Below are positions 1-64,000 of a stretch of DNA of 64,000 nt, in pieces (the stretch's first letter is position 1; each line of letters begins with the position of its first letter). Source of the DNA: Bacillus mojavensis RO-H-1 = KCTC 3706 (lineage in GTDB: Bacteria > Bacillota > Bacilli > Bacillales > Bacillaceae). The notes below the pieces were generated by a model. The model did not search any database. It had not been told where the DNA came from and saw only the letters and a program-made list of their open reading frames with translations. A program made the position numbers and the translations under genes. The DNA lies in contig NZ_JH600303.1 of the NCBI RefSeq assembly GCF_000245335.1, positions 1 to 64,000 on the forward strand, in the 5' to 3' direction.

Positions 1-460
1 CAGCGACTACCGCTGTTTTCAGCGCACTGTCGGATAATGCCGGGGAGTGTAAAAACCATGTGTAGGCCGGAAGAATCAGAACATAATTCAGAATGCTCAT
101 CAGCACCGTCATAGCTGCAGTTCCAATCAGAAGACTCACTGTCAGGCCTTTTGCTGAATTCAGCTTTTTAAATAAGAAAGCAGTCGGCAATATAAAGAGT
201 GTTCCGGCAATGAAATTTGCAATTTGTCCTACAGGCACTCCAGCCATGCTCCCCTGAATGATATATTGAAGAACATTTTTTATCGCTTCAACGGCAATAC
301 CCGCTAAAGGTCCGTATATAAGAATCGCAATAATGGCAGGGACATCACTGAAATCAATTTTTAAATAATCAGGAAGCCCCGGAAACGGAAAATTTAACAG
401 CATCAATACAAATGCAATGCTGCTCAGCATGCTGATCACGACTAATTTTTTTACTTTCAA
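1..460 (-). CDS. ribU: Riboflavin ECF transporter S component RibU (3' end outside window)
   Basis: Substrate-binding membrane subunit of the energy-coupling factor riboflavin importer (also named fmnP or ypaA). Reading the minus strand from a TTG at 458-460 gives MKVKKLVVISMLSS followed by several hydrophobic helices and the typical LPDYLKIDFSDVPAI stretch after helix 1. The TTG is preceded by AAAGGAGAG at good spacing, which decides the start. About 153 codons are present and the C-terminus runs off the left edge. An FMN riboswitch with a terminator hairpin lies upstream, so import should be shut off when FMN is plentiful, in parallel with the rib operon at 17.4-21.3 kb. Family assignment rests on sequence recognition. 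Confidence 0.93.
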   Translation of the reverse strand, partial: MKVKKLVVISMLSSIAFVLMLLNFPFPGLPDYLKIDFSDVPAIIAILIYGPLAGIAVEAIKNVLQYIIQGSMAGVPVGQIANFIAGTLFILPTAFLFKKLNSAKGLTVSLLIGTAAMTVLMSILNYVLILPAYTWFLHSPALSDSALKTAVVA

Positions 461-522
461 GTTGCTCTCTCCTTTTCGATCACATCTTACTCGAAAAGCG
501 GAAAGGTTCTTTTTCCAGCCAA

Positions 523-552
523 TAAAAAAACCGCTCTATGATATAAAAGCGG
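523..552 (-). terminator. Riboswitch-controlled terminator of ribU
   Basis: On the minus strand CCGCT (549-552 side) and AGCGG form a short stem around an A/T-rich loop, followed by a run of T (523-530). It lies between the FMN aptamer and the ribU start, where the expression platform should be. Confidence 0.75.
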
Positions 553-619
553 GGTTTTAAAAATTGGCTTGGTAAAGAAACGTCTGAAAACCTTTTTTTC
601 AAAACGCTGCTGAACCTCC

Positions 620-747
620 ATCTTCTCCCATCCAGACTATACTGTCGGCTTCGGAATCACACCGAATCCTGCTGTCAAAAACAGCTCGCGGGCTTAGAGC
701 CAGTTGCTCATCACCGCCGGTAGGGAATTTCACCCTGCCCCGAAGAT
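620..747 (-). promoter_or_regulatory. FMN riboswitch (RFN element) upstream of ribU
   Basis: The minus strand carries the conserved RFN blocks: CTTCGGGGCAGGGTGAAAT at the 5' side, CCGGCGGTGATGAGC, then the closing GTCTGGATGGGAGAAG. The region between 461 and 957 has no gene besides this leader, its terminator and the serA promoter. FMN binding is known to favour termination in such leaders. Confidence 0.96.
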
Positions 748-888
748 TGATCATATGAATTTGGTTCCATTATAAACGATAAATGATTGGTTGTATAGAT
801 AATTGCTTCAAATTAAAAATATCACCAAAAGTCTCTAAAACTGGTCAATTCCTCACTTTCCTTTTATCCTTTACTGCGTCAATACACA

Positions 889-917
889 TTGACACTCTAT
901 TGAGAATATGTTAAATT
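889..917 (+). promoter_or_regulatory. Sigma-A promoter of serA
   Basis: TTGACA at 889-894, 17 bases, then TAAATT at 912-917. The serA start lies about 40 bases further on behind GGAGG. Confidence 0.7.
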
Positions 918-957
918 ATCAGATATTTAGTTTGTCAATTTAGGAGGAAATCTTACG

Positions 958-2535
958 ATGTTTCGAGTATTGGTCTCAGACAAAATGAGCAACGACGGCT
1001 TACAGCCACTTATTGAATCAGACTTTATTGAAATCGTCCAAAAAAACGTAGCAGATGCAGAGGATGAATTACATACCTTTGATGCTCTATTGGTGCGAAG
1101 TGCGACAAAAGTAACAGAAGACCTTTTTCAAAAAATGACTTCTTTAAAAATCGTCGGAAGAGCCGGTGTCGGTGTGGATAATATCGATATTGACGAAGCA
1201 ACGAAACATGGGGTTATTGTTATTAATGCGCCAAACGGAAACACAATTTCCACAGCTGAGCACACATTTGCGATGATCTCATCTTTAATGAGACACATCC
1301 CTCAGGCCAATATCTCTGTAAAATCCAGAGAATGGAACCGCACAGCATATGTCGGTTCGGAACTTTACGGCAAAACACTTGGAATTGTAGGATTAGGCAG
1401 AATCGGAAGCGAAATTGCACAGCGTGCGAGAGCCTTCGGTATGACCGTGCACGTTTTTGATCCTTTCTTAACAGAAGAAAGAGCGAAAAAAATCGGTGTA
1501 AACAGCCGTACGTTCGAAGAAGTCTTGGAAAGCGCAGATATCATCACTGTGCATACACCGTTAACAAAAGAAACAAAAGGCTTATTAAACAAAGAAACGA
1601 TTGCAAAAACGAAAAAAGGTGTTCGCTTAATTAACTGTGCACGAGGCGGCATTATCGATGAGGCAGCTCTTCTTGAAGCTTTAGAAAGCGGCCATGTTGC
1701 CGGTGCGGCGCTTGACGTTTTTGAAGTTGAACCGCCGGTTGATAATAAGCTCGTTGACCACCCGTTGGTGATTGCCACTCCTCACCTAGGGGCATCGACA
1801 AAAGAAGCGCAGCTGAATGTTGCAGCGCAAGTATCAGAAGAAGTGCTGCAGTTCGCAAAAGGTCTTCCTGTTATGTCAGCCATTAACCTGCCTGCCATGA
1901 CAAAGGATGAATTCGCTAAGATCAAGCCTTACCACCAAATCGCAGGAAAAATCGGCAGTCTCGTATCACAATGCATGAAAGAGCCGGTACAGGATGTCGC
2001 GATTCAATATGAAGGCACAATTGCTAAACTTGAAACATCGTTTATTACAAAAAGCCTTCTGTCAGGCTTCTTAAAACCACGCGTTGACTCAACAGTTAAC
2101 GAAGTAAATGCGGGCGGTGTCGCAAAAGAACGCGGCATTAGCTTTAGTGAAAAGATTTCCACTTCTGAATCTGGATACGATAATTGCATTAGCGTAAAAG
2201 TAACAGGAGACCGCAGCACCTTTACAGTTACAGCTACGTATATCCCTCATTTCGGAGAACGCATTGTCGAAATCAACGGGTTTAATATCGACTTTTATCC
2301 AACAGGCCACCTGGTTTATATCCAGCATCAGGATACGACGGGGGTCATCGGCCGAGTGGGACGTATTCTCGGAGATAACGATATTAACATTGCAACCATG
2401 CAGGTTGGCCGTAAAGAAAAAGGCGGAGAAGCCATCATGATGCTTTCTTTTGACAGACATTTAGAAGATAAAATTGTGAAAGAACTAACAGATGTTCCTG
2501 ATATTGTGTCTGTAAAACTTATTGATCTTCCATAA
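958..2535 (+). CDS. serA: D-3-phosphoglycerate dehydrogenase SerA
   Basis: First step of serine synthesis: NAD-dependent oxidation of 3-phosphoglycerate to 3-phosphohydroxypyruvate in the cytosol. The 525-aa product has the nucleotide-binding loop GLGRIG at 145-150, the D-isomer dehydrogenase signatures around 145-300, an intervening (ASB) domain and a C-terminal ACT domain (about 450-525), the layout of the long, serine-regulated enzymes. The ATG follows AGGAGGAAATCTTACG, a strong ribosome binding site. It is a single-gene unit with its own promoter and a terminator directly after the stop. Sequence is nearly identical to the 168 protein as remembered. Confidence 0.98.
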   Translation: MFRVLVSDKMSNDGLQPLIESDFIEIVQKNVADAEDELHTFDALLVRSATKVTEDLFQKMTSLKIVGRAGVGVDNIDIDEATKHGVIVINAPNGNTISTAEHTFAMISSLMRHIPQANISVKSREWNRTAYVGSELYGKTLGIVGLGRIGSEIAQRARAFGMTVHVFDPFLTEERAKKIGVNSRTFEEVLESADIITVHTPLTKETKGLLNKETIAKTKKGVRLINCARGGIIDEAALLEALESGHVAGAALDVFEVEPPVDNKLVDHPLVIATPHLGASTKEAQLNVAAQVSEEVLQFAKGLPVMSAINLPAMTKDEFAKIKPYHQIAGKIGSLVSQCMKEPVQDVAIQYEGTIAKLETSFITKSLLSGFLKPRVDSTVNEVNAGGVAKERGISFSEKISTSESGYDNCISVKVTGDRSTFTVTATYIPHFGERIVEINGFNIDFYPTGHLVYIQHQDTTGVIGRVGRILGDNDINIATMQVGRKEKGGEAIMMLSFDRHLEDKIVKELTDVPDIVSVKLIDLP

Positions 2536-2540
2536 TGAAA

Positions 2541-2570
2541 AAACTCAAGCTTTGCAGCTTGAGTTTTTTT
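2541..2570 (+). terminator. Terminator of serA, shared with convergent aroC
   Basis: ACTCAAGCT and AGCTTGAGT form a stem with a small loop followed by TTTTTTT; A-rich sequence on the other side lets it serve aroC too. Confidence 0.9.
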
Positions 2571-2589
2571 GCTTTTAACGGTTTTCTGT

Positions 2590-3351
2590 TTATGTATGTT
2601 TGTGCAGTACTTCTAACACGTTTCTCAGCTCGGATACTGGTATTTGCCCAGGTGCTGAAGCCTCTTCTCCTGCGCCGAATGTGCAAGCTGATCCAAATAT
2701 TTCACCGCTCAGCCTGCTGACCAATCCTGTTCCCGCCATTGACATTGTGATCATCGGGCGGTCCGCATATTTTGTCTTCATGGTATATGTGGCATCAAGC
2801 AAGGTTAAAAGATCACCTGTATCCTTCGGCATTACAGCTATTTTCGGAATATGCGCTCCTAACTCCTGCATTTTTCGAAGCCGAGAAATGATCTCGTCCT
2901 TTGCAGGTGTTTTCTGAAAGTCATGATTAGACATAATTACATGGACACCGTTTTCTCCCGCTAAAGATACTAGCGCTTTCAAGTTCGCCTCTCCTGAAAA
3001 TAGTTCAATATCGATAAAGTCTATGTCTTTTGTGCGGATAGCCGTTTCCAGCAAAGCGATATAGGAACTTACATCCATTTCTTTGCTCCCGCCTTCTTTA
3101 TGCGATCTGAATGTAAATAGAAACAGCTTGTCTCTCAAAGACTCTCGCAGCTTTGAGATCATCTTTATGACTGCTTCACTGTCGTCTGCTTTTTCAAATC
3201 CATCGACTCTCCACTCGACAATATCCGGATCCAGTAATTTTACAGCTTCTGCTTCTTTTAAAATTTGCTTTTCTGTTTTACCCATCAGCGGAACGATGAT
3301 TTTTGGCATCCCTTCTCCAATGGAAACTCCTTTGATTGTTAGCGTGTTCAC
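2590..3351 (-). CDS. aroC: Type I 3-dehydroquinate dehydratase
   Basis: Third step of the shikimate pathway, dehydrating 3-dehydroquinate through a Schiff-base lysine. The 253-aa protein has family-typical length; the catalytic pair is visible as His143 in SNHDF and Lys170 in HIPKIAVMPKD. In B. subtilis this gene is called aroC (the E. coli equivalent is aroD). It stands alone, convergent with serA. Upstream on the minus strand TATAAT at 3385-3390 is a likely -10, with only a weak -35. Confidence 0.96.
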   Translation of the reverse strand: MNTLTIKGVSIGEGMPKIIVPLMGKTEKQILKEAEAVKLLDPDIVEWRVDGFEKADDSEAVIKMISKLRESLRDKLFLFTFRSHKEGGSKEMDVSSYIALLETAIRTKDIDFIDIELFSGEANLKALVSLAGENGVHVIMSNHDFQKTPAKDEIISRLRKMQELGAHIPKIAVMPKDTGDLLTLLDATYTMKTKYADRPMITMSMAGTGLVSRLSGEIFGSACTFGAGEEASAPGQIPVSELRNVLEVLHKHT

Positions 3352-3432
3352 TTATCTCAAATCCTTTCAATCCTCACTTGTTCTATTATACACTTACACT
3401 TATTTTGTGAAAATTCCTATTATATCAAAAAA

Positions 3433-3452
3433 CAAAAAAGCCCAAAGGCTTT
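3433..3452 (-). terminator. Terminator after rsiX
   Basis: Minus strand AAAAAGCC TTT GGGCTTTTTT directly behind the rsiX stop codon. Confidence 0.85.
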
Positions 3453-3453
3453 T

Positions 3454-4551
3454 TCAGTTTAAAGAAATCGGATTGGGGGCAACGGGTACCGGTATGGGAT
3501 CTGAAACATCATATTTTCCAATTTTATTTGATCTAGTTTCTGTAAAAGTCACTTCTGTAAATCCAAATTCCTTTGCTGTTAAAAGAAGTCCCTCAAGCAT
3601 TAAAATACCGGTGATTGAATCCTCGACTGCCGAGTTTTTTGAGAAGTGAATATATAAATGTTTATGTTTTTCTGTTATTGATTTGATATCACCTGCGTGA
3701 ATAACAGGTTCTGTATCCGGTTTACTGTTTGTTTCCATTTCTTTAACCGCTTCTTTTATTGTTTGAAACGTTTTTTCAGAGGGAACAAGAAAGTCTTGAC
3801 CGTCTTCATTGTGATACAAATAGTAAGCTTTGTTCGTCTGTGTGTGAACAGGAATTTCAGTCAAAGTGCCATAGGAGCCAACTTTTGCACCAGCCCCGTT
3901 TTGATCGGTTGAAAACTTGACTCTCTCATAAGGGCTCCATTTCATTGTTTCTTTCAGCAATTTTTTTAATAGTTTAGCGTCTTTTAGAGAATCAACATCA
4001 ATGTTCTCGTTAACTTGTATTCTTAGTTCTTTCTGTTTCTCCGTTACTTTCACTTCATCCATAAAGGATGGAATGGTGACGGCGTGATCAAGATAGCCTG
4101 ATTGGTCACTGGCAAACAGGACATCCTGTATGTTTTGGTTTGAATTTGTTTTTTTAATGCTGATGGGTACGATTGTAGACGTATCGGCATCGGCAAACGC
4201 TACAGTTATATAATTGCTCTGTTCCTTTTCAGAAACAACAAACGAAGTCTGATCCAGCAACGGTGCTGCTTTTTGACTGTCTGCTGTCTCAGTTTTCGTT
4301 ATAGCGTTTTCTTTAACCGCTTCTTTTTGAGGCTCTGCCTGATCAAAGAAATGAGGAGAAATAATGAAAGCGATATAAACTGCAGCAGCTGCTGCACATA
4401 CGGGGCCAATCCATTTTACAGGGGGCTTTTTCTTCCGTTTTACCATCGAAAGCCGCTTGTATATGTCTTGCGGAGAACGATGGTCTTTAACTGCTGGCAG
4501 TTGACTTAACAACTCCTTTATCTGTTCTTCGTTCCAATCTGACTTCATCAT
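3454..4551 (-). CDS. rsiX: Anti-sigma-X factor RsiX
   Basis: Membrane-anchored inhibitor of the ECF sigma factor SigX. The 365-aa product has a cytosolic N-terminal segment (about 1-44), one membrane helix (about 45-67, GPVCAAAAAVYIAFIISP) and a large extracytoplasmic part whose C-terminal third looks like a GerMN-type domain. It overlaps the sigX 3' end by 65 bases, so the two are translated together. It is noticeably more diverged from the remembered 168 protein (368 aa) than its neighbours are, especially in the extracellular part. Confidence 0.93.
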   Translation of the reverse strand: MMKSDWNEEQIKELLSQLPAVKDHRSPQDIYKRLSMVKRKKKPPVKWIGPVCAAAAAVYIAFIISPHFFDQAEPQKEAVKENAITKTETADSQKAAPLLDQTSFVVSEKEQSNYITVAFADADTSTIVPISIKKTNSNQNIQDVLFASDQSGYLDHAVTIPSFMDEVKVTEKQKELRIQVNENIDVDSLKDAKLLKKLLKETMKWSPYERVKFSTDQNGAGAKVGSYGTLTEIPVHTQTNKAYYLYHNEDGQDFLVPSEKTFQTIKEAVKEMETNSKPDTEPVIHAGDIKSITEKHKHLYIHFSKNSAVEDSITGILMLEGLLLTAKEFGFTEVTFTETRSNKIGKYDVSDPIPVPVAPNPISLN

Positions 4552-5071
4552 CCATTAGCTCCTCCCTCAAAAGCTCCATATGTTTCCGAAGTACCTTGAG
4601 CCCTCTGTGTTGGGTCGTTTTTACTTTGCTTTCCGAGAAGCGCAGAGCATTGGCTGTTTCCTGTATTGAATATCCCTGTATAAACCGTAAGATAATCACA
4701 GCTCTTTGATCGATCGTGCATTGATCAAGCGCAGCATAAATTTCCCGGACATTTTCATGTTGAACCGCGAGTTCGTCCGGAAGCAATTGCTGATCTCTGA
4801 CATCCTGTGTATCCCAATCAAATGTGCCGAGTACACGCTGTCTGATTGTCTGCTGCTTACGGAACCAGTCTATCGCCACATGGCGTGCAATCGACAAAAG
4901 CCATGTTTTTTCACTGCTTCTTCCTTCAAACGTATGATATGAATTTAATACACGAATATAAACCTCTTGAAGAAGGTCTTCAGCCTGGCTTTTATCCTTT
5001 ACCATATAAAATAAAAATTGGTATAAATCTTGATGGTATGTTTTATATAACACTTGAAAGGTTTCTTCCAT
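4487..5071 (-). CDS. sigX: ECF RNA polymerase sigma factor SigX
   Basis: Extracytoplasmic-function sigma factor acting on cell-envelope genes. The 194-aa protein has region 2 near the N-terminus (QDLYQFLFYMVKDKSQAEDL, then LLQEVYIRVLNSY) and region 4 near 125-170 (ILRFIQGYSIQETANAL, then SESKVKTTQHRGLKVLRKH, a helix-turn-helix). The minus-strand promoter at 5094-5119 matches the sigma-X consensus, which shows autoregulation. Operon partner is rsiX. Confidence 0.96.
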   Translation of the reverse strand: MEETFQVLYKTYHQDLYQFLFYMVKDKSQAEDLLQEVYIRVLNSYHTFEGRSSEKTWLLSIARHVAIDWFRKQQTIRQRVLGTFDWDTQDVRDQQLLPDELAVQHENVREIYAALDQCTIDQRAVIILRFIQGYSIQETANALRFSESKVKTTQHRGLKVLRKHMELLREELMDDEVRLERRTDKGVVKSTASS

Positions 5072-5093
5072 AGGAAACCCCTCCGTTTCTTTA

Positions 5094-5119
5094 GTCGTAA
5101 TAATAGCTTAAAAGTTACA
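5094..5119 (-). promoter_or_regulatory. Autoregulatory sigma-X promoter of sigX-rsiX
   Basis: Minus strand TGTAAC (complement of 5114-5119), 16 bases, CGAC (complement of 5094-5097). This is the known sigma-X type -35/-10 pair. Confidence 0.78.
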
Positions 5120-5190
5120 TTACAACTATATTACGAGAAACTGGAATTTGGAAGGGAATTTATATTAACATATCCTTAAATTTTATTAAG

Positions 5191-5220
5191 AAAACACCCG
5201 CTTAGGTCAGCGGGTGTTTC
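5191..5220 (-). terminator. Terminator after resE
   Basis: AAACACCCGCT and AGCGGGTGTTT form an 11-bp stem between resE and the sigX promoter, with T-rich flanks on both strands. Confidence 0.85.
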
Positions 5221-5261
5221 TTATGGAACAAGATTCTTCGGCAAATTCAGACTCGACTTTA

Positions 5262-7028
5262 TCATTTTGTCGGAATATAAAACGTAAACGTCGTTCCTTT
5301 GTCCATCCGGCTATGCACTGTAATGGTACCGTTGTGAGCTTCCACAATATTTTTTACAATAGCCAGTCCCAGTCCGGTTCCTGCTCTGCCTCTTGTCCGT
5401 GCTTTATCTGCTTTATAGAATCGCTCAAAAATAAATGGCAGATCCTCTTCCGGTATCCCCGAGCCGGAATCTTTGACGTCTATTTTTACTCCATCCTTAA
5501 CGGTATGAACGGAGATGGACACATTGCCGCCTGATTGAGTATGACGCAGCGCGTTATCAATTAAATTAGTAAACACTTGCTCCATCTTATCTTCATCAAA
5601 CATCAATTCCTCTTCAGTGAGAGAAATGTCCTGATGCAAAGAAATATTTTTTTCTTTGGCAACGCCGGAAAATTTACGCATGATCTTTTCTATAAATTCA
5701 TTAAGATTGATTTGTTCATAATGCAATCCAGTATGGCCTGATTCCATTCGGGCTAAATCAAGCAAATCGTTGACAAGACGGCCCATTCGCAGCGACTCGT
5801 CATATATAATTTGAGCAATCTCTTTTCGATCTTCTTCGGAGCTCGCAATGTCATCGACAATGGCTTCACTGTACCCTTGAAGCATGGAGATCGGCGTTCT
5901 TAATTCATGGCTGACATTTGCGATAAAGTCCTCACGCAATTTATCAAGGCGGCGTTCTTCGGTCATATCTCGAAGAACGGCAACCGCGCCTCTGACATGC
6001 GATTCCGCATACAGCGGCGACATCAGCAGCACCCATGATCTGCCCTGCAGCGTCATTTCAATCATTTGTTCTTTTTCAGTGCTGACAGCGTTTTGAAACA
6101 GTTCTTTTGCTTCTGGCGGAAGATTGTCGCCTTCTTTAATATTCATATTCTGCTCATAATACCAAGCCTGCAGAAAACGTTCAGCTGGCGGGTTTGTCAC
6201 GAGAATCGTGCCGTCGATATTGATGGTAATCACTCCGTCAGCCATACTGCTTAATATGTTTGAAAGCTGTTCTTTTTCTTGGTTGAGCGCATTGATATGA
6301 AAGTTAAGCTGCCGTCCCATTTGATTAAAGGCGGTTGCCAGCTCACCGATTTCATCCTGGGTTAAAATCGGGATTTTCGTGTCAAACTTGCCCTTTGCCA
6401 AATCCTGTGCGCCCTCTCTCATTTTTCGAAGCGGATACGTGACCCTGCTTGATAAAAAGAAAGCAAAAAATGTGGTCAGCACAATCGCAATGCCTGCGGC
6501 AAGAAATATATAACGGGTCGTGTGTTTTGTTGTATCTTTGACGGCAAGCAAAGACTGAGATAAAAAGACCATGCCTTTTTTTCCGTCTTTTTCATACGGA
6601 ACACCCACAATCAGGCGTTCATTATCCGTGTCTCCACCACTCAGGCCCGTTCGTTTACTGACTTTTTTATGGTTGTCCAGAGCCTGATGTAAATCCTTGT
6701 CCCGCTGTATTTGTTCAAGCGTGATAGATGAGAGCCGATTTTTATCGTTTGGCGAATACCAGTACTTTTTCTCATCCTGTATAATCGCAATGCTTGTTAA
6801 GTTATCAGCAAGCTCCCAAGTGATCGACCTTGCCAGCGCCTGATCCTCGTGTTTTTCTAAGATGACTGCGACTTTATTTGCAAGCTGGGTTAAATCATTT
6901 TCGGCTTCTTCCACATGATAATTTTCGATAAATTCGAGTAAAAGAACCGTTAAAATAAATAATACGATCAGGACAAGCGAAAGGATCGTAGCCCATAGCT
7001 TGCCTACTACGCTTTTCCAAAATTTCAT
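5262..7028 (-). CDS. resE: Sensor histidine kinase ResE
   Basis: Sensor of the ResDE two-component system controlling aerobic and anaerobic respiration genes. The 588-aa protein has a membrane helix at about 11-32, an extracellular domain to about 170, a second helix at about 172-192, HAMP (about 193-245), a PAS domain (about 255-355), the phospho-acceptor His374 in [12 protein letters not shown], and a C-terminal ATPase domain with DNALRHT, DSGSGIP and GTGLGLAIV boxes. Its ATG overlaps the resD stop by four bases, indicating coupled translation. Confidence 0.97.
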
Positions 7029-7747
7029 TCAGCGCCTACCTCGAATTTATAACCGACGCCCCATACAGTGACGATTTTTTTGGCAGCTCCCGGTGATACT
7101 TTATTGAGTTTTTCACGGAGACGTTTGACGTGTGTGTCTACTGTACGCAGATCGCCAAAAAATTCATACTGCCACACTTCCTTAAGAAGTTTTTCCCGAT
7201 CATACACTTTGTCAGGCGTTTTCGCTAAGAAGTAAAGGAGCTCATACTCTTTCGGTGTTAAGCTCACTTCAGTTCCGTCTGCAGTTACCCGATGGGCATC
7301 ATGATCGATTGACAGATGAGAAAACACCAATACGTTTTTCGTCGGCGTATTCGCATTGAAATAAGAGTTTTGAGATGCCCTTCTCAGAAGCGCTTTTACC
7401 CGCAGCACGACTTCTCTCGGACTAAACGGTTTGACAATGTAGTCATCTGTTCCCGATTCAAACCCCTGCACCCGGTTTGCTTCTTCTCCTTTTGCGGTCA
7501 GCATAATAATTGGTGTAGCTTTTTTTTCGCGAATTTGGCGGCAGACCTCAATTCCGTCTGTGCCAGGCATCATAAGGTCAAGCAAAATTAAGTCATAATT
7601 GGTTTCGAGGCCTTTGGCAATAGCTTCATCGCCATTTTCCGCTTCTTCAATCACATAATTTTCACGTTCAAGATACATTTTTAAAAGGCGGCGAATTCTG
7701 GCTTCGTCATCAACTACTAATATTTTGGTTTCATTGGTTTGGTCCAT
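7025..7747 (-). CDS. resD: Response regulator ResD
   Basis: OmpR/PhoB-family DNA-binding regulator paired with ResE. The 240-aa product has a receiver domain (1-120) with acidic pocket VVDDEA, phospho-acceptor Asp57 in [10 protein letters not shown] and conserved Lys in YIVKPF, followed by a winged-helix domain (about 135-235; [27 protein letters not shown]). Last but one gene of resABCDE; resE follows with a 4-base overlap. Confidence 0.97.
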
Positions 7748-7829
7748 CGTTTTCCCCCTGCTTTCCTTCTGTTACTTTCATTTTATCAAATCGTGAGAAA
7801 GTTTGAGAACTGTATCGCTTTGTTATCGA

Positions 7830-9005
7830 CTATGCATAAGAATGAAGTCCGGCTAGCACAAGATTTACGAATATTAAATTGAACATAATGATGGCAAAAC
7901 CAATGACGGCCAGCCATGCTGATTTCTCTCCGTGCCATCCTCTGGACAGCCTTAAATGCAAATATGCGGCGTAAAACAAAAACGTGATTAGCGCCCATAC
8001 TTCCTTCGGGTCCCAGCCCCAAAATCTCGTCCAAGCAAGCTGAGCCCAAATCATGGCAAAGATCAGCGCGCCGAGTGTAAAAATCGGAAAACCGATGGAA
8101 ACGGCCCTGTAGCCAACCTCATCCACCAGATCAAGATTCACGTTTTTCACCAGAGGATGTAAACAGGCACTGATTCTTTTTCTGACGATCAGGCGAAGCG
8201 CTCCGTACAATAGGAGTCCAGCTCCAAACGACCAAATCACTGTGTTTACCTTTCTGCCTGAGAAAAGGGCCGGAAGCTCTGCAATGGGCTGCATTTTCCC
8301 CTCGGTGATAAGCTCACCCTCATGCGGACCTACAAGTGCGGGCATTTCATAGACCATCACGCTTTTTTCCTTATTCTTATCCACCCAGTTAAACTCAGCT
8401 TCATAGCCGGCAAAACGAAACACAGATGTTATCACAATAAAGGCAACTGCCGTCACCATAATAAACATGATAGCTTCAAGCCAAAAGGTTTTTTTACTTG
8501 GTTTTGTCTGATCAACATGCTTCAAAAGAAAAATGACACCTGCGACAAAACTGATGGCGAGTATCGCTTGCCCCAGCGCGGCCGTAGTTACGTGGATATA
8601 CAGCCAATTGCTCTGCAATGACGGAATTAAAGGCGAAATGTCCGTCGGAAACATGCTGGCGTAAGCAATCAGCAATAAAGCAATCGATAGTGTAAACAGA
8701 CCTAATGAAGGCAATTGATAGATAAAATAAAGGATAATAAACGCAAGCACAAGCATCATGCCAAAGGCCGTTGTAAATTCAAACATATTGCTGACAGGCG
8801 CATGGCCGCTGGCAGCCCACCTTGTCATAAAATAGCCCAGGTGGCAGAGAAAACCGATAATCGAAAGGGTAATCCCGATTGTCGCCCACCGGTTTGCCCT
8901 GTCTTTTTTATTTTTCCTTCCGCGTATGGCCCCGCCGAAAATTGGGACCGCGATTAAATACACGAGAAAGGCTGCATAAAGAAAATTTCCGCTCAGCTCC
9001 GCCAT
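7830..9005 (-). CDS. resC: Cytochrome c biogenesis protein ResC (CcsA type)
   Basis: Integral membrane half of the system II cytochrome c synthase; with ResB it moves haem and ligates it to apocytochrome c. The 391-aa protein has multiple membrane helices and the tryptophan-rich haem-handling motif [14 protein letters not shown] near 335-350 with conserved His residues nearby. It starts 19 bases after resB, within the res operon. Confidence 0.96.
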
Positions 9006-9024
9006 GACACCACTCCCTTTTCGC

Positions 9025-10653
9025 CTATTTCTGTGTTTTCATTAATTCTTTTTGGTCTGCTGGTTCAGTCAGCCCCGTTTCGGCTAAAACAAATGTTAAA
9101 TCCTGCTTCAGTCCGTACCAGTTTTTATTAGTATGGCCGGCAACCAATACTGCACCATCCTGTGTATGCAGCCAGATTCTGCGGTGCTGCCAGTACATGC
9201 CTTGAATGACGCCAATCATAAAAATGGCTCCGCCGATGGCAAGCACCCAAAGCGTCAGATCTTTTCTGACTGTCAGACCGGTTATGTTTTTCGTTTCGAC
9301 ATGGTCAAATTTTAACTTGTACTTATTGCTGCCCGACCCTTCAATTGTTTCTTGAATGGCCACAAAGCTTTTTTCGCCTTTTGGCTTATCCGGCGTTATG
9401 ATATTAAAAACAAAAGCCGGATTGTTTGGGATTTTTGTTTTTGTGCTCGGCTCTCCGTCCTGATTAAAATAGAAGTCAGGAAGGTAGCTGGCGACCTCAA
9501 CTTTGTAACCGTTGCCAAGATCATAAACCGAATCTGGATCCAATAGGTTGATTTTTAAGCTCCCAAAGGATTTTTTTGATTTTTTGTCAATCAGCTGAAA
9601 CACCATCTGATCGAGCTGATTCTCTTTATAATCCACCTGATAAACAGAAAACGAATCAAAGCGCAGCGGCTGATTCACACGAATATCTTCTTCTTTTACT
9701 TTTTTCAGCTTCGGCTTCTCTCCATAGACAATTTTGCCTTCCCGTTTATAGAGAACTGCGTCTGTTTGAAAGTTTTTCGCGACCTTTCCGCTTCCGACTC
9801 TGTCAATGGCATCAGCGAACACCTTTTTTTCTGTCTCGCTGTTATAAGTCTCTACGCTGAATTGATTGTTTTTCAAATAATATCTTCCGTCTGTGCCTGG
9901 AATTGCCGCAGTTTCGCCTTCTCTGACCCAGAGCGTTTCATCGATGTACATGCCCGGCACAAATCTCAGCATAGCGCCAATCAGGAAAATGATTAATCCT
10001 ATGTGATTAACATACGGACCCCAGCGGGAAAAACGTCCTTTTTCCGCCAGAATGCTGCCCTCTTTTTCTCTGATTCTATAACGCTTTTTCTTTAAGAGAG
10101 TGACAATCTTTTCTTTTTCTTCCTTGTTGAGCTCGGTCTCGGTTTTACTGAACAGCCTTTGCCTTTTTAAGAAAACAGGGCTTCTCCTGACACCCTGATT
10201 TTTCAATGCTCTGTACAGGGGAATCACGCGGTCAAGGCTGCAGATGACAAGAGAAATGCCGATAGAGGCAATCAGCAGCAAATACCACCAAGATCCATAT
10301 AAATGATGGAGCCCGAGTAAATAATAAAGCTGGCCGAACGTGCCGTATTGTTCTTTATAATATGTATCAGCCTGAGCGCCGGGGGGCAAATAGGCTTCTT
10401 GAGGAAAAATAGTCCCGAATGCTGATGCTGCAAGGGTTATGACGATAAGCCATATTCCGACCTTAACCGAAGAAAAGAAGTTCCATATTTTATCAATGAT
10501 CGTTTTGTTATAGGTTTGTGAGCGTCTAGCACTTCCATCGTATCTCATATCGGCAAGCGGGGGCTGTGTTTCCTGAAGCGCCCTGCCACATGATTCACAT
10601 AAAACGGTTCCGACCGGGTTGATATGTCCGCATTCACATTTTACCTGTTTCAT
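9025..10653 (-). CDS. resB: Cytochrome c biogenesis protein ResB (Ccs1 type)
   Basis: Partner of ResC in system II cytochrome c maturation. The 542-aa protein starts with a small Cys-rich zinc-ribbon-like segment ([18 protein letters not shown]), then membrane helices at about 65-85, 120-145 and 210-230, a large extracytoplasmic domain, and a last helix at about 470-490. Its start overlaps the resA stop by four bases. Confidence 0.96.
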
Positions 10654-11189
10654 CCCGAGGTCGCTCCGGGTTTTATCAGATTCATATAGTCATGGATCAT
10701 GCTTTCTGTCATAGTGCCGGTCACCACCTTGACAACTTTTCCTTCCGGATTGATTAAAAAGGTTGTCGGGAGCGGGGATACGCCATAGGCATCAAGCACC
10801 TGACGATCTGTATCCAGGACAACCGGAAAATTCACTCCGTAGGATTTCATAAAATTATGTACTGCTATCTTTGACTCCCCAACATTTACCGCGACAATTT
10901 CAACGCCTTGGTCTTGAAAATATTTGTATTGGTTCGCCATATAAGGAAATTCTTTTTTGCACGGCTCACACCAGGTGCCCCAGAAATTCAAAAAAACACC
11001 TTTTCCTTTTAAGTCACTCAGTTCAATACGTTCCCCATTCGTATCTTCAAGGACAAAATTCGGTGCCTCGGACCCTTCAGATATGCTCTCTTTGTCGGCA
11101 AATACAGCATTGTATATTGTATAGGCCAGCGCGCAAATCAAAATGAGAAGGATGCCGGTCCGAATGAATAAACGCCTTTTTTTCTTCAT
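10650..11189 (-). CDS. resA: Thiol-disulfide oxidoreductase ResA
   Basis: Membrane-anchored thioredoxin-like protein that reduces the apocytochrome c haem-binding cysteines before haem attachment. From the ATG at 11189 it is 179 aa: N-terminal anchor (about 7-28), thioredoxin fold, active site WCEPC with Cys74 and Cys77, and the cis-Pro loop LPTTFLI. An ORF upstream in frame adds 18 codons, but only this ATG has a suitable binding site (GGAAGGGGGC) and the known length. First gene of resABCDE. Confidence 0.96.
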
Positions 11190-11226
11190 TGTCCACTGCC
11201 CCCTTCCCCTATTGCAGATCCATTCA

Positions 11227-11255
11227 ATTATATCATTGCACATTCATTTCACATT
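11227..11255 (-). promoter_or_regulatory. Candidate promoter of the res operon
   Basis: Minus strand TATAAT (complement of 11227-11232) lies about 38 bases before the resA ATG. The -35 position is poor (AATGTG), as expected for a promoter needing ResD; the ResD sites themselves cannot be fixed by eye. Confidence 0.45.
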
Positions 11256-11282
11256 TCTAACTTTTTGAAGGTTATGTGAAAC

Positions 11283-12017
11283 TTAGAAAGCGTTTTTACC
11301 GTGTTCCGCTAGCGCTCTGAGTCTTTTGACTTCATGCGGCGTGAGCTCTCTTGCGTCTCCCGTATTTAAGCCTCTCAGATTTAAAAATGCGTATTCTTCC
11401 CGCTTCAGCTTGATTACTTCATGTCCAATCGCTTCAAACATGCGGCGCACTTGCCTGTTCCGTCCCTCATGGATGGTCAGCTGTATAATGCTTGTTTGTT
11501 TTCTCTTATCCAATGAAAGCAGCTTCGCTTTGGCAGGCGCTGTTTTGCCTTCCTCCAGCATAATGCCGCGCTCCAGCTTTCTGATCAGCTCTTTAGACGG
11601 TATGCCTTTTACCTTTGCTACATATGTTTTGTTTATTTCATATTTAGGATGCATCAGCTTGTTGGCAAACTCGCCGTCATTGGTTAAAAGCAAAAGACCG
11701 CTAGTATCGTAATCCAGACGTCCGACCGGATAAATGCGCTGCGGCACTTCTCTTAAAAAGTCAGTCACGACTTTGCGCCCTTTGTCATCTTCCGCTGCGG
11801 AAATCACGCCTCTTGGTTTATATAAAAGAAAATAAACAGGCTCTTCACGTTCCACCTTCAAACCGTTTACTTCAATCTGATCAGAACCGGTTACTTTAAC
11901 ACCAAGCTCTGTTATTACTTTGCCGTTCACCTTTACTTTTCCTTCTTTAATCAGCTCTTCTGCCTTTCTGCGTGATGCAACTCCGGCGTGAGCAATTACT
12001 TTTTGCAGTCTTTCCAT
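11283..12017 (-). CDS. rluB: 23S rRNA pseudouridine synthase RluB
   Basis: RsuA-family enzyme that isomerises a uridine in 23S rRNA. The 244-aa protein has an N-terminal S4 RNA-binding domain (MERLQKVIAHAGVASRRKAE) and a catalytic domain with the active-site Asp in GRLDYDTSGLLLLTNDG. The start at 12017 follows GAGGTGAAAGAC; the in-frame extension upstream (16 codons) has no binding site. Lies between the res operon and spmB. Confidence 0.95.
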   Translation of the reverse strand: MERLQKVIAHAGVASRRKAEELIKEGKVKVNGKVITELGVKVTGSDQIEVNGLKVEREEPVYFLLYKPRGVISAAEDDKGRKVVTDFLREVPQRIYPVGRLDYDTSGLLLLTNDGEFANKLMHPKYEINKTYVAKVKGIPSKELIRKLERGIMLEEGKTAPAKAKLLSLDKRKQTSIIQLTIHEGRNRQVRRMFEAIGHEVIKLKREEYAFLNLRGLNTGDARELTPHEVKRLRALAEHGKNAF

Positions 12018-12093
12018 GTCTTTCACCTCAAGTATTATCTTACTTTTTTCAACCTGAACAAACAAGCTTTTTCAGATTTCGCATGCTTTATCT

Positions 12094-12117
12094 AAAAAAA
12101 CGCCATTTTCAGGCGCT
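12094..12117 (-). terminator. Terminator overlapping the spmB 3' end
   Basis: Minus strand GAGCGCC TGAAAAT GGCG followed by TTTTTTT; the stem includes the last spmB codons. Confidence 0.75.
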
Positions 12118-12645
12118 CCCAAATAATAACGTAACGATGATGATAGATGCAACTACACCGATTAAATCAGCAAGAAGTCCTACCTTTAACGCATCACCCA
12201 TTTTTTTTATGCCGACCGCTCCGAAATACACAGTCAGCACATAAAGTGTTGTATCCGTTGACCCCTGCATCACCGATGCCAGCCTGCCAATAAAGGAGTC
12301 CGGTCCATAAACTGCAATTAAATCGGTCGTCATTCCCAGAGCAGCCGTACCGGAGATCGGACGGATCAGCGCAAGCGGAACCACCTCAGCCGGTATGCCG
12401 ATGGCGGAAAAGGCCGGCTTTAAAAGATCCATAAAAAAGTCCAGCGCGCCTGATGATCTGAAAACGGTAATTGCAACAAGCATCCCGACTAAGTAGGGGA
12501 TAATCGAAAATGCGATCTCAATTCCTTCTTTTCCGCCTTCAACAAAGGATTCATATGTCGGCACCTTTTTGATTGTTCCATAAAGAAGAATGCCGGCAAT
12601 AATGATAGGGATCATGGCTAAAGACAGCCAGTTGATAATTTCCAT
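12109..12645 (-). CDS. spmB: Spore maturation protein SpmB
   Basis: Membrane protein needed with SpmA for normal spore core dehydration in the dacB operon. From the ATG at 12645 (behind GGGGAGGTAAGCC) it is 178 aa with about five hydrophobic helices and a nucleoside-transporter-gate-like fold (MEIINWLSLAMIPIIIAGI at the N-terminus). An upstream in-frame extension overlaps spmA and is rejected. Follows spmA by a few bases; the molecular function is not established. Confidence 0.95.
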   Translation of the reverse strand: MEIINWLSLAMIPIIIAGILLYGTIKKVPTYESFVEGGKEGIEIAFSIIPYLVGMLVAITVFRSSGALDFFMDLLKPAFSAIGIPAEVVPLALIRPISGTAALGMTTDLIAVYGPDSFIGRLASVMQGSTDTTLYVLTVYFGAVGIKKMGDALKVGLLADLIGVVASIIIVTLLFGSA

Positions 12646-12649
12646 CGGC

Positions 12650-13241
12650 TTACCTCCCCTTCTTTTTACGGCGGTAATAAAAATATCGGTCAATAATAAT
12701 GGCGCCGATTCCAGAAATGAGTGTCGCCAAAATGCTCGGTCCGACGATATCTGTCGGCGTTTTGGAGGAATAGGCCATTCTCACGGCGATAACCGTTGTC
12801 GGGATGAGAGTAATGCAGGAAGTATTAACAGCCAAAAAAAGTGATCATGGAACGGCTCGCTTCCGAACGATTTCCATTCAGCTTTTTCATTTGCTCCATT
12901 GCTTTAATGCCAAGAGGTGTGGCCGCATTCCCCAGGCCGAAGAAATTCGCCATGAGATTTGATAAAATGTAGCCCATTGCGGGATGATCCGGCGGTATGT
13001 CAGGGAACAGCTTAGAAATAAAAGGTCTGCACATACGGCTGAAAATATCAAGCAATCCTGACTGTTCAGCTATTTTCATTAAACCCAGCCAAAAAACAAG
13101 CACGCTCATAAGTCCAAATGAGATTGTGACAGCTTCCTTGGCTCCTTTAAACACCGCCTCATTTACATCCTGCAGCGTTCCATTGCACATCGCAAATACG
13201 AGCCCGATCACAGTTAAGCTGACCCAGATTATATTGACCAT
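12650..13241 (-). pseudogene. spmA: Spore maturation protein SpmA, frameshifted by one extra T
   Basis: Membrane protein acting with SpmB and DacB in spore core dehydration. Codons 1 to about 135 ([19 protein letters not shown]...) and the rest (AVNTSCITLIPTTVIAV...) sit in different frames. The break is at the run of seven A on the plus strand (12834-12840); six would restore the 196-aa protein. As written translation stops after MITFFGC. Everything else, including overlap with dacB (13 bases) and tight spacing to spmB, is intact, so a sequencing error or very recent mutation is likely. Confidence 0.9.
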
Positions 13242-14377
13242 TTTGCCCCGCCAGCCGCATTCAGAAAAATTGATTTAAATGTTTCAAAAAACTTTTTTTT
13301 CGGTTTTTGATTTCGTTCGTTTTCGTAATAGATCGGCACTTTTGCAATGGTTTCATCGTTGAACATGACTTTCATATGTCCTACAATATCCGGAATTTTT
13401 GAAGCATCCTTTTCCCAGGCTTTTTTCGGTTTGAGCAGCGTAGTGTTAATTTTGACATCTTCTTTTTCTTCTTCGGTAAGCAAATAGGTGATGTCTCGTT
13501 TGATGAAAGCTTTGGACTCATAAAATGTACCTTTGAGCTTCGGAATGTCTCCTTTTTTTGCGATTAAATATGTTTGATAATGCTCAAATACATAGTTAAA
13601 CATATTCATATGATCATCCCAATCGTCAGGGTCATTAATGGTCACGGCTATCAGATCAACGCCGTCCTTTGAAGCGGTTGAAACCAGTGTGCGTTTTGCA
13701 AGCTTGGTATAGCCTGTTTTCCCCCCTGTACTGTATGGATACAGCATCGTCAGCAATTTATTTTTGTTTTTCCACACGCTTTCCATTGTTTCTGCTTTGT
13801 ATACTTTTGTGCCGGAGATGGTTTGATAGTCTTTGAGCTTCATGGCGTATTTCGTTAAAATAGCCATGTCATAAGCTGATGAGTAATGATTTTCATGGTC
13901 GTCCAATCCGTGCGGGTTTTGAAAACGGGTATTCTCCATACCGATTTGCTCTGCTTTTTGGTTCATCATATAGACAAATCCATCGAGGCTTCCCCCGACA
14001 TACTCAGCGATCGCAACAGCAGCATCGTTCCCGGATCTCAGCATCAGGCCATACACAAGATCCTTTAATTTTACTTTTTGCCCTTCGGTTAAATAAATGG
14101 CCGAGCCCTCTGTTCTGACCGCATTTGCAGACACAGTCACGGTTTCTTCCATTTTTCCTGATTCAATGGCGAGAACAGCGGTCATGATCTTTGTAATACT
14201 GGCAATTCGCCTTTTTTCATGCTCGTCCTTGGCAAATAACACTCTTCCTGATGTGCCGTCAATGACAATCGCGCTCTTCGCACTGACATTTATAGCTGCA
14301 TGGGCTGTGTTCACATTTACATTTGCAAATAGAAAAGAAATAATGACTATTAATACAGCTTTTTTAAAAATGCGCAT
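13229..14377 (-). CDS. dacB: Sporulation D-alanyl-D-alanine carboxypeptidase DacB (PBP5*)
   Basis: Trims stem peptides of spore cortex peptidoglycan in the mother cell. The 382-aa protein has a signal peptide ending near residue 27 (NTAHA), then the penicillin-binding triad: Ser60-x-x-Lys63 in SITKIM, SGN in [12 protein letters not shown] and KTG in GGKTGYTK, followed by the C-terminal domain of low-molecular-mass PBPs. First gene of the dacB-spmA-spmB operon. Confidence 0.97.
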
Positions 14378-14466
14378 GTTTGTTCACGTCCTTGTGGTGG
14401 TTTGTACAAGTTTATGCGCATGTCCATCAGTTATGAATAACAATTGTGTCTTGGCCTGCAAACATA

Positions 14467-14494
14467 AAAAAACTCTCCCGTAAAAGGAGAGTAA
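14467..14494 (-). terminator. Terminator after ypuI
   Basis: Minus strand ACTCTCC TTTTAC GGGAGAGT followed by TTTTTTT, placed just after the ypuI stop and before dacB. Confidence 0.85.
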
Positions 14495-14497
14495 GTG

Positions 14498-15037
14498 TTA
14501 TCTGATTGATGCCATGCTAGATCCGGACGCTTCGTAATGAGCCAGTTCTTCCCTCATCTTCAGAAACGCTGCGCTCAGCGGCAATAATAATTGCTCCAGA
14601 GACTGCGGAACAGCATGGTAGAACTCAATTGCGCTGACTCCGGTATATGACGCCCGGCTGTTTTCACACCAGGTGTCTTTCTTTGGCATAAAGAACTCTT
14701 CAATGCATTGATGATACACATTGTAAAGTGTTTTTTCCGCTCTGGTTTCCTGAAAAGGCTCTTGTATAAGGAGGCGGCGGCATGCTTCAGCGCCTCCTTC
14801 ACAAAATACTGTCATTCTTCTCAGCGTGCTCAGCACATCACAGCAGTAAGCCTCTTCAACAGGCAATTCAGCCTGCATAGACGCCAGCGTGGTTTGATTT
14901 AAATAATCATTAACGGTATTGACAACCATTGATAAGAATTCGCCTGTTTTTTGAGTCTGCACTCGCACAATCGAATGTCCCATTTCGTTTGGTATCTTCC
15001 CCTCATGTCTTTGTCTCTCACATTTTGCTTCTTTCAT
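14498..15037 (-). CDS. ypuI: YpuI, conserved protein of unknown function
   Basis: A 179-aa soluble, mostly helical protein found in bacilli (DUF3907 family as I recall). No catalytic motif, signal peptide or membrane helix is visible. It has several Cys residues (CCDVL, EACRRLL). It lies alone between scpB and dacB with its own terminator. I do not know its role. Confidence 0.85.
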   Translation of the reverse strand: MKEAKCERQRHEGKIPNEMGHSIVRVQTQKTGEFLSMVVNTVNDYLNQTTLASMQAELPVEEAYCCDVLSTLRRMTVFCEGGAEACRRLLIQEPFQETRAEKTLYNVYHQCIEEFFMPKKDTWCENSRASYTGVSAIEFYHAVPQSLEQLLLPLSAAFLKMREELAHYEASGSSMASIR

Positions 15038-15094
15038 GATAGCTACTTCTTCCTTATATCTTATGTTGATGAAAAAGCGCGATTCATTATTTCT

Positions 15095-15688
15095 CTATTT
15101 TATATCTTCAAAGGTTTGGTTAAAGTTTTCAAAGAATAAATCCGCTTCTTCTTGAAGAACGTCATCTTCCGCATTTTCAGGCAGCGGCGGAAGCTCGTCC
15201 AGCGTTTTTAAGCCGAATTGCTCAAGAAAAGTCGGCGTCGTGCCGTATAAAATGGCCCGTCCCGGACCGTCAGCGCGCCCGACTTCACACAGCAGCGCCT
15301 TGGCGACAAGGCTGTGTAAAATTCTTTCTGATTTCACACCTCTGATATCTTCAATTTCCGCTCTTGTGATCGGCTGTTTATATGAAACAATCGCCAGCAC
15401 CTCCAAAGATGCTTGGGAAAGGCCTTTCGACGGTACTTCGATCAGTTTTTTCAAGTACGGCGCAAAGTCCTTTTTGGTGGAAAGCATGTACGTATCTGCA
15501 TATTCAATAAGTTCAATGCCTCTTGTATCATGTCGGTATTCGTCTGCCACATCCGCCATAATGGTGTTCAGTTCAGGCTCTTCTATTTCAAGCACTGTTA
15601 ACAGCTGTTTTTTGGTCAGTCCTTCATCGCCTGCCGCATATAGAAGGGCTTCCACTATAGCTTTCCAATTCACGATATCAAGCCCCAT
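15095..15688 (-). CDS. scpB: Segregation and condensation protein ScpB
   Basis: Kite subunit of the Smc-ScpAB condensin complex that organises and segregates the chromosome. From the ATG at 15688 (behind GGGGAGTG) the product is 197 aa with two winged-helix domains ([37 protein letters not shown]) and an acidic C-terminal tail. The start lies inside the scpA 3' end (11-base overlap), so the pair is translationally coupled. Confidence 0.97.
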
Positions 15689-16433
15689 GAATGGATTCAC
15701 TCCCCATAATGTAAATATCTGAAAAATTCCGCTCCTGCTCAATCAAAATCAGCTGATTTTTCATCAGTTCTAAAACTGCCAGGAAAGTGACAACTAAATG
15801 TTCTTTTTGCTCATATGAAAAAAGATCCATAAAGTTAATTCTTTTCCCTTTTGATTTCAGGCTGTGGACGATTTCATTCATTCTGTCTTCGATTGGTATT
15901 TCCTGTCTTGTAATTGTTGTTTCCATCGGCCTTGTTATTTTTTTTCGCTTCAGCACTTTTTGAAAAGCGCCAATCATATCGTATACCGTGACTGACAGCT
16001 TTTGCTCCGATTGTTTCACTTCTTTTGCATATTCGCTCAAATCACTCGGCGGTTTCGTAAATGATTTTTGTCTTTCTTCTTCCCGTTCCTTTAATTCCTT
16101 CGCCGCGTCTTTATATTTTCTATACTCAATGAGCTTTTCAATCAGTTCCTCCCGTGGATCTTCTTCCTCAAGAAATTCATCCTCAAACAGCTCTTCCTCT
16201 TGCTTCGGGAGCAACATTCTGCTTTTAATACTGAGCAGTGTTGCAGCCATCACCAAATACTCGCTGGCGATATCAAGCTCAAGCACACGCATCGTATGTA
16301 CATATAATAAATATTGTTCAGTAATCTTCGCCACGGGTATATCATATATGTCAATTTCAAGACGATTGATTAAATGAAGCAGCAGGTCCAATGGGCCTTC
16401 AAACGTATCAATTTTCACTTGATATTCTTCCAT
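15678..16433 (-). CDS. scpA: Segregation and condensation protein ScpA
   Basis: Kleisin subunit of Smc-ScpAB. The 251-aa product begins [19 protein letters not shown], the conserved kleisin N-terminus that binds the Smc neck, has an acidic central linker ([19 protein letters not shown]) and a C-terminal winged helix that binds the Smc head. The start at 16433 is the second of two adjacent ATGs after GGTGAG and gives the length known in B. subtilis. Confidence 0.97.
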
Positions 16434-16642
16434 CATCTCACCATTTTCAAGTATCGCTCTCATTGCCGGATAAACTGGCTACCCTTTAGTATAAGCCACC
16501 AAAAAGCTCTCGTCCAATACTATTTCATTTCCTGTACTTCAAGAGATTTGTGCTGAATATTCAAAATAACAAGATATCCGCCTACACCAAAAAGGGCAGG
16601 TGTACATAGGATGCTCGCGTAGACCATAACAAAGGAGGCTGA

Positions 16643-16738
16643 ATGTTCATGGGAGAAAAGTGCTTCAGCGGCAGTTTTGCTTTAATTGTCGTTTTGTTTA
16701 TTCTGTTAATTATCGTAGGTGCTGCTTGGATTTGCTAG
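16643..16738 (+). CDS. 31-aa YjcZ/sporulation-type membrane peptide
   Basis: A short reading frame with a strong ribosome binding site (AAAGGAGG at 16631-16638). It encodes MFMGEKCFSGSFALIV followed by VLFILLIIVGAAWIC: one hydrophobic helix preceded by a small polar segment. The core SFALIVVLFILLIIVGA closely resembles the tiny YjcZ-family peptides of Bacillus, several of which are made during sporulation. A second ATG two codons in (16649) has more conventional spacing and may be the true start. The two Cys residues are unusual for the family. No promoter could be fixed. Confidence 0.75.
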   Translation: MFMGEKCFSGSFALIVVLFILLIIVGAAWIC

Positions 16739-16825
16739 AACTAAAAAAGAGCGGGTCCAATGCGCTGTTTTTTCCTTTCATCTGTCCTGTGTTACACTAA
16801 AGGCGGATTAAAAGGAGGAAGCATC

Positions 16826-17350
16826 TTGTACCCGAAAGCTTATATCGATTATCTCGTTGAATTTCACGCAACACGAGATTATTTTGAATGCCATGAAATA
16901 CTAGAAGAATATTGGAAGGAAGATCCTCCGAACAAACGAAAAATACATTGGGTCGGCTTTATCCAGCTTGCTGTTGCTTTGTATCATCATAGAAGACAGA
17001 ATACAGCCGGGGCCAAAAAATTGCTGGCAAACAGCATACGGATTCTTGAAGCGGAAAAACAAGCGGTGGAAGATTTGGGGCTTGATCATACCCGTTTACT
17101 GGAGCTTATGCAGTCGGTTTACGAACAAATTGAACTGGGATCTTCCTATAAAAGCATCATGCTGCCAATTAAAGATGAGAGGCTGGATGAAGCATGCCGC
17201 ATTGAATGCAAGCGAAAAGCTTACAGATGGGGGCAGCCCAGCACACTCACCGATAGATTTCTTATTCATAAACATCGTTTGCGGGATCGGACTGATGTCA
17301 TCCGTGAACGCGAGAAAGAAATTGAGCGAAGAAAAAAAAGCAGAGGCTGA
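16826..17350 (+). CDS. ypuF: YpuF, DUF309-type protein
   Basis: A 174-aa protein with the DUF309 pattern: FHATRDYFECHEILEEYWK, then WVGFIQLAVALYHHRRQN, with paired His and Glu residues suggestive of a metal or ligand site. The function is unknown. The start is TTG at 16826, immediately behind AAAGGAGG; the longer frame starting upstream lacks a site. It is convergent with ribT, sharing a hairpin. Confidence 0.88.
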   Translation: MYPKAYIDYLVEFHATRDYFECHEILEEYWKEDPPNKRKIHWVGFIQLAVALYHHRRQNTAGAKKLLANSIRILEAEKQAVEDLGLDHTRLLELMQSVYEQIELGSSYKSIMLPIKDERLDEACRIECKRKAYRWGQPSTLTDRFLIHKHRLRDRTDVIREREKEIERRKKSRG

Positions 17351-17363
17351 TAACAGCCTCTGC

Positions 17364-17364
<1 letters not shown>
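17340..17364. terminator. Hairpin between convergent ypuF and ribT
   Basis: GCAGAGGCT GATAAC AGCCTCTGC, a 9-bp perfect stem spanning the ypuF stop, followed by TTAATTATT. The T-run is poor, so termination strength is uncertain. Confidence 0.6.
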
Positions 17365-17768
<404 letters not shown>

Positions 17769-17848
17769 CTATCAAACGGAAAAGTATAGGTGATCCGTTT
17801 TCTCACATTATATCATTTTCGCCATATTTTTAAACTGTTTTCAGCAAA

Positions 17849-18313
17849 TTATTCAAATGAACGGTTTAAATTTGCCATTTCTATGGCAGAAACAGCACAA
17901 TCTACACCCTTGTTGCCCGCTTTTGTTCCAGCCCGTTCAATGGCCTGCTCAATGTTTTCCGTAGTGACAATTCCAAAGATCACTGGTACGCCTGTTGTGT
18001 TCGCTGCTTGCGCGATGCCTTTTGCAGCTTCGTTGCAGACATAATCATAATGAGTCGTTGCGCCTCTGATGACAGTGCCGAGTGTAATAATGGCGTCATA
18101 TTTTTTTGTTTCCGCCATTTTTTTAGCAGCGAAAGGAATTTCAAATGCGCCCGGAACCCAAGCCACATCAATATCGTTTGTATCCACGCCGTGTCTGAGC
18201 AATGCATCTTCTGCCCCGCTCAGCAGCTTGCTTGTAATAAAATCATTAAATCTACCTACGACGATTCCGATTTTAAGACCTGTACCAACTAAATTTCCTT
18301 GTATGATATTCAT
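17849..18313 (-). CDS. ribH: 6,7-dimethyl-8-ribityllumazine synthase RibH
   Basis: Penultimate step of riboflavin synthesis, condensing the ribityl pyrimidine with dihydroxybutanone phosphate. The 154-aa protein has full length and the family motifs [30 protein letters not shown] and the catalytic-His region [17 protein letters not shown]. It forms 60-meric capsids around RibE in B. subtilis. Starts 32 bases after ribBA. Confidence 0.98.
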
Positions 18314-18345
18314 ATGATTCCCATCCTTTTTTGTGATTTCTGTTA

Positions 18346-19542
18346 TTAGAAATGAAGTAAATGACCTAGTTTGTTCATCTTTGTTTGCAAATATTTTTTG
18401 TTATGCTCTTTGGCCTCCATTTGAAGCGGCACTCTTTCTGTAATGCTGAGTCCATAGCCTTCAAGTCCGGCAATTTTCCGCGGATTATTCGTCAAAAGCT
18501 TCATATTCCGCACGCCGAGATCGCGTAAAATTTGAGCACCAATGCCGTAATTGCGCAAATCAGGCAAAAAGCCGAGCGCCTCATTAGCTTCTACAGTGTC
18601 ATATCCTTCTTCCTGAAGCTTATAGGCTTTTAACTTATTAATCAGACCGATGCCCCGGCCTTCTTGGCGGAGATACAAAAGCACTCCCCGGCCTTCTGCG
18701 GCAATTTGCGTTAGCGCGGCGTGAAGCTGCGGGCCGCAGTCACAGCGATGAGACCCAAACACATCACCTGTGAGACACTCTGAATGAACCCGGACCAATA
18801 CTGGTTCTTCATTAAACGGCACATCTCCCATCACAAATGCGACATGCTCTTTTCCGTCGATCTCATTTGTGTATCCGTACACCTTAAATGTGCCAAAATC
18901 AGTCGGCAAGGTAATATCGACTTCCCGCTCTACAAGTGTTGTCAAGTTGTAGCGGTACTCAATTAAATCTTTAATGGTGATCATTTTTAATTGATGCTTT
19001 TTCGCAATTTCTATCAGCTCAGGTACTCTTGCCATCGTTCCGTCTTCATTCATAATTTCGCAAATGACGCCTGCTCCCTGAGAACCGCAAGCTTCAGCAA
19101 GATCGACTGCCGCTTCTGTATGGCCCGCTCTTTTCAGAACACCTCCCTTTTTCGCAATCAGGGGAAAAATGTGCCCCGGACGCTGAAAATCTGCCGGCAC
19201 TGAACTGCTGTCCAGCAAAGCTTTGACAGTAAATGATCTTTCCTGTGCGCTGATTCCCGTTTTTGTCTTACGGTGGTCAATGCTTACTGTAAAAGCAGTG
19301 TGGTGGGAATCTGTATTGTGCTCAACCATAGGATGAAGATCGAGCCTGTCAGCGATTTCCTCACTGAGAGGCGTGCAAATCAGCCCTCTTCCGTGCGTCG
19401 CCATAAAGTTAATCACTTCAGGAGTCGCATGCTCCGCAAGAGCCACAAAGTCTCCTTCATTTTCTCTGTCTTCATCATCAACAACAATGATGACTTCGCC
19501 TTTTTTTAAAGCGTCTAATGCCTCTTCTATCGGATGAAACAT
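18346..19542 (-). CDS. ribBA: Bifunctional GTP cyclohydrolase II / DHBP synthase RibBA
   Basis: Starts both branches of riboflavin synthesis. Residues about 1-200 are 3,4-dihydroxy-2-butanone 4-phosphate synthase ([26 protein letters not shown]); residues about 205-398 are GTP cyclohydrolase II with the zinc cysteines in [17 protein letters not shown] and [12 protein letters not shown]. The 398-aa length is normal for the fused enzyme (called ribA in older B. subtilis papers). Confidence 0.98.
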
Positions 19543-19556
19543 GCTAATCTTCCTCT

Positions 19557-20204
19557 CTAAAAGCCGTTTTCGCTTAAGAAGGCTTTTGTTATGGTTTGTT
19601 GGTTCTTATTTTCATTGGCTTTATGCAAAAATCGATACATATATTTTCCGATCATATCGCATTCGATATTCACTTTGGAGCCGATCGTTTTTTCGGAAAA
19701 AATCGTTTCGCTGATGGTGTGCGGTATTAAAGAAATAGTCACCGTATCATCTGTTAGCCCGAAAATGGTTAAGCTCACACCGTCAACTGTTATAGATCCC
19801 TTTAGAACCAACGTTTTTGTTAATGACGGATCCATTTTCAAATCATAGTAAACTGCGTTGCTTTTTTCTTCAATACGTGTGATTTCTGCGGTACCGTCAA
19901 CATGTCCTGAAACGAAATGGCCTCCAAATCGCCCGTTTGCCGCCATCGCTCTTTCCAAATTCACTTTGCTGCCTTTTGATAAATCGTTCAGCGACGTTGC
20001 TTTGACTGTTTCAGGCATGACATCAACTGTGAATTGGCTTTTCGTGAAATCAGTAACAGTCAGACAAATGCCATTCACTGCAATGCTGTCGCCCAAGTGA
20101 ACATCCTCTAATATTTTTGAGCATTTAATTGTTAAGGCCATAGAAGAGCCTGTTTTTTTCATGGATTCGATTGTGCCTGTTTCTTCTATAATTCCTGTAA
20201 ACAT
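19557..20204 (-). CDS. ribE: Riboflavin synthase alpha subunit RibE
   Basis: Dismutates two lumazine molecules to riboflavin. The 215-aa product consists of two similar lumazine-binding repeats, each beginning with a [22 protein letters not shown] motif. The ATG at 20204 starts [10 protein letters not shown], the canonical N-terminus, behind AGGATGGTGACC; the three extra upstream codons are rejected. Older B. subtilis name ribB. Confidence 0.98.
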
Positions 20205-20214
20205 GGTCACCATC

Positions 20215-21321
<1,107 letters not shown>

Positions 21322-21335
21322 TCATTTACCGTCAA

Positions 21336-21374
21336 AAAAGCCCCGAATTTAAGAAAAATTCGGGGCTTTAGGTA
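21336..21374 (-). terminator. Riboswitch-controlled terminator before ribD
   Basis: AAGCCCCGAATTT and AAATTCGGGGCTT form a long stem; on the minus strand the run TTTTTTGAC follows. It is the expression platform between the FMN aptamer and ribD. Confidence 0.9.
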
Positions 21375-21427
21375 TTTTACGCAATAGGAAATAACACTAT
21401 GCATGTTGATACATTTTGCATAGCGGT

Positions 21428-21576
21428 TCTTCATCCTTCTCCCATCCAGACTTTCACTGTCGGCTTCAGCTTAAACTGAATCCACCGCGTACATATGCAC
21501 ACGGGTCACGGGCTCTAAAGCGCATGTCGCTTTACTACCGCCGGTCGGGATTTCCACCCTGCCCCGAAGGATACAA
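21428..21576 (-). promoter_or_regulatory. FMN riboswitch (RFN element) of the rib operon
   Basis: Minus strand shows CCTTCGGGGCAGGGTGGAAAT, CGACCGGCGGTAGTAAAGC, AGAGCCCGTGACCCGTG and closing GTCTGGATGGGAGAAGGAT, all RFN blocks. The P-stem between is longer than in the ribU element. The region 21301-21694 holds only this leader, its terminator and the ypuD terminator. Confidence 0.98.
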
Positions 21577-21659
21577 TCTTTATTCATTTGTCCTTAATGG
21601 CTATTATAGCGGTCCTTTCTTAAGTACGCAATGAAATAAACTTACAATTTGAGAAATCG

Positions 21660-21692
21660 AAAAAACACCCATCGTTCGAAAGGTGTTTTTTT
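21660..21692 (-). terminator. Terminator after ypuD
   Basis: Minus strand AAAAACACCT TTCGAACGAT GGGTGTTTTTT, just after the ypuD stop. Confidence 0.8.
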
Positions 21693-21694
21693 AG

Positions 21695-22039
21695 TTAATC
21701 ATTTATTTTTGCAACCTTGATTAAACCGTCGATCCGCTTTGATTTGCTGAAGTACGCCTTGATCTTATCGCCTTCTTTTATATCAGACAAATCTTGATTT
21801 AATTTTTTTCCGTTAAAGATGATCTTCGTGCCGTTATCTGCTTCTCCATGATATTCTGTTCCGTCAATTTTTGTCACTTTATATTCTTGGATTGTATACT
21901 CTTCTTCTTCGGAGGACAAGGTTTGTCCAATCGCTGTCGGAACGTCCTTCAGTTCCACACCATTTATGTACATATAACCCCCTGCAAGTAAAAGCAGAAG
22001 TACTAACAGAATGGTAATCTTGGTTTTTATTCTTCCCAT
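21695..22039 (-). CDS. ypuD: YpuD, small membrane-anchored or secreted protein
   Basis: The 114-aa product has an N-terminal hydrophobic segment (KITILLVLLLLLAGGYMYI) that may anchor it, and an extracellular OB-like beta-rich part (DGTEYHGEADNGTKIIF; DIKEGDKIKAYFSKSK). The function is unknown. The ATG at 22039 is preceded by GGAGG; an upstream in-frame extension of 12 codons is not supported. Confidence 0.88.
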   Translation of the reverse strand: MGRIKTKITILLVLLLLLAGGYMYINGVELKDVPTAIGQTLSSEEEEYTIQEYKVTKIDGTEYHGEADNGTKIIFNGKKLNQDLSDIKEGDKIKAYFSKSKRIDGLIKVAKIND

Positions 22040-22241
22040 TTTTAAAAAACCTCCAGCCAATATGAATCTATTCATTCATATGAGTTATTCCTTTTTTTCA
22101 TGAATAAAAAACCGTAAATTCTCGTAAATTATTAATATAACGATGCATAACGGGAATATGTTTCACATTTCTTCAAAAATTTCTTTTCTATAGATATACG
22201 AATTTATGTTCTGGTTTTAGGGGATGCATGAGAAAAAGAAT

Positions 22242-22272
22242 AAAAAAGCAGTTCCTTTTCAGGAAACTGCTT
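22242..22272 (-). terminator. Terminator after sipS
   Basis: Minus strand AAGCAGTTTCC TGAAAA GGAACTGCTT then TTTTTA, directly behind the sipS stop. Confidence 0.85.
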
Positions 22273-22276
22273 ATAC

Positions 22277-22831
22277 TTAGTTGGTTTTACGAATGTCGCT
22301 AAATGGGAAGAAAACAAACTTTGACGTACCCGCAATTTGTTTTTTCGTAAAGAGTCCAAGCCCGTTTCGGCTGTCCATTGAATTTCGGCGGTTATCCCCC
22401 ATAACAAAATACTTGTTATCAGGCACTTTGATTGGGCCGAAATCATCAGTTAGGTGGTCATAACCATTTTCTTTTGCTTGCTTTTTATTTGCCTTCAAAT
22501 AAGGCTCAGCCACTTTTTTCCCATTGATATAAAGCTGGTCGTTTTTCATTTCGACTGTGTCTCCGGGCAGGCCGATCAACCGCTTGACATAGTGGACATC
22601 ATCCCCGTTTAGTACGATGATATCCCCTCTCTTAAACTCGCCTATGTACTTAACTGTCATATTGACAAATACCCTTTCATGGTCATGAAGGGTAGGCTCC
22701 ATGGACTCACCATCAACAACATACGGCGCAAAAATAAAATTGCGGATGAGTAATGCCAGAACAACTGCGATAATAATCGCTTTGGCCCATTCAAATATTG
22801 ATTTTTTCCTAGAAACGTTTTCCGATTTCAA
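22277..22831 (-). CDS. sipS: Type I signal peptidase SipS
   Basis: Membrane protease that removes signal peptides from exported proteins. The 184-aa product has one N-terminal membrane helix (about 15-34), catalytic Ser43 in DGESMEPTL and Lys83 in YVKRLIGLPGD, and the MGDNRRNSMDSR box. The start is TTG at 22831 behind GGAGGAAATCAG, as known for sipS; the longer frame is rejected. Confidence 0.97.
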   Translation of the reverse strand: MKSENVSRKKSIFEWAKAIIIAVVLALLIRNFIFAPYVVDGESMEPTLHDHERVFVNMTVKYIGEFKRGDIIVLNGDDVHYVKRLIGLPGDTVEMKNDQLYINGKKVAEPYLKANKKQAKENGYDHLTDDFGPIKVPDNKYFVMGDNRRNSMDSRNGLGLFTKKQIAGTSKFVFFPFSDIRKTN

Positions 22832-22986
22832 CTGATTTCCTCCAATAAACAACGGTCTTCAATTTATGTTATCACGAATCGATAAGAAATCCCATTAGGA
22901 CCATTGAAGCGAATTTTCACATCTATTCATTCTCCTGCCAGAATCAATTTGTTCCCATTTCCTAATGAAATCGGAAGAAGAATCAA

Positions 22987-23196
22987 TCAGCCTCCAAAGA
23001 ACAAATCCAATATATTGCCGGCAGTTGAAGTTTCTTTATTATAAAACTCCGAATATCCGCATTTCTTGCAGTAGACGACGAGAAAACGGTTATGCTGCAC
23101 ATCAAACAACTTTGACAATCCGGTTCCGGTTGTGGCAATTTCTTTTTGGCCAGCTTCAGTGCTTCCGCATTTTATACAGCCCTTGTTGTTCATCAA
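22987..23196 (-). CDS. Small zinc-ribbon protein
   Basis: A 69-aa protein with two knuckles, CIKCGS and CKKCGY, matching the family of predicted nucleic-acid-binding zinc-ribbon proteins (COG3478 type: ATTGTGLSKLFDVQHNRF followed by VVYCKKCGYSEFY). The C-terminus ends in a hydrophobic ILDLFFGG. The function is unknown. It lies alone between sipS and ppiB with GGGGC upstream of the ATG pair. The gene symbol in 168 is not certain to me. Confidence 0.8.
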   Translation of the reverse strand: MMNNKGCIKCGSTEAGQKEIATTGTGLSKLFDVQHNRFLVVYCKKCGYSEFYNKETSTAGNILDLFFGG

Positions 23197-23460
23197 ACGT
23201 AGCCCCTTTTCAAAAAAATAACATTGATATTATTTCATTTTACTACAAGTGCCTTTTGTGATGAAACATGTCAACTTTAAAATTTGTTTAAATTTTCCCC
23301 ATGGTGATTGAACACAGTTATGATTTACAACCAATCGAAACATAGCTATAGGATTCAACTCAAATCTCTCAATGCCTTCTATATCTACCTGGTAATCCCG
23401 GAATCCTTGAAAACGTCTGTTTGTTTCCTGTCACAACCAGATACAGGCTGTAAGCGAAAA
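23197..23460. other. Intergenic stretch between the zinc-ribbon gene and ppiB
   Basis: No gene supported. It is A/T rich, with only short frames lacking ribosome binding sites; presumably it holds the promoter of the zinc-ribbon gene. Confidence 0.5.
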
Positions 23461-23490
23461 GAAAAAGCTCCCTCATATCGGGGAGCTTTC
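23461..23490 (-). terminator. Terminator after ppiB
   Basis: Minus strand AAAGCTCCCC GATATGA GGGAGCTTTTTC, just beyond the ppiB stop. Confidence 0.88.
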
Positions 23491-23500
23491 TGCCTGCCTA

Positions 23501-23932
23501 TTAGCCTTCTACGCGAACTTCTTTCATCACGTCACCGTTAGACATGTTTTTCGCGAATTCTAGACCGCTTGTTACTTTGCCGAATACAGTGTGAACACCG
23601 TTTAAATGAGGCTGCGGCTCATGGACGATGAAAAATTGGCTGCCGCCAGTATCTTTTCCTGCGTGTGCCATAGAGAGCGCGCCCGCTTCATGTGTGTGCG
23701 GGTTTCCTTCTGTTTCACATTTGATTGTGTATCCGGGACCGCCTGTGCCAGTACCGTGCGGGCATCCGCCTTGGCTGACGAAGCCTGGAATGACTCGGTG
23801 GAATGTAAGGCCGTCGTAAAACCCTTCGTTTGCAAGCTTTTCAAAGTTTGCAACTGTACCCGGTGCTGCTTCCGGATAAAGTTCAAATTCAATTTTGTTG
23901 CCGTCTTCTAATAAAAAGTAACCTGTTTTCAA
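23501..23932 (-). CDS. ppiB: Cyclophilin-type peptidyl-prolyl isomerase PpiB
   Basis: Accelerates proline isomerisation during protein folding in the cytosol. The 143-aa protein has the cyclophilin signatures [29 protein letters not shown] and [12 protein letters not shown]. The start is TTG at 23932 giving LKTGYF as the known N-terminus; the 11 codons upstream in frame lack support. No signal peptide. Confidence 0.95.
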
Positions 23933-24073
23933 TTGTATGCCCACTTTCTTTATTTTAATTTTCAAAGGAGAGATTTATGTATCATCTATTATGGCTTGTC
24001 TCTCCTTGTCGCGGCTATTATACCACACCTTTTTTGGGAAAACGACTCTCCCGGCTTTTCTCCAAAATAAAAA

Positions 24074-24100
24074 TGAAACCTGAACCTCTCTATTTCCGTC
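24074..24100 (+). promoter_or_regulatory. ECF-type promoter of ypuA
   Basis: TGAAAC at 24074-24079, 17 bases, CGTC at 24097-24100. This fits the sigma-M/W/X class of envelope-stress promoters; ypuA is known as a sigma-M target. Confidence 0.75.
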
Positions 24101-24191
24101 TAACCTATCGGAACTGTATTTTTCATCATGATTCAGGTCCTCGCAAAGCAGCTTTTAACTGTTGCTTGTGAAATGAAGGAGGTCAACTGCT

Positions 24192-25064
24192 TTGAAAAAA
24201 ATATGGATTGGAATGCTGGCAGCGGCCGTTTTGCTGCTGACGATTCCGAAAGTCAGTCTCGCGGATGCCGCAGTCGGAGATGTCATCGTGACACTTGGCG
24301 CAAATTTGTCAGAATCAGATAAGCAAAAAGTGCTTGATGAAATGAATGTCCCTGATAATGCCACAACCGTAACCGTGACCAATAAGGAAGAACACGAGTA
24401 TTTAGGAAAATATATACCGAGCGCGCAAATTGGCTCAAGAGCGATTTCGTCATCGTCTATTACCATTGCCAAAAAAGGCTCTGGATTGAACGTTGAGACA
24501 CATAATATCAGCGGCATTACGGATGAAATGTACCTCAATGCCTTGATGACAGCCGGCGTTAAGGACGCGAAGGTTTATGTTACCGCTCCGTTTGAAGTGT
24601 CCGGTACTGCGGCTTTGACAGGCTTGATTAAAGCATATGAAGTTTCTTCTGACGAAGCGATTTCTGAAGACGTTAAGCAAGTCGCCAACCAAGAGCTTGT
24701 GACGACCTCAGAGCTTGGTGACAAGATCGGTGACGAAAATGCGGCTGCGCTGATTGCAAAAATAAAAGAAGAGTTTGCTAAAAACGGTGTGCCTGACAAT
24801 AAAGCCGATATTGAGAAAAAAGTAGATGATGCGGCTGCCGATTTAAATGTCACACTGACAGACAGCCAAAAGGATCAGCTTGTATCCTTGTTCAATAAAA
24901 TGAAAAATGTTGATATCGACTGGGGACAGGTCGGTGACCAGCTTGATAAAGCGAAAGATAAGATTAGTAAATTTTTAGACTCGGATGAAGGCAAGAACTT
25001 TATCCAGAAAGTCATTGATTTCTTCGTTTCCATCTGGAATGCGATTGTTTCTATATTCAAATAA
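24192..25064 (+). CDS. ypuA: YpuA, secreted DUF1002 protein
   Basis: A 290-aa exported protein of unknown function in the cell-envelope stress regulon. The signal peptide (KKIWIGMLAAAVLLLTIPKV) ends near SLADA; the rest is a soluble alpha/beta domain followed by a helical C-terminal part ending in a hydrophobic FIQKVIDFFVSIWNAIVSIF segment that could bind membrane. The start is TTG at 24192 after GAAGGAGGTCAACTGC. An ECF-sigma promoter lies about 95 bases upstream. Confidence 0.93.
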   Translation: MKKIWIGMLAAAVLLLTIPKVSLADAAVGDVIVTLGANLSESDKQKVLDEMNVPDNATTVTVTNKEEHEYLGKYIPSAQIGSRAISSSSITIAKKGSGLNVETHNISGITDEMYLNALMTAGVKDAKVYVTAPFEVSGTAALTGLIKAYEVSSDEAISEDVKQVANQELVTTSELGDKIGDENAAALIAKIKEEFAKNGVPDNKADIEKKVDDAAADLNVTLTDSQKDQLVSLFNKMKNVDIDWGQVGDQLDKAKDKISKFLDSDEGKNFIQKVIDFFVSIWNAIVSIFK

Positions 25065-25094
25065 AAAAAGCGCCGAATTTCCGGCGCTTTTTTT
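25063..25094. terminator. Bidirectional terminator between ypuA and lysA
   Basis: AAAAAGCGCCG AATTT CCGGCGCTTTTTTT: strong stem with A-run on one side and T-run on the other, serving both convergent genes; it reaches the lysA stop codon. Confidence 0.93.
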
Positions 25095-26418
25095 ATTGCT
25101 TCACACTCGTTTTAAATGGCAGATCCAATTTTACAACATCCTCGTACGTTTCTCGTTTTACGACTAAATGTGCCTCTCCGTTTTCTACAAATACAACGGC
25201 CGGCCTTGGAATTCTATTATAATTATTGGCCATGCTGTAGCCATACGCACCTGTACAAAAAACAGCCAGCAGATCTCCTTCTTTTACTTCCGGCAGGTCA
25301 ATATCCCAAATGAGCATATCTCCGCTTTCACAGCATTTGCCGGCAATCGATACCGTTTTATCGTGCGCTTCTCCGATGCGGTTAGCTGTAACGGCTTCAT
25401 ATTTTGCCTGATAAAGAGCCGGACGGATATTGTCGTTCATTCCTCCGTCAACAGCCACATACTGCCGAACACCAGGCACTTCTTTTTGGGAACCGACTGT
25501 ATAAAGTGTTGTCCCTGCGTCTCCTACAAGTGAGCGGCCCGGTTCGATCCAAATTTCCGGTATGTCAAATCCATAGCGGGCTGCATTAGTTTTGACAGCT
25601 TCGATAATTTTTTCTACATATTCAGTGGCATGAAGCGGTTCATCTTCTTCCGTGTAACGAATGCCAAAACCGCCCCCAAGGTTCAGTACCTTTGAAACAA
25701 ATGAGTAAGATTCTCTCCATTCGTCAAGTTTTTTGAAGATTTTTTCTGCCGCTAGCACGAAACCGGCTGTATCAAAAATTTGTGAACCGATATGGCAATG
25801 AACCCCCAGCAGCTGAATGTGTTCTGACTGCAAAACCTGTTCAATCGCCTGTTCAGTTTGTCCGTTATGAAGGTCAAAACCAAACTTTGAATCTTCCTGT
25901 CCCGTTGTAATGTAGTCATGCGTATGTGCTTCTACCCCGGGGGTGATCCGCAGGAGAACATCGATTGAGTAGCCAGTTTCTTTGCACAAATCTTCAAGAA
26001 GGGAGATTTCATAGAAATTATCAACCACAATGCAGCCAATACGGTGTTCAAGTGCCATTCTCAGTTCTTCCCTGCTTTTGTTATTTCCGTGAAAGTGGAT
26101 GCGCTCCGCCGGGAATCCCGCTGCAACAGCTGTGTAAAGTTCTCCTCCAGACACGACATCTAAGGAAAGCCCTTCTTCCTCAGCAAGCTGAATCATCGCA
26201 ACAGAAGAGAATGCCTTGCTCGCATACGCGACTTGCGCTGTCAGCCCTGCAGTTGTAAATGCCTGCTTAAAGCTTTTAGCACGCTCACGTATTAAAGCCA
26301 CATCATATACGTAAAGAGGCGTGCCGTATGTTTCAGCTAAATAGAGAGCGTCTACACCTCCGATTTCCAAATGCCCATGTTGATTTTGTCTGCTAGTGCC
26401 GTGTAAGAACAATGTCAT
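25093..26418 (-). CDS. lysA: Diaminopimelate decarboxylase LysA
   Basis: Last step of lysine synthesis: PLP-dependent decarboxylation of meso-diaminopimelate. The protein has 441 aa from the ATG at 26418; a TTG two codons in (26412) would give the known 439-aa form with better spacing to AAAGAGGG. PLP lysine is Lys68 in VAYASKAF; the HCHIGSQ, LNLGGGFGIRY and EPGRSLVGDAG motifs and the C-terminal CCESGD substrate site are present. Single gene, convergent with ypuA. Confidence 0.97.
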   Translation of the reverse strand: MTLFLHGTSRQNQHGHLEIGGVDALYLAETYGTPLYVYDVALIRERAKSFKQAFTTAGLTAQVAYASKAFSSVAMIQLAEEEGLSLDVVSGGELYTAVAAGFPAERIHFHGNNKSREELRMALEHRIGCIVVDNFYEISLLEDLCKETGYSIDVLLRITPGVEAHTHDYITTGQEDSKFGFDLHNGQTEQAIEQVLQSEHIQLLGVHCHIGSQIFDTAGFVLAAEKIFKKLDEWRESYSFVSKVLNLGGGFGIRYTEEDEPLHATEYVEKIIEAVKTNAARYGFDIPEIWIEPGRSLVGDAGTTLYTVGSQKEVPGVRQYVAVDGGMNDNIRPALYQAKYEAVTANRIGEAHDKTVSIAGKCCESGDMLIWDIDLPEVKEGDLLAVFCTGAYGYSMANNYNRIPRPAVVFVENGEAHLVVKRETYEDVVKLDLPFKTSVKQ

Positions 26419-26440
26419 TCCCTCTTTCTCCGCTTATGGG

Positions 26441-26470
26441 TGAAAAGGACAGTTTTATGGACTGTCCTTT
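26441..26470 (-). terminator. Terminator after the spoVA operon
   Basis: GGACAGT CCATAAA ACTGTCC followed on the minus strand by TTTTCAC, between spoVAF and lysA. Confidence 0.75.
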
Positions 26471-26518
26471 CATAATTAAGACATACATTATCATACTCTT
26501 CAGTCAGTTTCAATGCGA

Positions 26519-28006
26519 TTATGAATTAGTAGGCTGCCTTAAGCGATTTCTTGGGTGAACAATGCTTGGTCTTACATTCGCACCAGGTTTCGCCGTGCGA
26601 ATCAGCACCTGCCACAGCGCCTTTCCGTTAAACGGAATGAGCGGCCATAAGTATGGAGTTTGAAGGGATTTTATGCTGGCCATGGCAATAATTAGCACAG
26701 TAAATCCTATAACGAGCCCTTTTACATGAAAGAGTGCCACTAATATCATAAGTGTAAGACGGGCCATTTTATTTGCCAGGCTTAATTCATAACTAGGCGT
26801 TGTAAAGGTTCCGATAGCGGCAAGCGAGACATACAGTATGACTTCAGGAGAGAACAGCCCCACATCTATGGCAATTTGCCCGATTAGAACTGCGGCAATT
26901 AATCCCATTGCGGTAGATAAAGCGGTCGGTGTGTGAATAGCCGCCATTCTGAGAAACTCAATTCCTAAATCAGCTAAGAAAATCTGCAGAATGATCGGGA
27001 TGTGCATATCTTTATTTAATCCGATAAATTTTAGATTCTCTGGCAGCAGTTCCGGTTGAAGAACAAAGAGGAACCAGATGGGAAGAAATAAAGTAGAAGC
27101 AAGAATGCCGAAAAATCGCACCCATCTTAAAAAGGTTCCCACAGAAGGAGCCTGTCTGTATTCCTCAGCATGCTGAACATGATGGAATAAGGTTGTCGGC
27201 GTTATAATCACACTCGGCGATGTATCTACTATAATCACGACATGGCCTTCAAGTACATGATTGGCCGCCACATCGGGCCTTTCTGTATAACGGACGAGCG
27301 GAAACGGGTTGTAGCTTTGTTTGATAATAAACTCTTCGACTGTTTTGTCTGCCATTGTTAATCCGTCTACATCAATGGCGGCAATTTCTTTTTCCACGAT
27401 ATCAACCAGATCCGGATCTGCAATGTCTTCTATATAACAAATGCTCAGATCCGTTTTTGAACGCTCGCCAACCTTTGTCATTTTGACACGAAGGCGTTCG
27501 TCCCTGATCCGTCTTCTGAGAAGCGCTGTATTGACGACGATGTTTTCAACAAATCCGTCTCTGGCCCCCCTGACGACCTTTTCCGTATCCGGTTCTTCCG
27601 GATTTCTTCCGGGATAGCTTCTGACATCGATGATAAAAGCAAATCCTGCATCTTCGACAATGACTGCGACTAACCCGGACAGCACTTGGTCGGTGGTTTC
27701 ATCCAGCGTTTTTACTTTTTCGACCTGAGCGTTGAGCAGCCTGTTTTCAACGATATCGACCAGCTCTTCAGGGTCCTCTTTTCCTGTCCGGTTGTTAATC
27801 GCAACAAGCTCTCTCATTAAGTGAATGATAAAGGCAGTGTCACATAATCCATTCAAATAGTACAGCTGAACTTCTCTGTCTAAAATGGTAAGCTTGCGAA
27901 CACCTACATCATAGCTGATACCCATTCCGACGCGATTTTTAAAATAAGCTTCATTTTTGTCCGGATTCCGATAAACCCGGATTTTCTCTTCCTTTTTGTC
28001 CGGCAT
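26519..28006 (-). CDS. spoVAF: SpoVAF, GerA-family spore membrane protein
   Basis: Last gene of the spoVA operon; a 495-aa protein homologous to the A subunits of germinant receptors (GerA/Spore_V_A_F family). A cytosolic N-terminal half (to about 280) carries [29 protein letters not shown]; the C-terminal half has about five membrane helices. Its start overlaps the end of spoVAEA by 56 bases. Expected in the inner spore membrane; it modulates germination. Confidence 0.95.
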
Positions 28007-28568
28007 GATACCCGCTCCTTTCTAAAATAAACTCGACCGCTTTCATGGTGATTGGCGAACCTTTCGAGATATCGTCTTTCCTGCCCATTTTGCCAATATC
28101 CCCGATACCGACGATAAGCGGCAGATCAAGTTTATCAAGGCAATAAACCGTATCCCCGTTCATTCTGTGTTCATCAAATTCCCTCTCCCCGATTTTATCC
28201 ACGCCGTATTCTGTTATCTCTCCATTGCGGTCAATGCTTACGTCAACCCTAGTCCACTCAGCCTGATGGGTTTTAGACGCTACCGCAATCACACCGAGCA
28301 CTTCAATTGCCGGATGGGTGGCCACATAGGTCAGAGCGGTTTCTCCCGGCCCCTCTCCTTGAAGGCCGGAGTCGTCAAACATGACAAATACAGGGTCATA
28401 CGGCGCCGATGTAATCAGCCTGACAAGCTCGGCACCGCTACGGGTGGAGGGATTGCCTTTTGATTGAGAAATACATCTCCCTCCAACTCGTCTTGCGGCG
28501 TATTCAATTGTTTTAGCGGCATACACATCTCCGTCTGTTACCAGAATGACCTTGCGTTTTGTCGTCAT
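27951..28568 (-). CDS. spoVAEA: SpoVAEA, soluble SpoVA protein
   Basis: Component of the dipicolinic-acid channel locus, predicted soluble and located at the outer face of the inner spore membrane. The start at 28568 ([20 protein letters not shown]) is behind AAAGGA, which overlaps the previous stop; a 12-codon longer frame is rejected. The product is 205 aa with a stage-V AE-type fold ([32 protein letters not shown]). Its C-terminus overlaps the spoVAF start by 56 bases. Confidence 0.93.
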
Positions 28569-28575
28569 CTCGGCA

Positions 28576-28926
28576 TTATCCTTTCGGTTTAAAAATAACA
28601 GCAACGATAAAGGCGAATAGAATGGCTGCTGAGATACCGGCAGATGTCAGCTCGAATATCCCCATACCGATTCCGATAAATCCGTGTATATGTGCCTGGT
28701 GCATGGCACCGTGCAGAAGGCTGTGGCCAAAGCTGACAATCGGAACCGTGGCGCCTCCTCCAGCAAACTCAATAAATTTATCGTAAATGCCAAAACCATC
28801 TAAAATCGCCCCGATGACGACAAAGGATGTCATAACGTGGGCAGGCGTCAATTTAAATATGTCCAGCAGCAGCTGCCCGACAATACAAATAGCGCCTCCG
28901 CAAACAAAAGCCAAAAGATAGTCCAC
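28576..28926 (-). CDS. spoVAEB: SpoVAEB, membrane SpoVA protein
   Basis: A 116-aa integral membrane protein ([20 protein letters not shown]) with about three helices, homologous to SpoVAC encoded in the same operon: both share the GLICMIGQ/AICIVGQ and [18 protein letters not shown] pattern. Part of the machinery that moves Ca-dipicolinate across the inner spore membrane. It abuts the spoVAD stop. Confidence 0.95.
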
Positions 28927-29943
28927 TTAAGATGCACCTCCTGCACGTTCAAATACAACCCCGTGTGCGATGGTCGGAATGGTTTGTTTTTGCTGGATCA
29001 TGGTCGGACTTAACAGTGCCCCGGTTGCTACTACGAAAACACGGTTTAATTTTCCTTCTTGCAGCTGCTTGAAAATATGTGAGTAGGTTACAACCGCGGA
29101 ACAAGCGCATCCGCTTCCTCCGGCAAACACCTGCTGGTCAGGTGTATAAATTAGAAGCCCACAATCATCATGTTTAGTGCCGACCGGATATCCCTCTTCT
29201 TTCAAGATATCTTTCACAATAGGAGATCCGACGCCGGAAAGGTCTCCTGTCAGGATAAGATCGTAGTCGTCTGCTGTGCGGTTCATGTCTTGAAAGTGCT
29301 GTTTAATGGTATCAGCAGCAGCAGGAGCCATGGCTGATCCCATATCAAACGGGTCGGTAATTCCTAAGTCAGCCACCTTCCCTACAGTTGCACTTGTAAT
29401 TTGAATATCACTTGGTGTTTGACTGATGACAACCGCACCGCTTCCAGTTACAGTAGAAGTCGCAGTATCCGGTTTTTGCCCGCCGTATTCCGTCGGATAG
29501 CGGAACTGTCTTTCGGCCGTGGCATTGTGACTGCTCGTAGCAGCAATCGCCCGATTTGCAAATCCGCCGTCGACTAAGGCAGATGCAACAGCAACTGTTT
29601 CCATTGATGTTGAGCATGCGCCAAACATGCAAAGAAACGGGATTTTCAGATGCCTTGCCACATAGTTGGCTGTGACATTTTGATTCAACAGATCGCCTGC
29701 AAGCAAAAGATCAATATCATCTTTTTTCAAATTGTTTTTTTGCAGCGCCGTATTAATAGCGTCCTCCATTAGCTGCCTTTCAGCCATTTCCCAGCTTTTT
29801 TGATTACAGTGCATGTCGTCATAGGTTTTATCATATAAAGAACCGAGCGGACCGTCTTTTTCCTTAGGCCCTACTGCTGTTCCCGCTGCATTGACAAATA
29901 AGGGATGCTCAAACACCCAGGTTTGCTTTCCTGTTAATTTCAT
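28927..29943 (-). CDS. spoVAD: SpoVAD, thiolase-fold dipicolinic acid binding protein
   Basis: The 338-aa protein has a thiolase-like fold (MFGACSTSMETVAVASALV, GGSGCACSAVVTYSHIF) and is known to bind dipicolinic acid for uptake into the developing spore. Full length. In the operon between spoVAC (12-base gap) and spoVAEB (abutting). Confidence 0.96.
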   Translation of the reverse strand: MKLTGKQTWVFEHPLFVNAAGTAVGPKEKDGPLGSLYDKTYDDMHCNQKSWEMAERQLMEDAINTALQKNNLKKDDIDLLLAGDLLNQNVTANYVARHLKIPFLCMFGACSTSMETVAVASALVDGGFANRAIAATSSHNATAERQFRYPTEYGGQKPDTATSTVTGSGAVVISQTPSDIQITSATVGKVADLGITDPFDMGSAMAPAAADTIKQHFQDMNRTADDYDLILTGDLSGVGSPIVKDILKEEGYPVGTKHDDCGLLIYTPDQQVFAGGSGCACSAVVTYSHIFKQLQEGKLNRVFVVATGALLSPTMIQQKQTIPTIAHGVVFERAGGAS

Positions 29944-29955
29944 TTCTTTCTCCTC

Positions 29956-30408
29956 CTATGACATCAGTTTCTCAAAAGCAAACCGAATCATTCCGACGAT
30001 GTAAGCAGCCACAACACCAAATACGATGACGTTTCCCGCCAGTTTAAACATGTTTGTCGCTACTCCCAATACTAAACCTTCACTTTTATACTCAAGAGCC
30101 GCACTTGCCATACTGTTGGCAAAGCCGGTGACAGGTACAGCTGATCCTGCGCCTGCAAACTGGCCAATTCTGTCATAAATACCCAATCCGGTAAGCAATG
30201 CTGACAATAAAATCAGCGTCGCTGCAGTAGGGTTTCCTGCCGTTTTTTCGTTAAAATTAAAAAAATGGATATAAAAATTCTGCAGACCTTGCCCGATCAT
30301 GCAGATCAAACCGCCTACAAGAAAGGCTTTTACACAGTTCCATACGTAAGGCGGCTTTGGCTGATATGTTTTTACTTTTGATTTGTAGTTTTCTTTTATG
30401 TTTGTCAT
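29956..30408 (-). CDS. spoVAC: SpoVAC, mechanosensitive-type membrane protein
   Basis: A 150-aa membrane protein with a polar N-terminus (TNIKENYKSKVKTYQPKPPY) and about four helices (CVKAFLVGGLICMIGQGL and others). SpoVAC is known to act as a channel for dipicolinic acid release during germination. It follows spoVAB by 12 bases. Confidence 0.96.
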   Translation of the reverse strand: MTNIKENYKSKVKTYQPKPPYVWNCVKAFLVGGLICMIGQGLQNFYIHFFNFNEKTAGNPTAATLILLSALLTGLGIYDRIGQFAGAGSAVPVTGFANSMASAALEYKSEGLVLGVATNMFKLAGNVIVFGVVAAYIVGMIRFAFEKLMS

Positions 30409-30420
30409 ATTGAAACCTCC

Positions 30421-30846
30421 TTATGGATGATGAATAAAATACAGCCAATGAAATAAAGATCCCGCGATTTTCCCAATGACAATGGCCATTAATAGAATAA
30501 TGATTTTACTTCTGAGGCCGATTCGTTTAGCCAAGATCGGCAGGACATTTAACACTTCTGTCAGCGCGGCTGCAAGCATCCCGACAAATACTCCGGCCAA
30601 CAGCCCGACCGGTACGGCAAGCCATTTTGATAAAAAGAGATGGTGCATATGCAGTGTTTCCCATCCCCCGCAAACCGCACCGAGAATAACAGCCGCTTCA
30701 TAAGCTTGAACAAATCTCATCGTTTTGGTGAGCTGCATCAGACGCGGAATGATTCCCATCACGGTTAAAAAAGCCACAAAACCAGCCCCGACCGTGATGC
30801 CCCCGCCGAGCCCGACAAAAATGATGAACAATACACTAACGATCAT
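30421..30846 (-). CDS. spoVAB: SpoVAB membrane protein
   Basis: A 141-aa integral membrane protein with four hydrophobic stretches ([20 protein letters not shown] at the N-terminus). Needed for dipicolinate handling; precise role unknown. It overlaps spoVAA by 11 bases. Confidence 0.95.
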
Positions 30847-31456
30847 GCAGGTCCTTTATTGTTTCTTCATTTTCATGCATGGCCACATATTGATCGAGAT
30901 CAAGCTGATAGTTAAACATTTCAACCTCTAGCGGGCTGGGCTCTTCATTAAGGCGCTTTTTAAAAATGTGGTTAAAAAACACGATCATCCCCAGTCCCAA
31001 ACCGATGCTGTAAGGGATTTGAAGTAAATATGGATAGTCATTCCGCTCTCCGGTTATGATTTCATATAGTGCAATATGAACATCCCCCATGCTGACATCC
31101 TCATGGAAATTCATGATGGCTAGGCACGATCCGATAAACAGCAGCAGCCAGACACCAATAAAAAGAACAGTTGATATGTGCCGTTTCTGATATTGAATTT
31201 CAACAATGGTTTCAGCTCCGCCCACAGTTTGAACATCAAGAGTGGGATACTGCTGATGAATGGCTTTGAGCACTTTTATGATATCCAGAATTACGATATT
31301 TTTATCTTTTTCGCTCACCTGATAAAGCGGCATAGCCGAGAGTTTCTTTTTCAGCAGGTGCTGCCCTTCTATTTGCGCGGCATCCCCGACCGTTATGATA
31401 TCCCCCGGATGTGCCAAAACTCGGTGGCGAAGCCTGATAAATAGTCGTCGTTCCAT
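30836..31456 (-). CDS. spoVAA: SpoVAA membrane protein
   Basis: First gene of the spoVA operon. The 206-aa product has a soluble N-terminal domain ([20 protein letters not shown]) and two helices near 105-125 and 160-180. Two adjacent ATGs occur; the second (31456) has better spacing from GGTGAT. A sigma-G promoter lies just upstream. Confidence 0.94.
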
Positions 31457-31488
31457 CATTGATCACCATCTTTCGGTGGTTATATATG

Positions 31489-31518
31489 TAGTATGTGGTT
31501 CGATTTTGTTCTCATTCA
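31489..31518 (-). promoter_or_regulatory. Sigma-G promoter of the spoVA operon
   Basis: Minus strand TGAATG (complement of 31513-31518), 17 bases, CATACTA (complement of 31489-31495). This fits the forespore sigma-G consensus and the known timing of spoVA. Confidence 0.78.
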
Positions 31519-31558
31519 TCTGCTTGAAAAGACCATAAATTACCACACTTTCGCAAAA

Positions 31559-31592
31559 CAAAAAGCCAGCCTGCAGTGACAGACTAGCTTTC
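31559..31592 (-). terminator. Terminator after sigF
   Basis: Minus strand AAAGCTAGTCTG TCA CTGCAGGCTGGCTTTTTG, an imperfect long stem with a T-run, immediately behind sigF. Confidence 0.75.
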
Positions 31593-32351
31593 CGTATGAT
31601 CCATTTGAACCTTGATCTGCTTTAATATTTTCTTTTCAAGCCTGGATACCTGCACCTGGGATATCCCCAGCCGCTCAGCAACTTCTGACTGCGTCTGATC
31701 TTTATAATACCGAAGATAGACGATTAATTTTTCTCTTTCTTCTAAATCGCTTATGGCCTCTTTCAGCGCAATTTTGTCAAACCATTTCTCTTCTGAGTGA
31801 TCAGCGATTTGGTCAAGAAGGGTAATTGGATCTCCGTCATTTTCATAAACTGTCTCATGAATTGAAGACGGAGCTCTTACTGCCTCTTGGGCAAGCACGA
31901 CATCTTCAGCTTCAATTTCCAAATGTTCGGCGATTTCCTGTACGGTCGGCACCCTGCCCAGTGTTTTTGAAAGTTCATCTTTCGCTCGGCGGATTTTGTT
32001 GCCAAGCTCTTTTAATGATCTTGACACCTTGACAGTTCCGTCATCACGGATAAAACGCTGGATTTCGCCGATAATCATCGGCACTGCATATGTCGAGAAC
32101 CGCACATCATAGGTTAAATCAAATTTATCAACAGATTTTAACAGCCCGATGCAGCCAATCTGAAAGAGGTCATCAGGCTCATATCCTCTGTTTAAAAACC
32201 GCTGTACGACAGACCAAACAAGACGCATGTTTTTTTCTATGAGGAGGTCTCTTGCCTGCTGGTCGCCATCTTGGCTCTGTTTGATTAATTCTTTTACTTC
32301 ATGGTCCTTCAGCTGAGCGTTCTTACCGTTTTTCTTAACCTCCACATCCAT
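31584..32351 (-). CDS. sigF: RNA polymerase sigma-F factor
   Basis: First compartment-specific sigma factor of sporulation, active in the forespore. The 255-aa protein shows region 2 (LIEKNMRLVWSVVQRFL; DLFQIGCIGLLKSVDKFD; FSTYAVPMIIGEIQRFIRD), region 3 and region 4 (KLIVYLRYYKDQTQSEVA; GISQVQVSRLEKKIL). Third gene of spoIIAA-spoIIAB-sigF. Confidence 0.98.
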   Translation of the reverse strand: MDVEVKKNGKNAQLKDHEVKELIKQSQDGDQQARDLLIEKNMRLVWSVVQRFLNRGYEPDDLFQIGCIGLLKSVDKFDLTYDVRFSTYAVPMIIGEIQRFIRDDGTVKVSRSLKELGNKIRRAKDELSKTLGRVPTVQEIAEHLEIEAEDVVLAQEAVRAPSSIHETVYENDGDPITLLDQIADHSEEKWFDKIALKEAISDLEEREKLIVYLRYYKDQTQSEVAERLGISQVQVSRLEKKILKQIKVQMDHTES

Positions 32352-32362
32352 AACAAATCTCC

Positions 32363-32803
32363 TTAATTACAAAGCGCTTTGCTTTTTGATAAGTGCTTTG
32401 TTAAGCGAATCGTTGTCCCCATTTCGGGTGATGAATCGATACTGACATCATCCATGAAGTTTTCCATAATGGTAAAGCCCATTCCAGAACGCTCCAGCTC
32501 AGGCTTTGTCGTGAATAAAGGCTGGCGGGCTTCTTCCAGATCTGTAATGCCTAGCCCTTCATCACGGATGGTCATATATACGACATGATCTTCCAGCGTC
32601 ACCGAAATATATACTTTTCCATCGCCATTTTCTTCATAGCCATGGATGATAGCGTTCGTCACCGCTTCTGACACCACAGTTTTGATCTCGGTGAGTTCAT
32701 CCATGGTCGGGTCAAGCTGTGCAATAAATGAAGCAACTGTCACACGTGCAAACGATTCATTTTGGCTGAGGGCGGAAAATTCAAGGTGCATTTCATTTTT
32801 CAT
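32363..32803 (-). CDS. spoIIAB: Anti-sigma-F factor and kinase SpoIIAB
   Basis: Binds and holds SigF, and phosphorylates SpoIIAA. The 146-aa protein is a GHKL-type ATPase: N-box [14 protein letters not shown]1 box RDEGLGITD and the later [12 protein letters not shown] lid region. Its start overlaps the spoIIAA stop by four bases. Confidence 0.98.
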
Positions 32804-33153
32804 GATGCCACCCCCAGTGTGAGCAGTGCCTGCTGCTCAGATTGTTCAAAGCGAATAATTTTAAACAGGCCAGACATATCAAACAGCCGTTTCACTGCCG
32901 GAGAGATGGCGCAAACGACCATTTCCCCGCCAATTTGCTTAATTTGTTTGTATCTGCCTAAAATAACGCCAAGCCCCGAACTGTCCATAAAGGAAAGGTC
33001 CTCCAGATTCAGCACGATATGACGAATATCATCCTTTTCCAATGATTCCGTTACTTTTTGTTTCAGCGTTTCAGCCGTATGGTGATCGAGTTCGCCTGTT
33101 AATCGAATACAAAGCACTGATTCTTTGACATGCATGTCAATTCCAAGGCTCAT
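32800..33153 (-). CDS. spoIIAA: Anti-anti-sigma factor SpoIIAA
   Basis: STAS-domain protein that frees SigF by binding SpoIIAB. From the ATG at 33153 it is 117 aa with the phosphorylation site Ser58 in [12 protein letters not shown] further ATG two codons upstream sits only one base from GGAGGA, too close, so the inner ATG is preferred. First gene of the spoIIA operon. Confidence 0.97.
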
Positions 33154-33187
33154 GCTCATTCCTCCTTGATATGATCGGATAATGAGT

Positions 33188-33215
33188 GTTTCGATTTCGG
33201 GGGAATGAATTCCTT
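33188..33215 (-). promoter_or_regulatory. Candidate sigma-H promoter of spoIIA
   Basis: Minus strand AAGGAATT (complement of 33208-33215) resembles a sigma-H -35 and CGAAAC (complement of 33188-33193) a -10. spoIIA is known to be a sigma-H/Spo0A target; exact spacing is uncertain. Confidence 0.4.
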
Positions 33216-33248
33216 CACCGTGACAAAACTAGTGATCATTCGGCATAA

Positions 33249-34418
33249 TTACTTAAATTTTGTCCAATCTCCCATCGCCCTTTTTAAAAACGTTAAGTAT
33301 CCGGCTTTTTCCATATCATCTTTAGCAACGACAGGACTTTCTGCAAGCACTTTTCCGTCTTTTTTCAGCACCAGCGTGCCAAGCTCTTGGCCTTTTTGAA
33401 CCGGAGCGCTTACATTGTTGTTCATTTTAATTTCTTTTTTCACATGTTTCATATCCTCGCCTTTTTTCGTCAATACGGAAATCGGCTCAGAAGTGGTGAG
33501 TTCTATCACTTTTTGTTTCCCTTTTTTGACCTTTGCTTTTGCTACCGTTTCATTTCGCTTATATAAAGGATGTGTCTCATATTGGCTAAAAGCATAATCA
33601 AGCATCTTTGTAACTTGCGCATTTCTTTCCTTAGGCGTGCTTGCCCCGAATACAACGGCAATCGCCCGCATGTTCCCTTTTTTAGCCGAAGCAGTCAGGC
33701 AGTATTTCGCTTCTCCTGTATAGCCGGTTTTTACGCCGTCTACACCAGGATAAAATTTGATAAGCCGATTAGTATTCACTAACCAAAACTTTTTATCTGT
33801 GTTTTCACGTAAATAATCCTCATACGTACCTGTGAACTTGGTGATTGATTCATATTTCAATAATTCCTTAGCCATAATTGCCATGTCATAAGCCGAGCTG
33901 TAATGTCCTTCCTCGGTCAAGCCTGTCGGGTTTTTAAAGGATGTATCTTTTAATTCCAGCTCTTTCGCTTTTTTGTTCATTTTTTTCACAAATTCATCCT
34001 CGGAGCCTGAAATAAATTCTGCCATCGCTACAGATGCGTCATTTCCAGATGCGATCGCAATTCCCTTAAGCATTTCTTTAACGGTCATTTCTTCCCCGGG
34101 TTCAAGAAAAATCTGTGATCCGCCCATTGAAGCCGCATGTTCGCTCGTACGGACCTTATCACTCATTTTGATTTTTCCTTCGTCTAAGGCTTCCATGATT
34201 AAAAGCATCGTCATAATTTTTGTCATACTTGCAGGCGCCAGTCTCTCGCGGCTGTTCTTGTTGTAAAGCACTTTGCCAGTATCACGTTCTATCAGCACCG
34301 CAGACTTGGCTTCATGAGCAAGCTCCGATGTATGTTTTCCGTCTTGTTTTGCAAATGCGGACGGTGCAAATGTAAGCAGCATCATACCAATCAACAAAGT
34401 GGATAAAAGACGTTTCAT
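33249..34418 (-). CDS. dacF: Sporulation D-alanyl-D-alanine carboxypeptidase DacF
   Basis: Forespore-made low-molecular-mass penicillin-binding protein that adjusts cortex cross-linking. The 389-aa product has a signal peptide (LLSTLLIGMMLLTFAPSAFA), SxxK in PASMTKIM, SGN in IASGNDASVAMA and KTG in VDGVKTGYTG. The start at 34418 follows GGAGGGCTTTTGAG; a 39-codon longer frame is rejected. It lies just upstream of spoIIA, and read-through into it is known in B. subtilis. Confidence 0.96.
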   Translation of the reverse strand: MKRLLSTLLIGMMLLTFAPSAFAKQDGKHTSELAHEAKSAVLIERDTGKVLYNKNSRERLAPASMTKIMTMLLIMEALDEGKIKMSDKVRTSEHAASMGGSQIFLEPGEEMTVKEMLKGIAIASGNDASVAMAEFISGSEDEFVKKMNKKAKELELKDTSFKNPTGLTEEGHYSSAYDMAIMAKELLKYESITKFTGTYEDYLRENTDKKFWLVNTNRLIKFYPGVDGVKTGYTGEAKYCLTASAKKGNMRAIAVVFGASTPKERNAQVTKMLDYAFSQYETHPLYKRNETVAKAKVKKGKQKVIELTTSEPISVLTKKGEDMKHVKKEIKMNNNVSAPVQKGQELGTLVLKKDGKVLAESPVVAKDDMEKAGYLTFLKRAMGDWTKFK

Positions 34419-34448
34419 CTCAAAAGCCCTCCATTTCATAATCCTTTT

Positions 34449-34477
34449 TATTTTTTCCAAGCTGAATGGTTTTATAC
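34449..34477 (-). promoter_or_regulatory. Candidate sigma-F promoter of dacF
   Basis: Minus strand GTATA (complement of 34473-34477), 14 bases, GGAAAAAATA (34449-34458). This matches the sigma-F pattern GTATA/GGnnAnAnT and the known control of dacF. Confidence 0.6.
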
Positions 34478-34513
34478 ACCACTGTTGGAAAATGTTTCGG
34501 GACTTTTTCGACA

Positions 34514-34549
34514 TAAAAAAAAACAGCTGTTTCAATTAGAAACAGCTGT
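34514..34549 (-). terminator. Terminator after punA
   Basis: ACAGCTGTTTC TAATT GAAACAGCTGT followed on the minus strand by eight or more T; 11-bp perfect stem. Confidence 0.92.
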
Positions 34550-34575
34550 CTTCTTATCTTTTCTGGATTTCATTT

Positions 34576-35390
34576 TTATTCGTACTTAGCAACTACCGCT
34601 TTCACAAGCTGCAAGAATCCGGCTTTCACCTTTTCTGTCACTTCCATGACTTCATCGTGAGATAAAGGCTGATCCAAAATTCCGGCTGCTGCGTTTGAAA
34701 TGCAGGAAATGCCGAGTACACGGAGACCCGCATGGTTTGCCACAATTACTTCCGGTACGGTAGACATGCCGACTGCATCAGAGCCCATCGTTCTTAAAAA
34801 GCGCACTTCTGCCGGTGTTTCGTAGGAAGGACCTGTCACAGCAGTATACACACCTTTTTGAATTGGAATGTTAAGGTCTTTCGCCATTTTTTCAGCCAGG
34901 CTGGAAAGATCTTTATCATAAGCTGACGACATATCAGGAAATCTGGCGCCGAAATCTGCTTCGTTTGGCCCAATTAATGGGTTTGTCCCATAAAGTTGAT
35001 GTGGTCTGTAATGATCATTAAGTCTCCCGCACGGAACTCAGTGTTTACACCCCCTGCCGCATTTGTCACAATCAAAGCCTCGACACCAAGCGCTTTCATG
35101 ACGCGAACAGGAAAAGTGACTTTTTCCATTGAATAGCCTTCATAGAAATGAAAGCGGCCCTGCATGGCGATGACACTAACTCCCTCAAGTGTGCCAAGCA
35201 CAAGCTGTCCGGCGTGTCCCTCAACCGTTGATACCGGGAATTCCGGGATATCCTCATATTTTAACTTAACAGGATTTTCGATTTCATCAGCCAAAATACC
35301 AAGACCTGAGCCTAGAATAAGGCCGATCTTTGGTGATTCAGGCAAGTTTTGCTTAATAAAAGCGGCTGCGCGTTCGATTCTGTCTTTCAA
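34576..35390 (-). pseudogene. punA: Purine nucleoside phosphorylase, frameshifted by one missing base
   Basis: Salvage enzyme splitting guanosine and inosine with phosphate (also called pupG or deoD2-type). Residues 1 to about 134 (IGLILGSGLGILADEIENPV; TNAAGGVNTEFRAGD) read well, then the frame breaks at GGACAAAC near 34986. Restoring one base (GGAACAAAC) joins it to TNPLIGPNEADFGARFPDMS and the remaining C-terminal half, giving about 271 aa. Second gene of the deoB-punA unit, 12 bases after deoB. All else is intact, so an error or recent mutation is likely. Confidence 0.9.
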
Positions 35391-35402
35391 GAAACAGTCC
35401 CC

Positions 35403-36587
35403 CTATTGTAATAAAGATAAAAAACTTTTACCATATTTCGGTTTTTTCGTTTGGAAATTATCCGCGATGGTTGCACCGATATCAGCAAATGTATCTGCAA
35501 GCGGCAGCATTTGCGCTTTCCTATGTTTTTTACTGTATGCAAGAATCGGCACATACTCGCGTGTATGGTCTGTTCCATGATGAATCGGATCATTGCCGTG
35601 GTCGGCTGTAATGATTAACAGATCATCTTCTTTCATTTTTTCGAATACTTCCGGAAGACGAGCATCAAATTCTTCAAGCGCGCGTCCGTAGCCTTCCGGA
35701 TCACGGCGATGGCCGTATAAGGCGTCAAAATCAACAAGGTTTGCAAAACTCAGACCCGTAAAGTCTTCTCCGAGCGTGTCAACCACTTTGTCCATTCCGT
35801 CCATATTGGATACCGTTCTGCGGGAAGACGTAATTCCTTCACCATCATAAATATCAGAGATTTTTCCGATTGAAATGACATCTAAGCCGCTGTCTTTCAA
35901 TTCATTCATCACAGTGCGGTCAAACGGCTTAAGCGCATAGTCGTGGCGGTTTGGCGTCCGTTTGAAATGTCCCGGCTCGCCGACGAACGGCCGTGCGATT
36001 ATGCGGCCTACCATATATTTCGGATCAAGCGTCAGTTCTCTCGCCGTTTCACAAATGCTGTACAGTTCTTCAAGCGGAACGACTTCTTCGTGAGCGGCAA
36101 TTTGCAGTACAGAGTCAGCTGAAGTGTACACAATTAAAGCGCCTGTCTCCATATGCTCTTCACCGAGTTCATCCAAAATAGCTGTGCCAGAAGCCGGCTT
36201 GTTTCCGATAATTTTGCGGCCCGACCTTTTTTCCAGCTCCTGAAGCAGCTCATCAGGAAAGCCTTCCGGGAACACTTTAAACGGTTTATCAATGTATAAG
36301 CCCATGATCTCCCAATGGCCTGTCATTGTATCTTTGCCGTTTGACGCTTCTTGCATTTTTCCATAGTACGCGAGCGGCTGTTCTGATTTTTCAACGCCCT
36401 TGATATCACCAATAAGACCAAGGCCGAGTTTTGCCATATTCGGCATATGTAGTCCGTTCATGTGCTCAGCAATATGCCCGAGCGTATTGGCGCCTACGTC
36501 ATTAAAGTCGGCGGCATCTGGCGCTTCGCCAATTCCGACTGAATCCATTACGATTAAAAACACACGATTATATTTGTATGCAGGCAT
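35403..36587 (-). CDS. deoB: Phosphopentomutase DeoB (Drm)
   Basis: Interconverts ribose/deoxyribose 1- and 5-phosphates after nucleoside phosphorolysis. The 394-aa protein belongs to the alkaline phosphatase superfamily: N-terminal metal site [14 protein letters not shown] and C-terminal [20 protein letters not shown]. It precedes punA in the same operon, which joins phosphorolysis and pentose use. Confidence 0.97.
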
Positions 36588-36723
36588 CCTAAAAGCCTCC
36601 TTTTTTCTATACGTCTATTGTATCTCCTAGAGGTCTGACAACTCAAGTATAAACCGTTTTCATTCCCGTTGACAATGCATTTGAAAATAATGAGAAACTT
36701 CATTATTTTCTGTCGGTCCTAAA

Positions 36724-36748
36724 GAAAAAAGCCGCAGCCCGCTGCGGC
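36724..36748 (-). terminator. Terminator after xerD
   Basis: Minus strand AGCCGCAGC GGGC GCTGCGGCT-type stem followed by TTTTTTC, starting at the xerD stop. Confidence 0.88.
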
Positions 36749-37638
36749 TAGGCGCGCGGATGGTACTGCTTGTACACATCCTTCAGCCTTGTTTTCGTCA
36801 CATGCGTATAGATTTGCGTCGTAGATATATCCGCATGGCCCAGCATTTCCTGCACCGCTCTTAAATCAGCCCCGTTTTCAAGCAGATGCGTTGCAAAGGA
36901 ATGCCTGAGTGTATGCGGGGTGAGCTCTTTTTTGATTCCGGCTTCAAGCGCGATTTTCTTCAGATTTTTCCAAAAACCTTGACGGCTGATCTGCTTTCCG
37001 TGATGATTTAAAAAGAGAGCGTCAGACACTTTGTTCTTTAGCAGTTTCCCGCGGGCTTTCGTTATATATTCTTCAATAGCAGAAGCAGCGGTTTCACCGA
37101 TCGGCACAATCCGCTCTTTCCTCCCTTTTCCGAAGCAGCGGACAAATCCCATTGACAAATGGACATCTGTCGTTTTCAATTCAATCATTTCACTGACTCG
37201 GATACCTGTGGCATAAAGCAGCTCCAGCATCGCTTTATCCCGATAGCCAAAAGGGCTCGTAAGCTTAGGCGTGTCCAACAGCCGTTCAACCTCGTTCAGC
37301 GCCAGCACCTTTGGAAGCACCCGTTCCGTTTTTTGTGTTTCGATATGTACGGAAGGGTCTTTGTCCGTCACCTTTTCCCTAAGCAAAAATTGATGAAAAG
37401 AGCGAATCGATGCCAAATGCCGCGCTGAAGTCTTTCCGGATTTCCCCGACTCCTTCAAGTGCTTCAAATATTGGATAATATGTATACGGGTCACATCGTT
37501 CCAATTGTTGACATGAAGGGTTTCTGTTAAATAAAGAGAATAGCTTTTCAAGTCACGCTCATAGGATACGACCGTATTTTGAGAAAGCCCTCTCTCTACC
37601 ATGACGTAGTGGATGAAATCCTTTATTTGATCTTTCAC
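36748..37638 (-). CDS. xerD: Site-specific tyrosine recombinase XerD (RipX)
   Basis: With CodV/XerC resolves chromosome dimers at dif. The 296-aa protein has an N-terminal SAM-like core-binding domain (1-100) and a catalytic domain with Arg147 (ATGIRVSEM), His242 and Arg245 ([17 protein letters not shown]), His268 and nucleophile Tyr277 (STTQIYTHV). Follows yqzK by 7 bases. Confidence 0.97.
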
Positions 37639-37645
37639 TCTAGAT

Positions 37646-37873
37646 CTACTCCCCGTTTTGGTAAAAAAAGATTAACCGGTCAAACCATCCGCCTTTTTCT
37701 TCCGCATCCATTTCAACAACTTTTACGGCGGAGCCTTCCGGTTTATCGTACCGATGATAGTTTTCATACTCTTGATTTACCCATATCATAGCATAATAGA
37801 AGAGAGCGGTAAAACCTGTGAACAGTATAAAAACCTTCAATGTGTCAACAGCCGTTTTTAGGAATCTTCCCAT
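37646..37873 (-). CDS. yqzK: YqzK, small membrane protein
   Basis: A 75-aa protein with one membrane helix ([21 protein letters not shown]) and a charged extracellular or cytosolic tail ending [13 protein letters not shown]. The function is unknown. The ATG at 37873 has AAAGGA about ten bases upstream; the longer frame has none. It sits between fur and xerD and is probably cotranscribed with xerD. Confidence 0.82.
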
Positions 37874-37952
37874 GTCCCAATCGATCCTTTCTCTATGGTT
37901 CCTGTTATTTAAACCATATGCCAAACCAGAAAGGATTTATACGTCGAAACAG

Positions 37953-37983
37953 CAAAAAACCCTTTCCCCAAGAGAAAAGGTTC
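37953..37983 (-). terminator. Terminator after fur
   Basis: Minus strand AACCCTTTTC TCTTGG GGAAAGGGTT followed by TTTTG. Confidence 0.85.
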
Positions 37984-37997
37984 GAGCCCGGCATCGA

Positions 37998-38447
37998 CTA
38001 TTCCGTATCGTTTCCATTGCAGCGGTGGCAAATGCCGTGAAACGTCAATCTATGATCTTTAATCTTAAATTTCCAATCACGTTCAATGACTTCTTCTACG
38101 TCTTCAAGCAAATCTTCTTCAATTTCATCAACGGCTCCACACTCCATGCACACCAAGTGGTGATGAAAGTGAGCTGCACCCTCCTTACGAAGATCGTAAC
38201 GGGACACGCCGTCTCCAAAGTTAATTTTATCAACGACTTTTAATTCAGTTAGTAATTCAAGCGTACGGTATACTGTTGCGAGACCGATCTCAGGAGATTT
38301 CTCTTTTACGAGGAGGTATACATCTTCTGCGCTTAAATGGTCTTCTTCGTTTTCAAGCAGCACTCTTACTGTCGCTTCACGCTGAGGCGTAAGTTTGTAG
38401 CTGGATGAGTGCAACTGTTTCTTAATTCGATCAATACGGTTTTCCAT
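37998..38447 (-). CDS. fur: Ferric uptake regulator Fur
   Basis: Iron-responsive repressor of siderophore and iron uptake genes. The 149-aa protein has an N-terminal winged helix (YKLTPQREATVRVLL; LATVYRTLELL), the metal-binding segment AAHFHHHLVCMECGAVDE and a structural zinc site with CHRC at the C-terminus. The ATG at 38447 follows GGAGGGAAAGAC. A PerR box overlaps the promoter. Confidence 0.97.
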   Translation of the reverse strand: MENRIDRIKKQLHSSSYKLTPQREATVRVLLENEEDHLSAEDVYLLVKEKSPEIGLATVYRTLELLTELKVVDKINFGDGVSRYDLRKEGAAHFHHHLVCMECGAVDEIEEDLLEDVEEVIERDWKFKIKDHRLTFHGICHRCNGNDTE

Positions 38448-38479
38448 GTCTTTCCCTCCTACGCCGCATTCCATGACTC

Positions 38480-38523
38480 ATTATAACAAAATAAGCGCGG
38501 AGTTCCAACTATAATTATTATAA
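38480..38523 (-). promoter_or_regulatory. fur promoter with PerR box
   Basis: Minus strand TTGGAA (38503-38508), 17 bases, TATAAT (38480-38485). Directly upstream at 38509-38523 TTATAATAATTATAG matches the PerR box TTATAATnATTATAA in 14 of 15 positions. PerR control of fur is known in B. subtilis. Confidence 0.75.
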
Positions 38524-38560
38524 ACTGATAAATAAAATGATTTTCTTTTAATTAATGTTT

Positions 38561-39205
38561 TTAAAAAAGTCGCGATGTCAGCTTTTCCATCAAAACTGGC
38601 GACATGTATGCTTCAAAGAGAGACGAGATCAGCGCTAAAAATAAAATGATCAGGAGAACAATGGCATATCGCCCGAACCACTGGATCGGCGCATCATGCA
38701 GACTTCGTTTGACGAACAGCTGCCTGATCAGCTTTAAAGAAAAGGCAATCGCACACGTGCCCATAATGAGGTAAGCCGGAATAAGCAGCACATTTTGCGG
38801 CAAAACCGAGACAAAGGATAAGAAAAAACCGCTGATTCCCATCTGGTTGACGAGAAACCCTACAGTAAATCCGACGACAATTCCTTTTAGAAAAATCATA
38901 ATGAAAATGATAGGCATGCCAATCACAGAAATTCCTAAAATCCACATTAGCCCTAAATACTTTACATTATGAAAAATACTTTGCCAAAACATATCGGATG
39001 AGCTAGCCTGTTTTCCGTCTGATAGCTGTCCAAAAAATTGGCTTAAATAATAATATAAATCTTCTTTCTGGCTGATCGTCATGCTGTTGACAATGATAGC
39101 GCCAAAAATCACACCCATGAAAAACAGGACAGACACAAATATATAAAGTGAGAGATGATCCTTTACATGTCCGAGAAACATGTCCTTATAAGAAATTTTC
39201 CGCAT
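38561..39205 (-). CDS. spoIIM: Stage II sporulation protein SpoIIM
   Basis: Integral membrane component of the SpoIID-IIM-IIP machine that thins septal peptidoglycan and drives engulfment; mother-cell expressed. The 214-aa protein has about five helices, including a hydrophobic core [20 protein letters not shown]. Single gene; a sigma-E type -10 lies upstream. Confidence 0.96.
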
Positions 39206-39245
39206 ATCGTTTCCTCCCGCCCGCTCTATTGAATTGATTTAATAG

Positions 39246-39273
39246 ATTGTATGAAAGAAACGGAAAAACATGC
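39246..39273 (-). promoter_or_regulatory. Candidate sigma-E promoter of spoIIM
   Basis: Minus strand CATACAAT (complement of 39246-39253) is a perfect sigma-E -10. GCATGTTT (39266-39273) is the possible -35, 12 bases upstream, slightly short. Confidence 0.55.
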
Positions 39274-39302
39274 TCTTTTTCAAAAAGAAACGATAGAGAT
39301 TG

Positions 39303-39524
39303 CTAGGCGGCTGTTTCGGACATAAAAAAATCCCTATCATCAAATGTATTTTGATCATAAGGATTTTTGTGTTTATGCTTTCTTTTATTCAATATGTCTT
39401 GTTTGCTTTTTGTCATTCTTTCATGAGTGCTGAAGGATGGAGAACTGCCTCTTGATAATAAAGCGTCCCGTCCACTGTTTCTAAGCAGATGCTCCCGTTT
39501 TCTTTTCGCTCGGCTTTTTGCCAT
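39303..39524 (-). CDS. yqkK: YqkK, small basic protein
   Basis: A 73-aa, very basic N-terminal half (AKSRAKRKREHLLRNSGRDA) with a hydrophilic C-terminus ending FDDRDFFMSETAA. The function is unknown; the composition suggests nucleic-acid or acidic partner binding. The ATG at 39524 follows GGGAGTGATCAAC. Lies between spoIIM and mleA. Confidence 0.82.
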   Translation of the reverse strand: MAKSRAKRKREHLLRNSGRDALLSRGSSPSFSTHERMTKSKQDILNKRKHKHKNPYDQNTFDDRDFFMSETAA

Positions 39525-39600
39525 GTTGATCACTCCCTGTTTCATTTTGGTTCATTATAGCAAATGCAACCTGTTATTAAAATGTATTGAACCAGTAAGT

Positions 39601-39635
39601 AAAAACAGCACCTGTCATGCCAGGTGCTGTTTCAT
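39601..39635 (-). terminator. Terminator after mleA
   Basis: CAGCACCTG TCATGC CAGGTGCTG perfect 9-bp stem, then TTTTTAC on the minus strand. Confidence 0.9.
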
Positions 39636-39636
39636 T

Positions 39637-40959
39637 TTAATGTTTGACCGCTGTAAGAGCGGCGCGTTCAACGGCGGCTGTCACTTCGTGATGGACCTTT
39701 GAATCCAGCGGCTGCGGAACCACATCGCCTGGCTTTGTGCAGGCTGCAATGGCCTCTGCTGCCGCCACAAGCATATCGTGATTGATCTCCTTGCTTTTGG
39801 CATTCAGTGCGCCTCTGAATATACCCGGGAAGCCAAGCACATTATTCACAGAACGCCCGTCAGCTGCATACGCTGCGCCGGCCTGCAAAGCAGCCTCAGG
39901 CTCTATTTCCGGCTTCGGATTGGATAATGCCAAGATGACCTGGCCAGATCGTACGAATTCAGGTTTAATTAACCCAGGAACTCCTGTTGTGGCAATGACA
40001 ATATCACATGTTTCCATTAACTCTTCGATACTTGCAGCTGTCTGTCCGCCGTATTGCTCAAGACGACTCATCGCCGCCTCTGATTTGTCTGTACCGCATA
40101 CAGCTTTGACGCCGTAAGCCATAAACATCCGGCAGATGGCTACGCCCGCTGCGCCGAGGCCGATCTGCCCCACTTTTGCTTCTTTCAAGTCAACACCCGC
40201 GCTTTTACATGCCGAAATCGCAGCTGCCAGCGTAACGACAGCTGTTCCATGCTGATCATCGTGCATGACAGGGATACTGAGTTCCTCTTTTAGGCGATCT
40301 TCAATTTCGAAGCAATGCGGTGACCCGATATCCTCAAGCAGGATGCCGTTAAATCCTGGTGAAATATGTTTTACCGTATTGATGATTTCTTCAGGATCAC
40401 TTGTATCCAGCAAAATCGGGATACCGCTGATCCCTGCCAGCTGATCAAACAACGCTGCCTTTCCTTCCATAACAGGCATTCCCGCCACAGCGCCGATGTT
40501 TCCAAGGCCGAGAATCGCTGTTCCATCGGTTACAATTGCGACCGAGTTGCTGATTGTCGTGTAGATATCAGCCTTTTCAGGTTCTTTCTCGATCAGTCTG
40601 CAGACGTCTGCTACCCCAGGAGTATAGACGCGCCCGAGCTCTGCCAGCGAACGGATTGGCATTTTGCTTTTCATTTGGATTTTTCCGCCTTCATGGGCAG
40701 ACAGGACTTCATCAGACACCGTGTGAAGCCTAATCCCTTCGCCAAGAGCCTGCACAGCCATGATCACTTCCTGAAGCTGTTCTTCATTTTCCACTTGTAC
40801 AGTAATATTGCGCATCGTGTAATTGGGTCCGACTTTTACCGTCTCCACATCACCAATGTCTCCGCCCAGAAGACCGATTGCTGTAGCCACTCTTCCGAGA
40901 TTTCCGGGAACCGAAGGCGTTTCTATCATCAGTGTCCGAATCATGTGTTTTGCTATCAT
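39637..40959 (-). CDS. mleA: NAD-dependent malic enzyme with N-terminal ACT-like domain
   Basis: Converts malate to pyruvate or, as a malolactic-type enzyme, supports malate/lactate exchange with MleN. The 440-aa protein has an ACT-like N-terminal domain (about 1-80: MIETPSVPGNLGRVATAIG) and a malic-enzyme core with RVYTPGVADVC, DGTAILGLGNIG, the Rossmann loop GLGAAGVAICRMF and PFVFALSNP-like ALSNPKPEIEPE. It starts 16 bases after mleN, in one operon. Confidence 0.95.
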   Translation of the reverse strand: MIAKHMIRTLMIETPSVPGNLGRVATAIGLLGGDIGDVETVKVGPNYTMRNITVQVENEEQLQEVIMAVQALGEGIRLHTVSDEVLSAHEGGKIQMKSKMPIRSLAELGRVYTPGVADVCRLIEKEPEKADIYTTISNSVAIVTDGTAILGLGNIGAVAGMPVMEGKAALFDQLAGISGIPILLDTSDPEEIINTVKHISPGFNGILLEDIGSPHCFEIEDRLKEELSIPVMHDDQHGTAVVTLAAAISACKSAGVDLKEAKVGQIGLGAAGVAICRMFMAYGVKAVCGTDKSEAAMSRLEQYGGQTAASIEELMETCDIVIATTGVPGLIKPEFVRSGQVILALSNPKPEIEPEAALQAGAAYAADGRSVNNVLGFPGIFRGALNAKSKEINHDMLVAAAEAIAACTKPGDVVPQPLDSKVHHEVTAAVERAALTAVKH

Positions 40960-40974
40960 TCAGTGATCCTCCCC

Positions 40975-42381
40975 TTAGCCTAGTTTTTCAGCTTGAGCTG
41001 TATCGTTTTTCGTATACCATATACATTTTCCTGTATAACCGTAGATAATGGCAAGACCTATTGCGACAAAACTGAGCCACATAAACGGCAGATAAGAGAA
41101 GGTAGAAACTCCTAAAATCCCGGCCATGTAAATGCCGTTATCAGACCAAGGCACCATACCTGAAGTCAAAGTTCCTCCGACCTCTGAATTACGGGATAGA
41201 ACTCTTCTGTCCAGATGCAAACGGTCATAGCTGTCTTCCATGATCTTCGGTGTCAAAATAAGAGATACATACATGGCACACCCGAAGATGTTCGCCAAAA
41301 ATGCTACAATCAGCGTAGATAATGTCACATTGCCTGCTGATGTCAATTTTTTTTCAAACAATGAAACAATGACTTTTAACACACCTAGCTTCTCAAGCAA
41401 CCCGCCAAAGCCTAGGCCAAAAATAATCACGACGAGAGAACCGAGCATGCCTACGATGCCTCCGCGGTTTAAGAGGCCGTTTAAAAATTCAACATCTGTT
41501 TTAATAGAGAAGCCGTTGTACGCTGTTGCAATCGCATCCGCGAAATTCATGTCTTGGAAAACAGCAGCCCAGACAGCGCCAAGCAATGCACCAATTACGA
41601 TAACCGGCATAGACGGCTTTTTCATCGCTAATAAGACAATAACGACAACAGCCGGAATCAGCATCCAAATATGAATGTCAAATGTATTCTGCAAAGAAGA
41701 TTTCAAAAATTCAACTTTGTCGAGGTCAATATTTTTCCCGCCGTACATAAATCCAACAGCTGTAAAGAGAATAGCCGTAATCACATATGCTGGTATTGAT
41801 AAATAAAGCATCGCTCTGACGTGAGCCAATACATCTACTTTTGATAATGAAGAAGCCAGGACTGTACTGTCAGACAGAGGAGACAGCTTGTCCCCGAAGT
41901 AAGCTCCGGAAAGAATGGCTCCAGCTACAAGAGGAAGCGGAATTCCGAGGCCTTCACCAATTGCGATCATGGCGATGCCGGCTGTTCCTACTGTTCCCCA
42001 TGACGTTCCTGTCGCCACAGACATAATAGAACAAATAATTAATGTTGCGAGTAAAAAGATACTAGGATGAATAAATTCTAATCCATAATAAATTAAGGTC
42101 GGCACGACGCCTCCGGCGATCCATGTTCCGATGAGCGCTCCGACTGAAACGAGAATCAGAACGGCTTCGAGACCATTTGATATTCCGCTTAGAATCGCAT
42201 TCTGCAAGTCTTTATAAGAATAACCCAGTCTGACTCCTAGAATCATTGCAATAAACCAGGAAATAAAAAGTGCAAGCTGTATCGGCAAGTCCATAAAGAC
42301 TGTAAACGACATAACAAGTGCTAAAAATGCTCCTAGTACGATAATAATTTCAAATAGTGTTGGCAATCTTACATCCTTCAA
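40975..42381 (-). CDS. mleN: Malate-2H+/Na+-lactate antiporter MleN
   Basis: NhaC-family transporter importing malate with protons in exchange for Na+ and lactate. The 468-aa protein has about eleven helices and the family stretch ATGTSWGTVGTAGIAMIAIG plus SGAYFGDKLSPLSDSTVLA. First gene of mleN-mleA. Confidence 0.94.
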   Translation of the reverse strand: MKDVRLPTLFEIIIVLGAFLALVMSFTVFMDLPIQLALFISWFIAMILGVRLGYSYKDLQNAILSGISNGLEAVLILVSVGALIGTWIAGGVVPTLIYYGLEFIHPSIFLLATLIICSIMSVATGTSWGTVGTAGIAMIAIGEGLGIPLPLVAGAILSGAYFGDKLSPLSDSTVLASSLSKVDVLAHVRAMLYLSIPAYVITAILFTAVGFMYGGKNIDLDKVEFLKSSLQNTFDIHIWMLIPAVVVIVLLAMKKPSMPVIVIGALLGAVWAAVFQDMNFADAIATAYNGFSIKTDVEFLNGLLNRGGIVGMLGSLVVIIFGLGFGGLLEKLGVLKVIVSLFEKKLTSAGNVTLSTLIVAFLANIFGCAMYVSLILTPKIMEDSYDRLHLDRRVLSRNSEVGGTLTSGMVPWSDNGIYMAGILGVSTFSYLPFMWLSFVAIGLAIIYGYTGKCIWYTKNDTAQAEKLG

Positions 42382-42405
42382 AAGAAGTCCCCCTTAATAA
42401 AAAAG

Positions 42406-42419
42406 CTAAAACGCTTTCA
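42406..42419 (-). promoter_or_regulatory. Candidate CcpA (cre) site upstream of mleN
   Basis: Minus strand TGAAAGCGTTTTAG matches the cre pattern TGWAANCGNTNWCA in 12 of 14 positions, missing at the last two. Its place about 25 bases before the mleN start would suit catabolite repression; not proven. Confidence 0.4.
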
Positions 42420-42469
42420 ATAAATAGTGCAACACGTATACTATACTTCCTCATCCCTATGCTTGTAAA

Positions 42470-42507
42470 CAGCTTATTCACCCGGCTATTCACAGATGAA
42501 TAAGCTG
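42470..42507 (-). terminator. Candidate hairpin after ansB
   Basis: AGCTTATTCA and TGAATAAGCT form a 10-bp stem with a 16-base loop; the T-run (GTTTAC) is weak. Confidence 0.5.
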
Positions 42508-42522
42508 CATTTTGTTTAAATT

Positions 42523-43950
42523 TTATTTTTCTAATAGCTCTTTTCCAGCAATTCCTGGCTTTGTCATCTCGTATGGATTTAAAATGATATCCAATTCTTC
42601 TTCTGTCAGCACATCATGCTGAAGGCAAAGATCACGGACGGATTGGCCTGTCATAATCGCTTCCCTGGCGATTCGGGCAGCCGCTTCATAACCAAGATGC
42701 GGATTCACAGCGGTAATAACTCCAGCGCTTTTTTCTACGTATTGCTTCAAGCGTTTTTCATTAGCTTCAATACCTTTCAAGCAATAGTCAGTGAAGGAAC
42801 GGAACCCATTGTTCATGATGCTGATCGATTGCAGCAGATTAAAGACAAGCACTGGCTCCATAACGTTTAATTCAAGCTGACCTGCTTCTGAAGCTAGGCA
42901 GATGGTATTATCGTTTCCAATCACCTGAAACGCAATTTGGTTAATGAGCTCCGCCATAACCGGATTGACTTTACCCGGCATGATGGATGATCCCGGCTGG
43001 CGGGCAGGCAGAGAAATTTCCGCAAGTCCGGCGCGCGGTCCCGATGCCATTAAACGAAGGTCGTTTGCGATCTTCGACATGTTCATCATGCAGACTTTTA
43101 ATGATGCAGAAACCTCTGTGTAAGCGTCTGTATTTTGTGTTGCATCGACAAGATGGTCAGCGCCGACAAGAGGCAGTCCGCTAATATCAGCAAGATGTTT
43201 AACAACTTGTTTGATATATTCAGGGTCGGCGTTCAGTCCTGTGCCGACTGCAGTAGCGCCCATGTTGACTTCATACAGGTGCTGCCGGGATTGTTTAATA
43301 CGTTTAATATCACGCTCAAGAACACGGCTGTATGCTTCAAATTCCTGGCCGAGGCGAATCGGAACAGCATCTTGAAGGTGAGTCCGTCCCATCTTAATAA
43401 CAGAATCAAATTCCTGGGCTTTTTGTTTAAACACACCATGCATGTCTTCCATCGTCTTCAGCAGTTTTTCCAGCAGATTCAGTGTGGAAATATGAATGGC
43501 TGTCGGAAATACATCGTTTGTTGATTGTGACATATTAACGTGTGTGTTTGGGCTTAAGTGGATGTATTCTCCCTTTTTATGACCCATGATTTCAAGCGCG
43601 CGATTTCCGATGACCTCGTTCGCATTCATGTTCATGGATGTACCAGCGCCGCCTTGAATCGGATCGACGATAAACTGGTCGTGCCACTTGCCTTCCAGAA
43701 TCTCGTCAGCGGCTTGTACGATAGCTTGGCCAATTCCTTCATACAGCCGTTTTACATCCATGTTTGCAAGTGCGGCAGCTTTTTTTACAATCGCCAGTGC
43801 GTTAATCATTTCTTCATGGATTTTATATCCCGTAATCGGAAAGTTTTCTGAAGCACGCAACGTTTGGATGCCGTAATAGACATCTGCTTCAATTTGTTTT
43901 TCTCCAAGGAAATCTTTTTCCACCCGGTATTCTTTTTGGCCGTTTAACAT
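42523..43950 (-). CDS. ansB: Aspartate ammonia-lyase AnsB
   Basis: Deaminates aspartate to fumarate. The 475-aa protein belongs to the fumarase/aspartase superfamily: NMNANEVIGNRALE, STNDVFPTAIHIS, MGRTHLQDAVPIRLGQEF and the signature GSSIMPGKVNPVMAELI. Second gene of ansA-ansB, starting 46 bases after ansA. Fumarate made here could feed malate use by the adjacent mle genes after hydration. Confidence 0.96.
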   Translation of the reverse strand: MLNGQKEYRVEKDFLGEKQIEADVYYGIQTLRASENFPITGYKIHEEMINALAIVKKAAALANMDVKRLYEGIGQAIVQAADEILEGKWHDQFIVDPIQGGAGTSMNMNANEVIGNRALEIMGHKKGEYIHLSPNTHVNMSQSTNDVFPTAIHISTLNLLEKLLKTMEDMHGVFKQKAQEFDSVIKMGRTHLQDAVPIRLGQEFEAYSRVLERDIKRIKQSRQHLYEVNMGATAVGTGLNADPEYIKQVVKHLADISGLPLVGADHLVDATQNTDAYTEVSASLKVCMMNMSKIANDLRLMASGPRAGLAEISLPARQPGSSIMPGKVNPVMAELINQIAFQVIGNDNTICLASEAGQLELNVMEPVLVFNLLQSISIMNNGFRSFTDYCLKGIEANEKRLKQYVEKSAGVITAVNPHLGYEAAARIAREAIMTGQSVRDLCLQHDVLTEEELDIILNPYEMTKPGIAGKELLEK

Positions 43951-43996
43951 AATCTTTAACCTACTTTCTCTATAATGGTTATGGTTTTAACGAAAT

Positions 43997-44986
43997 TTAC
44001 AGGACAACGTCATCGGCAATCGGTGTTTCCATAATTCTCTTCACGATCGGCAAATCTGAGGATTGGCCCAGTGCCCACATTAATTTCGGAACGATTGCTT
44101 CTGTATTCATGTTTCTAGAGCGGATAATTAAGTCCTGATTGACTCTGCGGCCGACTTCGTAAATGCTCATATCTTCGCCTTCTTCCAAGCATTGAGTCGT
44201 AATGACGACAACAATGCCGCTGTCAATCAGTTCATTCACTTTGGACAAAATGTCTCTGCCTTCAAACGGAACGCCTCCACTGCCATAACTTTCGATGACA
44301 ATTCCTTTGTACATGCTTTTCAGAGCGTCCAGCATTTCCGGCTTTAAGCCCGGATGCAGTTTGAGCAGACAAACATCTGTGCATAGTGAAGTGTCAACTG
44401 TGAAGGCGTCGTTCTCAGGTTCCGTTACTTGTTTGTTGTATTCAATCCCGTCTTCTGTAATAAAAGCGATATATGGATAATTGATGCTTTCAAACGCGTC
44501 ATAGCTTTTCGTTCTTAACTTGATCGCACGTGTTCCCTGGATGACTCTGCCGTCAAACACAACGTAAACCCCACCTACGCCTTCACAGGCAAAGCGAATG
44601 GCATCTGTAATATTTTTTTTGGCGTCTGTCTTTTGAAAGGTAATCGGAATTTGCGAGCCTGTAATTACAATCGGCTTTTTAGCATGCTGCAGCATATAAG
44701 ATAATGCGGCAGATGTATAGGCCATTGTATCTGTACCATGAGTAATAACAAACCCGTCATAGGCATCATAATTTTCCTTAACAGCTTCCGCTATCTCCAC
44801 CCAGTATTCAGGCTGCATATTGGTGCTGTCTATATTCATAAGCGATTGGGTTTCCATCGTGTAATCGTTATCAAGTTTTGATACGTAACTTAACAACTCG
44901 TCAGCCTTCACCCCCGGGGCAAGCCCGTTTTCCCCTTCAACTGAAGCGATCGTTCCCCCAGTTGTCAACATCAATAATTTTTTCAT
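43997..44986 (-). CDS. ansA: L-asparaginase AnsA
   Basis: Hydrolyses asparagine to aspartate in the cytosol (no signal peptide). The 329-aa type I enzyme shows the two catalytic threonine motifs, [11 protein letters not shown] and [13 protein letters not shown]. The start at 44986 follows GAGGTGTATGGT; a 39-codon longer frame reaching the promoter is rejected. First gene of ansAB, divergent from its repressor gene ansR. Confidence 0.96.
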
Positions 44987-45059
44987 ACCATACACCTCTT
45001 CACTATATCTAAAGATGGGTTTGCGAGAAGGCATTCGCTTTTCGCATACTTTTAATGCA

Positions 45060-45088
45060 ATTATAGACACGGAAAATAAAATACGCAA
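45060..45088 (-). promoter_or_regulatory. Promoter of ansAB
   Basis: Minus strand TTGCGT (complement of 45083-45088), 17 bases, TATAAT (complement of 45060-45065). The AnsR operator should be near but cannot be fixed by eye. Confidence 0.65.
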
Positions 45089-45168
45089 GACATTATTATT
45101 CAATTCGCGTACACTTCCGAATACCTATATGATATAATCAGCTCAAGTTGAAAAAGGAGCGGAAGTCC

Positions 45169-45513
45169 ATGAATTTAGATCGTTTAACTGAATTGAGAAA
45201 AAAGAAAAATTGGTCGCTTCAATATACGGCTGACCTCCTGGGTATCGCAAAAAGCACATACGCGGGATACGAGTCAGGCTACCGCCGCCCTTCCCTTGAG
45301 GCCCTGGCAATGCTGGCAGACCTTTTTGATACAACCTGCGATGATCTCTTAGGCCGCACAAAGCAAAAGGAGACTGCTCCTCAGACCATTGAATTGACCA
45401 CGTGGAGCAGCCTTGACATTGCTGTTGACGGCAAGCCGCTGTCTGAAGACGAAATAATACAGCTGATCACCTTTATCCGGACAAAGAGAAAAGTTCAGGA
45501 GGAACTGAGTTAA
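45169..45513 (+). CDS. ansR: Repressor of ansAB, AnsR
   Basis: Xre-family regulator of asparagine use. The 114-aa protein has an N-terminal helix-turn-helix (LQYTADLLGIAKSTYAGYES) and a C-terminal helical part. The ATG at 45169 follows AAGGAGCGGAAGTCC; the 7-codon longer frame includes the binding site and is rejected. TATAAT at 45133-45138 is a likely -10. Divergent from ansA; convergent with yqxK, whose stop lies 8 bases away. Confidence 0.94.
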   Translation: MNLDRLTELRKKKNWSLQYTADLLGIAKSTYAGYESGYRRPSLEALAMLADLFDTTCDDLLGRTKQKETAPQTIELTTWSSLDIAVDGKPLSEDEIIQLITFIRTKRKVQEELS

Positions 45514-45520
45514 TTTTCAC

Positions 45521-46684
45521 TCACGACTTAACTTTCCCGTAGGTTCCTCCTCCTCCGGCTTTCAGTTCAAGCTTTCCTGACCTCGCTTTCACAATAAGAG
45601 CGGCGGTTTTCGGCGGAACAACCCGAGCCAGATCCTCCTCTGAAGTCTCATGAAGAACAGCCATTTCTGTACCAAAGGCCGTTTTTAGCTTGTCCAGGGT
45701 TTTCGGTCCGACACCCGGCACAAATTGCAGCGGAATCTGGTGGACATATCTAGGACGCGATATGCCCTTTCCAGACTGATCACTCAGTTCGCACAGCCTT
45801 TCGCTGACACCCTTTGTCAATCTGGCACTTCCGCATTCCGCGCACGCCGTTGCCCCGCTCTCAGTACGCTCTCCGCATACTTCACAAGCCGTTTGATAAT
45901 ACTTTCCCAACAGCGGATCTAATCCGTAATTGGCGGTAATTTTCCTGTTATCCTGTCCCTTTAATGCGAGAGCGAACTCAGAAAAATCAGCTGAGGCCAC
46001 ATATAGTTCATTATATTCTCTGCCGATCTTCCCTAAGGAATGCGCATCAGAATTTGTTAAAAATGAATATTTATTCAATTCAGATACCCGTGAAGCCATA
46101 GGTGTGTCACAGCTTAAACCAAGTTCAACAGCATCTATCATAGAAGAATCAAAAACCTCAGTTAAAGTTGACTTAACGCCTTTTCCGTACAAGCTTTTGT
46201 GGGGCGTGAAAATATGGGCGGGGATAAACAATCCGCCCATTTCTTTAACTTTTTTTTGAAGATTCAAGCCTGTTTCGTATATCCGCTGTGAACTTAAGTG
46301 AATATTTTTCATCCGTTCTGAAAGCCAGGCTGAAAATTGTTTCATATCAGCAAGTGTCGGCATAAAAGCAAGCACATGAATTGGCCCGCTGCATGCTTCA
46401 TCGTAAATCTCCAGCTCGCTTCCCAATAAAAGAGTTGTGCTGCGATAACGGACTCCGCCGCCCTCAAGCTCGTGATACCTGCCTGAAGCAATGCCTTCCT
46501 CAAGCTCTATTATGACTTCCGGGGAATGGCAGTCAATAATTCCGAGAAGTTCAATCCCTTTATATTCACTGGCCTCAACCAGAATCCGGTCCAGCGTCAG
46601 CGTTTTTGCACCTGTTATTTTGACAGCCCTTCCTGTATAGGTCCGACCGATATGGATGTGTAAATCCGCGTAAATCTTTTTCAT
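45521..46684 (-). CDS. yqxK: Endonuclease Q-like DNA repair protein YqxK
   Basis: The 387-aa protein has three parts: an N-terminal PHP phosphoesterase domain (ADLHIHIGRTYTGR; IIDCHSPEVI; LTNSDAHSLGKIGREYNEL), a four-Cys zinc ribbon near 275-300 (ACEVCGERTESGATACAECG) and a C-terminal helix-hairpin-helix DNA-binding segment (VPGVGPKTLDKLKTAFGT). This is the layout of EndoQ enzymes, known from archaea and some bacilli, which nick DNA 5' of deaminated bases. Activity in this organism is inferred. It starts 2 bases after nudF and ends next to ansR. Confidence 0.88.
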   Translation of the reverse strand: MKKIYADLHIHIGRTYTGRAVKITGAKTLTLDRILVEASEYKGIELLGIIDCHSPEVIIELEEGIASGRYHELEGGGVRYRSTTLLLGSELEIYDEACSGPIHVLAFMPTLADMKQFSAWLSERMKNIHLSSQRIYETGLNLQKKVKEMGGLFIPAHIFTPHKSLYGKGVKSTLTEVFDSSMIDAVELGLSCDTPMASRVSELNKYSFLTNSDAHSLGKIGREYNELYVASADFSEFALALKGQDNRKITANYGLDPLLGKYYQTACEVCGERTESGATACAECGSARLTKGVSERLCELSDQSGKGISRPRYVHQIPLQFVPGVGPKTLDKLKTAFGTEMAVLHETSEEDLARVVPPKTAALIVKARSGKLELKAGGGGTYGKVKS

Positions 46685-46686
46685 TT

Positions 46687-47238
46687 TTATGCTTGCAGCG
46701 CTTCTTTCAGCTGAAGATATTGAATCGCATAGGCTGTCTTCGCGTCGTAAACCTCGCGCGACTCAACCAGCTTTAGTGCGTCTTCAAGCGTCACCTCCAT
46801 CACTTCAACAAACTCGTCCTCATCTAGTTCCCGTTTTTCTTCAAGCACAGCAAGCTCTTCCGCAAGAAAAACGTGGACAATTTCATCGGCAAAACCGGGC
46901 GATGTATAGAATGCTGTCATTTTAGTCAGCTTTTTCGCTGTGTATCCTGTTTCTTCTTCCAGCTCCCGAAGCGCCGTATACTCCGGCTCTTCTCCTTTTT
47001 CCAGCTTTCCGGCCGGTATTTCAACGATCGTCCGTTCCAGGGGCTTCCGGAATTGTTTCACCATTATGATTTTCCCTTCGTCTGTGACAGCCAGCACCGC
47101 TACCGCACCAGGGTGTTTTACAATTTCGCGTTTACTCGTTTTTCCGTTAGGGAGCTCGACGTCCTCTACATAAAGATCAATAACTTTACCCGAAAAAATC
47201 TGTTCTTTAGCAATTGTTTTCTCTTCTAAGTGTTTCAT
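46687..47238 (-). CDS. nudF: ADP-ribose pyrophosphatase NudF
   Basis: Nudix hydrolase cleaving ADP-ribose. The 183-aa protein carries the Nudix box within GKLEKGEEPEYTALRELEEE plus TGY (about residues 82-104), preceded by the family substrate loop FRKPLERTIVEIPAG. Two bases separate it from yqxK downstream; joint transcription of two damage/sanitation genes is likely. Confidence 0.95.
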   Translation of the reverse strand: MKHLEEKTIAKEQIFSGKVIDLYVEDVELPNGKTSKREIVKHPGAVAVLAVTDEGKIIMVKQFRKPLERTIVEIPAGKLEKGEEPEYTALRELEEETGYTAKKLTKMTAFYTSPGFADEIVHVFLAEELAVLEEKRELDEDEFVEVMEVTLEDALKLVESREVYDAKTAYAIQYLQLKEALQA

Positions 47239-47311
47239 TTCTTCATCTCCCGTTCTGTCTCTATATCATGCCCCATACATTTTATCATACTAGAGAAAAG
47301 GGGGCTCCTTT

Positions 47312-47434
47312 ATGAAAGTATACCGTATGCAAAAGGGCGTCGTTTTAGTGGGGAAAGCGTGGGAGGTGCGGGCGAAGCTCAAGGAATACGGTCGCACATT
47401 CCGGTATGTGAAAGATTGGATTTCCGAGCCGTAA
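47312..47434 (+). CDS. mciZ: MciZ, 40-aa inhibitor of FtsZ
   Basis: A 40-residue peptide, MKVYRMQKGVVLVGKAW followed by EVRAKLKEYGRTFRYVKDW and ISEP, very close to B. subtilis MciZ (mother cell inhibitor of FtsZ), which binds the C-terminal FtsZ domain, caps filaments and blocks Z-ring formation in the mother cell. The ATG is preceded by AAAGGGGGCTCCTTT. It lies between nudF and yqkF as in 168. CATACATT at 47274-47281 upstream suits a sigma-E -10, matching its known mother-cell expression, though the -35 is unclear. Too short for standard gene callers. Confidence 0.92.
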   Translation: MKVYRMQKGVVLVGKAWEVRAKLKEYGRTFRYVKDWISEP

Positions 47435-47496
47435 AAGTTGAAAACTCCGCTCCTTTATATTACGGTCATTACAAAGCCTAAAAAAGGAGTGTGCAC

Positions 47497-48417
47497 ATGA
47501 GAAAGCGCAAACTAGGTTCATCTGATTTAGAAATAAGCGAAGTTGGACTTGGCTGTATGTCCCTTGGAACCGAAACAAATAAGGCGCTGTCGATCCTTGA
47601 TGAAGCCATTGAGCTTGGCATCAACTATTTGGACACAGCTGATTTGTATGATCGCGGCCGCAATGAAGAAATCGTCGGCAAAGCAATTCAAAACAGACGC
47701 CAGGACATCATTTTGGCCACAAAAGCCGGAAACCGGTGGAGTGACAAAAATGACGGCTGGTATTGGGACCCTTCAAAAGCTTACATAAAAGAGGCAGTGA
47801 AAAAGAGCTTAGCACGTCTGAAAACGGATTATATCGATCTGTATCAGCTTCACGGTGGCACAATAGAAGACAACATTGACGAAACGATTGAGGCATTTGA
47901 AGAATTAAAACAAGAAGGTGTCATTCGTTATTATGGAATTTCTTCTATTCGCCCGAACGTCATTAAAGAATATGTGAAAAAATCAAATATCGTCAGCATT
48001 ATGATGCAATTCAGCCTGTTTGACAGACGGCCGGAGGAATGGCTCCCGCTTTTAGAGGAACATCAGATCAGTGTCGTGGCAAGGGGGCCGGTCGCTAAAG
48101 GGCTGCTGACTGAGAAACCGCTTGAACAAGCTTCGGAGACCATGAAACAAAACGGGTACTTATCATATTCCTATGAAGAATTGGCAGAGGCCCGTAAGTC
48201 AATGGCCGGCGTTGCTCCAGACCTCACCATGACGGAAATGTCGCTGCAGTATCTTTTAGCGCAGCCGGCAGTGGCCTCAGTAATCACCGGTGCCAGCAAG
48301 TTAGAGCAACTGAAGGAAAACGTTCAGGCTGCAAACGCGCGGCGCTTAAGCGAGCAGGAAATCAAAGCGCTCCAATTCTATACGAAACAAGACGTTTACG
48401 AAGCGCACCGTTCATAA
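47497..48417 (+). CDS. yqkF: Aldo-keto reductase YqkF
   Basis: NADPH-dependent oxidoreductase of unknown physiological substrate. The 306-aa protein shows the AKR pattern: GLGCMSLG, NYLDTADLYDRGRNEE (catalytic Asp/Tyr), ILATKAGNRW (Lys), TDYIDLYQLHGG (His) and the C-terminal GASKLEQL cofactor loop. The ATG at 47497 follows AAAAGGAGTGTGCAC; a GTG two codons upstream overlaps the binding site. Confidence 0.93.
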   Translation: MRKRKLGSSDLEISEVGLGCMSLGTETNKALSILDEAIELGINYLDTADLYDRGRNEEIVGKAIQNRRQDIILATKAGNRWSDKNDGWYWDPSKAYIKEAVKKSLARLKTDYIDLYQLHGGTIEDNIDETIEAFEELKQEGVIRYYGISSIRPNVIKEYVKKSNIVSIMMQFSLFDRRPEEWLPLLEEHQISVVARGPVAKGLLTEKPLEQASETMKQNGYLSYSYEELAEARKSMAGVAPDLTMTEMSLQYLLAQPAVASVITGASKLEQLKENVQAANARRLSEQEIKALQFYTKQDVYEAHRS

Positions 48418-48419
48418 AG

Positions 48420-48450
48420 GAAACCAGCACCTGACCGGGTGCTGGTTTAT
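48420..48450. terminator. Terminator between convergent yqkF and yqkE
   Basis: AAACCAGCACC TGACC GGGTGCTGGTTT followed by ATTTG; works on the plus strand and probably both. Confidence 0.88.
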
Positions 48451-48671
48451 TTGTATTGATGCCAATCGAGCTGGCTTTCATTAAGGAGCTGTTCAAAGCT
48501 TTTGTTTTTTTCGATCTCCTTTTTCTTTCTGATCTGTTCCGCTTTCTTTCTTTCCTGTCTCTTCTCATCCTCATCCTTCAATTGGCTTTTCATCTGCATC
48601 AGCTTTTCTTTTATATCGGATTGAAGATCGTCCTTTAACTGGTGTTTGTCAGCAGATTTTTGTTTTTTCAT
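48447..48671 (-). CDS. yqkE: YqkE, small highly charged coiled-coil protein
   Basis: A 74-aa protein almost wholly Lys/Glu/Gln rich (KEKLMQMKSQLKDEDEKRQE), predicted to form one long helix or coiled coil. The function is unknown (DUF3886-like). The ATG at 48671 is preceded by GGGGGAAGCGAGC; the longer frame is not supported. Confidence 0.82.
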   Translation of the reverse strand: MKKQKSADKHQLKDDLQSDIKEKLMQMKSQLKDEDEKRQERKKAEQIRKKKEIEKNKSFEQLLNESQLDWHQYK

Positions 48672-48843
48672 GCTCGCTTCCCCCGTGTTTTTGTTTTGAA
48701 GCCAGTTTATCATGGAGATACAGGCTGAACAAGAAGACTCTCTTCATAAAAACGCTGTCATATTTTTTCTGACGGCTCAGCACCGTTTAGGTATAATGGT
48801 TTTAGAAGGTTATTCATAATAGAGTTGAAAGGTGCTGTGTCTT

Positions 48844-49750
48844 TTGAAAAGATTCCTTTTAGCTGTCGGCGCTGTCTTGGCAGCTGTAGCTGCTATCGGT
48901 ATTTGTTTTACAAATATCATTATGTTCATAAAGAAAAAAACCGACGAAGAGATTATAAAAAGAGAAACAGATGATGGGCATGATGTATTTGAATCTTTTG
49001 ACCGCATGGAGAAAACGGCTTTTGTGATTCCATCGGCTTACGGATATGACATAAAAGGCTACTATGTTGCACCACACGATACCTCAAAAACAATGATCAT
49101 CTGCCACGGCGTGACCGTGAATATATTGAACTCTCTCAAATATATGGATTTATTTCTTGATCTCGGCTGGAATGTGGTGATTTACGATCATCGCCGGCAC
49201 GGACAAAGCGGCGGAAAGACTACAAGCTATGGTTTTTATGAAAAGGATGATTTAAACGAGGTCGTCAAATGGGTCAAAGACAAAATCGGTAAACGCGGAT
49301 TGGTTGGAATCCACGGTGAATCAATGGGAGCAGTGACTGCCCTGCTGTATGCAGGGGCACATCCTGACGATGGCGCTGATTTTTTATATTGCCGATTGCC
49401 CGTTTGCAAGCTTTGAGGAACAGCTTGCGTATCGTCTAAAAGTGGAATACCGGCTGCCTTCCTGTCCGATCCTCCCCATTGCCGACTCCTTTTTGCGGTT
49501 CAGGGACGGCTACCGCGCACGCGATGTATCCCCGCTTGCCGTCATCAATACCATCGAAAAGCCGGTTCTCTTTATTCACAGCAGGCACGATGATTATATT
49601 CCTGTTTCTGCAAGCGAGCGGCTTTATAAAAAAAAGCCCGGTCCAAAGGAACTCTATATTGCTGAAGCTGGAGAACACGCCATGTCATATACAAAAAATC
49701 GGGACACGTATAGAAAAACCGTGCAAGCCTTTTTAGACAAAATAACGTAA
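48844..49750 (+). pseudogene. yqkD: Alpha/beta hydrolase YqkD, frameshifted by one extra T
   Basis: Membrane-anchored hydrolase: N-terminal helix (KRFLLAVGAVLAAVAAIGIC), HGVTVNILN oxyanion region, nucleophile elbow IHGESMGAV, and C-terminal HSRHDDYIPVSA (Asp) and GEHAMSY (His). The first part reads to about residue 180; the rest is in another frame. Six T at 49380-49385 should be five (DGADFYIADCPF). Start is TTG at 48844 behind AAAGGTG. About 302 aa once corrected. Substrate unknown. It is notably diverged from 168. Confidence 0.85.
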
Positions 49751-49783
49751 AAAGCGAAAGGCCCCTAGCCTTTCGCTTTTCCA
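49750..49783. terminator. Terminator between convergent yqkD and yqkC
   Basis: AAAAAGCGAAAGGC CCCTA GCCTTTCGCTTTTCC; strong stem with A- and T-runs. Confidence 0.9.
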
Positions 49784-50023
49784 TCATAAAACGTCGGTGA
49801 TGCCATCCATATGTTCACTGATCCATTCAATCGCAAGGTCTATCGTAGTAAACTCCTGCGCTTCAAATGTCATTTCATCCTGCAATAGCCAAACATCCTT
49901 CTTGACGGATTCCGCTCCTCCGATTGACCAGTGCAGCAGGGTGTAGGGATGGTTTTTGTTCAGAAAGGATACCCACGTTTTATTCTGTGCTGTATTCTTA
50001 ATTGACTTCAGCTTTTGTTCCAC
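49784..50023 (-). CDS. yqkC: YqkC, conserved small protein of unknown function
   Basis: A 79-aa soluble protein ([37 protein letters not shown]) with no recognisable motif. Last of a run of minus-strand genes yqkA-yqkB-yqkC; 13 bases after yqkB. Confidence 0.82.
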
Positions 50024-50036
50024 GTTTCGTGTCTCC

Positions 50037-50360
50037 CTACTTTACTAATATGCTCATTCTTGGACTGAGCATTTGAGCCGGACTTTTCAGCGCCAGCGTT
50101 TTGGCTTTCTCATTGTAATCGATTGTCATTTGATCGTCAAAAAACACTTTTTGCGACGACTGGATATATAGCGGGATGCCGTTCGTTTCCAGCTGCTCAC
50201 ACTGTCCCGTTAATTCCTCTGTCACCCAAATGGTCGGTACACCGCTTACTGCGCAGCCGCATCCTTCAGCGTCATAACGGAGCTGCGCCTTTTTTCCCGG
50301 ATTGGCGTCAAGCGCTTGCTGCAGTGCCTGTGCTGCTGCATCTGTCACATGAATGTTCAT
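50037..50360 (-). CDS. yqkB: HesB/IscA-like protein YqkB
   Basis: A 107-aa protein of the iron-sulfur biogenesis (HesB-like) fold: ITVDEAAAQ-like start [27 protein letters not shown] and [17 protein letters not shown]. The usual three Cys of IscA are not all conserved, so a true cluster carrier role is uncertain. It overlaps yqkA by four bases. Confidence 0.86.
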
Positions 50361-51388
50361 AAGGTGAAACCCCCGTTTTTTTCATTTTCGCTATTGTAGC
50401 ACACCACGCGTCCGTTCGCATTGTTTCTGCCTTTTTTCCACCGCTTCGCTTTTTCTTCTGCAGCCTTGATCCAATCAGTTTTTCCCTGTATATACCGCTT
50501 GATATTGTCCGGATACTGGGCCGCCAGCTGTTTTTTGAGCGCGGCGTATTCCTTCGCTGTTTCCGGATGAGCTGTGAGATAATCTCTGAACACCAAATGC
50601 CTTTCAATAGCAGGATGCCCTTCCTCATAGATATGGACATGATGGGTACGCTTATTTCCGCCCTTTTGGAAATAGCGTCTGCCAATAATGCCGTTTTCTC
50701 CTTTTGGCGCATAGCCGAGCTCCGTCATTTTCGAATCATATTGGTTTACGGCCGCGATATCCTTTACTGCAATCAGGATATCAATGACCGGCTTTGCCGC
50801 CATATTTGGTATCGATGTGCTTCCGACATGATACACGTCAATGATCTCCGGGCCGAGCACAAGCTTCAGACGATCTTTTTCCTCACTGAACAGTCTTGCC
50901 CATTCTTCATTGTAGTGAGCGACTTCAACCTTTCTTTTCGGATAGAGATGAAAGACTGACAGAAAAAGCCCCTCTGACGCTTTGACGGTTTTCGTCTTTT
51001 CAAATCCTGCCTGCGTATACAGCGCCACGGCCGGGCTGTTTTTCTCGGCTGTTACTACCTCGATTTTCTCAGCGTCTTCGTTCTGATCAATAACAAATTG
51101 CACGAGTGCTCGTCCGATGCCTTTTCTGAAACCGTCGGGATGCACAACAAGCCTGCAAATGGTCAGCTCATGCATAAACTTCTCGTATGAAATGACGCCG
51201 AGCAGTTTCCCGTTTTCCCGGAATCCCGCAAATCGCTCCTGAGAGGCTCTGATATCCTCAGCTTTTTCGTGTAAAGCAGGGATTCCGTCAAAACCGATAA
51301 GCTCCGCTTCTTTTACATAAGCTGGCTTTTGAACGTCAATAATCTCACGTGATACAGCCTCTTCCTTATGCTGAAGAAATGCAATCAT
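50357..51388 (-). CDS. yqkA: YqkA, GNAT acetyltransferase fused to a GrpB/UPF0157 nucleotidyltransferase-like domain
   Basis: The 343-aa protein joins two domains: residues about 1-150 are GNAT (ICRLVVHPDGFRKGIGRALV; NSPAVALYTQAGFEKTKTVK) and about 155-325 are GrpB-like (YHVGSTSIPNMAAKPVIDIL; HHVHIYEEGHPAIERHLVFR). Both substrates are unknown. Linkage in one chain suggests successive steps on one molecule. It overlaps yqjZ and yqkB by four bases each. Confidence 0.9.
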   Translation of the reverse strand: MIAFLQHKEEAVSREIIDVQKPAYVKEAELIGFDGIPALHEKAEDIRASQERFAGFRENGKLLGVISYEKFMHELTICRLVVHPDGFRKGIGRALVQFVIDQNEDAEKIEVVTAEKNSPAVALYTQAGFEKTKTVKASEGLFLSVFHLYPKRKVEVAHYNEEWARLFSEEKDRLKLVLGPEIIDVYHVGSTSIPNMAAKPVIDILIAVKDIAAVNQYDSKMTELGYAPKGENGIIGRRYFQKGGNKRTHHVHIYEEGHPAIERHLVFRDYLTAHPETAKEYAALKKQLAAQYPDNIKRYIQGKTDWIKAAEEKAKRWKKGRNNANGRVVCYNSENEKNGGFTL

Positions 51389-51723
51389 TTGTTTTCTCCT
51401 GAAAACAGCCGCTGCTTTTCGACTTTGGCGACGCGGACCGCATACGATTCATACCACACGCTTTTTCCTTTTTCTTTCGCTGCTTGGTGTTCGGTGTGAT
51501 GCCTCCAATGATTGATTGCGTCCATACTCTCCCAATAGGAAACTGTGATGCCGGTTCCATCCGCTTCGCGAACGCTTTCCACACCTAAAAATCCGGGCTG
51601 GCTCGCCGCAAGCGAAACCATCCGCTCTGCTGTTTCTCCATATGCTTCGTCATTTTCACTTTTGACAGAAGAAAAGATAACAGCATAATAAGGAGGCTCA
51701 GGTGTTTTTGACAAAAAATCCAT
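51385..51723 (-). CDS. yqjZ: Antibiotic biosynthesis monooxygenase-type protein YqjZ
   Basis: A 112-aa ferredoxin-like protein of the ABM family (YYAVIFSSVKSENDEAYGET; SQPGFLGVESVREADGTGIT; YWESMDAINHWRHHTEHQ). Related proteins act as monooxygenases or haem-degrading enzymes; the substrate here is unknown. It lies between yqjY (12 bases) and yqkA. Confidence 0.88.
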   Translation of the reverse strand: MDFLSKTPEPPYYAVIFSSVKSENDEAYGETAERMVSLAASQPGFLGVESVREADGTGITVSYWESMDAINHWRHHTEHQAAKEKGKSVWYESYAVRVAKVEKQRLFSGENK

Positions 51724-51735
51724 AGCGGTTCCTCC

Positions 51736-52206
51736 TCATATGTTTTTCACAAAAAGAACCCTGTCTTGGCCCGGTCCATCGTAATTTGCAAATACTGAGA
51801 TGCCATTTACTGTTTTGCTGCCTTTTTCAATCTCAAACCCAAGTCTTGTATGATACGCGATTGACACCTTATTTACCGGGGATGTGACGCACTTTACCCG
51901 GGTGCATCCCCTCTGCTTAACCGTTTCAATAAACACATCGTATAATTGTTTTCCAATTTGCATTTTTCTGAAATCTGGATGCACACCGGAAAAATGGATG
52001 TATGCCGTTACAGGATCTGATTGCGATTGAAATCCGATTAAAAATCCAGTCATGCTGTTTTGTTCATGTGTAATAAAGCTGGTGTCCTGAAAATGTTCAA
52101 AAAATAATCGCGGGAGTTTTTCTTTCAGCTGCCTGCCGCCCCACCATTCATTCATCACAGACGTTACCATTTCATAATCTGAAGACGTGATTGTTCGAAT
52201 ATCCAT
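51736..52206 (-). CDS. yqjY: GNAT acetyltransferase YqjY
   Basis: A 156-aa acetyltransferase: [20 protein letters not shown] is the acetyl-CoA loop and [18 protein letters not shown] the C-terminal strand. The ATG at 52206 follows GGAGGGAGAAATCGT; the 16-codon longer frame runs over the site. First gene of yqjY-yqjZ-yqkA-yqkB-yqkC. Confidence 0.9.
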
Positions 52207-52359
52207 TACGATTTCTCCCTCCGTCTGGCAAAACGAATGTTTCTTTTTTCTCACAATATAAAAATTATATTTTGCCTGACTGGAATTGTAAATGCCTTCT
52301 TTTCTGTATCATACGTTTTCAGACTGCTGAGGGAACATGTTTGCTATTTTTCATACCTA

Positions 52360-52391
52360 GTTCTCCCCCTCCAGCCGCCGGGAGGGAGAAC
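52360..52391. repeat. GC-rich perfect-edged inverted repeat between yqjY and the yqjX remnant
   Basis: GTTCTCCCCCTCC, loop AGCCGCC, GGGAGGGAGAAC. It is far more GC-rich than its surroundings and has no T-run on either side. It is probably a factor-independent terminator remnant or mRNA-end hairpin of yqjX. Confidence 0.6.
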
Positions 52392-52393
52392 AT

Positions 52394-52507
52394 TTACAGA
52401 AAAATATCAAGCACCTGATCAAGTCTTAGCTTACAGAGCTTGCCGGCGTCTCCTTTGATCCACACTGTCTTTTCAAACTCCTCATAGCGGCAGATTTTCC
52501 CTAGCTT
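52394..52507 (-). pseudogene. yqjX: 3' end of yqjX (YolD-like), joined to coaA sequence
   Basis: The minus strand reads open as KLGKICRYEEFEKTVWIKGD and AGKLCKLRLDQVLDIFL, then stops. The shape (IxG turn, then L-x-L-x-x-V-L-D-I end) fits the C-terminus of YolD-family proteins that accompany Y-family polymerases, and yqjX is the expected neighbour of yqjY. Upstream of about 52507 the sequence switches to coaA. The N-terminal part of yqjX and the C-terminal part of yqjW are absent from the window. Confidence 0.65.
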
Positions 52508-52957
52508 TCAGGAAATCCTTTTCTTGACAGCAAGTTTTTCTTTTTTCAGCTCAGCTGTAGGAAATAAAAAGCCGTCTGTCGTGATCAGGCTGACCTTGGG
52601 CCGATCCGGCAAACGTGAAAGCAGCTTCTGCAAAATCCGCGCTGTCGTGCTTTTCCCGACAGCGACACTGCCGGCAATACCAATGATAAACGGAATTTTG
52701 GCTGAATGAGGGTGCTTCAAGAAAACATTCACATGCTTATTTCGCTCGGCAGCGGACTTGACATGCAAATGAAGCAGACGAACAAGCGGAACATAGATCG
52801 TCTCCACTTCTTCTACGGATAAATGATCATTCAGCCCTTCAACAGCTTTTGCCTCTTCTTCAGAAACAGCAATCGACAAATGGCCTCCAAATCCTGACCA
52901 AGACTGCCGGCTGTGCTGTGTATATAAAGTATGTAAATTAAGCTCTTTATTTTTCAC
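52505..52957 (-). pseudogene. coaA: N-terminal half of pantothenate kinase CoaA, displaced and frameshifted
   Basis: First step of coenzyme A synthesis. Residues 1 to about 145 are intact, with the P-loop [18 protein letters not shown] and [18 protein letters not shown]. Near 52535-52546 a run of A carries one extra base; past it the true frame reads [10 protein letters not shown] and then sequence changes to yqjX. The rest of the gene is at 59434-59915, 6.5 kb away in the same orientation. An approximately ten-codon piece between the two is missing. As written no functional CoaA can be made here. Confidence 0.88.
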
Positions 52958-53040
52958 TGTTTACACCTGACTCTCTGTAGCTTTAAACAAACGCTTACAA
53001 AGATTGTAACGGAAAACATTCCTACTGTCTGCTTATTTTT

Positions 53041-54393
53041 TCAATTTATCTTTTTTAACAAGTCAGCACCGATTCGGTTATATGCAGCCATTTCTTCTTT
53101 CGGAACCATACTGCCTCCCGTTCCCCAGACGACATGTACGGCATTTTTCATGCTGTGCCGCAGATCATTTTCAGACATGTAGTGTTTCCCGGTTTCCGCT
53201 AGAAACAGCTGAACAGGTCCGAACATGCCGGCAAGCGCAGACGGCTCTAAATGCTTATTTTCAGATAAAGCCAGCAAATGAAGCAAGGCATACAGCGTTT
53301 CGTCTTCGATAGTATAACAGCCGCTCAGCAAAGGTTCTATCAGATTGCCGACAAATCCTGACGGGCGCCCAACGGCAAGCCCGTCAGCAGCCGTTACATT
53401 ATCCAAGCCGATATCCTGTACAGAGATCCGATCATGCAGGCCTGAATATAGACCTAAGAGCATAGACGGTGAATGGGTTGGCTCCCCGAAAAATACATGG
53501 ACATGGTTTCCGTACAGGAGCTTCAGTCCAAATGCCACACCGCCCGGCCCTCCGCCGACTCCGCAAGGCAAATACACAAACAGCGGTGTTTCAGGACCAG
53601 GCTCGATATTCATAAAGCTGAGCTGCGTTTTTAATCGACTGGCCGCTGCCGCAAATCCCAGGAACAGATGACGGGAATGTTCATCATCAATAAAATAACA
53701 GAATGGGTCTTGTTCCGCCTGCCGCCGTCCTTCTTTAACCGCTTCACTGTAATCTGATTCGTACTCAATGACAGTGACACCCTTTTTGCGAAGTAAATCC
53801 TTCTTCCACTGTTTAGCGTCGGAGGACATATGCACCGTCACGCGAAAGCCTAGTTTGGCGCCAATGATGCCGATGCTTAAACCAAGGTTTCCTGTTGAGC
53901 CGACAGCAATGGAATAGCGGGAGAAAAATGAAGTAAACCGCTCTTCGTGCAAGACGCGATAATCGTCTGTTTCCTTAAGCATTCCTTCTTGAAGCGCCAG
54001 CTCCTCCGCATGCTTCAGCACTTCATAAATACCGCCACGGGCTTTAATCGATCCCGAAATCGGAAGCTCATGATCACACTTTAAAAGCCATCTCCCCGGA
54101 AATGTTTCGCCATACACTTCCTCCAGCTTCTTTTTCATATGGCGTATTTCAAAAAGCGGCGATTCAATCATCCCTTCGGCGGCTTTTGTTTCCGGAAATG
54201 CCTCTGCAATATAAGGAGCAAAGCGCCGAAGTCTTTTGTCCGCCTCGTCTATCTCACATTCCCACTCAGCCGCTTGTAATGCCACCCCCTCTTTCTTGCC
54301 GGGATTAGCCCAGAATACCGGTCGGGCATCAATCAGTTTCTGAATAAATGGATCTTTTATCAGGTCACGCAGAGTTTCTTGATTTATTGACAT
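53041..54393 (-). CDS. dsdA: D-serine dehydratase DsdA
   Basis: PLP enzyme deaminating D-serine to pyruvate. The 450-aa protein has the PLP lysine Lys117 in [11 protein letters not shown], a glycine-rich phosphate loop ([12 protein letters not shown]) and [15 protein letters not shown]. Full length. It lies between yqjQ and coaA as in B. subtilis (older name yqjR). Confidence 0.95.
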
Positions 54394-54437
54394 CAGCGAT
54401 TTCTCCTTCCTTTAACAACTATATCTCTTTATAAAAA

Positions 54438-54481
54438 ACTGCCTGCAAACACACCAAAAGGCGTCTCACACAGGCAGTTCC
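54438..54481 (-). terminator. Terminator after yqjQ
   Basis: AACTGCCTG and CAGGCAGTT stem with a long loop, followed on the minus strand by TTTTTTAT. Confidence 0.78.
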
Positions 54482-54485
54482 ATGC

Positions 54486-55265
54486 TTATTTTTTCATGAG
54501 CACCCGTCCAGCCAGCTTTTCCACAAGTGCTGGAAACATCTGATATAGCTTTGTTCCGGCATTCATCAAACGAGGAAGATTGATTTCACGTTTGTTCGTC
54601 ATAATGGCAGACGTGATTTGTGCTGCCACATCATCTGGGTCAAGCATCCAGCGTCCGACATTTTTGACATAGTCTCCGCTTTTATCAGCGATAGAAAAAA
54701 AGTCAGTCTGAATCGGCCCTGGATTGACTGTCGTCACATAGACGCCCGTGCCCGCCAGTTCCATACGCAAAGCGTTTGAATAGCCGAGCACAGCATGTTT
54801 TGTCGCTGAATAAAGGCTGGATTTCGGCGTAGCAATTTTCCCTGCTTGAGAGGCAATATTAATGATATGTCCGCTTTTTTGCTCAAGCATATGCGGAAGA
54901 ACAGCTTTTGTACAGGCAATCAGACCGAAAACATTGACATCAAACATTGATTTCATTTCATCTAGGGTCGAATCTAAAACCGTTTCAAAAATACCAAAGC
55001 CAGCATTATTGATCAGCACATCAACCGGACCGATCTGATCACGGACAAGGGTGATATCTTCAAGACGGGAGACATCCAGAGGAAAAATATCACACTGTCC
55101 GCTCCATTCCTCGGTCATTTTTCTTTTGATTTCCTTCAAACGATCCTCACGTCTTGCCGACAGCAAAACATGGGCTCCTTCAGCCGCACATAAATAAGCG
55201 ATTCTTTCTCCAAGCCCTCCTGAAGCACCTGTAATCCAAATACGCTTGCCAGCTATATTTTTCAC
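54486..55265 (-). CDS. yqjQ: Short-chain dehydrogenase YqjQ
   Basis: A 259-aa SDR oxidoreductase: cofactor loop [22 protein letters not shown], catalytic Ser and [15 protein letters not shown] with Tyr-x-x-x-Lys. The substrate is unknown. A GTG at 55265 with GAGAGG upstream gives the known length; a GTG three codons earlier overlaps the yqjP stop. Probably cotranscribed with yqjP. Confidence 0.92.
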
Positions 55266-55270
55266 CCTGG

Positions 55271-56232
55271 TCACCTCTCTATTGCTCTAAAGTATGCGGT
55301 ATTTCCATCCCAATATGACGTGATGCCTGCTTCGGCCGCCAATATATCAAGATGCCCAACCGTTTCTGACATCGTTAAAAACAACTCTTTTTCATAAACA
55401 GCAGGAAAGAGCTGCTGACAAACCTGAAAAGCGGTAAGCGGTTTTTCCGACAGCATGTGACGCACATCCTTGGTCCGGCTGCTCTGCTTGTCAAACCGCT
55501 TCTTGATCAGCGCTCGTACATTGCTAATCGTATCGCCATGACCGGGAAACACTGTGTTCGGGGCAAGTTCAGACAGCCTCCGCAGCGACCGCTGATAATC
55601 CAGTAAAGGCTCCGTTCTTTTTTCCCCCGTTTTTGGTGCTTCAAGAATCGGGTTAGACGAGCTGTTCGCCAGCAGCAAATCACCGCCAAGGATTCTTCCG
55701 GTCTTTTCATGAAAGAGAACAATATGCGACTCTGCATGTCCGGGCATCTCCAGAACAGTCCAGTCATCCATCCCGTTAATTTTCATCCCTTCCGTCACCG
55801 TTTGGGTCAAGGATCTTGTACAGGAAAATGCGTACGCCGACCGGATAAGCCTTTCTGCTTTCACATCATCAAATGGAACGCCTAACTCAGGCAGGAGCTT
55901 TTGAAAAAAATGTTTTTGCCACTCCATAAATGCCTTGTCTCTGCTGATATATGGTTCGTTAAACGGATGTCCAATCACTTTAATGTCATCAAGAAAAAAC
56001 AATCAAGCAACCCTGCATGATCCGCGTGATGGTGAGTCAGCACGATCTGCTCAATATCTGACATTTCTATATGTACAGCGGCAAGCTGCTCTTTTAGGGC
56101 TGCAGCAGCCTCTTTGGTTTTCGGTCCACAATCGATCAGTGTCAGCGCATCACCTTTTACTAAGTAAACGATAACATCACCGACGGCAAACGGTGTCGGG
56201 ACGCGAATCGGAATGATATCTGCAGTTGTCAT
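55271..56232 (-). pseudogene. yqjP: Metallo-beta-lactamase-fold hydrolase YqjP, frameshifted by one missing base
   Basis: Zinc hydrolase of unknown substrate. The first part has the metal motif VLTHHHADHAGLLD; the second reads FFLDDIKVIGHPFNEPY, then MPGHAESHIVLFHE, GGDLLLANSSSNP and FPGHGDTI. The break is at the run of six A at 55994-55999 (plus strand), where seven would restore the frame. About 320 aa when corrected. The ATG at 56232 follows AAGGAGCAAAAGA. The next gene, yqjQ, overlaps its stop region. Confidence 0.88.
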
Positions 56233-56330
56233 TCTTTTGCTCCTTGTCTTCATTCATTACTCATATTTTAGTCTTTTTCTCGGTCTTGTGTCATTATTGC
56301 CGTATGAGAACGGCCCTTTTGAAAAAGCTA

Positions 56331-56606
56331 TTGACATTAGCTTGTCCCCCATTGCATAATGAACAACAACTAAAATGAGAACCATTGGAACGCTATGACG
56401 AGGAATAGTATACAGGCAATGGCCAGAGAGAGCGATATCCCCAGGCTGAAAGGTATCGCGGCCCGCTTGTTTGTAGAACCTGCCCTCAGAGCGGTTAGGA
56501 AAACCTAAACGTTTCCCGCGTTACGGGATTTGAGCTGAGCACAAGTTGTGCTAATGAGGGTGGTACCGCGAGCCTTTTCGTCCTTTACGTGATGAAAAGG
56601 TTTTTT
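56331..56606 (+). promoter_or_regulatory. Promoter and T-box leader of proI
   Basis: TTGACA at 56331-56336 and CATAAT at 56355-56360 form the promoter. The leader holds stem I with AGAGAG and CGATATCC elements, a likely specifier triplet CCT at 56479-56481 (proline) in GTAGAACCTGCC, the T-box AGGGTGGTACCGCG at 56557-56570 and a terminator (CCTTTTCGTC ... GATGAAAAGG then TTTTTT to 56606). Uncharged tRNA-Pro should allow read-through into proI. Confidence 0.93.
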
Positions 56607-56632
56607 GTTGTTCTGATAGAAGGAGGATATCC

Positions 56633-57469
56633 ATGAAAAAGATAGGATTTGTCGGCGCCGGGTCCATGGCTGAAGCTATGATCAACGGTTTTTTGCAAAG
56701 CGGCATTACAAAACCTGAAAATATTTATATCACAAACAGGTCAAATGAAGAGAGACTCAATGAATTAAAGGAAATGTACGGCGTGCGACCATGCAGGGAT
56801 AAGAGCAAGTTTTTCACACAAACTGATATCGTCGTTCTTGCTTTTAAGCCTAAGGATGCGGCAGAGAGCATTGACAGCATTCGTCCTTATATGAAGGATC
56901 AGCTTGTCATTTCTGTGCTTGCAGGCCTTACCATCGAAACCATTCAGCATTATTTCGGCAGAAAGCTTGCTGTCATACGGGTGATGCCGAATACTTCAGC
57001 TGCCATCAGAAAATCAGCAACCGGATTTTCCGTAAGCGCTGAAGCAAGCCAAGACGATATCACAGCGGCTAAAGCATTCCTAGAAACAATCGGTGAGGCC
57101 ACATTGGTTGAGGAGCAGCACCTTGATGCCGTTACCGCGATAGCAGGCAGCGGCCCCGCTTACCTGTATCGCTATATTGAAGCGATGGAAAAAGCGGCGC
57201 AAAAGGTCGGTTTAGATGAGGAAACGGCAAAAAAACTGATCCTGCAGACAATGGCAGGCGCGACAGATATGCTTCGCCAAAGCGGAAAACAGCCGGCGCA
57301 GCTGCGCAAGGAGATTACGAGCCCTGGGGGAACAACAGAGGCAGGCCTTCGCGCTTTAACGGAGGCCCGCTTTGAAGAAGCAATCATTCATTGTATTGAA
57401 GAAACGGCCAAACGAAGCGCTGAAATCAAAGAGCAATTTGCCGGAGCCGCTTTAGAAAAGCATTTTTAG
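56633..57469 (+). CDS. proI: Pyrroline-5-carboxylate reductase ProI
   Basis: Last step of proline synthesis, NADPH-dependent. The 278-aa protein begins with the Rossmann loop GFVGAGSMAEAM, and has VRVMPNTSAAIRKSATG and the C-terminal signature ITSPGGTTEAGLRALTEARF. The ATG follows AGGAGGATATCC. It is the only plus-strand gene amid dsdA-yqjQ-yqjP and yqjN. T-box controlled by proline supply. Confidence 0.97.
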   Translation: MKKIGFVGAGSMAEAMINGFLQSGITKPENIYITNRSNEERLNELKEMYGVRPCRDKSKFFTQTDIVVLAFKPKDAAESIDSIRPYMKDQLVISVLAGLTIETIQHYFGRKLAVIRVMPNTSAAIRKSATGFSVSAEASQDDITAAKAFLETIGEATLVEEQHLDAVTAIAGSGPAYLYRYIEAMEKAAQKVGLDEETAKKLILQTMAGATDMLRQSGKQPAQLRKEITSPGGTTEAGLRALTEARFEEAIIHCIEETAKRSAEIKEQFAGAALEKHF

Positions 57470-57479
57470 AGAAAAACAT

Positions 57480-57513
57480 AAGACAGAAGACAATGCGCTT
57501 TCTGTCTTCTTTA
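57480..57513. terminator. Terminator after proI
   Basis: AAGACAGAAG ACAATGCG CTTTCTGTCTT followed by CTTTATCC; convergent yqjN ends a few bases on. Confidence 0.8.
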
Positions 57514-57515
57514 TC

Positions 57516-58028
57516 CTAAGACTGGCTGGCAGCTTCTGATTGTTTTAATAATGCAGAGATTGTAAAGGAAAGCAAGTCGGGAAGCACCTCAAAGGAATAA
57601 GGCACATACAGTCGTTCCGTCCATTTGTGCGGGTCTTTTCCAGACGGGCCGACATTTAATACCGGAACATACAGCGCCTCGTCTTCCCTGCTTGGAAGTG
57701 AGTATCCTCTGTTAAAGAGCGGCATATTGCTTGTGTATGCACCAACATCCTGTTTTTCCAGCTGAAGATAGCTTAAATCCGAGAGCCCTGGGAAATACTG
57801 AACCTCCCGTAAAGCAATGCCGTACCTATCAGCTGCATATTGAATGAGCTTGCCGGCAGTATTCTTGATTACCGGATCGTTCTTTGATGACACCGCCGGA
57901 TAAAACGGAGGGCTATAAAAGAGAACAATGAGCGGCGCATCTTCCTTACACAGCGCAGCGAGTTCTGATACAATTTTAGTCGAAAAATCTCTGTCTCCAA
58001 GGTCTCCCCTGTTTGCATAGGTGAAATT
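57516..58028 (-). pseudogene. yqjN: C-terminal part of yqjN, joined to yqjV at its upstream edge
   Basis: About 168 codons reading FTYANRGDLGDRDFSTKIVS to the end (LLSFTISALLKQSEAASQS), the C-terminal third of the M20-type peptidase YqjN. The upstream reading frame stops being YqjN at about 58025, where yqjV begins on the other strand. The N-terminal portion lies at 61860-62785 in the same orientation; roughly 60 residues between them seem absent. Confidence 0.82.
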
Positions 58029-58830
58029 CAATATCGGCGTTGTCTTCGGCCCTGTGCTGGGTCTGTACTTTGGTTCATCACAATCTACCGCTCCTTTTTT
58101 GGTGCCCGCAGTGATTTATGGGATGTACGGTGTGATCCTTGCCATCCAATTTAAAAAGCATCCACCCGCGACATTAGAACAATCCAGAAATATGAACGTT
58201 CGGGAAGCGTTTATGGTAACGCAAAAGGATCGTCTTTTTACAGTTGCTCTTATCGGCATTACACTATCCATCTTCGGCTTTTCGCAGTTCAGCTCTACAT
58301 TCCCGCAATATATGGCGCAAAATCCTTTTATCGAAGATGGGACAAAATTGTACGGCTGGATGCTGACATTAAACGCAATTGTTGTTTTGGCAACACAGTT
58401 TCCCATCGTCTACCTTGGTAAACGGTTTTCGCCGCTTTGCTCCCTGATGCTCGGCAATATCATGATCAGCGCCAGCATGATGATCCTTACCATGTCACAC
58501 GGCGTTTCTTCACTTGTTATCATTGTGGTTGCATTTACAGTTGGAGAAGTGCTCTTATTCTGTATGATGGATTTGTTTGTAGACCAGATTGCAAAACCCG
58601 GATTAAAAGGAACGTATTTCGGAGCGATCGGCTTTTCGCAGTTTGGGAATGTGATTGGCCCTTGGGCAGGCGGCTTATGTATCGATATATTTGGCGCCGG
58701 GCATCCAAGTTCCATTTTTTCTGTCCTTAGCGGCATCACCCTGCTTGGCCTGCCGTTTTTAGCGTTTGCCTATCGGAGGATGAAAGCAGGAATCACTGAG
58801 CAGCAACCCGGACTGGGGAAGCCGCTTTAA
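58025..58830 (+). pseudogene. yqjV: C-terminal two-thirds of MFS transporter YqjV, joined to yqjN
   Basis: Opens with NIGVVFGPVLGLYFGSS (fifth-helix region of a major facilitator) and runs to LAFAYRRMKAGITEQQPGLG. About 268 codons with seven to eight membrane helices, lacking the N-terminal four. Any start codon here would come from the antisense of yqjN. The N-terminal part is at 61456-61860. Confidence 0.85.
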
Positions 58831-58840
58831 CACAAGAAGA

Positions 58841-58863
58841 CGGGAGAGAATCGCTCTCTCCCG
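58841..58863. terminator. Hairpin between yqjV and yqjU
   Basis: CGGGAGAG AATCGCT CTCTCCCG followed by CAAAAACG. A stable stem without a U-run; may end yqjV messages weakly or protect yqjU mRNA. Confidence 0.5.
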
Positions 58864-58883
58864 CAAAAACGAGGTGATGAAAT

Positions 58884-59045
58884 ATGAATATAGGTGATAT
58901 CTTCTTTCAGCTGATCGTGTTTTTCATGATTGCCGCTGTTATCTCGGCGGCTATCATCGGCTCTAAATATGCGAAAAACCGGAAAGCACAACTGGACCGA
59001 ATTGAAAAAAAGCTTAACAGCATGTCCGAAGACCAAAACGATTAA
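58884..59045 (+). CDS. yqjU: YqjU, 53-aa membrane peptide
   Basis: MNIGDIFFQLIVFFMIAAVI then SAAIIGSKYAKNRKAQLDRI and a charged tail. One N-terminal membrane helix and a cytosolic basic helix. The ATG follows GAGGTGATGAAAT. The function is unknown. Its stop overlaps the convergent yqjT stop. Too short for most gene callers. Confidence 0.8.
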   Translation: MNIGDIFFQLIVFFMIAAVISAAIIGSKYAKNRKAQLDRIEKKLNSMSEDQND

Positions 59046-59428
59046 CCGCTTGGGGCAACGAGCTCTACCTTAATCCGGTCAGGGTCCTCACAATAGACTG
59101 CATAATGCCCGTCTCCCCCGGCAAAAGGATGCCGGTCTCGGTACAGCACACGATAGCCTTTTGCCATCAATTTTTCAGTCATCAGGTCGACTTGAAGCCT
59201 GGATTCAGCATGAAACGCGAGATGGTTCAGCCCGACACGGCACCTGTGATATTCCGGCTCTAGATATTCTTCTTTTACCTGAACAATCACAAGGTAAAAG
59301 TGATCTTTCTTCCAGCTGATGCCGGATCTCCATTTTTGAAACTCTTTATAGCCAAGCTCTGCTAAAAACCATCCCCAAAACCGCTTAGACGCTTCCAAGT
59401 CGGAGACATACAGCTCAATATGGTGCAT
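59042..59428 (-). CDS. yqjT: Glyoxalase/VOC-family protein YqjT
   Basis: A 128-aa vicinal-oxygen-chelate fold: HHIELYVSDLEASKRFWGWF, NHLAFHAESRLQVD and YAVYCEDPDRIKVELVAPSG, which supply His and Glu ligands. The substrate is unknown. Two adjacent ATGs (59431 and 59428) follow AGAAGGGTG; the second gives the length known in 168. Its start overlaps the coaA stop. Confidence 0.9.
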   Translation of the reverse strand: MHHIELYVSDLEASKRFWGWFLAELGYKEFQKWRSGISWKKDHFYLVIVQVKEEYLEPEYHRCRVGLNHLAFHAESRLQVDLMTEKLMAKGYRVLYRDRHPFAGGDGHYAVYCEDPDRIKVELVAPSG

Positions 59429-59433
59429 CATGA

Positions 59434-59915
59434 TCACACCCTTCTCACTAACACTTCTTCTACCTTATGCCGGTCTCCCTTTCGCAATATTAAATCTGAC
59501 CTGAATTTAGTCGGCAAAATATTTTCATATAAATTAGGGCGGTTGACACTCTCCCAAATCGAGGTTGCCATCTCGTCAGCCTCCTGGTCAGACAGGTCTT
59601 TAAATTTATGAAAATACGAGTCCGGATTTTGAAAGGCCGTTTCCCGAAGAAGGCGGAAACGCTCTAAATACCAGGTAAGAATCCGGCTTTCGTCCGCATC
59701 TACGTAAATTGAAAAATCAAAGAAATCGGAAACAAAGATGCGGGGGTTTTCCCGGTCATCCTCCAAGGTCGGCGATTGAAGAACATTAATTCCTTCGATG
59801 ATCACGATATCAGCCTGTTCTACAACCTCAAACACACCTTCCTCACGGTCATAGGTTAAATGAGAATAGACCGGGGCCTTTACTCTTTCTTTTTCCTTCG
59901 ACTTTACGTTCATTC
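59434..59915 (-). pseudogene. coaA: C-terminal half of pantothenate kinase CoaA, joined to yqjW
   Basis: Reads VKAPVYSHLTYDREEGVFEV, IVIIEGINVLQSP, FFDFSIYVDADES and ends VEEVLVRRV, the CoaA C-terminus. Just inside the junction the expected NDVKSKEKER is shifted by one extra T at 59909-59910. The N-terminal half is at 52505-52957. About 157 codons present. Confidence 0.88.
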
Positions 59916-60565
59916 TAATCAAGCGGAAAAACCGCAAGCCCGCCGATCGTGCTGATGCCCATTCGATTTAAATGATGTTTCATCCGGCTCCCAACGCCAA
60001 ACATACTCCCTACCGGAAGCGGCCACATCTCGGTTTTCATATTTTCTTTCGTTAATGTAAAAATACCGTTCTTATTCTTTTTGGCAAAATTGTCACACGC
60101 GATCTTGGCGAGCGCTTTATTAGGGCCGATTCCGACCCGGGCATAAATGCCGACCTCCCGCATGATTCTGTCTTGAATGCTTTTGGCAATTTCCTCGGGC
60201 GCCCCAAACAGCTTCTGGCTGCCTGTGATATCCATGAATTGCTCGTCAATGGAATAGGGCTCCACAAGATCTGTATATTCCTCTAAAATGGCGGTGATTT
60301 GCAGTGATACATCAATATACCGCTGCATCCGAGGCCGAAGCACAATCGCTTCAGGGCATTTTTCCTGCGCTTCCCACAGGCGTGAGGCATTGGCTACCCC
60401 TTTTTGTTTCGCCAGCGGGCATGCAGCCAATACAACTCCGCCCCTCCTTTCCGGATCACCCGAAACAATTACCGGCTGATTTTTCAAATGTGGATTTTCC
60501 GCTTTCTCTACAGATGCATAAAACGATTGCATGTCAACGAGAAAAATCACTTTTTCTTTCATCAT
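59915..60565 (-). pseudogene. yqjW: N-terminal half of Y-family DNA polymerase YqjW, joined to coaA
   Basis: SOS-linked translesion-type polymerase (UmuC/UvrX relative). Start ATG at 60565 or 60562 (MKEKVIFLVDMQSFYASVEK) after AGAGGTG. Catalytic carboxylates are present (FLVDMQSFYASVE; PYSIDEQFMDITG). The protein matches YqjW through STIGGLAVFPLD (about residue 215) and then enters coaA sequence and stops; the C-terminal little-finger domain (about 195 aa) is missing. Confidence 0.88.
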
Positions 60566-60579
60566 ACACACCTCTAAAA

Positions 60580-60623
60580 AGAACTTATGTTCGCTTCTGC
60601 TATTATATGCGAAAATACGTTCG
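60580..60623 (-). promoter_or_regulatory. Two LexA boxes flanking the yqjW promoter
   Basis: AGAACTTATGTTCG at 60580-60593 and, on the minus strand, CGAACGTATTTTCG at 60610-60623 each match CGAACnnnnGTTCG with one mismatch. TATAAT (complement of 60602-60607) lies between them. Strong sign of SOS control of yqjW and possibly of the divergent yqzH. Confidence 0.8.
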
Positions 60624-60732
60624 ATTTATACTGGTAAATGATTCTTGTCTGACAGAAAATATGATGCAAGGGTTTGAGAGAAGGAAAACATTTAGTAGAA
60701 TGAAAGCGAACCATAAAGATAGGAGAATCAAA

Positions 60733-60939
60733 ATGGAGAAATTTGTCGAAAAAATGTTGGGACAGGCATTGCGCCAATACGGCCGAAATGTTGCCATTGA
60801 TCCGTTAAGCCCGTATGAAAAACAAAGCCTGAAAGCTGCCTTAGAGGAAAGACAAAATGAAGATCCAGACGAGGACCTGCATGCGCATATAGAGGATATC
60901 ATTTATGACTACGTCACAAACCAAGGGCTGTTTTCTTAG
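60733..60939 (+). CDS. yqzH: YqzH, small SOS-linked protein
   Basis: A 68-aa soluble protein (EKFVEKMLGQALRQYGRNVA; DPDEDLHAHIEDIIYDYVTN) of unknown function, divergent from the LexA-controlled yqjW and listed with the B. subtilis SOS genes as I recall. The ATG follows AGGAGAATCAAA. Upstream in-frame codons to 60304 are antisense of yqjW and rejected. Confidence 0.88.
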   Translation: MEKFVEKMLGQALRQYGRNVAIDPLSPYEKQSLKAALEERQNEDPDEDLHAHIEDIIYDYVTNQGLFS

Positions 60940-61440
60940 TGTCATGCACCTTCATTGTTGGAGAATTTTCGTATATTTGTTTTAGTATGGCCAGAAGGGA
61001 CGCGGCTGATATCAAGGGGAAGCGCCCCTTCTCATATGCGGACGCTCAGGCCCATCAGCATAGTCTTTAATCTGATGCCCGGTCTCACCCAGCATTTCAG
61101 GAACCCTGCCGATATGAGCTACAGCCTGATGAGTCAACGTCTTTAAACGAAATCCGATTGCTCTCCCGCATTCCTCATGTCTTTAAACTGGACAGGCATT
61201 TCTGCAAATGGGAATTACACTTTCATGGTCAGATATAAGCGCCAGACAAAAAAATCGAGTAACTTCAACCTCCACTTCAACGGCTAAACGCCATCGTCAA
61301 CGTGAAACTTGAACCATCAAAAACAAAGGTCATCCTGCGCGCACATAACAAACCCATATAAACCGGTAAGTAAAAATATTTAATCCTCCGTTGGATAAGG
61401 AAATTTTTTCATGTATGATAGAAAAAGATCTTACTAACAG
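60940..61440. other. Unassigned 500-bp stretch between yqzH and yqjV
   Basis: No frame has a ribosome binding site and a recognisable product. Open stretches of 40-60 codons occur on both strands but are broken by stops: plus strand around 61110-61235 (STSLNEIRLLSRIPHVFKLD) and minus strand 61160-61030 (FRLKTLTHQAVAHIGRVPEM). It may be a decayed gene. The yqjV promoter should be near 61400. Confidence 0.4.
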
Positions 61441-61455
61441 GAGAGAACAATAAAC

Positions 61456-61860
61456 ATGAAGACATGGAAAGATATCCACCCAATCAGCTGGACAATTATT
61501 ATCGGAACCATTTTCGGCAGAATGGCAACATCGATGAGCATTCCGTTTTTAGCGATTTATTTAACAGCTGTCCAAGGCGCATCAGCATCCTATGCGGGGC
61601 TTGTCATTGCGGCGAGCTCATCAGTCGGCATCATTGCAAGCTTTTATGGCGGATATATCTCGGACAAATTCGGCAGAAAGAACATGATGCTTGTATCCAT
61701 TTTCGGCTGGATGCTGGTGTTTGCAGGGTTTGCGGCTGCTTCTCACCTCTGGGTATTTTTGTGGTAAATGCGTTAAACGGACTTTGTAAATCACTGTTTG
61801 AACCTGCATCAAAAGCTTTGCTGTCAGATATGACAGCAAGAAAAAAACAAGATTGCTGGT
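61456..61860 (+). pseudogene. yqjV: N-terminal part of MFS transporter YqjV, frameshifted and joined to yqjN
   Basis: The ATG after ACAGGAGAGAACAATAAAC starts MKTWKDIHPISWTIIIGTIF, with four membrane helices and the MFS loop GGYISDKFGRKNMM. The run of five T at 61756-61760 should be six; restoring it continues FVVNALNGLCKSLFEPASKA and LLSDMT. Around 61850-61870 the sequence passes into yqjN (other strand). The remainder is at 58025-58830. Confidence 0.85.
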
Positions 61861-62785
61861 TTTCTCGCGGAGCGCTGCATTGTCAGCACATTAAATAACG
61901 TAACGGCTGTATGCGGTGTTTGGACGGAATATGCCTCTTTCAAGTCCTTTTGCATTAAGTTTACCGGCGGCGGGGTGACTTCCCCGTCAGCCATTTCGCA
62001 GTAATTCACGTTCAGCTCCAGCAGACGATTGATCTCAGAAACCATTAAATTTGCATTTAAACCGGAAAACGGCTCTCCGACATGCGTTTCTATCCCTTTG
62101 CAGAAAAATCCTGCAAGAACCTTGCCAATGCTGCCTGTATACACATATTGCCGCTGGTCGCCCGGAAATTTTTCAAAAATCGGTTCGCTATTCAAACAAG
62201 CAGTGTATGTAAGATGATATTTATGCTTGATTTCTTTCAGTGCAGGAACGGCTTCGATCATTCCTCTTGAATTCACTTCCTCGTCAGGAACCGTAATCAA
62301 AAGGACATTCCCATCAAAATGACCATTCATTGCCCGCTCAAGCATCGACAGCTGAACAGTAAGCCCCGCTTTCATATCCATCGTGCCTCTTCCAAACAGC
62401 CAGTCGCCGCTTTCCGCGTCTGTTCTCACGCGTTCAGGAAGCAACTCTTTTTCTCCAAAAAGGAGTTTAAAAGCTCAGCCGGCTTACAGGCCATATGCTT
62501 GAATTCGCCGTAGTCCTCTATGTCCACGACATCAAAATGGCTCAACAATAGCACTGTCTGTTTGACATCTTTCTTTTTGACAAGCGCCGTCAGAAACGTT
62601 CTGCCGTCTTCCATTGGATGGAGTGTGACATGAGCAGGGTTATTTTGAAAATAAGGCTTGTCCTTTAAAAGATAATAAAGATATTCCGCAAGTGCGGCTT
62701 CTCCTTTCGAACCAGTGACACTTTCGTACTGGACAAGCGAAGTTAAAAGGGTAAGCAAATTATCCTTGGTCTGCCAATTCATCAT
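61860..62785 (-). pseudogene. yqjN: N-terminal part of M20-type peptidase YqjN, frameshifted and joined to yqjV
   Basis: RocB-like M20 metallopeptidase. The ATG at 62785 follows GGAGGGCGGAA. The first part has the metal motif LLSHFDVVDIEDYGEF and breaks at the run of five T (62448-62452, plus strand; six expected), continuing ELLPERVRTDAESGDW, LFGRGTMDMKAG and VPDEEVNSRGM (zinc ligands). Sequence identity to YqjN ends near VLTMQRSAR. The C-terminal part is at 57516-58028. Substrate unknown; an amino-acid deacylase role is usually proposed. Confidence 0.85.
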
Positions 62786-62890
62786 TTCCGCCCTCCTATG
62801 TATAAAAACGCTTCGATTCTAAAAAATAACATGACTCCCTGTCTATTATACAGAAATGTTTGACAAAATCGGATCGTTTGAGCAGTTTAT

Positions 62891-62919
62891 ATGACGGGAA
62901 AGAAATGACTTGTTATAAT
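62891..62919 (+). promoter_or_regulatory. Candidate promoter of yqjM
   Basis: ATGACG at 62891-62896, 17 bases, TATAAT at 62914-62919, 33 bases before the yqjM ATG. Confidence 0.55.
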
Positions 62920-62952
62920 CAACCTCTAAAAACCTTACGGGAGGCGAAAGAA

Positions 62953-63969
62953 ATGGCCAGAAAATTATTCACACCTATGACGATTAAAGATGTAACGTTA
63001 AAAAACCGCATTGTGATGTCACCAATGTGCATGTACTCTTCTCACGAAAAGGACGGAAAGTTACAGCCGTTCCACATGGCTCACTACATAACACGCGCAG
63101 TCGGCCAGGTTGGGTTAATTATTGTGGAAGCATCAGCGGTTAATCCTCAAGGACGCATCACAGACCAAGATTTAGGGATATGGAGCGACGAGCATATCGA
63201 AGGTTTTGCAAAGCTGACTGAGCAGGTAAAAGCGCAAGGCTCAAAAATCGGAATTCAGCTTGCCCACGCAGGACGTAAAGCAGAGCTTGAAGGCGATATT
63301 TTCGCTCCGTCTGCGATTGCGTTTGACGAGCAATCCAGCACACCGGTTGAAATGACAACTGAAAAAGTGAAAGAGACCGTGCAGGAGTTCAAACAAGCAG
63401 CAGCCCGTGCAAAAGAAGCAGGCTTTGATGTGATTGAGATTCATGCGGCACACGGATACTTAATTCATGAATTTTTATCTCCGCTTTCTAACCATCGCAC
63501 AGATGAATACGGAGGCTCACCAGAAAACCGATACCGTTTCTTAAGAGAAATCATTGATGAAGTCAATCAAGTGTGGGATGGTCCTTTATTTGTCCGTGTA
63601 TCGGCTTCTGACTATACAGACAAAGGCTTAAACATCGCGGATCATATCGGTTTTGCAAAATGGATGAAGGAGCAGGGCGTTGATTTAATTGACTGCAGCT
63701 CAGGTGCCCTTGTTCATGCAGACATTAACGTATTCCCTGGCTATCAGGTCAGCTTTGCCGAGAAAATCCGCGAACAGGCTGATATGGCGACTGGTGCTGT
63801 CGGAATGATTACAAATGGTTCAATGGCTGAAGAAATTCTTCAAAATAACCGTGCAGACCTCATCTTTATCGGCAGAGAGCTATTACGCGATCCTTACTTT
63901 GCAAGAACTGCCGCAAAACAGCTCAATACAGATATTCAAGCCCCTGTTCAATACGAAAGAGGCTGGTAA
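62953..63969 (+). CDS. yqjM: NADPH dehydrogenase YqjM (old yellow enzyme family)
   Basis: FMN-dependent ene-reductase, induced by peroxide and electrophiles in B. subtilis. The 338-aa protein starts [20 protein letters not shown]; Cys26 and Tyr28 (SPMCMYSS) and the paired His164/His167 ([12 protein letters not shown]) are the known active-site residues of YqjM. The ATG at 62953 follows GGGAGGCGAAAGAA; a longer frame covering the promoter is rejected. Divergent from yqjN. The last 30 bases of the window, starting TTGAGATTCGAG, may open the next gene. Confidence 0.97.
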
Positions 63970-64000
63970 TCTTGAGATTCGAGATATCCGCGGCTCCGCC

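Follow-up and report, generated by a model that had tools for sequence, protein, structure and literature searches.

The draft genome of Bacillus mojavensis RO-H-1 = KCTC 3706 carries three successive chromosome blocks in reversed order with their strand unchanged. With high confidence, we attribute this arrangement to an error of assembly order, in which three short draft contigs were placed in reverse and joined without gap marks. The DNA that we analyzed, referred to here as the window, comprises bases 1-64000 of contig C27 (104,179 bases) in the 29-contig draft of 3,957,021 bases. Gene names for the locus follow B. subtilis.

Order and strand of the blocks

The window reads A-1-2-3-B, where A and B are the flanks and 1 to 3 are the blocks (Table 1). 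In contrast, all six close genomes that we compared have the native order A-3-2-1-B, with no test piece on the opposite strand: G015, B. subtilis 168 (G004), B. spizizenii TU-B-10 (G012), G020, G023, and G007. Two rows of this comparison, L032 and L118, belong to one genome and were counted once. The closest genome, G015, is approximately 96% identical to the window, and every BLASTN block on its contig C13 lies on the plus strand. Thus, the initial annotation, which had proposed a reversed block order with no strand flips, was correct on both points. It had placed the junctions near 52507, 58025, 59915, and 61860, and the BLASTN alignments refine these estimates to the joins in Table 1. Because indels lie close to J3, its position is good only to within a few bases.

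Table 1. Parts of the rearranged region and the joins between them (window positions; C13 is a contig of G015)
Feature	Content	Positions	Strand	Basis
Left flank A, end	yqjY and 3' end of yqjX; native neighbour is block 3	51736-52501	+	Collinear with G015 C13 to 323863; ORFs
Join J1 (A/block 1)	yqjX onto the middle of coaA; no insert, no overlap	52501-52502		Alignment
Block 1 (5529 bases)	5' half of coaA, dsdA, yqjQ, yqjP, proI, 3' part of yqjN	52502-58030	+	G015 C13 328531-334060
T-box leader (in block 1)	Upstream of proI	56386-56588	+	Rfam, 88.9 bits (gathering score 93)
Join J2 (block 1/block 2)	yqjN onto the middle of yqjV; one-base overlap	58030-58031		Alignment
Block 2 (1888 bases)	3' part of yqjV, yqjU, yqjT, 3' half of coaA	58031-59918	+	G015 C13 326660-328506
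Join J3 (block 2/block 3)	coaA onto the middle of yqjW	59918-59919		Alignment and genome-specific indels
Block 3 (1945 bases)	5' half of yqjW, yqzH, 5' part of yqjV	59919-61863	+	G015 C13 324683-326637
Join J4 (block 3/B)	yqjV onto the middle of yqjN	61863-61864		Alignment and genome-specific indels
Right flank B	5' part of yqjN, yqjM; native neighbour is block 1	61864-64000	+	Collinear with G015 C13 from 334258

Together, the blocks and flanks tile this part of the window without interruption against G015. A comparison with B. subtilis 168, which the initial annotation had suggested, also returns the native order. In BLASTN searches, 168 and B. spizizenii TU-B-10 yield the same blocks, whose breakpoints agree within 13 bases, with block 3 split into two alignment pieces in both. 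From among the matches listed, we also examined four more distant Bacillus loci. Two of these (L035 and L036) contain all eight test pieces in the native order with the yqjW piece on the flipped strand; L033 lacks two test pieces and also has a flipped yqjW piece, and L034 lacks four.

We searched 44 genomes of the genus for 28-base words from J1 and J2, allowing up to three mismatches, and found them only in the window's own. Their absence from the other 43 fits both a misassembly and a real rearrangement, since no second B. mojavensis is among these genomes and distant ones could escape at such stringency. Identity to G015 is 95.5, 94.8, and 94.9% in blocks 1 to 3, 96.1% in the long left flank, and 95.5% in the part of the right flank within the window. 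A B. tequilensis paper (PMC10237388) gives an average nucleotide identity of 96.0% between B. mojavensis and B. halotolerans. Given the similar identity of the window to G015, that genome may be B. halotolerans.

Some features of the window lie apart from the joins. The T-box leader before proI scores below the Rfam gathering threshold in both the window and G015 (77.7 bits in the latter). Between yqzH and yqjV, a stretch of approximately 450 bases (60940-61390) aligns to G015 with many small indels and is unaligned to 168 and B. spizizenii, where stretches of similar length occur; it is a fast-changing region and perhaps a decayed gene. Positions 23300-23345 are also unaligned, with approximately 80 bases more in G015 and approximately 1.8 kb more around this site in 168.

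Cut genes and missing sequence

As the initial annotation had stated, every junction cuts a gene. Five are affected (yqjX, yqjW, yqjV, coaA, and yqjN), and all five are intact reading frames in G015. Pfam searches of these intact copies identify yqjX as YolD-like, yqjW as a Y-family DNA polymerase, yqjV as an MFS protein, and yqjN as an M20 peptidase. In Pfam, coaA matches a kinase family, and NCBIfam classifies it as type I pantothenate kinase; an NCBIfam search with yqjX gave no match.

Relative to G015, the four native boundaries lack 819, 22, 24, and 197 bases. The longest of these losses removes the greater part of yqjX together with the 3' half of yqjW, and the others fall within yqjV, coaA, and yqjN, respectively. 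Only a little sequence had been thought to be missing at each junction, which describes the 22- and 24-base losses well and understates the other two. Searching this draft genome with the 819- and 197-base pieces revealed no copy of either (best E values of 0.8 and 0.2).

The joins themselves are clean. There is no N anywhere in the window, joins included, and the matches to the left and right of each join overlap by only 0-1 base. No repeat of at least 16 bases lies at a join: a search of 52000-62400 returned seven short direct families and three inverted pairs, all of them elsewhere. Nor does any unaligned sequence that could represent an inserted element occur at the joins, which therefore cannot be ascribed to homology or to such an element.

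Contig gaps and indels in the draft

Ten contigs between C19 and C29 follow chromosome order on a single strand when compared to G015 or 168; a further contig, whose sequence reads as N, was excluded from this layout. This regularity suggests that an ordering step probably preceded deposition. The gaps between neighbouring contigs, available for eight pairs, are -4, 26, 843, 71, -3, and 103 bases on G015 and approximately 302 and 11 bases on 168. The losses at the four block boundaries (22 to 819 bases) match this size range (-4 to 843). Among C1-C18, we placed two 12 kb stretches: C1 begins at 3.045 Mb of 168, whereas the best 168 match of C7 is near 0.10 Mb, its other hits being, in our reading, rRNA-like matches. 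The first stretches of six others had no match in the reference pieces compared, as expected for contigs from other parts of the chromosome. Taken with the order of C19-C29, the placement of C1 and C7 indicates that contig numbering seems to follow the chromosome. Across nine contigs, or approximately 340 kb, we found no second misorder against G015 or 168; in the first 140 kb of C29, the match to 168 is patchy beyond approximately 10 kb.

A literature search found no account of how this draft was made. The strain was reportedly sequenced by Sanger shotgun (Earl et al. 2012). Tables in PMC10237388 name B. mojavensis RO-H-1 = KCTC 3706 and AFSI00000000.1, and the tabulated data list 309 pseudogenes for B. 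mojavensis, compared to 88-184 in the other five genomes. Such a count is what a frameshift-rich draft would give.

To describe sequence quality, we counted indels of 1-2 bases present against both G015 and 168, dropping those that were longer or seen against a single reference. The sample consisted of C19, C20, C22, the first 20 kb of C23, C24-C26, and C27 to position 72,505. Both references cover 167,731 bases of it, in which 73 such genome-specific indels occur. Coding sequence in blocks 1-3 has nine in 7,651 bases, compared to 28 in 140,418 bases elsewhere, an approximately six-fold excess. Each block contributes three (in 4,834, 1,494, and 1,323 coding bases for blocks 1, 2, and 3). The short, correctly placed contig C24 is also rich in coding indels, with four in 3,756 bases, the highest value of any segment outside the blocks.

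Indels are also concentrated at two of the joins. Six of the 73 fall no more than 50 bases from one of the eight block ends at the joins, where 0.16 would be expected; the corresponding Poisson figure, 2e-8, is overstated because indels cluster. Three of the six precede J3 within 30 bases, two precede J4 within 27 bases, and one follows J1, leaving the other five flanks with none. When the terminal 40 bases were aligned to G015, the eight junction flanks showed six gap columns, every one of them before J3 or J4, and 10 mismatches, compared to two gap columns and 14 mismatches at 15 true contig ends. Since true contig ends are mostly clean, the poor ends are particular to these short blocks and not a general property of contig ends in the draft, which argues in part against a simple picture of misassembly.

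Genome-specific indels also appear at other sites. Single-base indels interrupt yqkD (near 49380), yqjP (55990-56000), and yqjN (near 62450); the latter two genes are intact in G015, and all three interruptions are probably sequencing errors of the draft. Coding sequence in C20 contains four genome-specific indels within 67 bases (approximately 15950-16010), and that in C23 contains three within 26 bases (approximately 18900-18930). These clusters are possible low-quality seams that were left unmarked and are correctly ordered.

Origin of the reversed order

The reading that best accounts for the order, strand, losses, indels, and lack of homology is that short, poorly covered contigs were set in reversed order. 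We infer contig ends at all four boundaries and a later step that joined them. Four gaps of 22 to 819 bases would have split the draft here into the contigs A, 3, 2, 1, and B. Contig ordering would then have given the three short contigs the right strand and a reversed order, and joining them end to end without gap marks would make five genes appear cut and swapped. The initial annotation had considered wrongly ordered short contigs the easiest explanation, with a real multi-break rearrangement as its alternative; the gap-sized losses, the indels at two of the four joins, and the lack of repeats at the joins lend support to the former. As in contig-order (relocation) misassemblies of draft bacterial genomes, the blocks are bounded by small gaps, have the right strand with the wrong order, and occur in one assembly only; poor sequence at some block ends may be a further resemblance. 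It differs in that the joins contain no N and three successive blocks are exactly reversed. Besides the mostly clean contig ends, three observations count against misordered contigs: C24 is rich in coding indels despite its correct placement; sequences that overlap by 0-1 base, with no N between them, are not ones that an overlap assembler ought to have joined; and the absence of a second misorder in approximately 340 kb means that the error would have happened just once. A 1-in-48 count for the combination of order and strand was set aside as evidence because it is equally valid for random contig placement.

The alternative that four double-strand breaks arose within approximately 10.4 kb of the sequenced strain, and that end joining in a new order cost 22 to 819 bases per boundary, strikes us as improbable. 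End joining also produces N-free, repeat-free joins with 0-1 base overlap and deletions, and the cut genes may be dispensable; in B. subtilis, coaA is backed up by coaX. Several close breaks, shuffled order, and near-blunt joins with losses recall chromothripsis-like clustered rearrangements, from which this locus differs by its lack of strand changes, its indel-rich ends at two joins, and joins known from one assembly. Moreover, a real rearrangement leaves unexplained why indels cluster at J3 and J4 and are so frequent in the blocks, a pattern that resembles poor sequence, and the losses match the ordinary contig gaps of the draft. All three blocks kept their strand, an outcome with a 1 in 8 chance under random rejoining, and nothing in the evidence specifically supports such an event. 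We judge it very improbable that the chromosome was genuinely shattered in yqjX-yqjW, yqjV, coaA, and yqjN, possibly in a spore, and end-joined in reverse. Stepwise change, whether the region was duplicated in tandem and then reduced by deletions or underwent several nested inversions, is hardly credible. Duplication with deletion would preserve strand as observed; nested inversions would need several steps that together happen to return every block to its original strand. The joins have no repeats, and the pieces neither overlap nor recur. We rejected duplication followed by deletion because only 22 and 24 bases separate the pieces at two boundaries, a closeness that independent deletion ends would not reach.

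If three contigs were indeed misordered, the artefact makes coaA, yqjV, yqjW, yqjX, and yqjN look broken in the reference genome of the species and presents users of the draft with false gene neighbourhoods. Were the rearrangement real, it would be a rare example of a bacterial chromosome that was locally shattered and reassembled.
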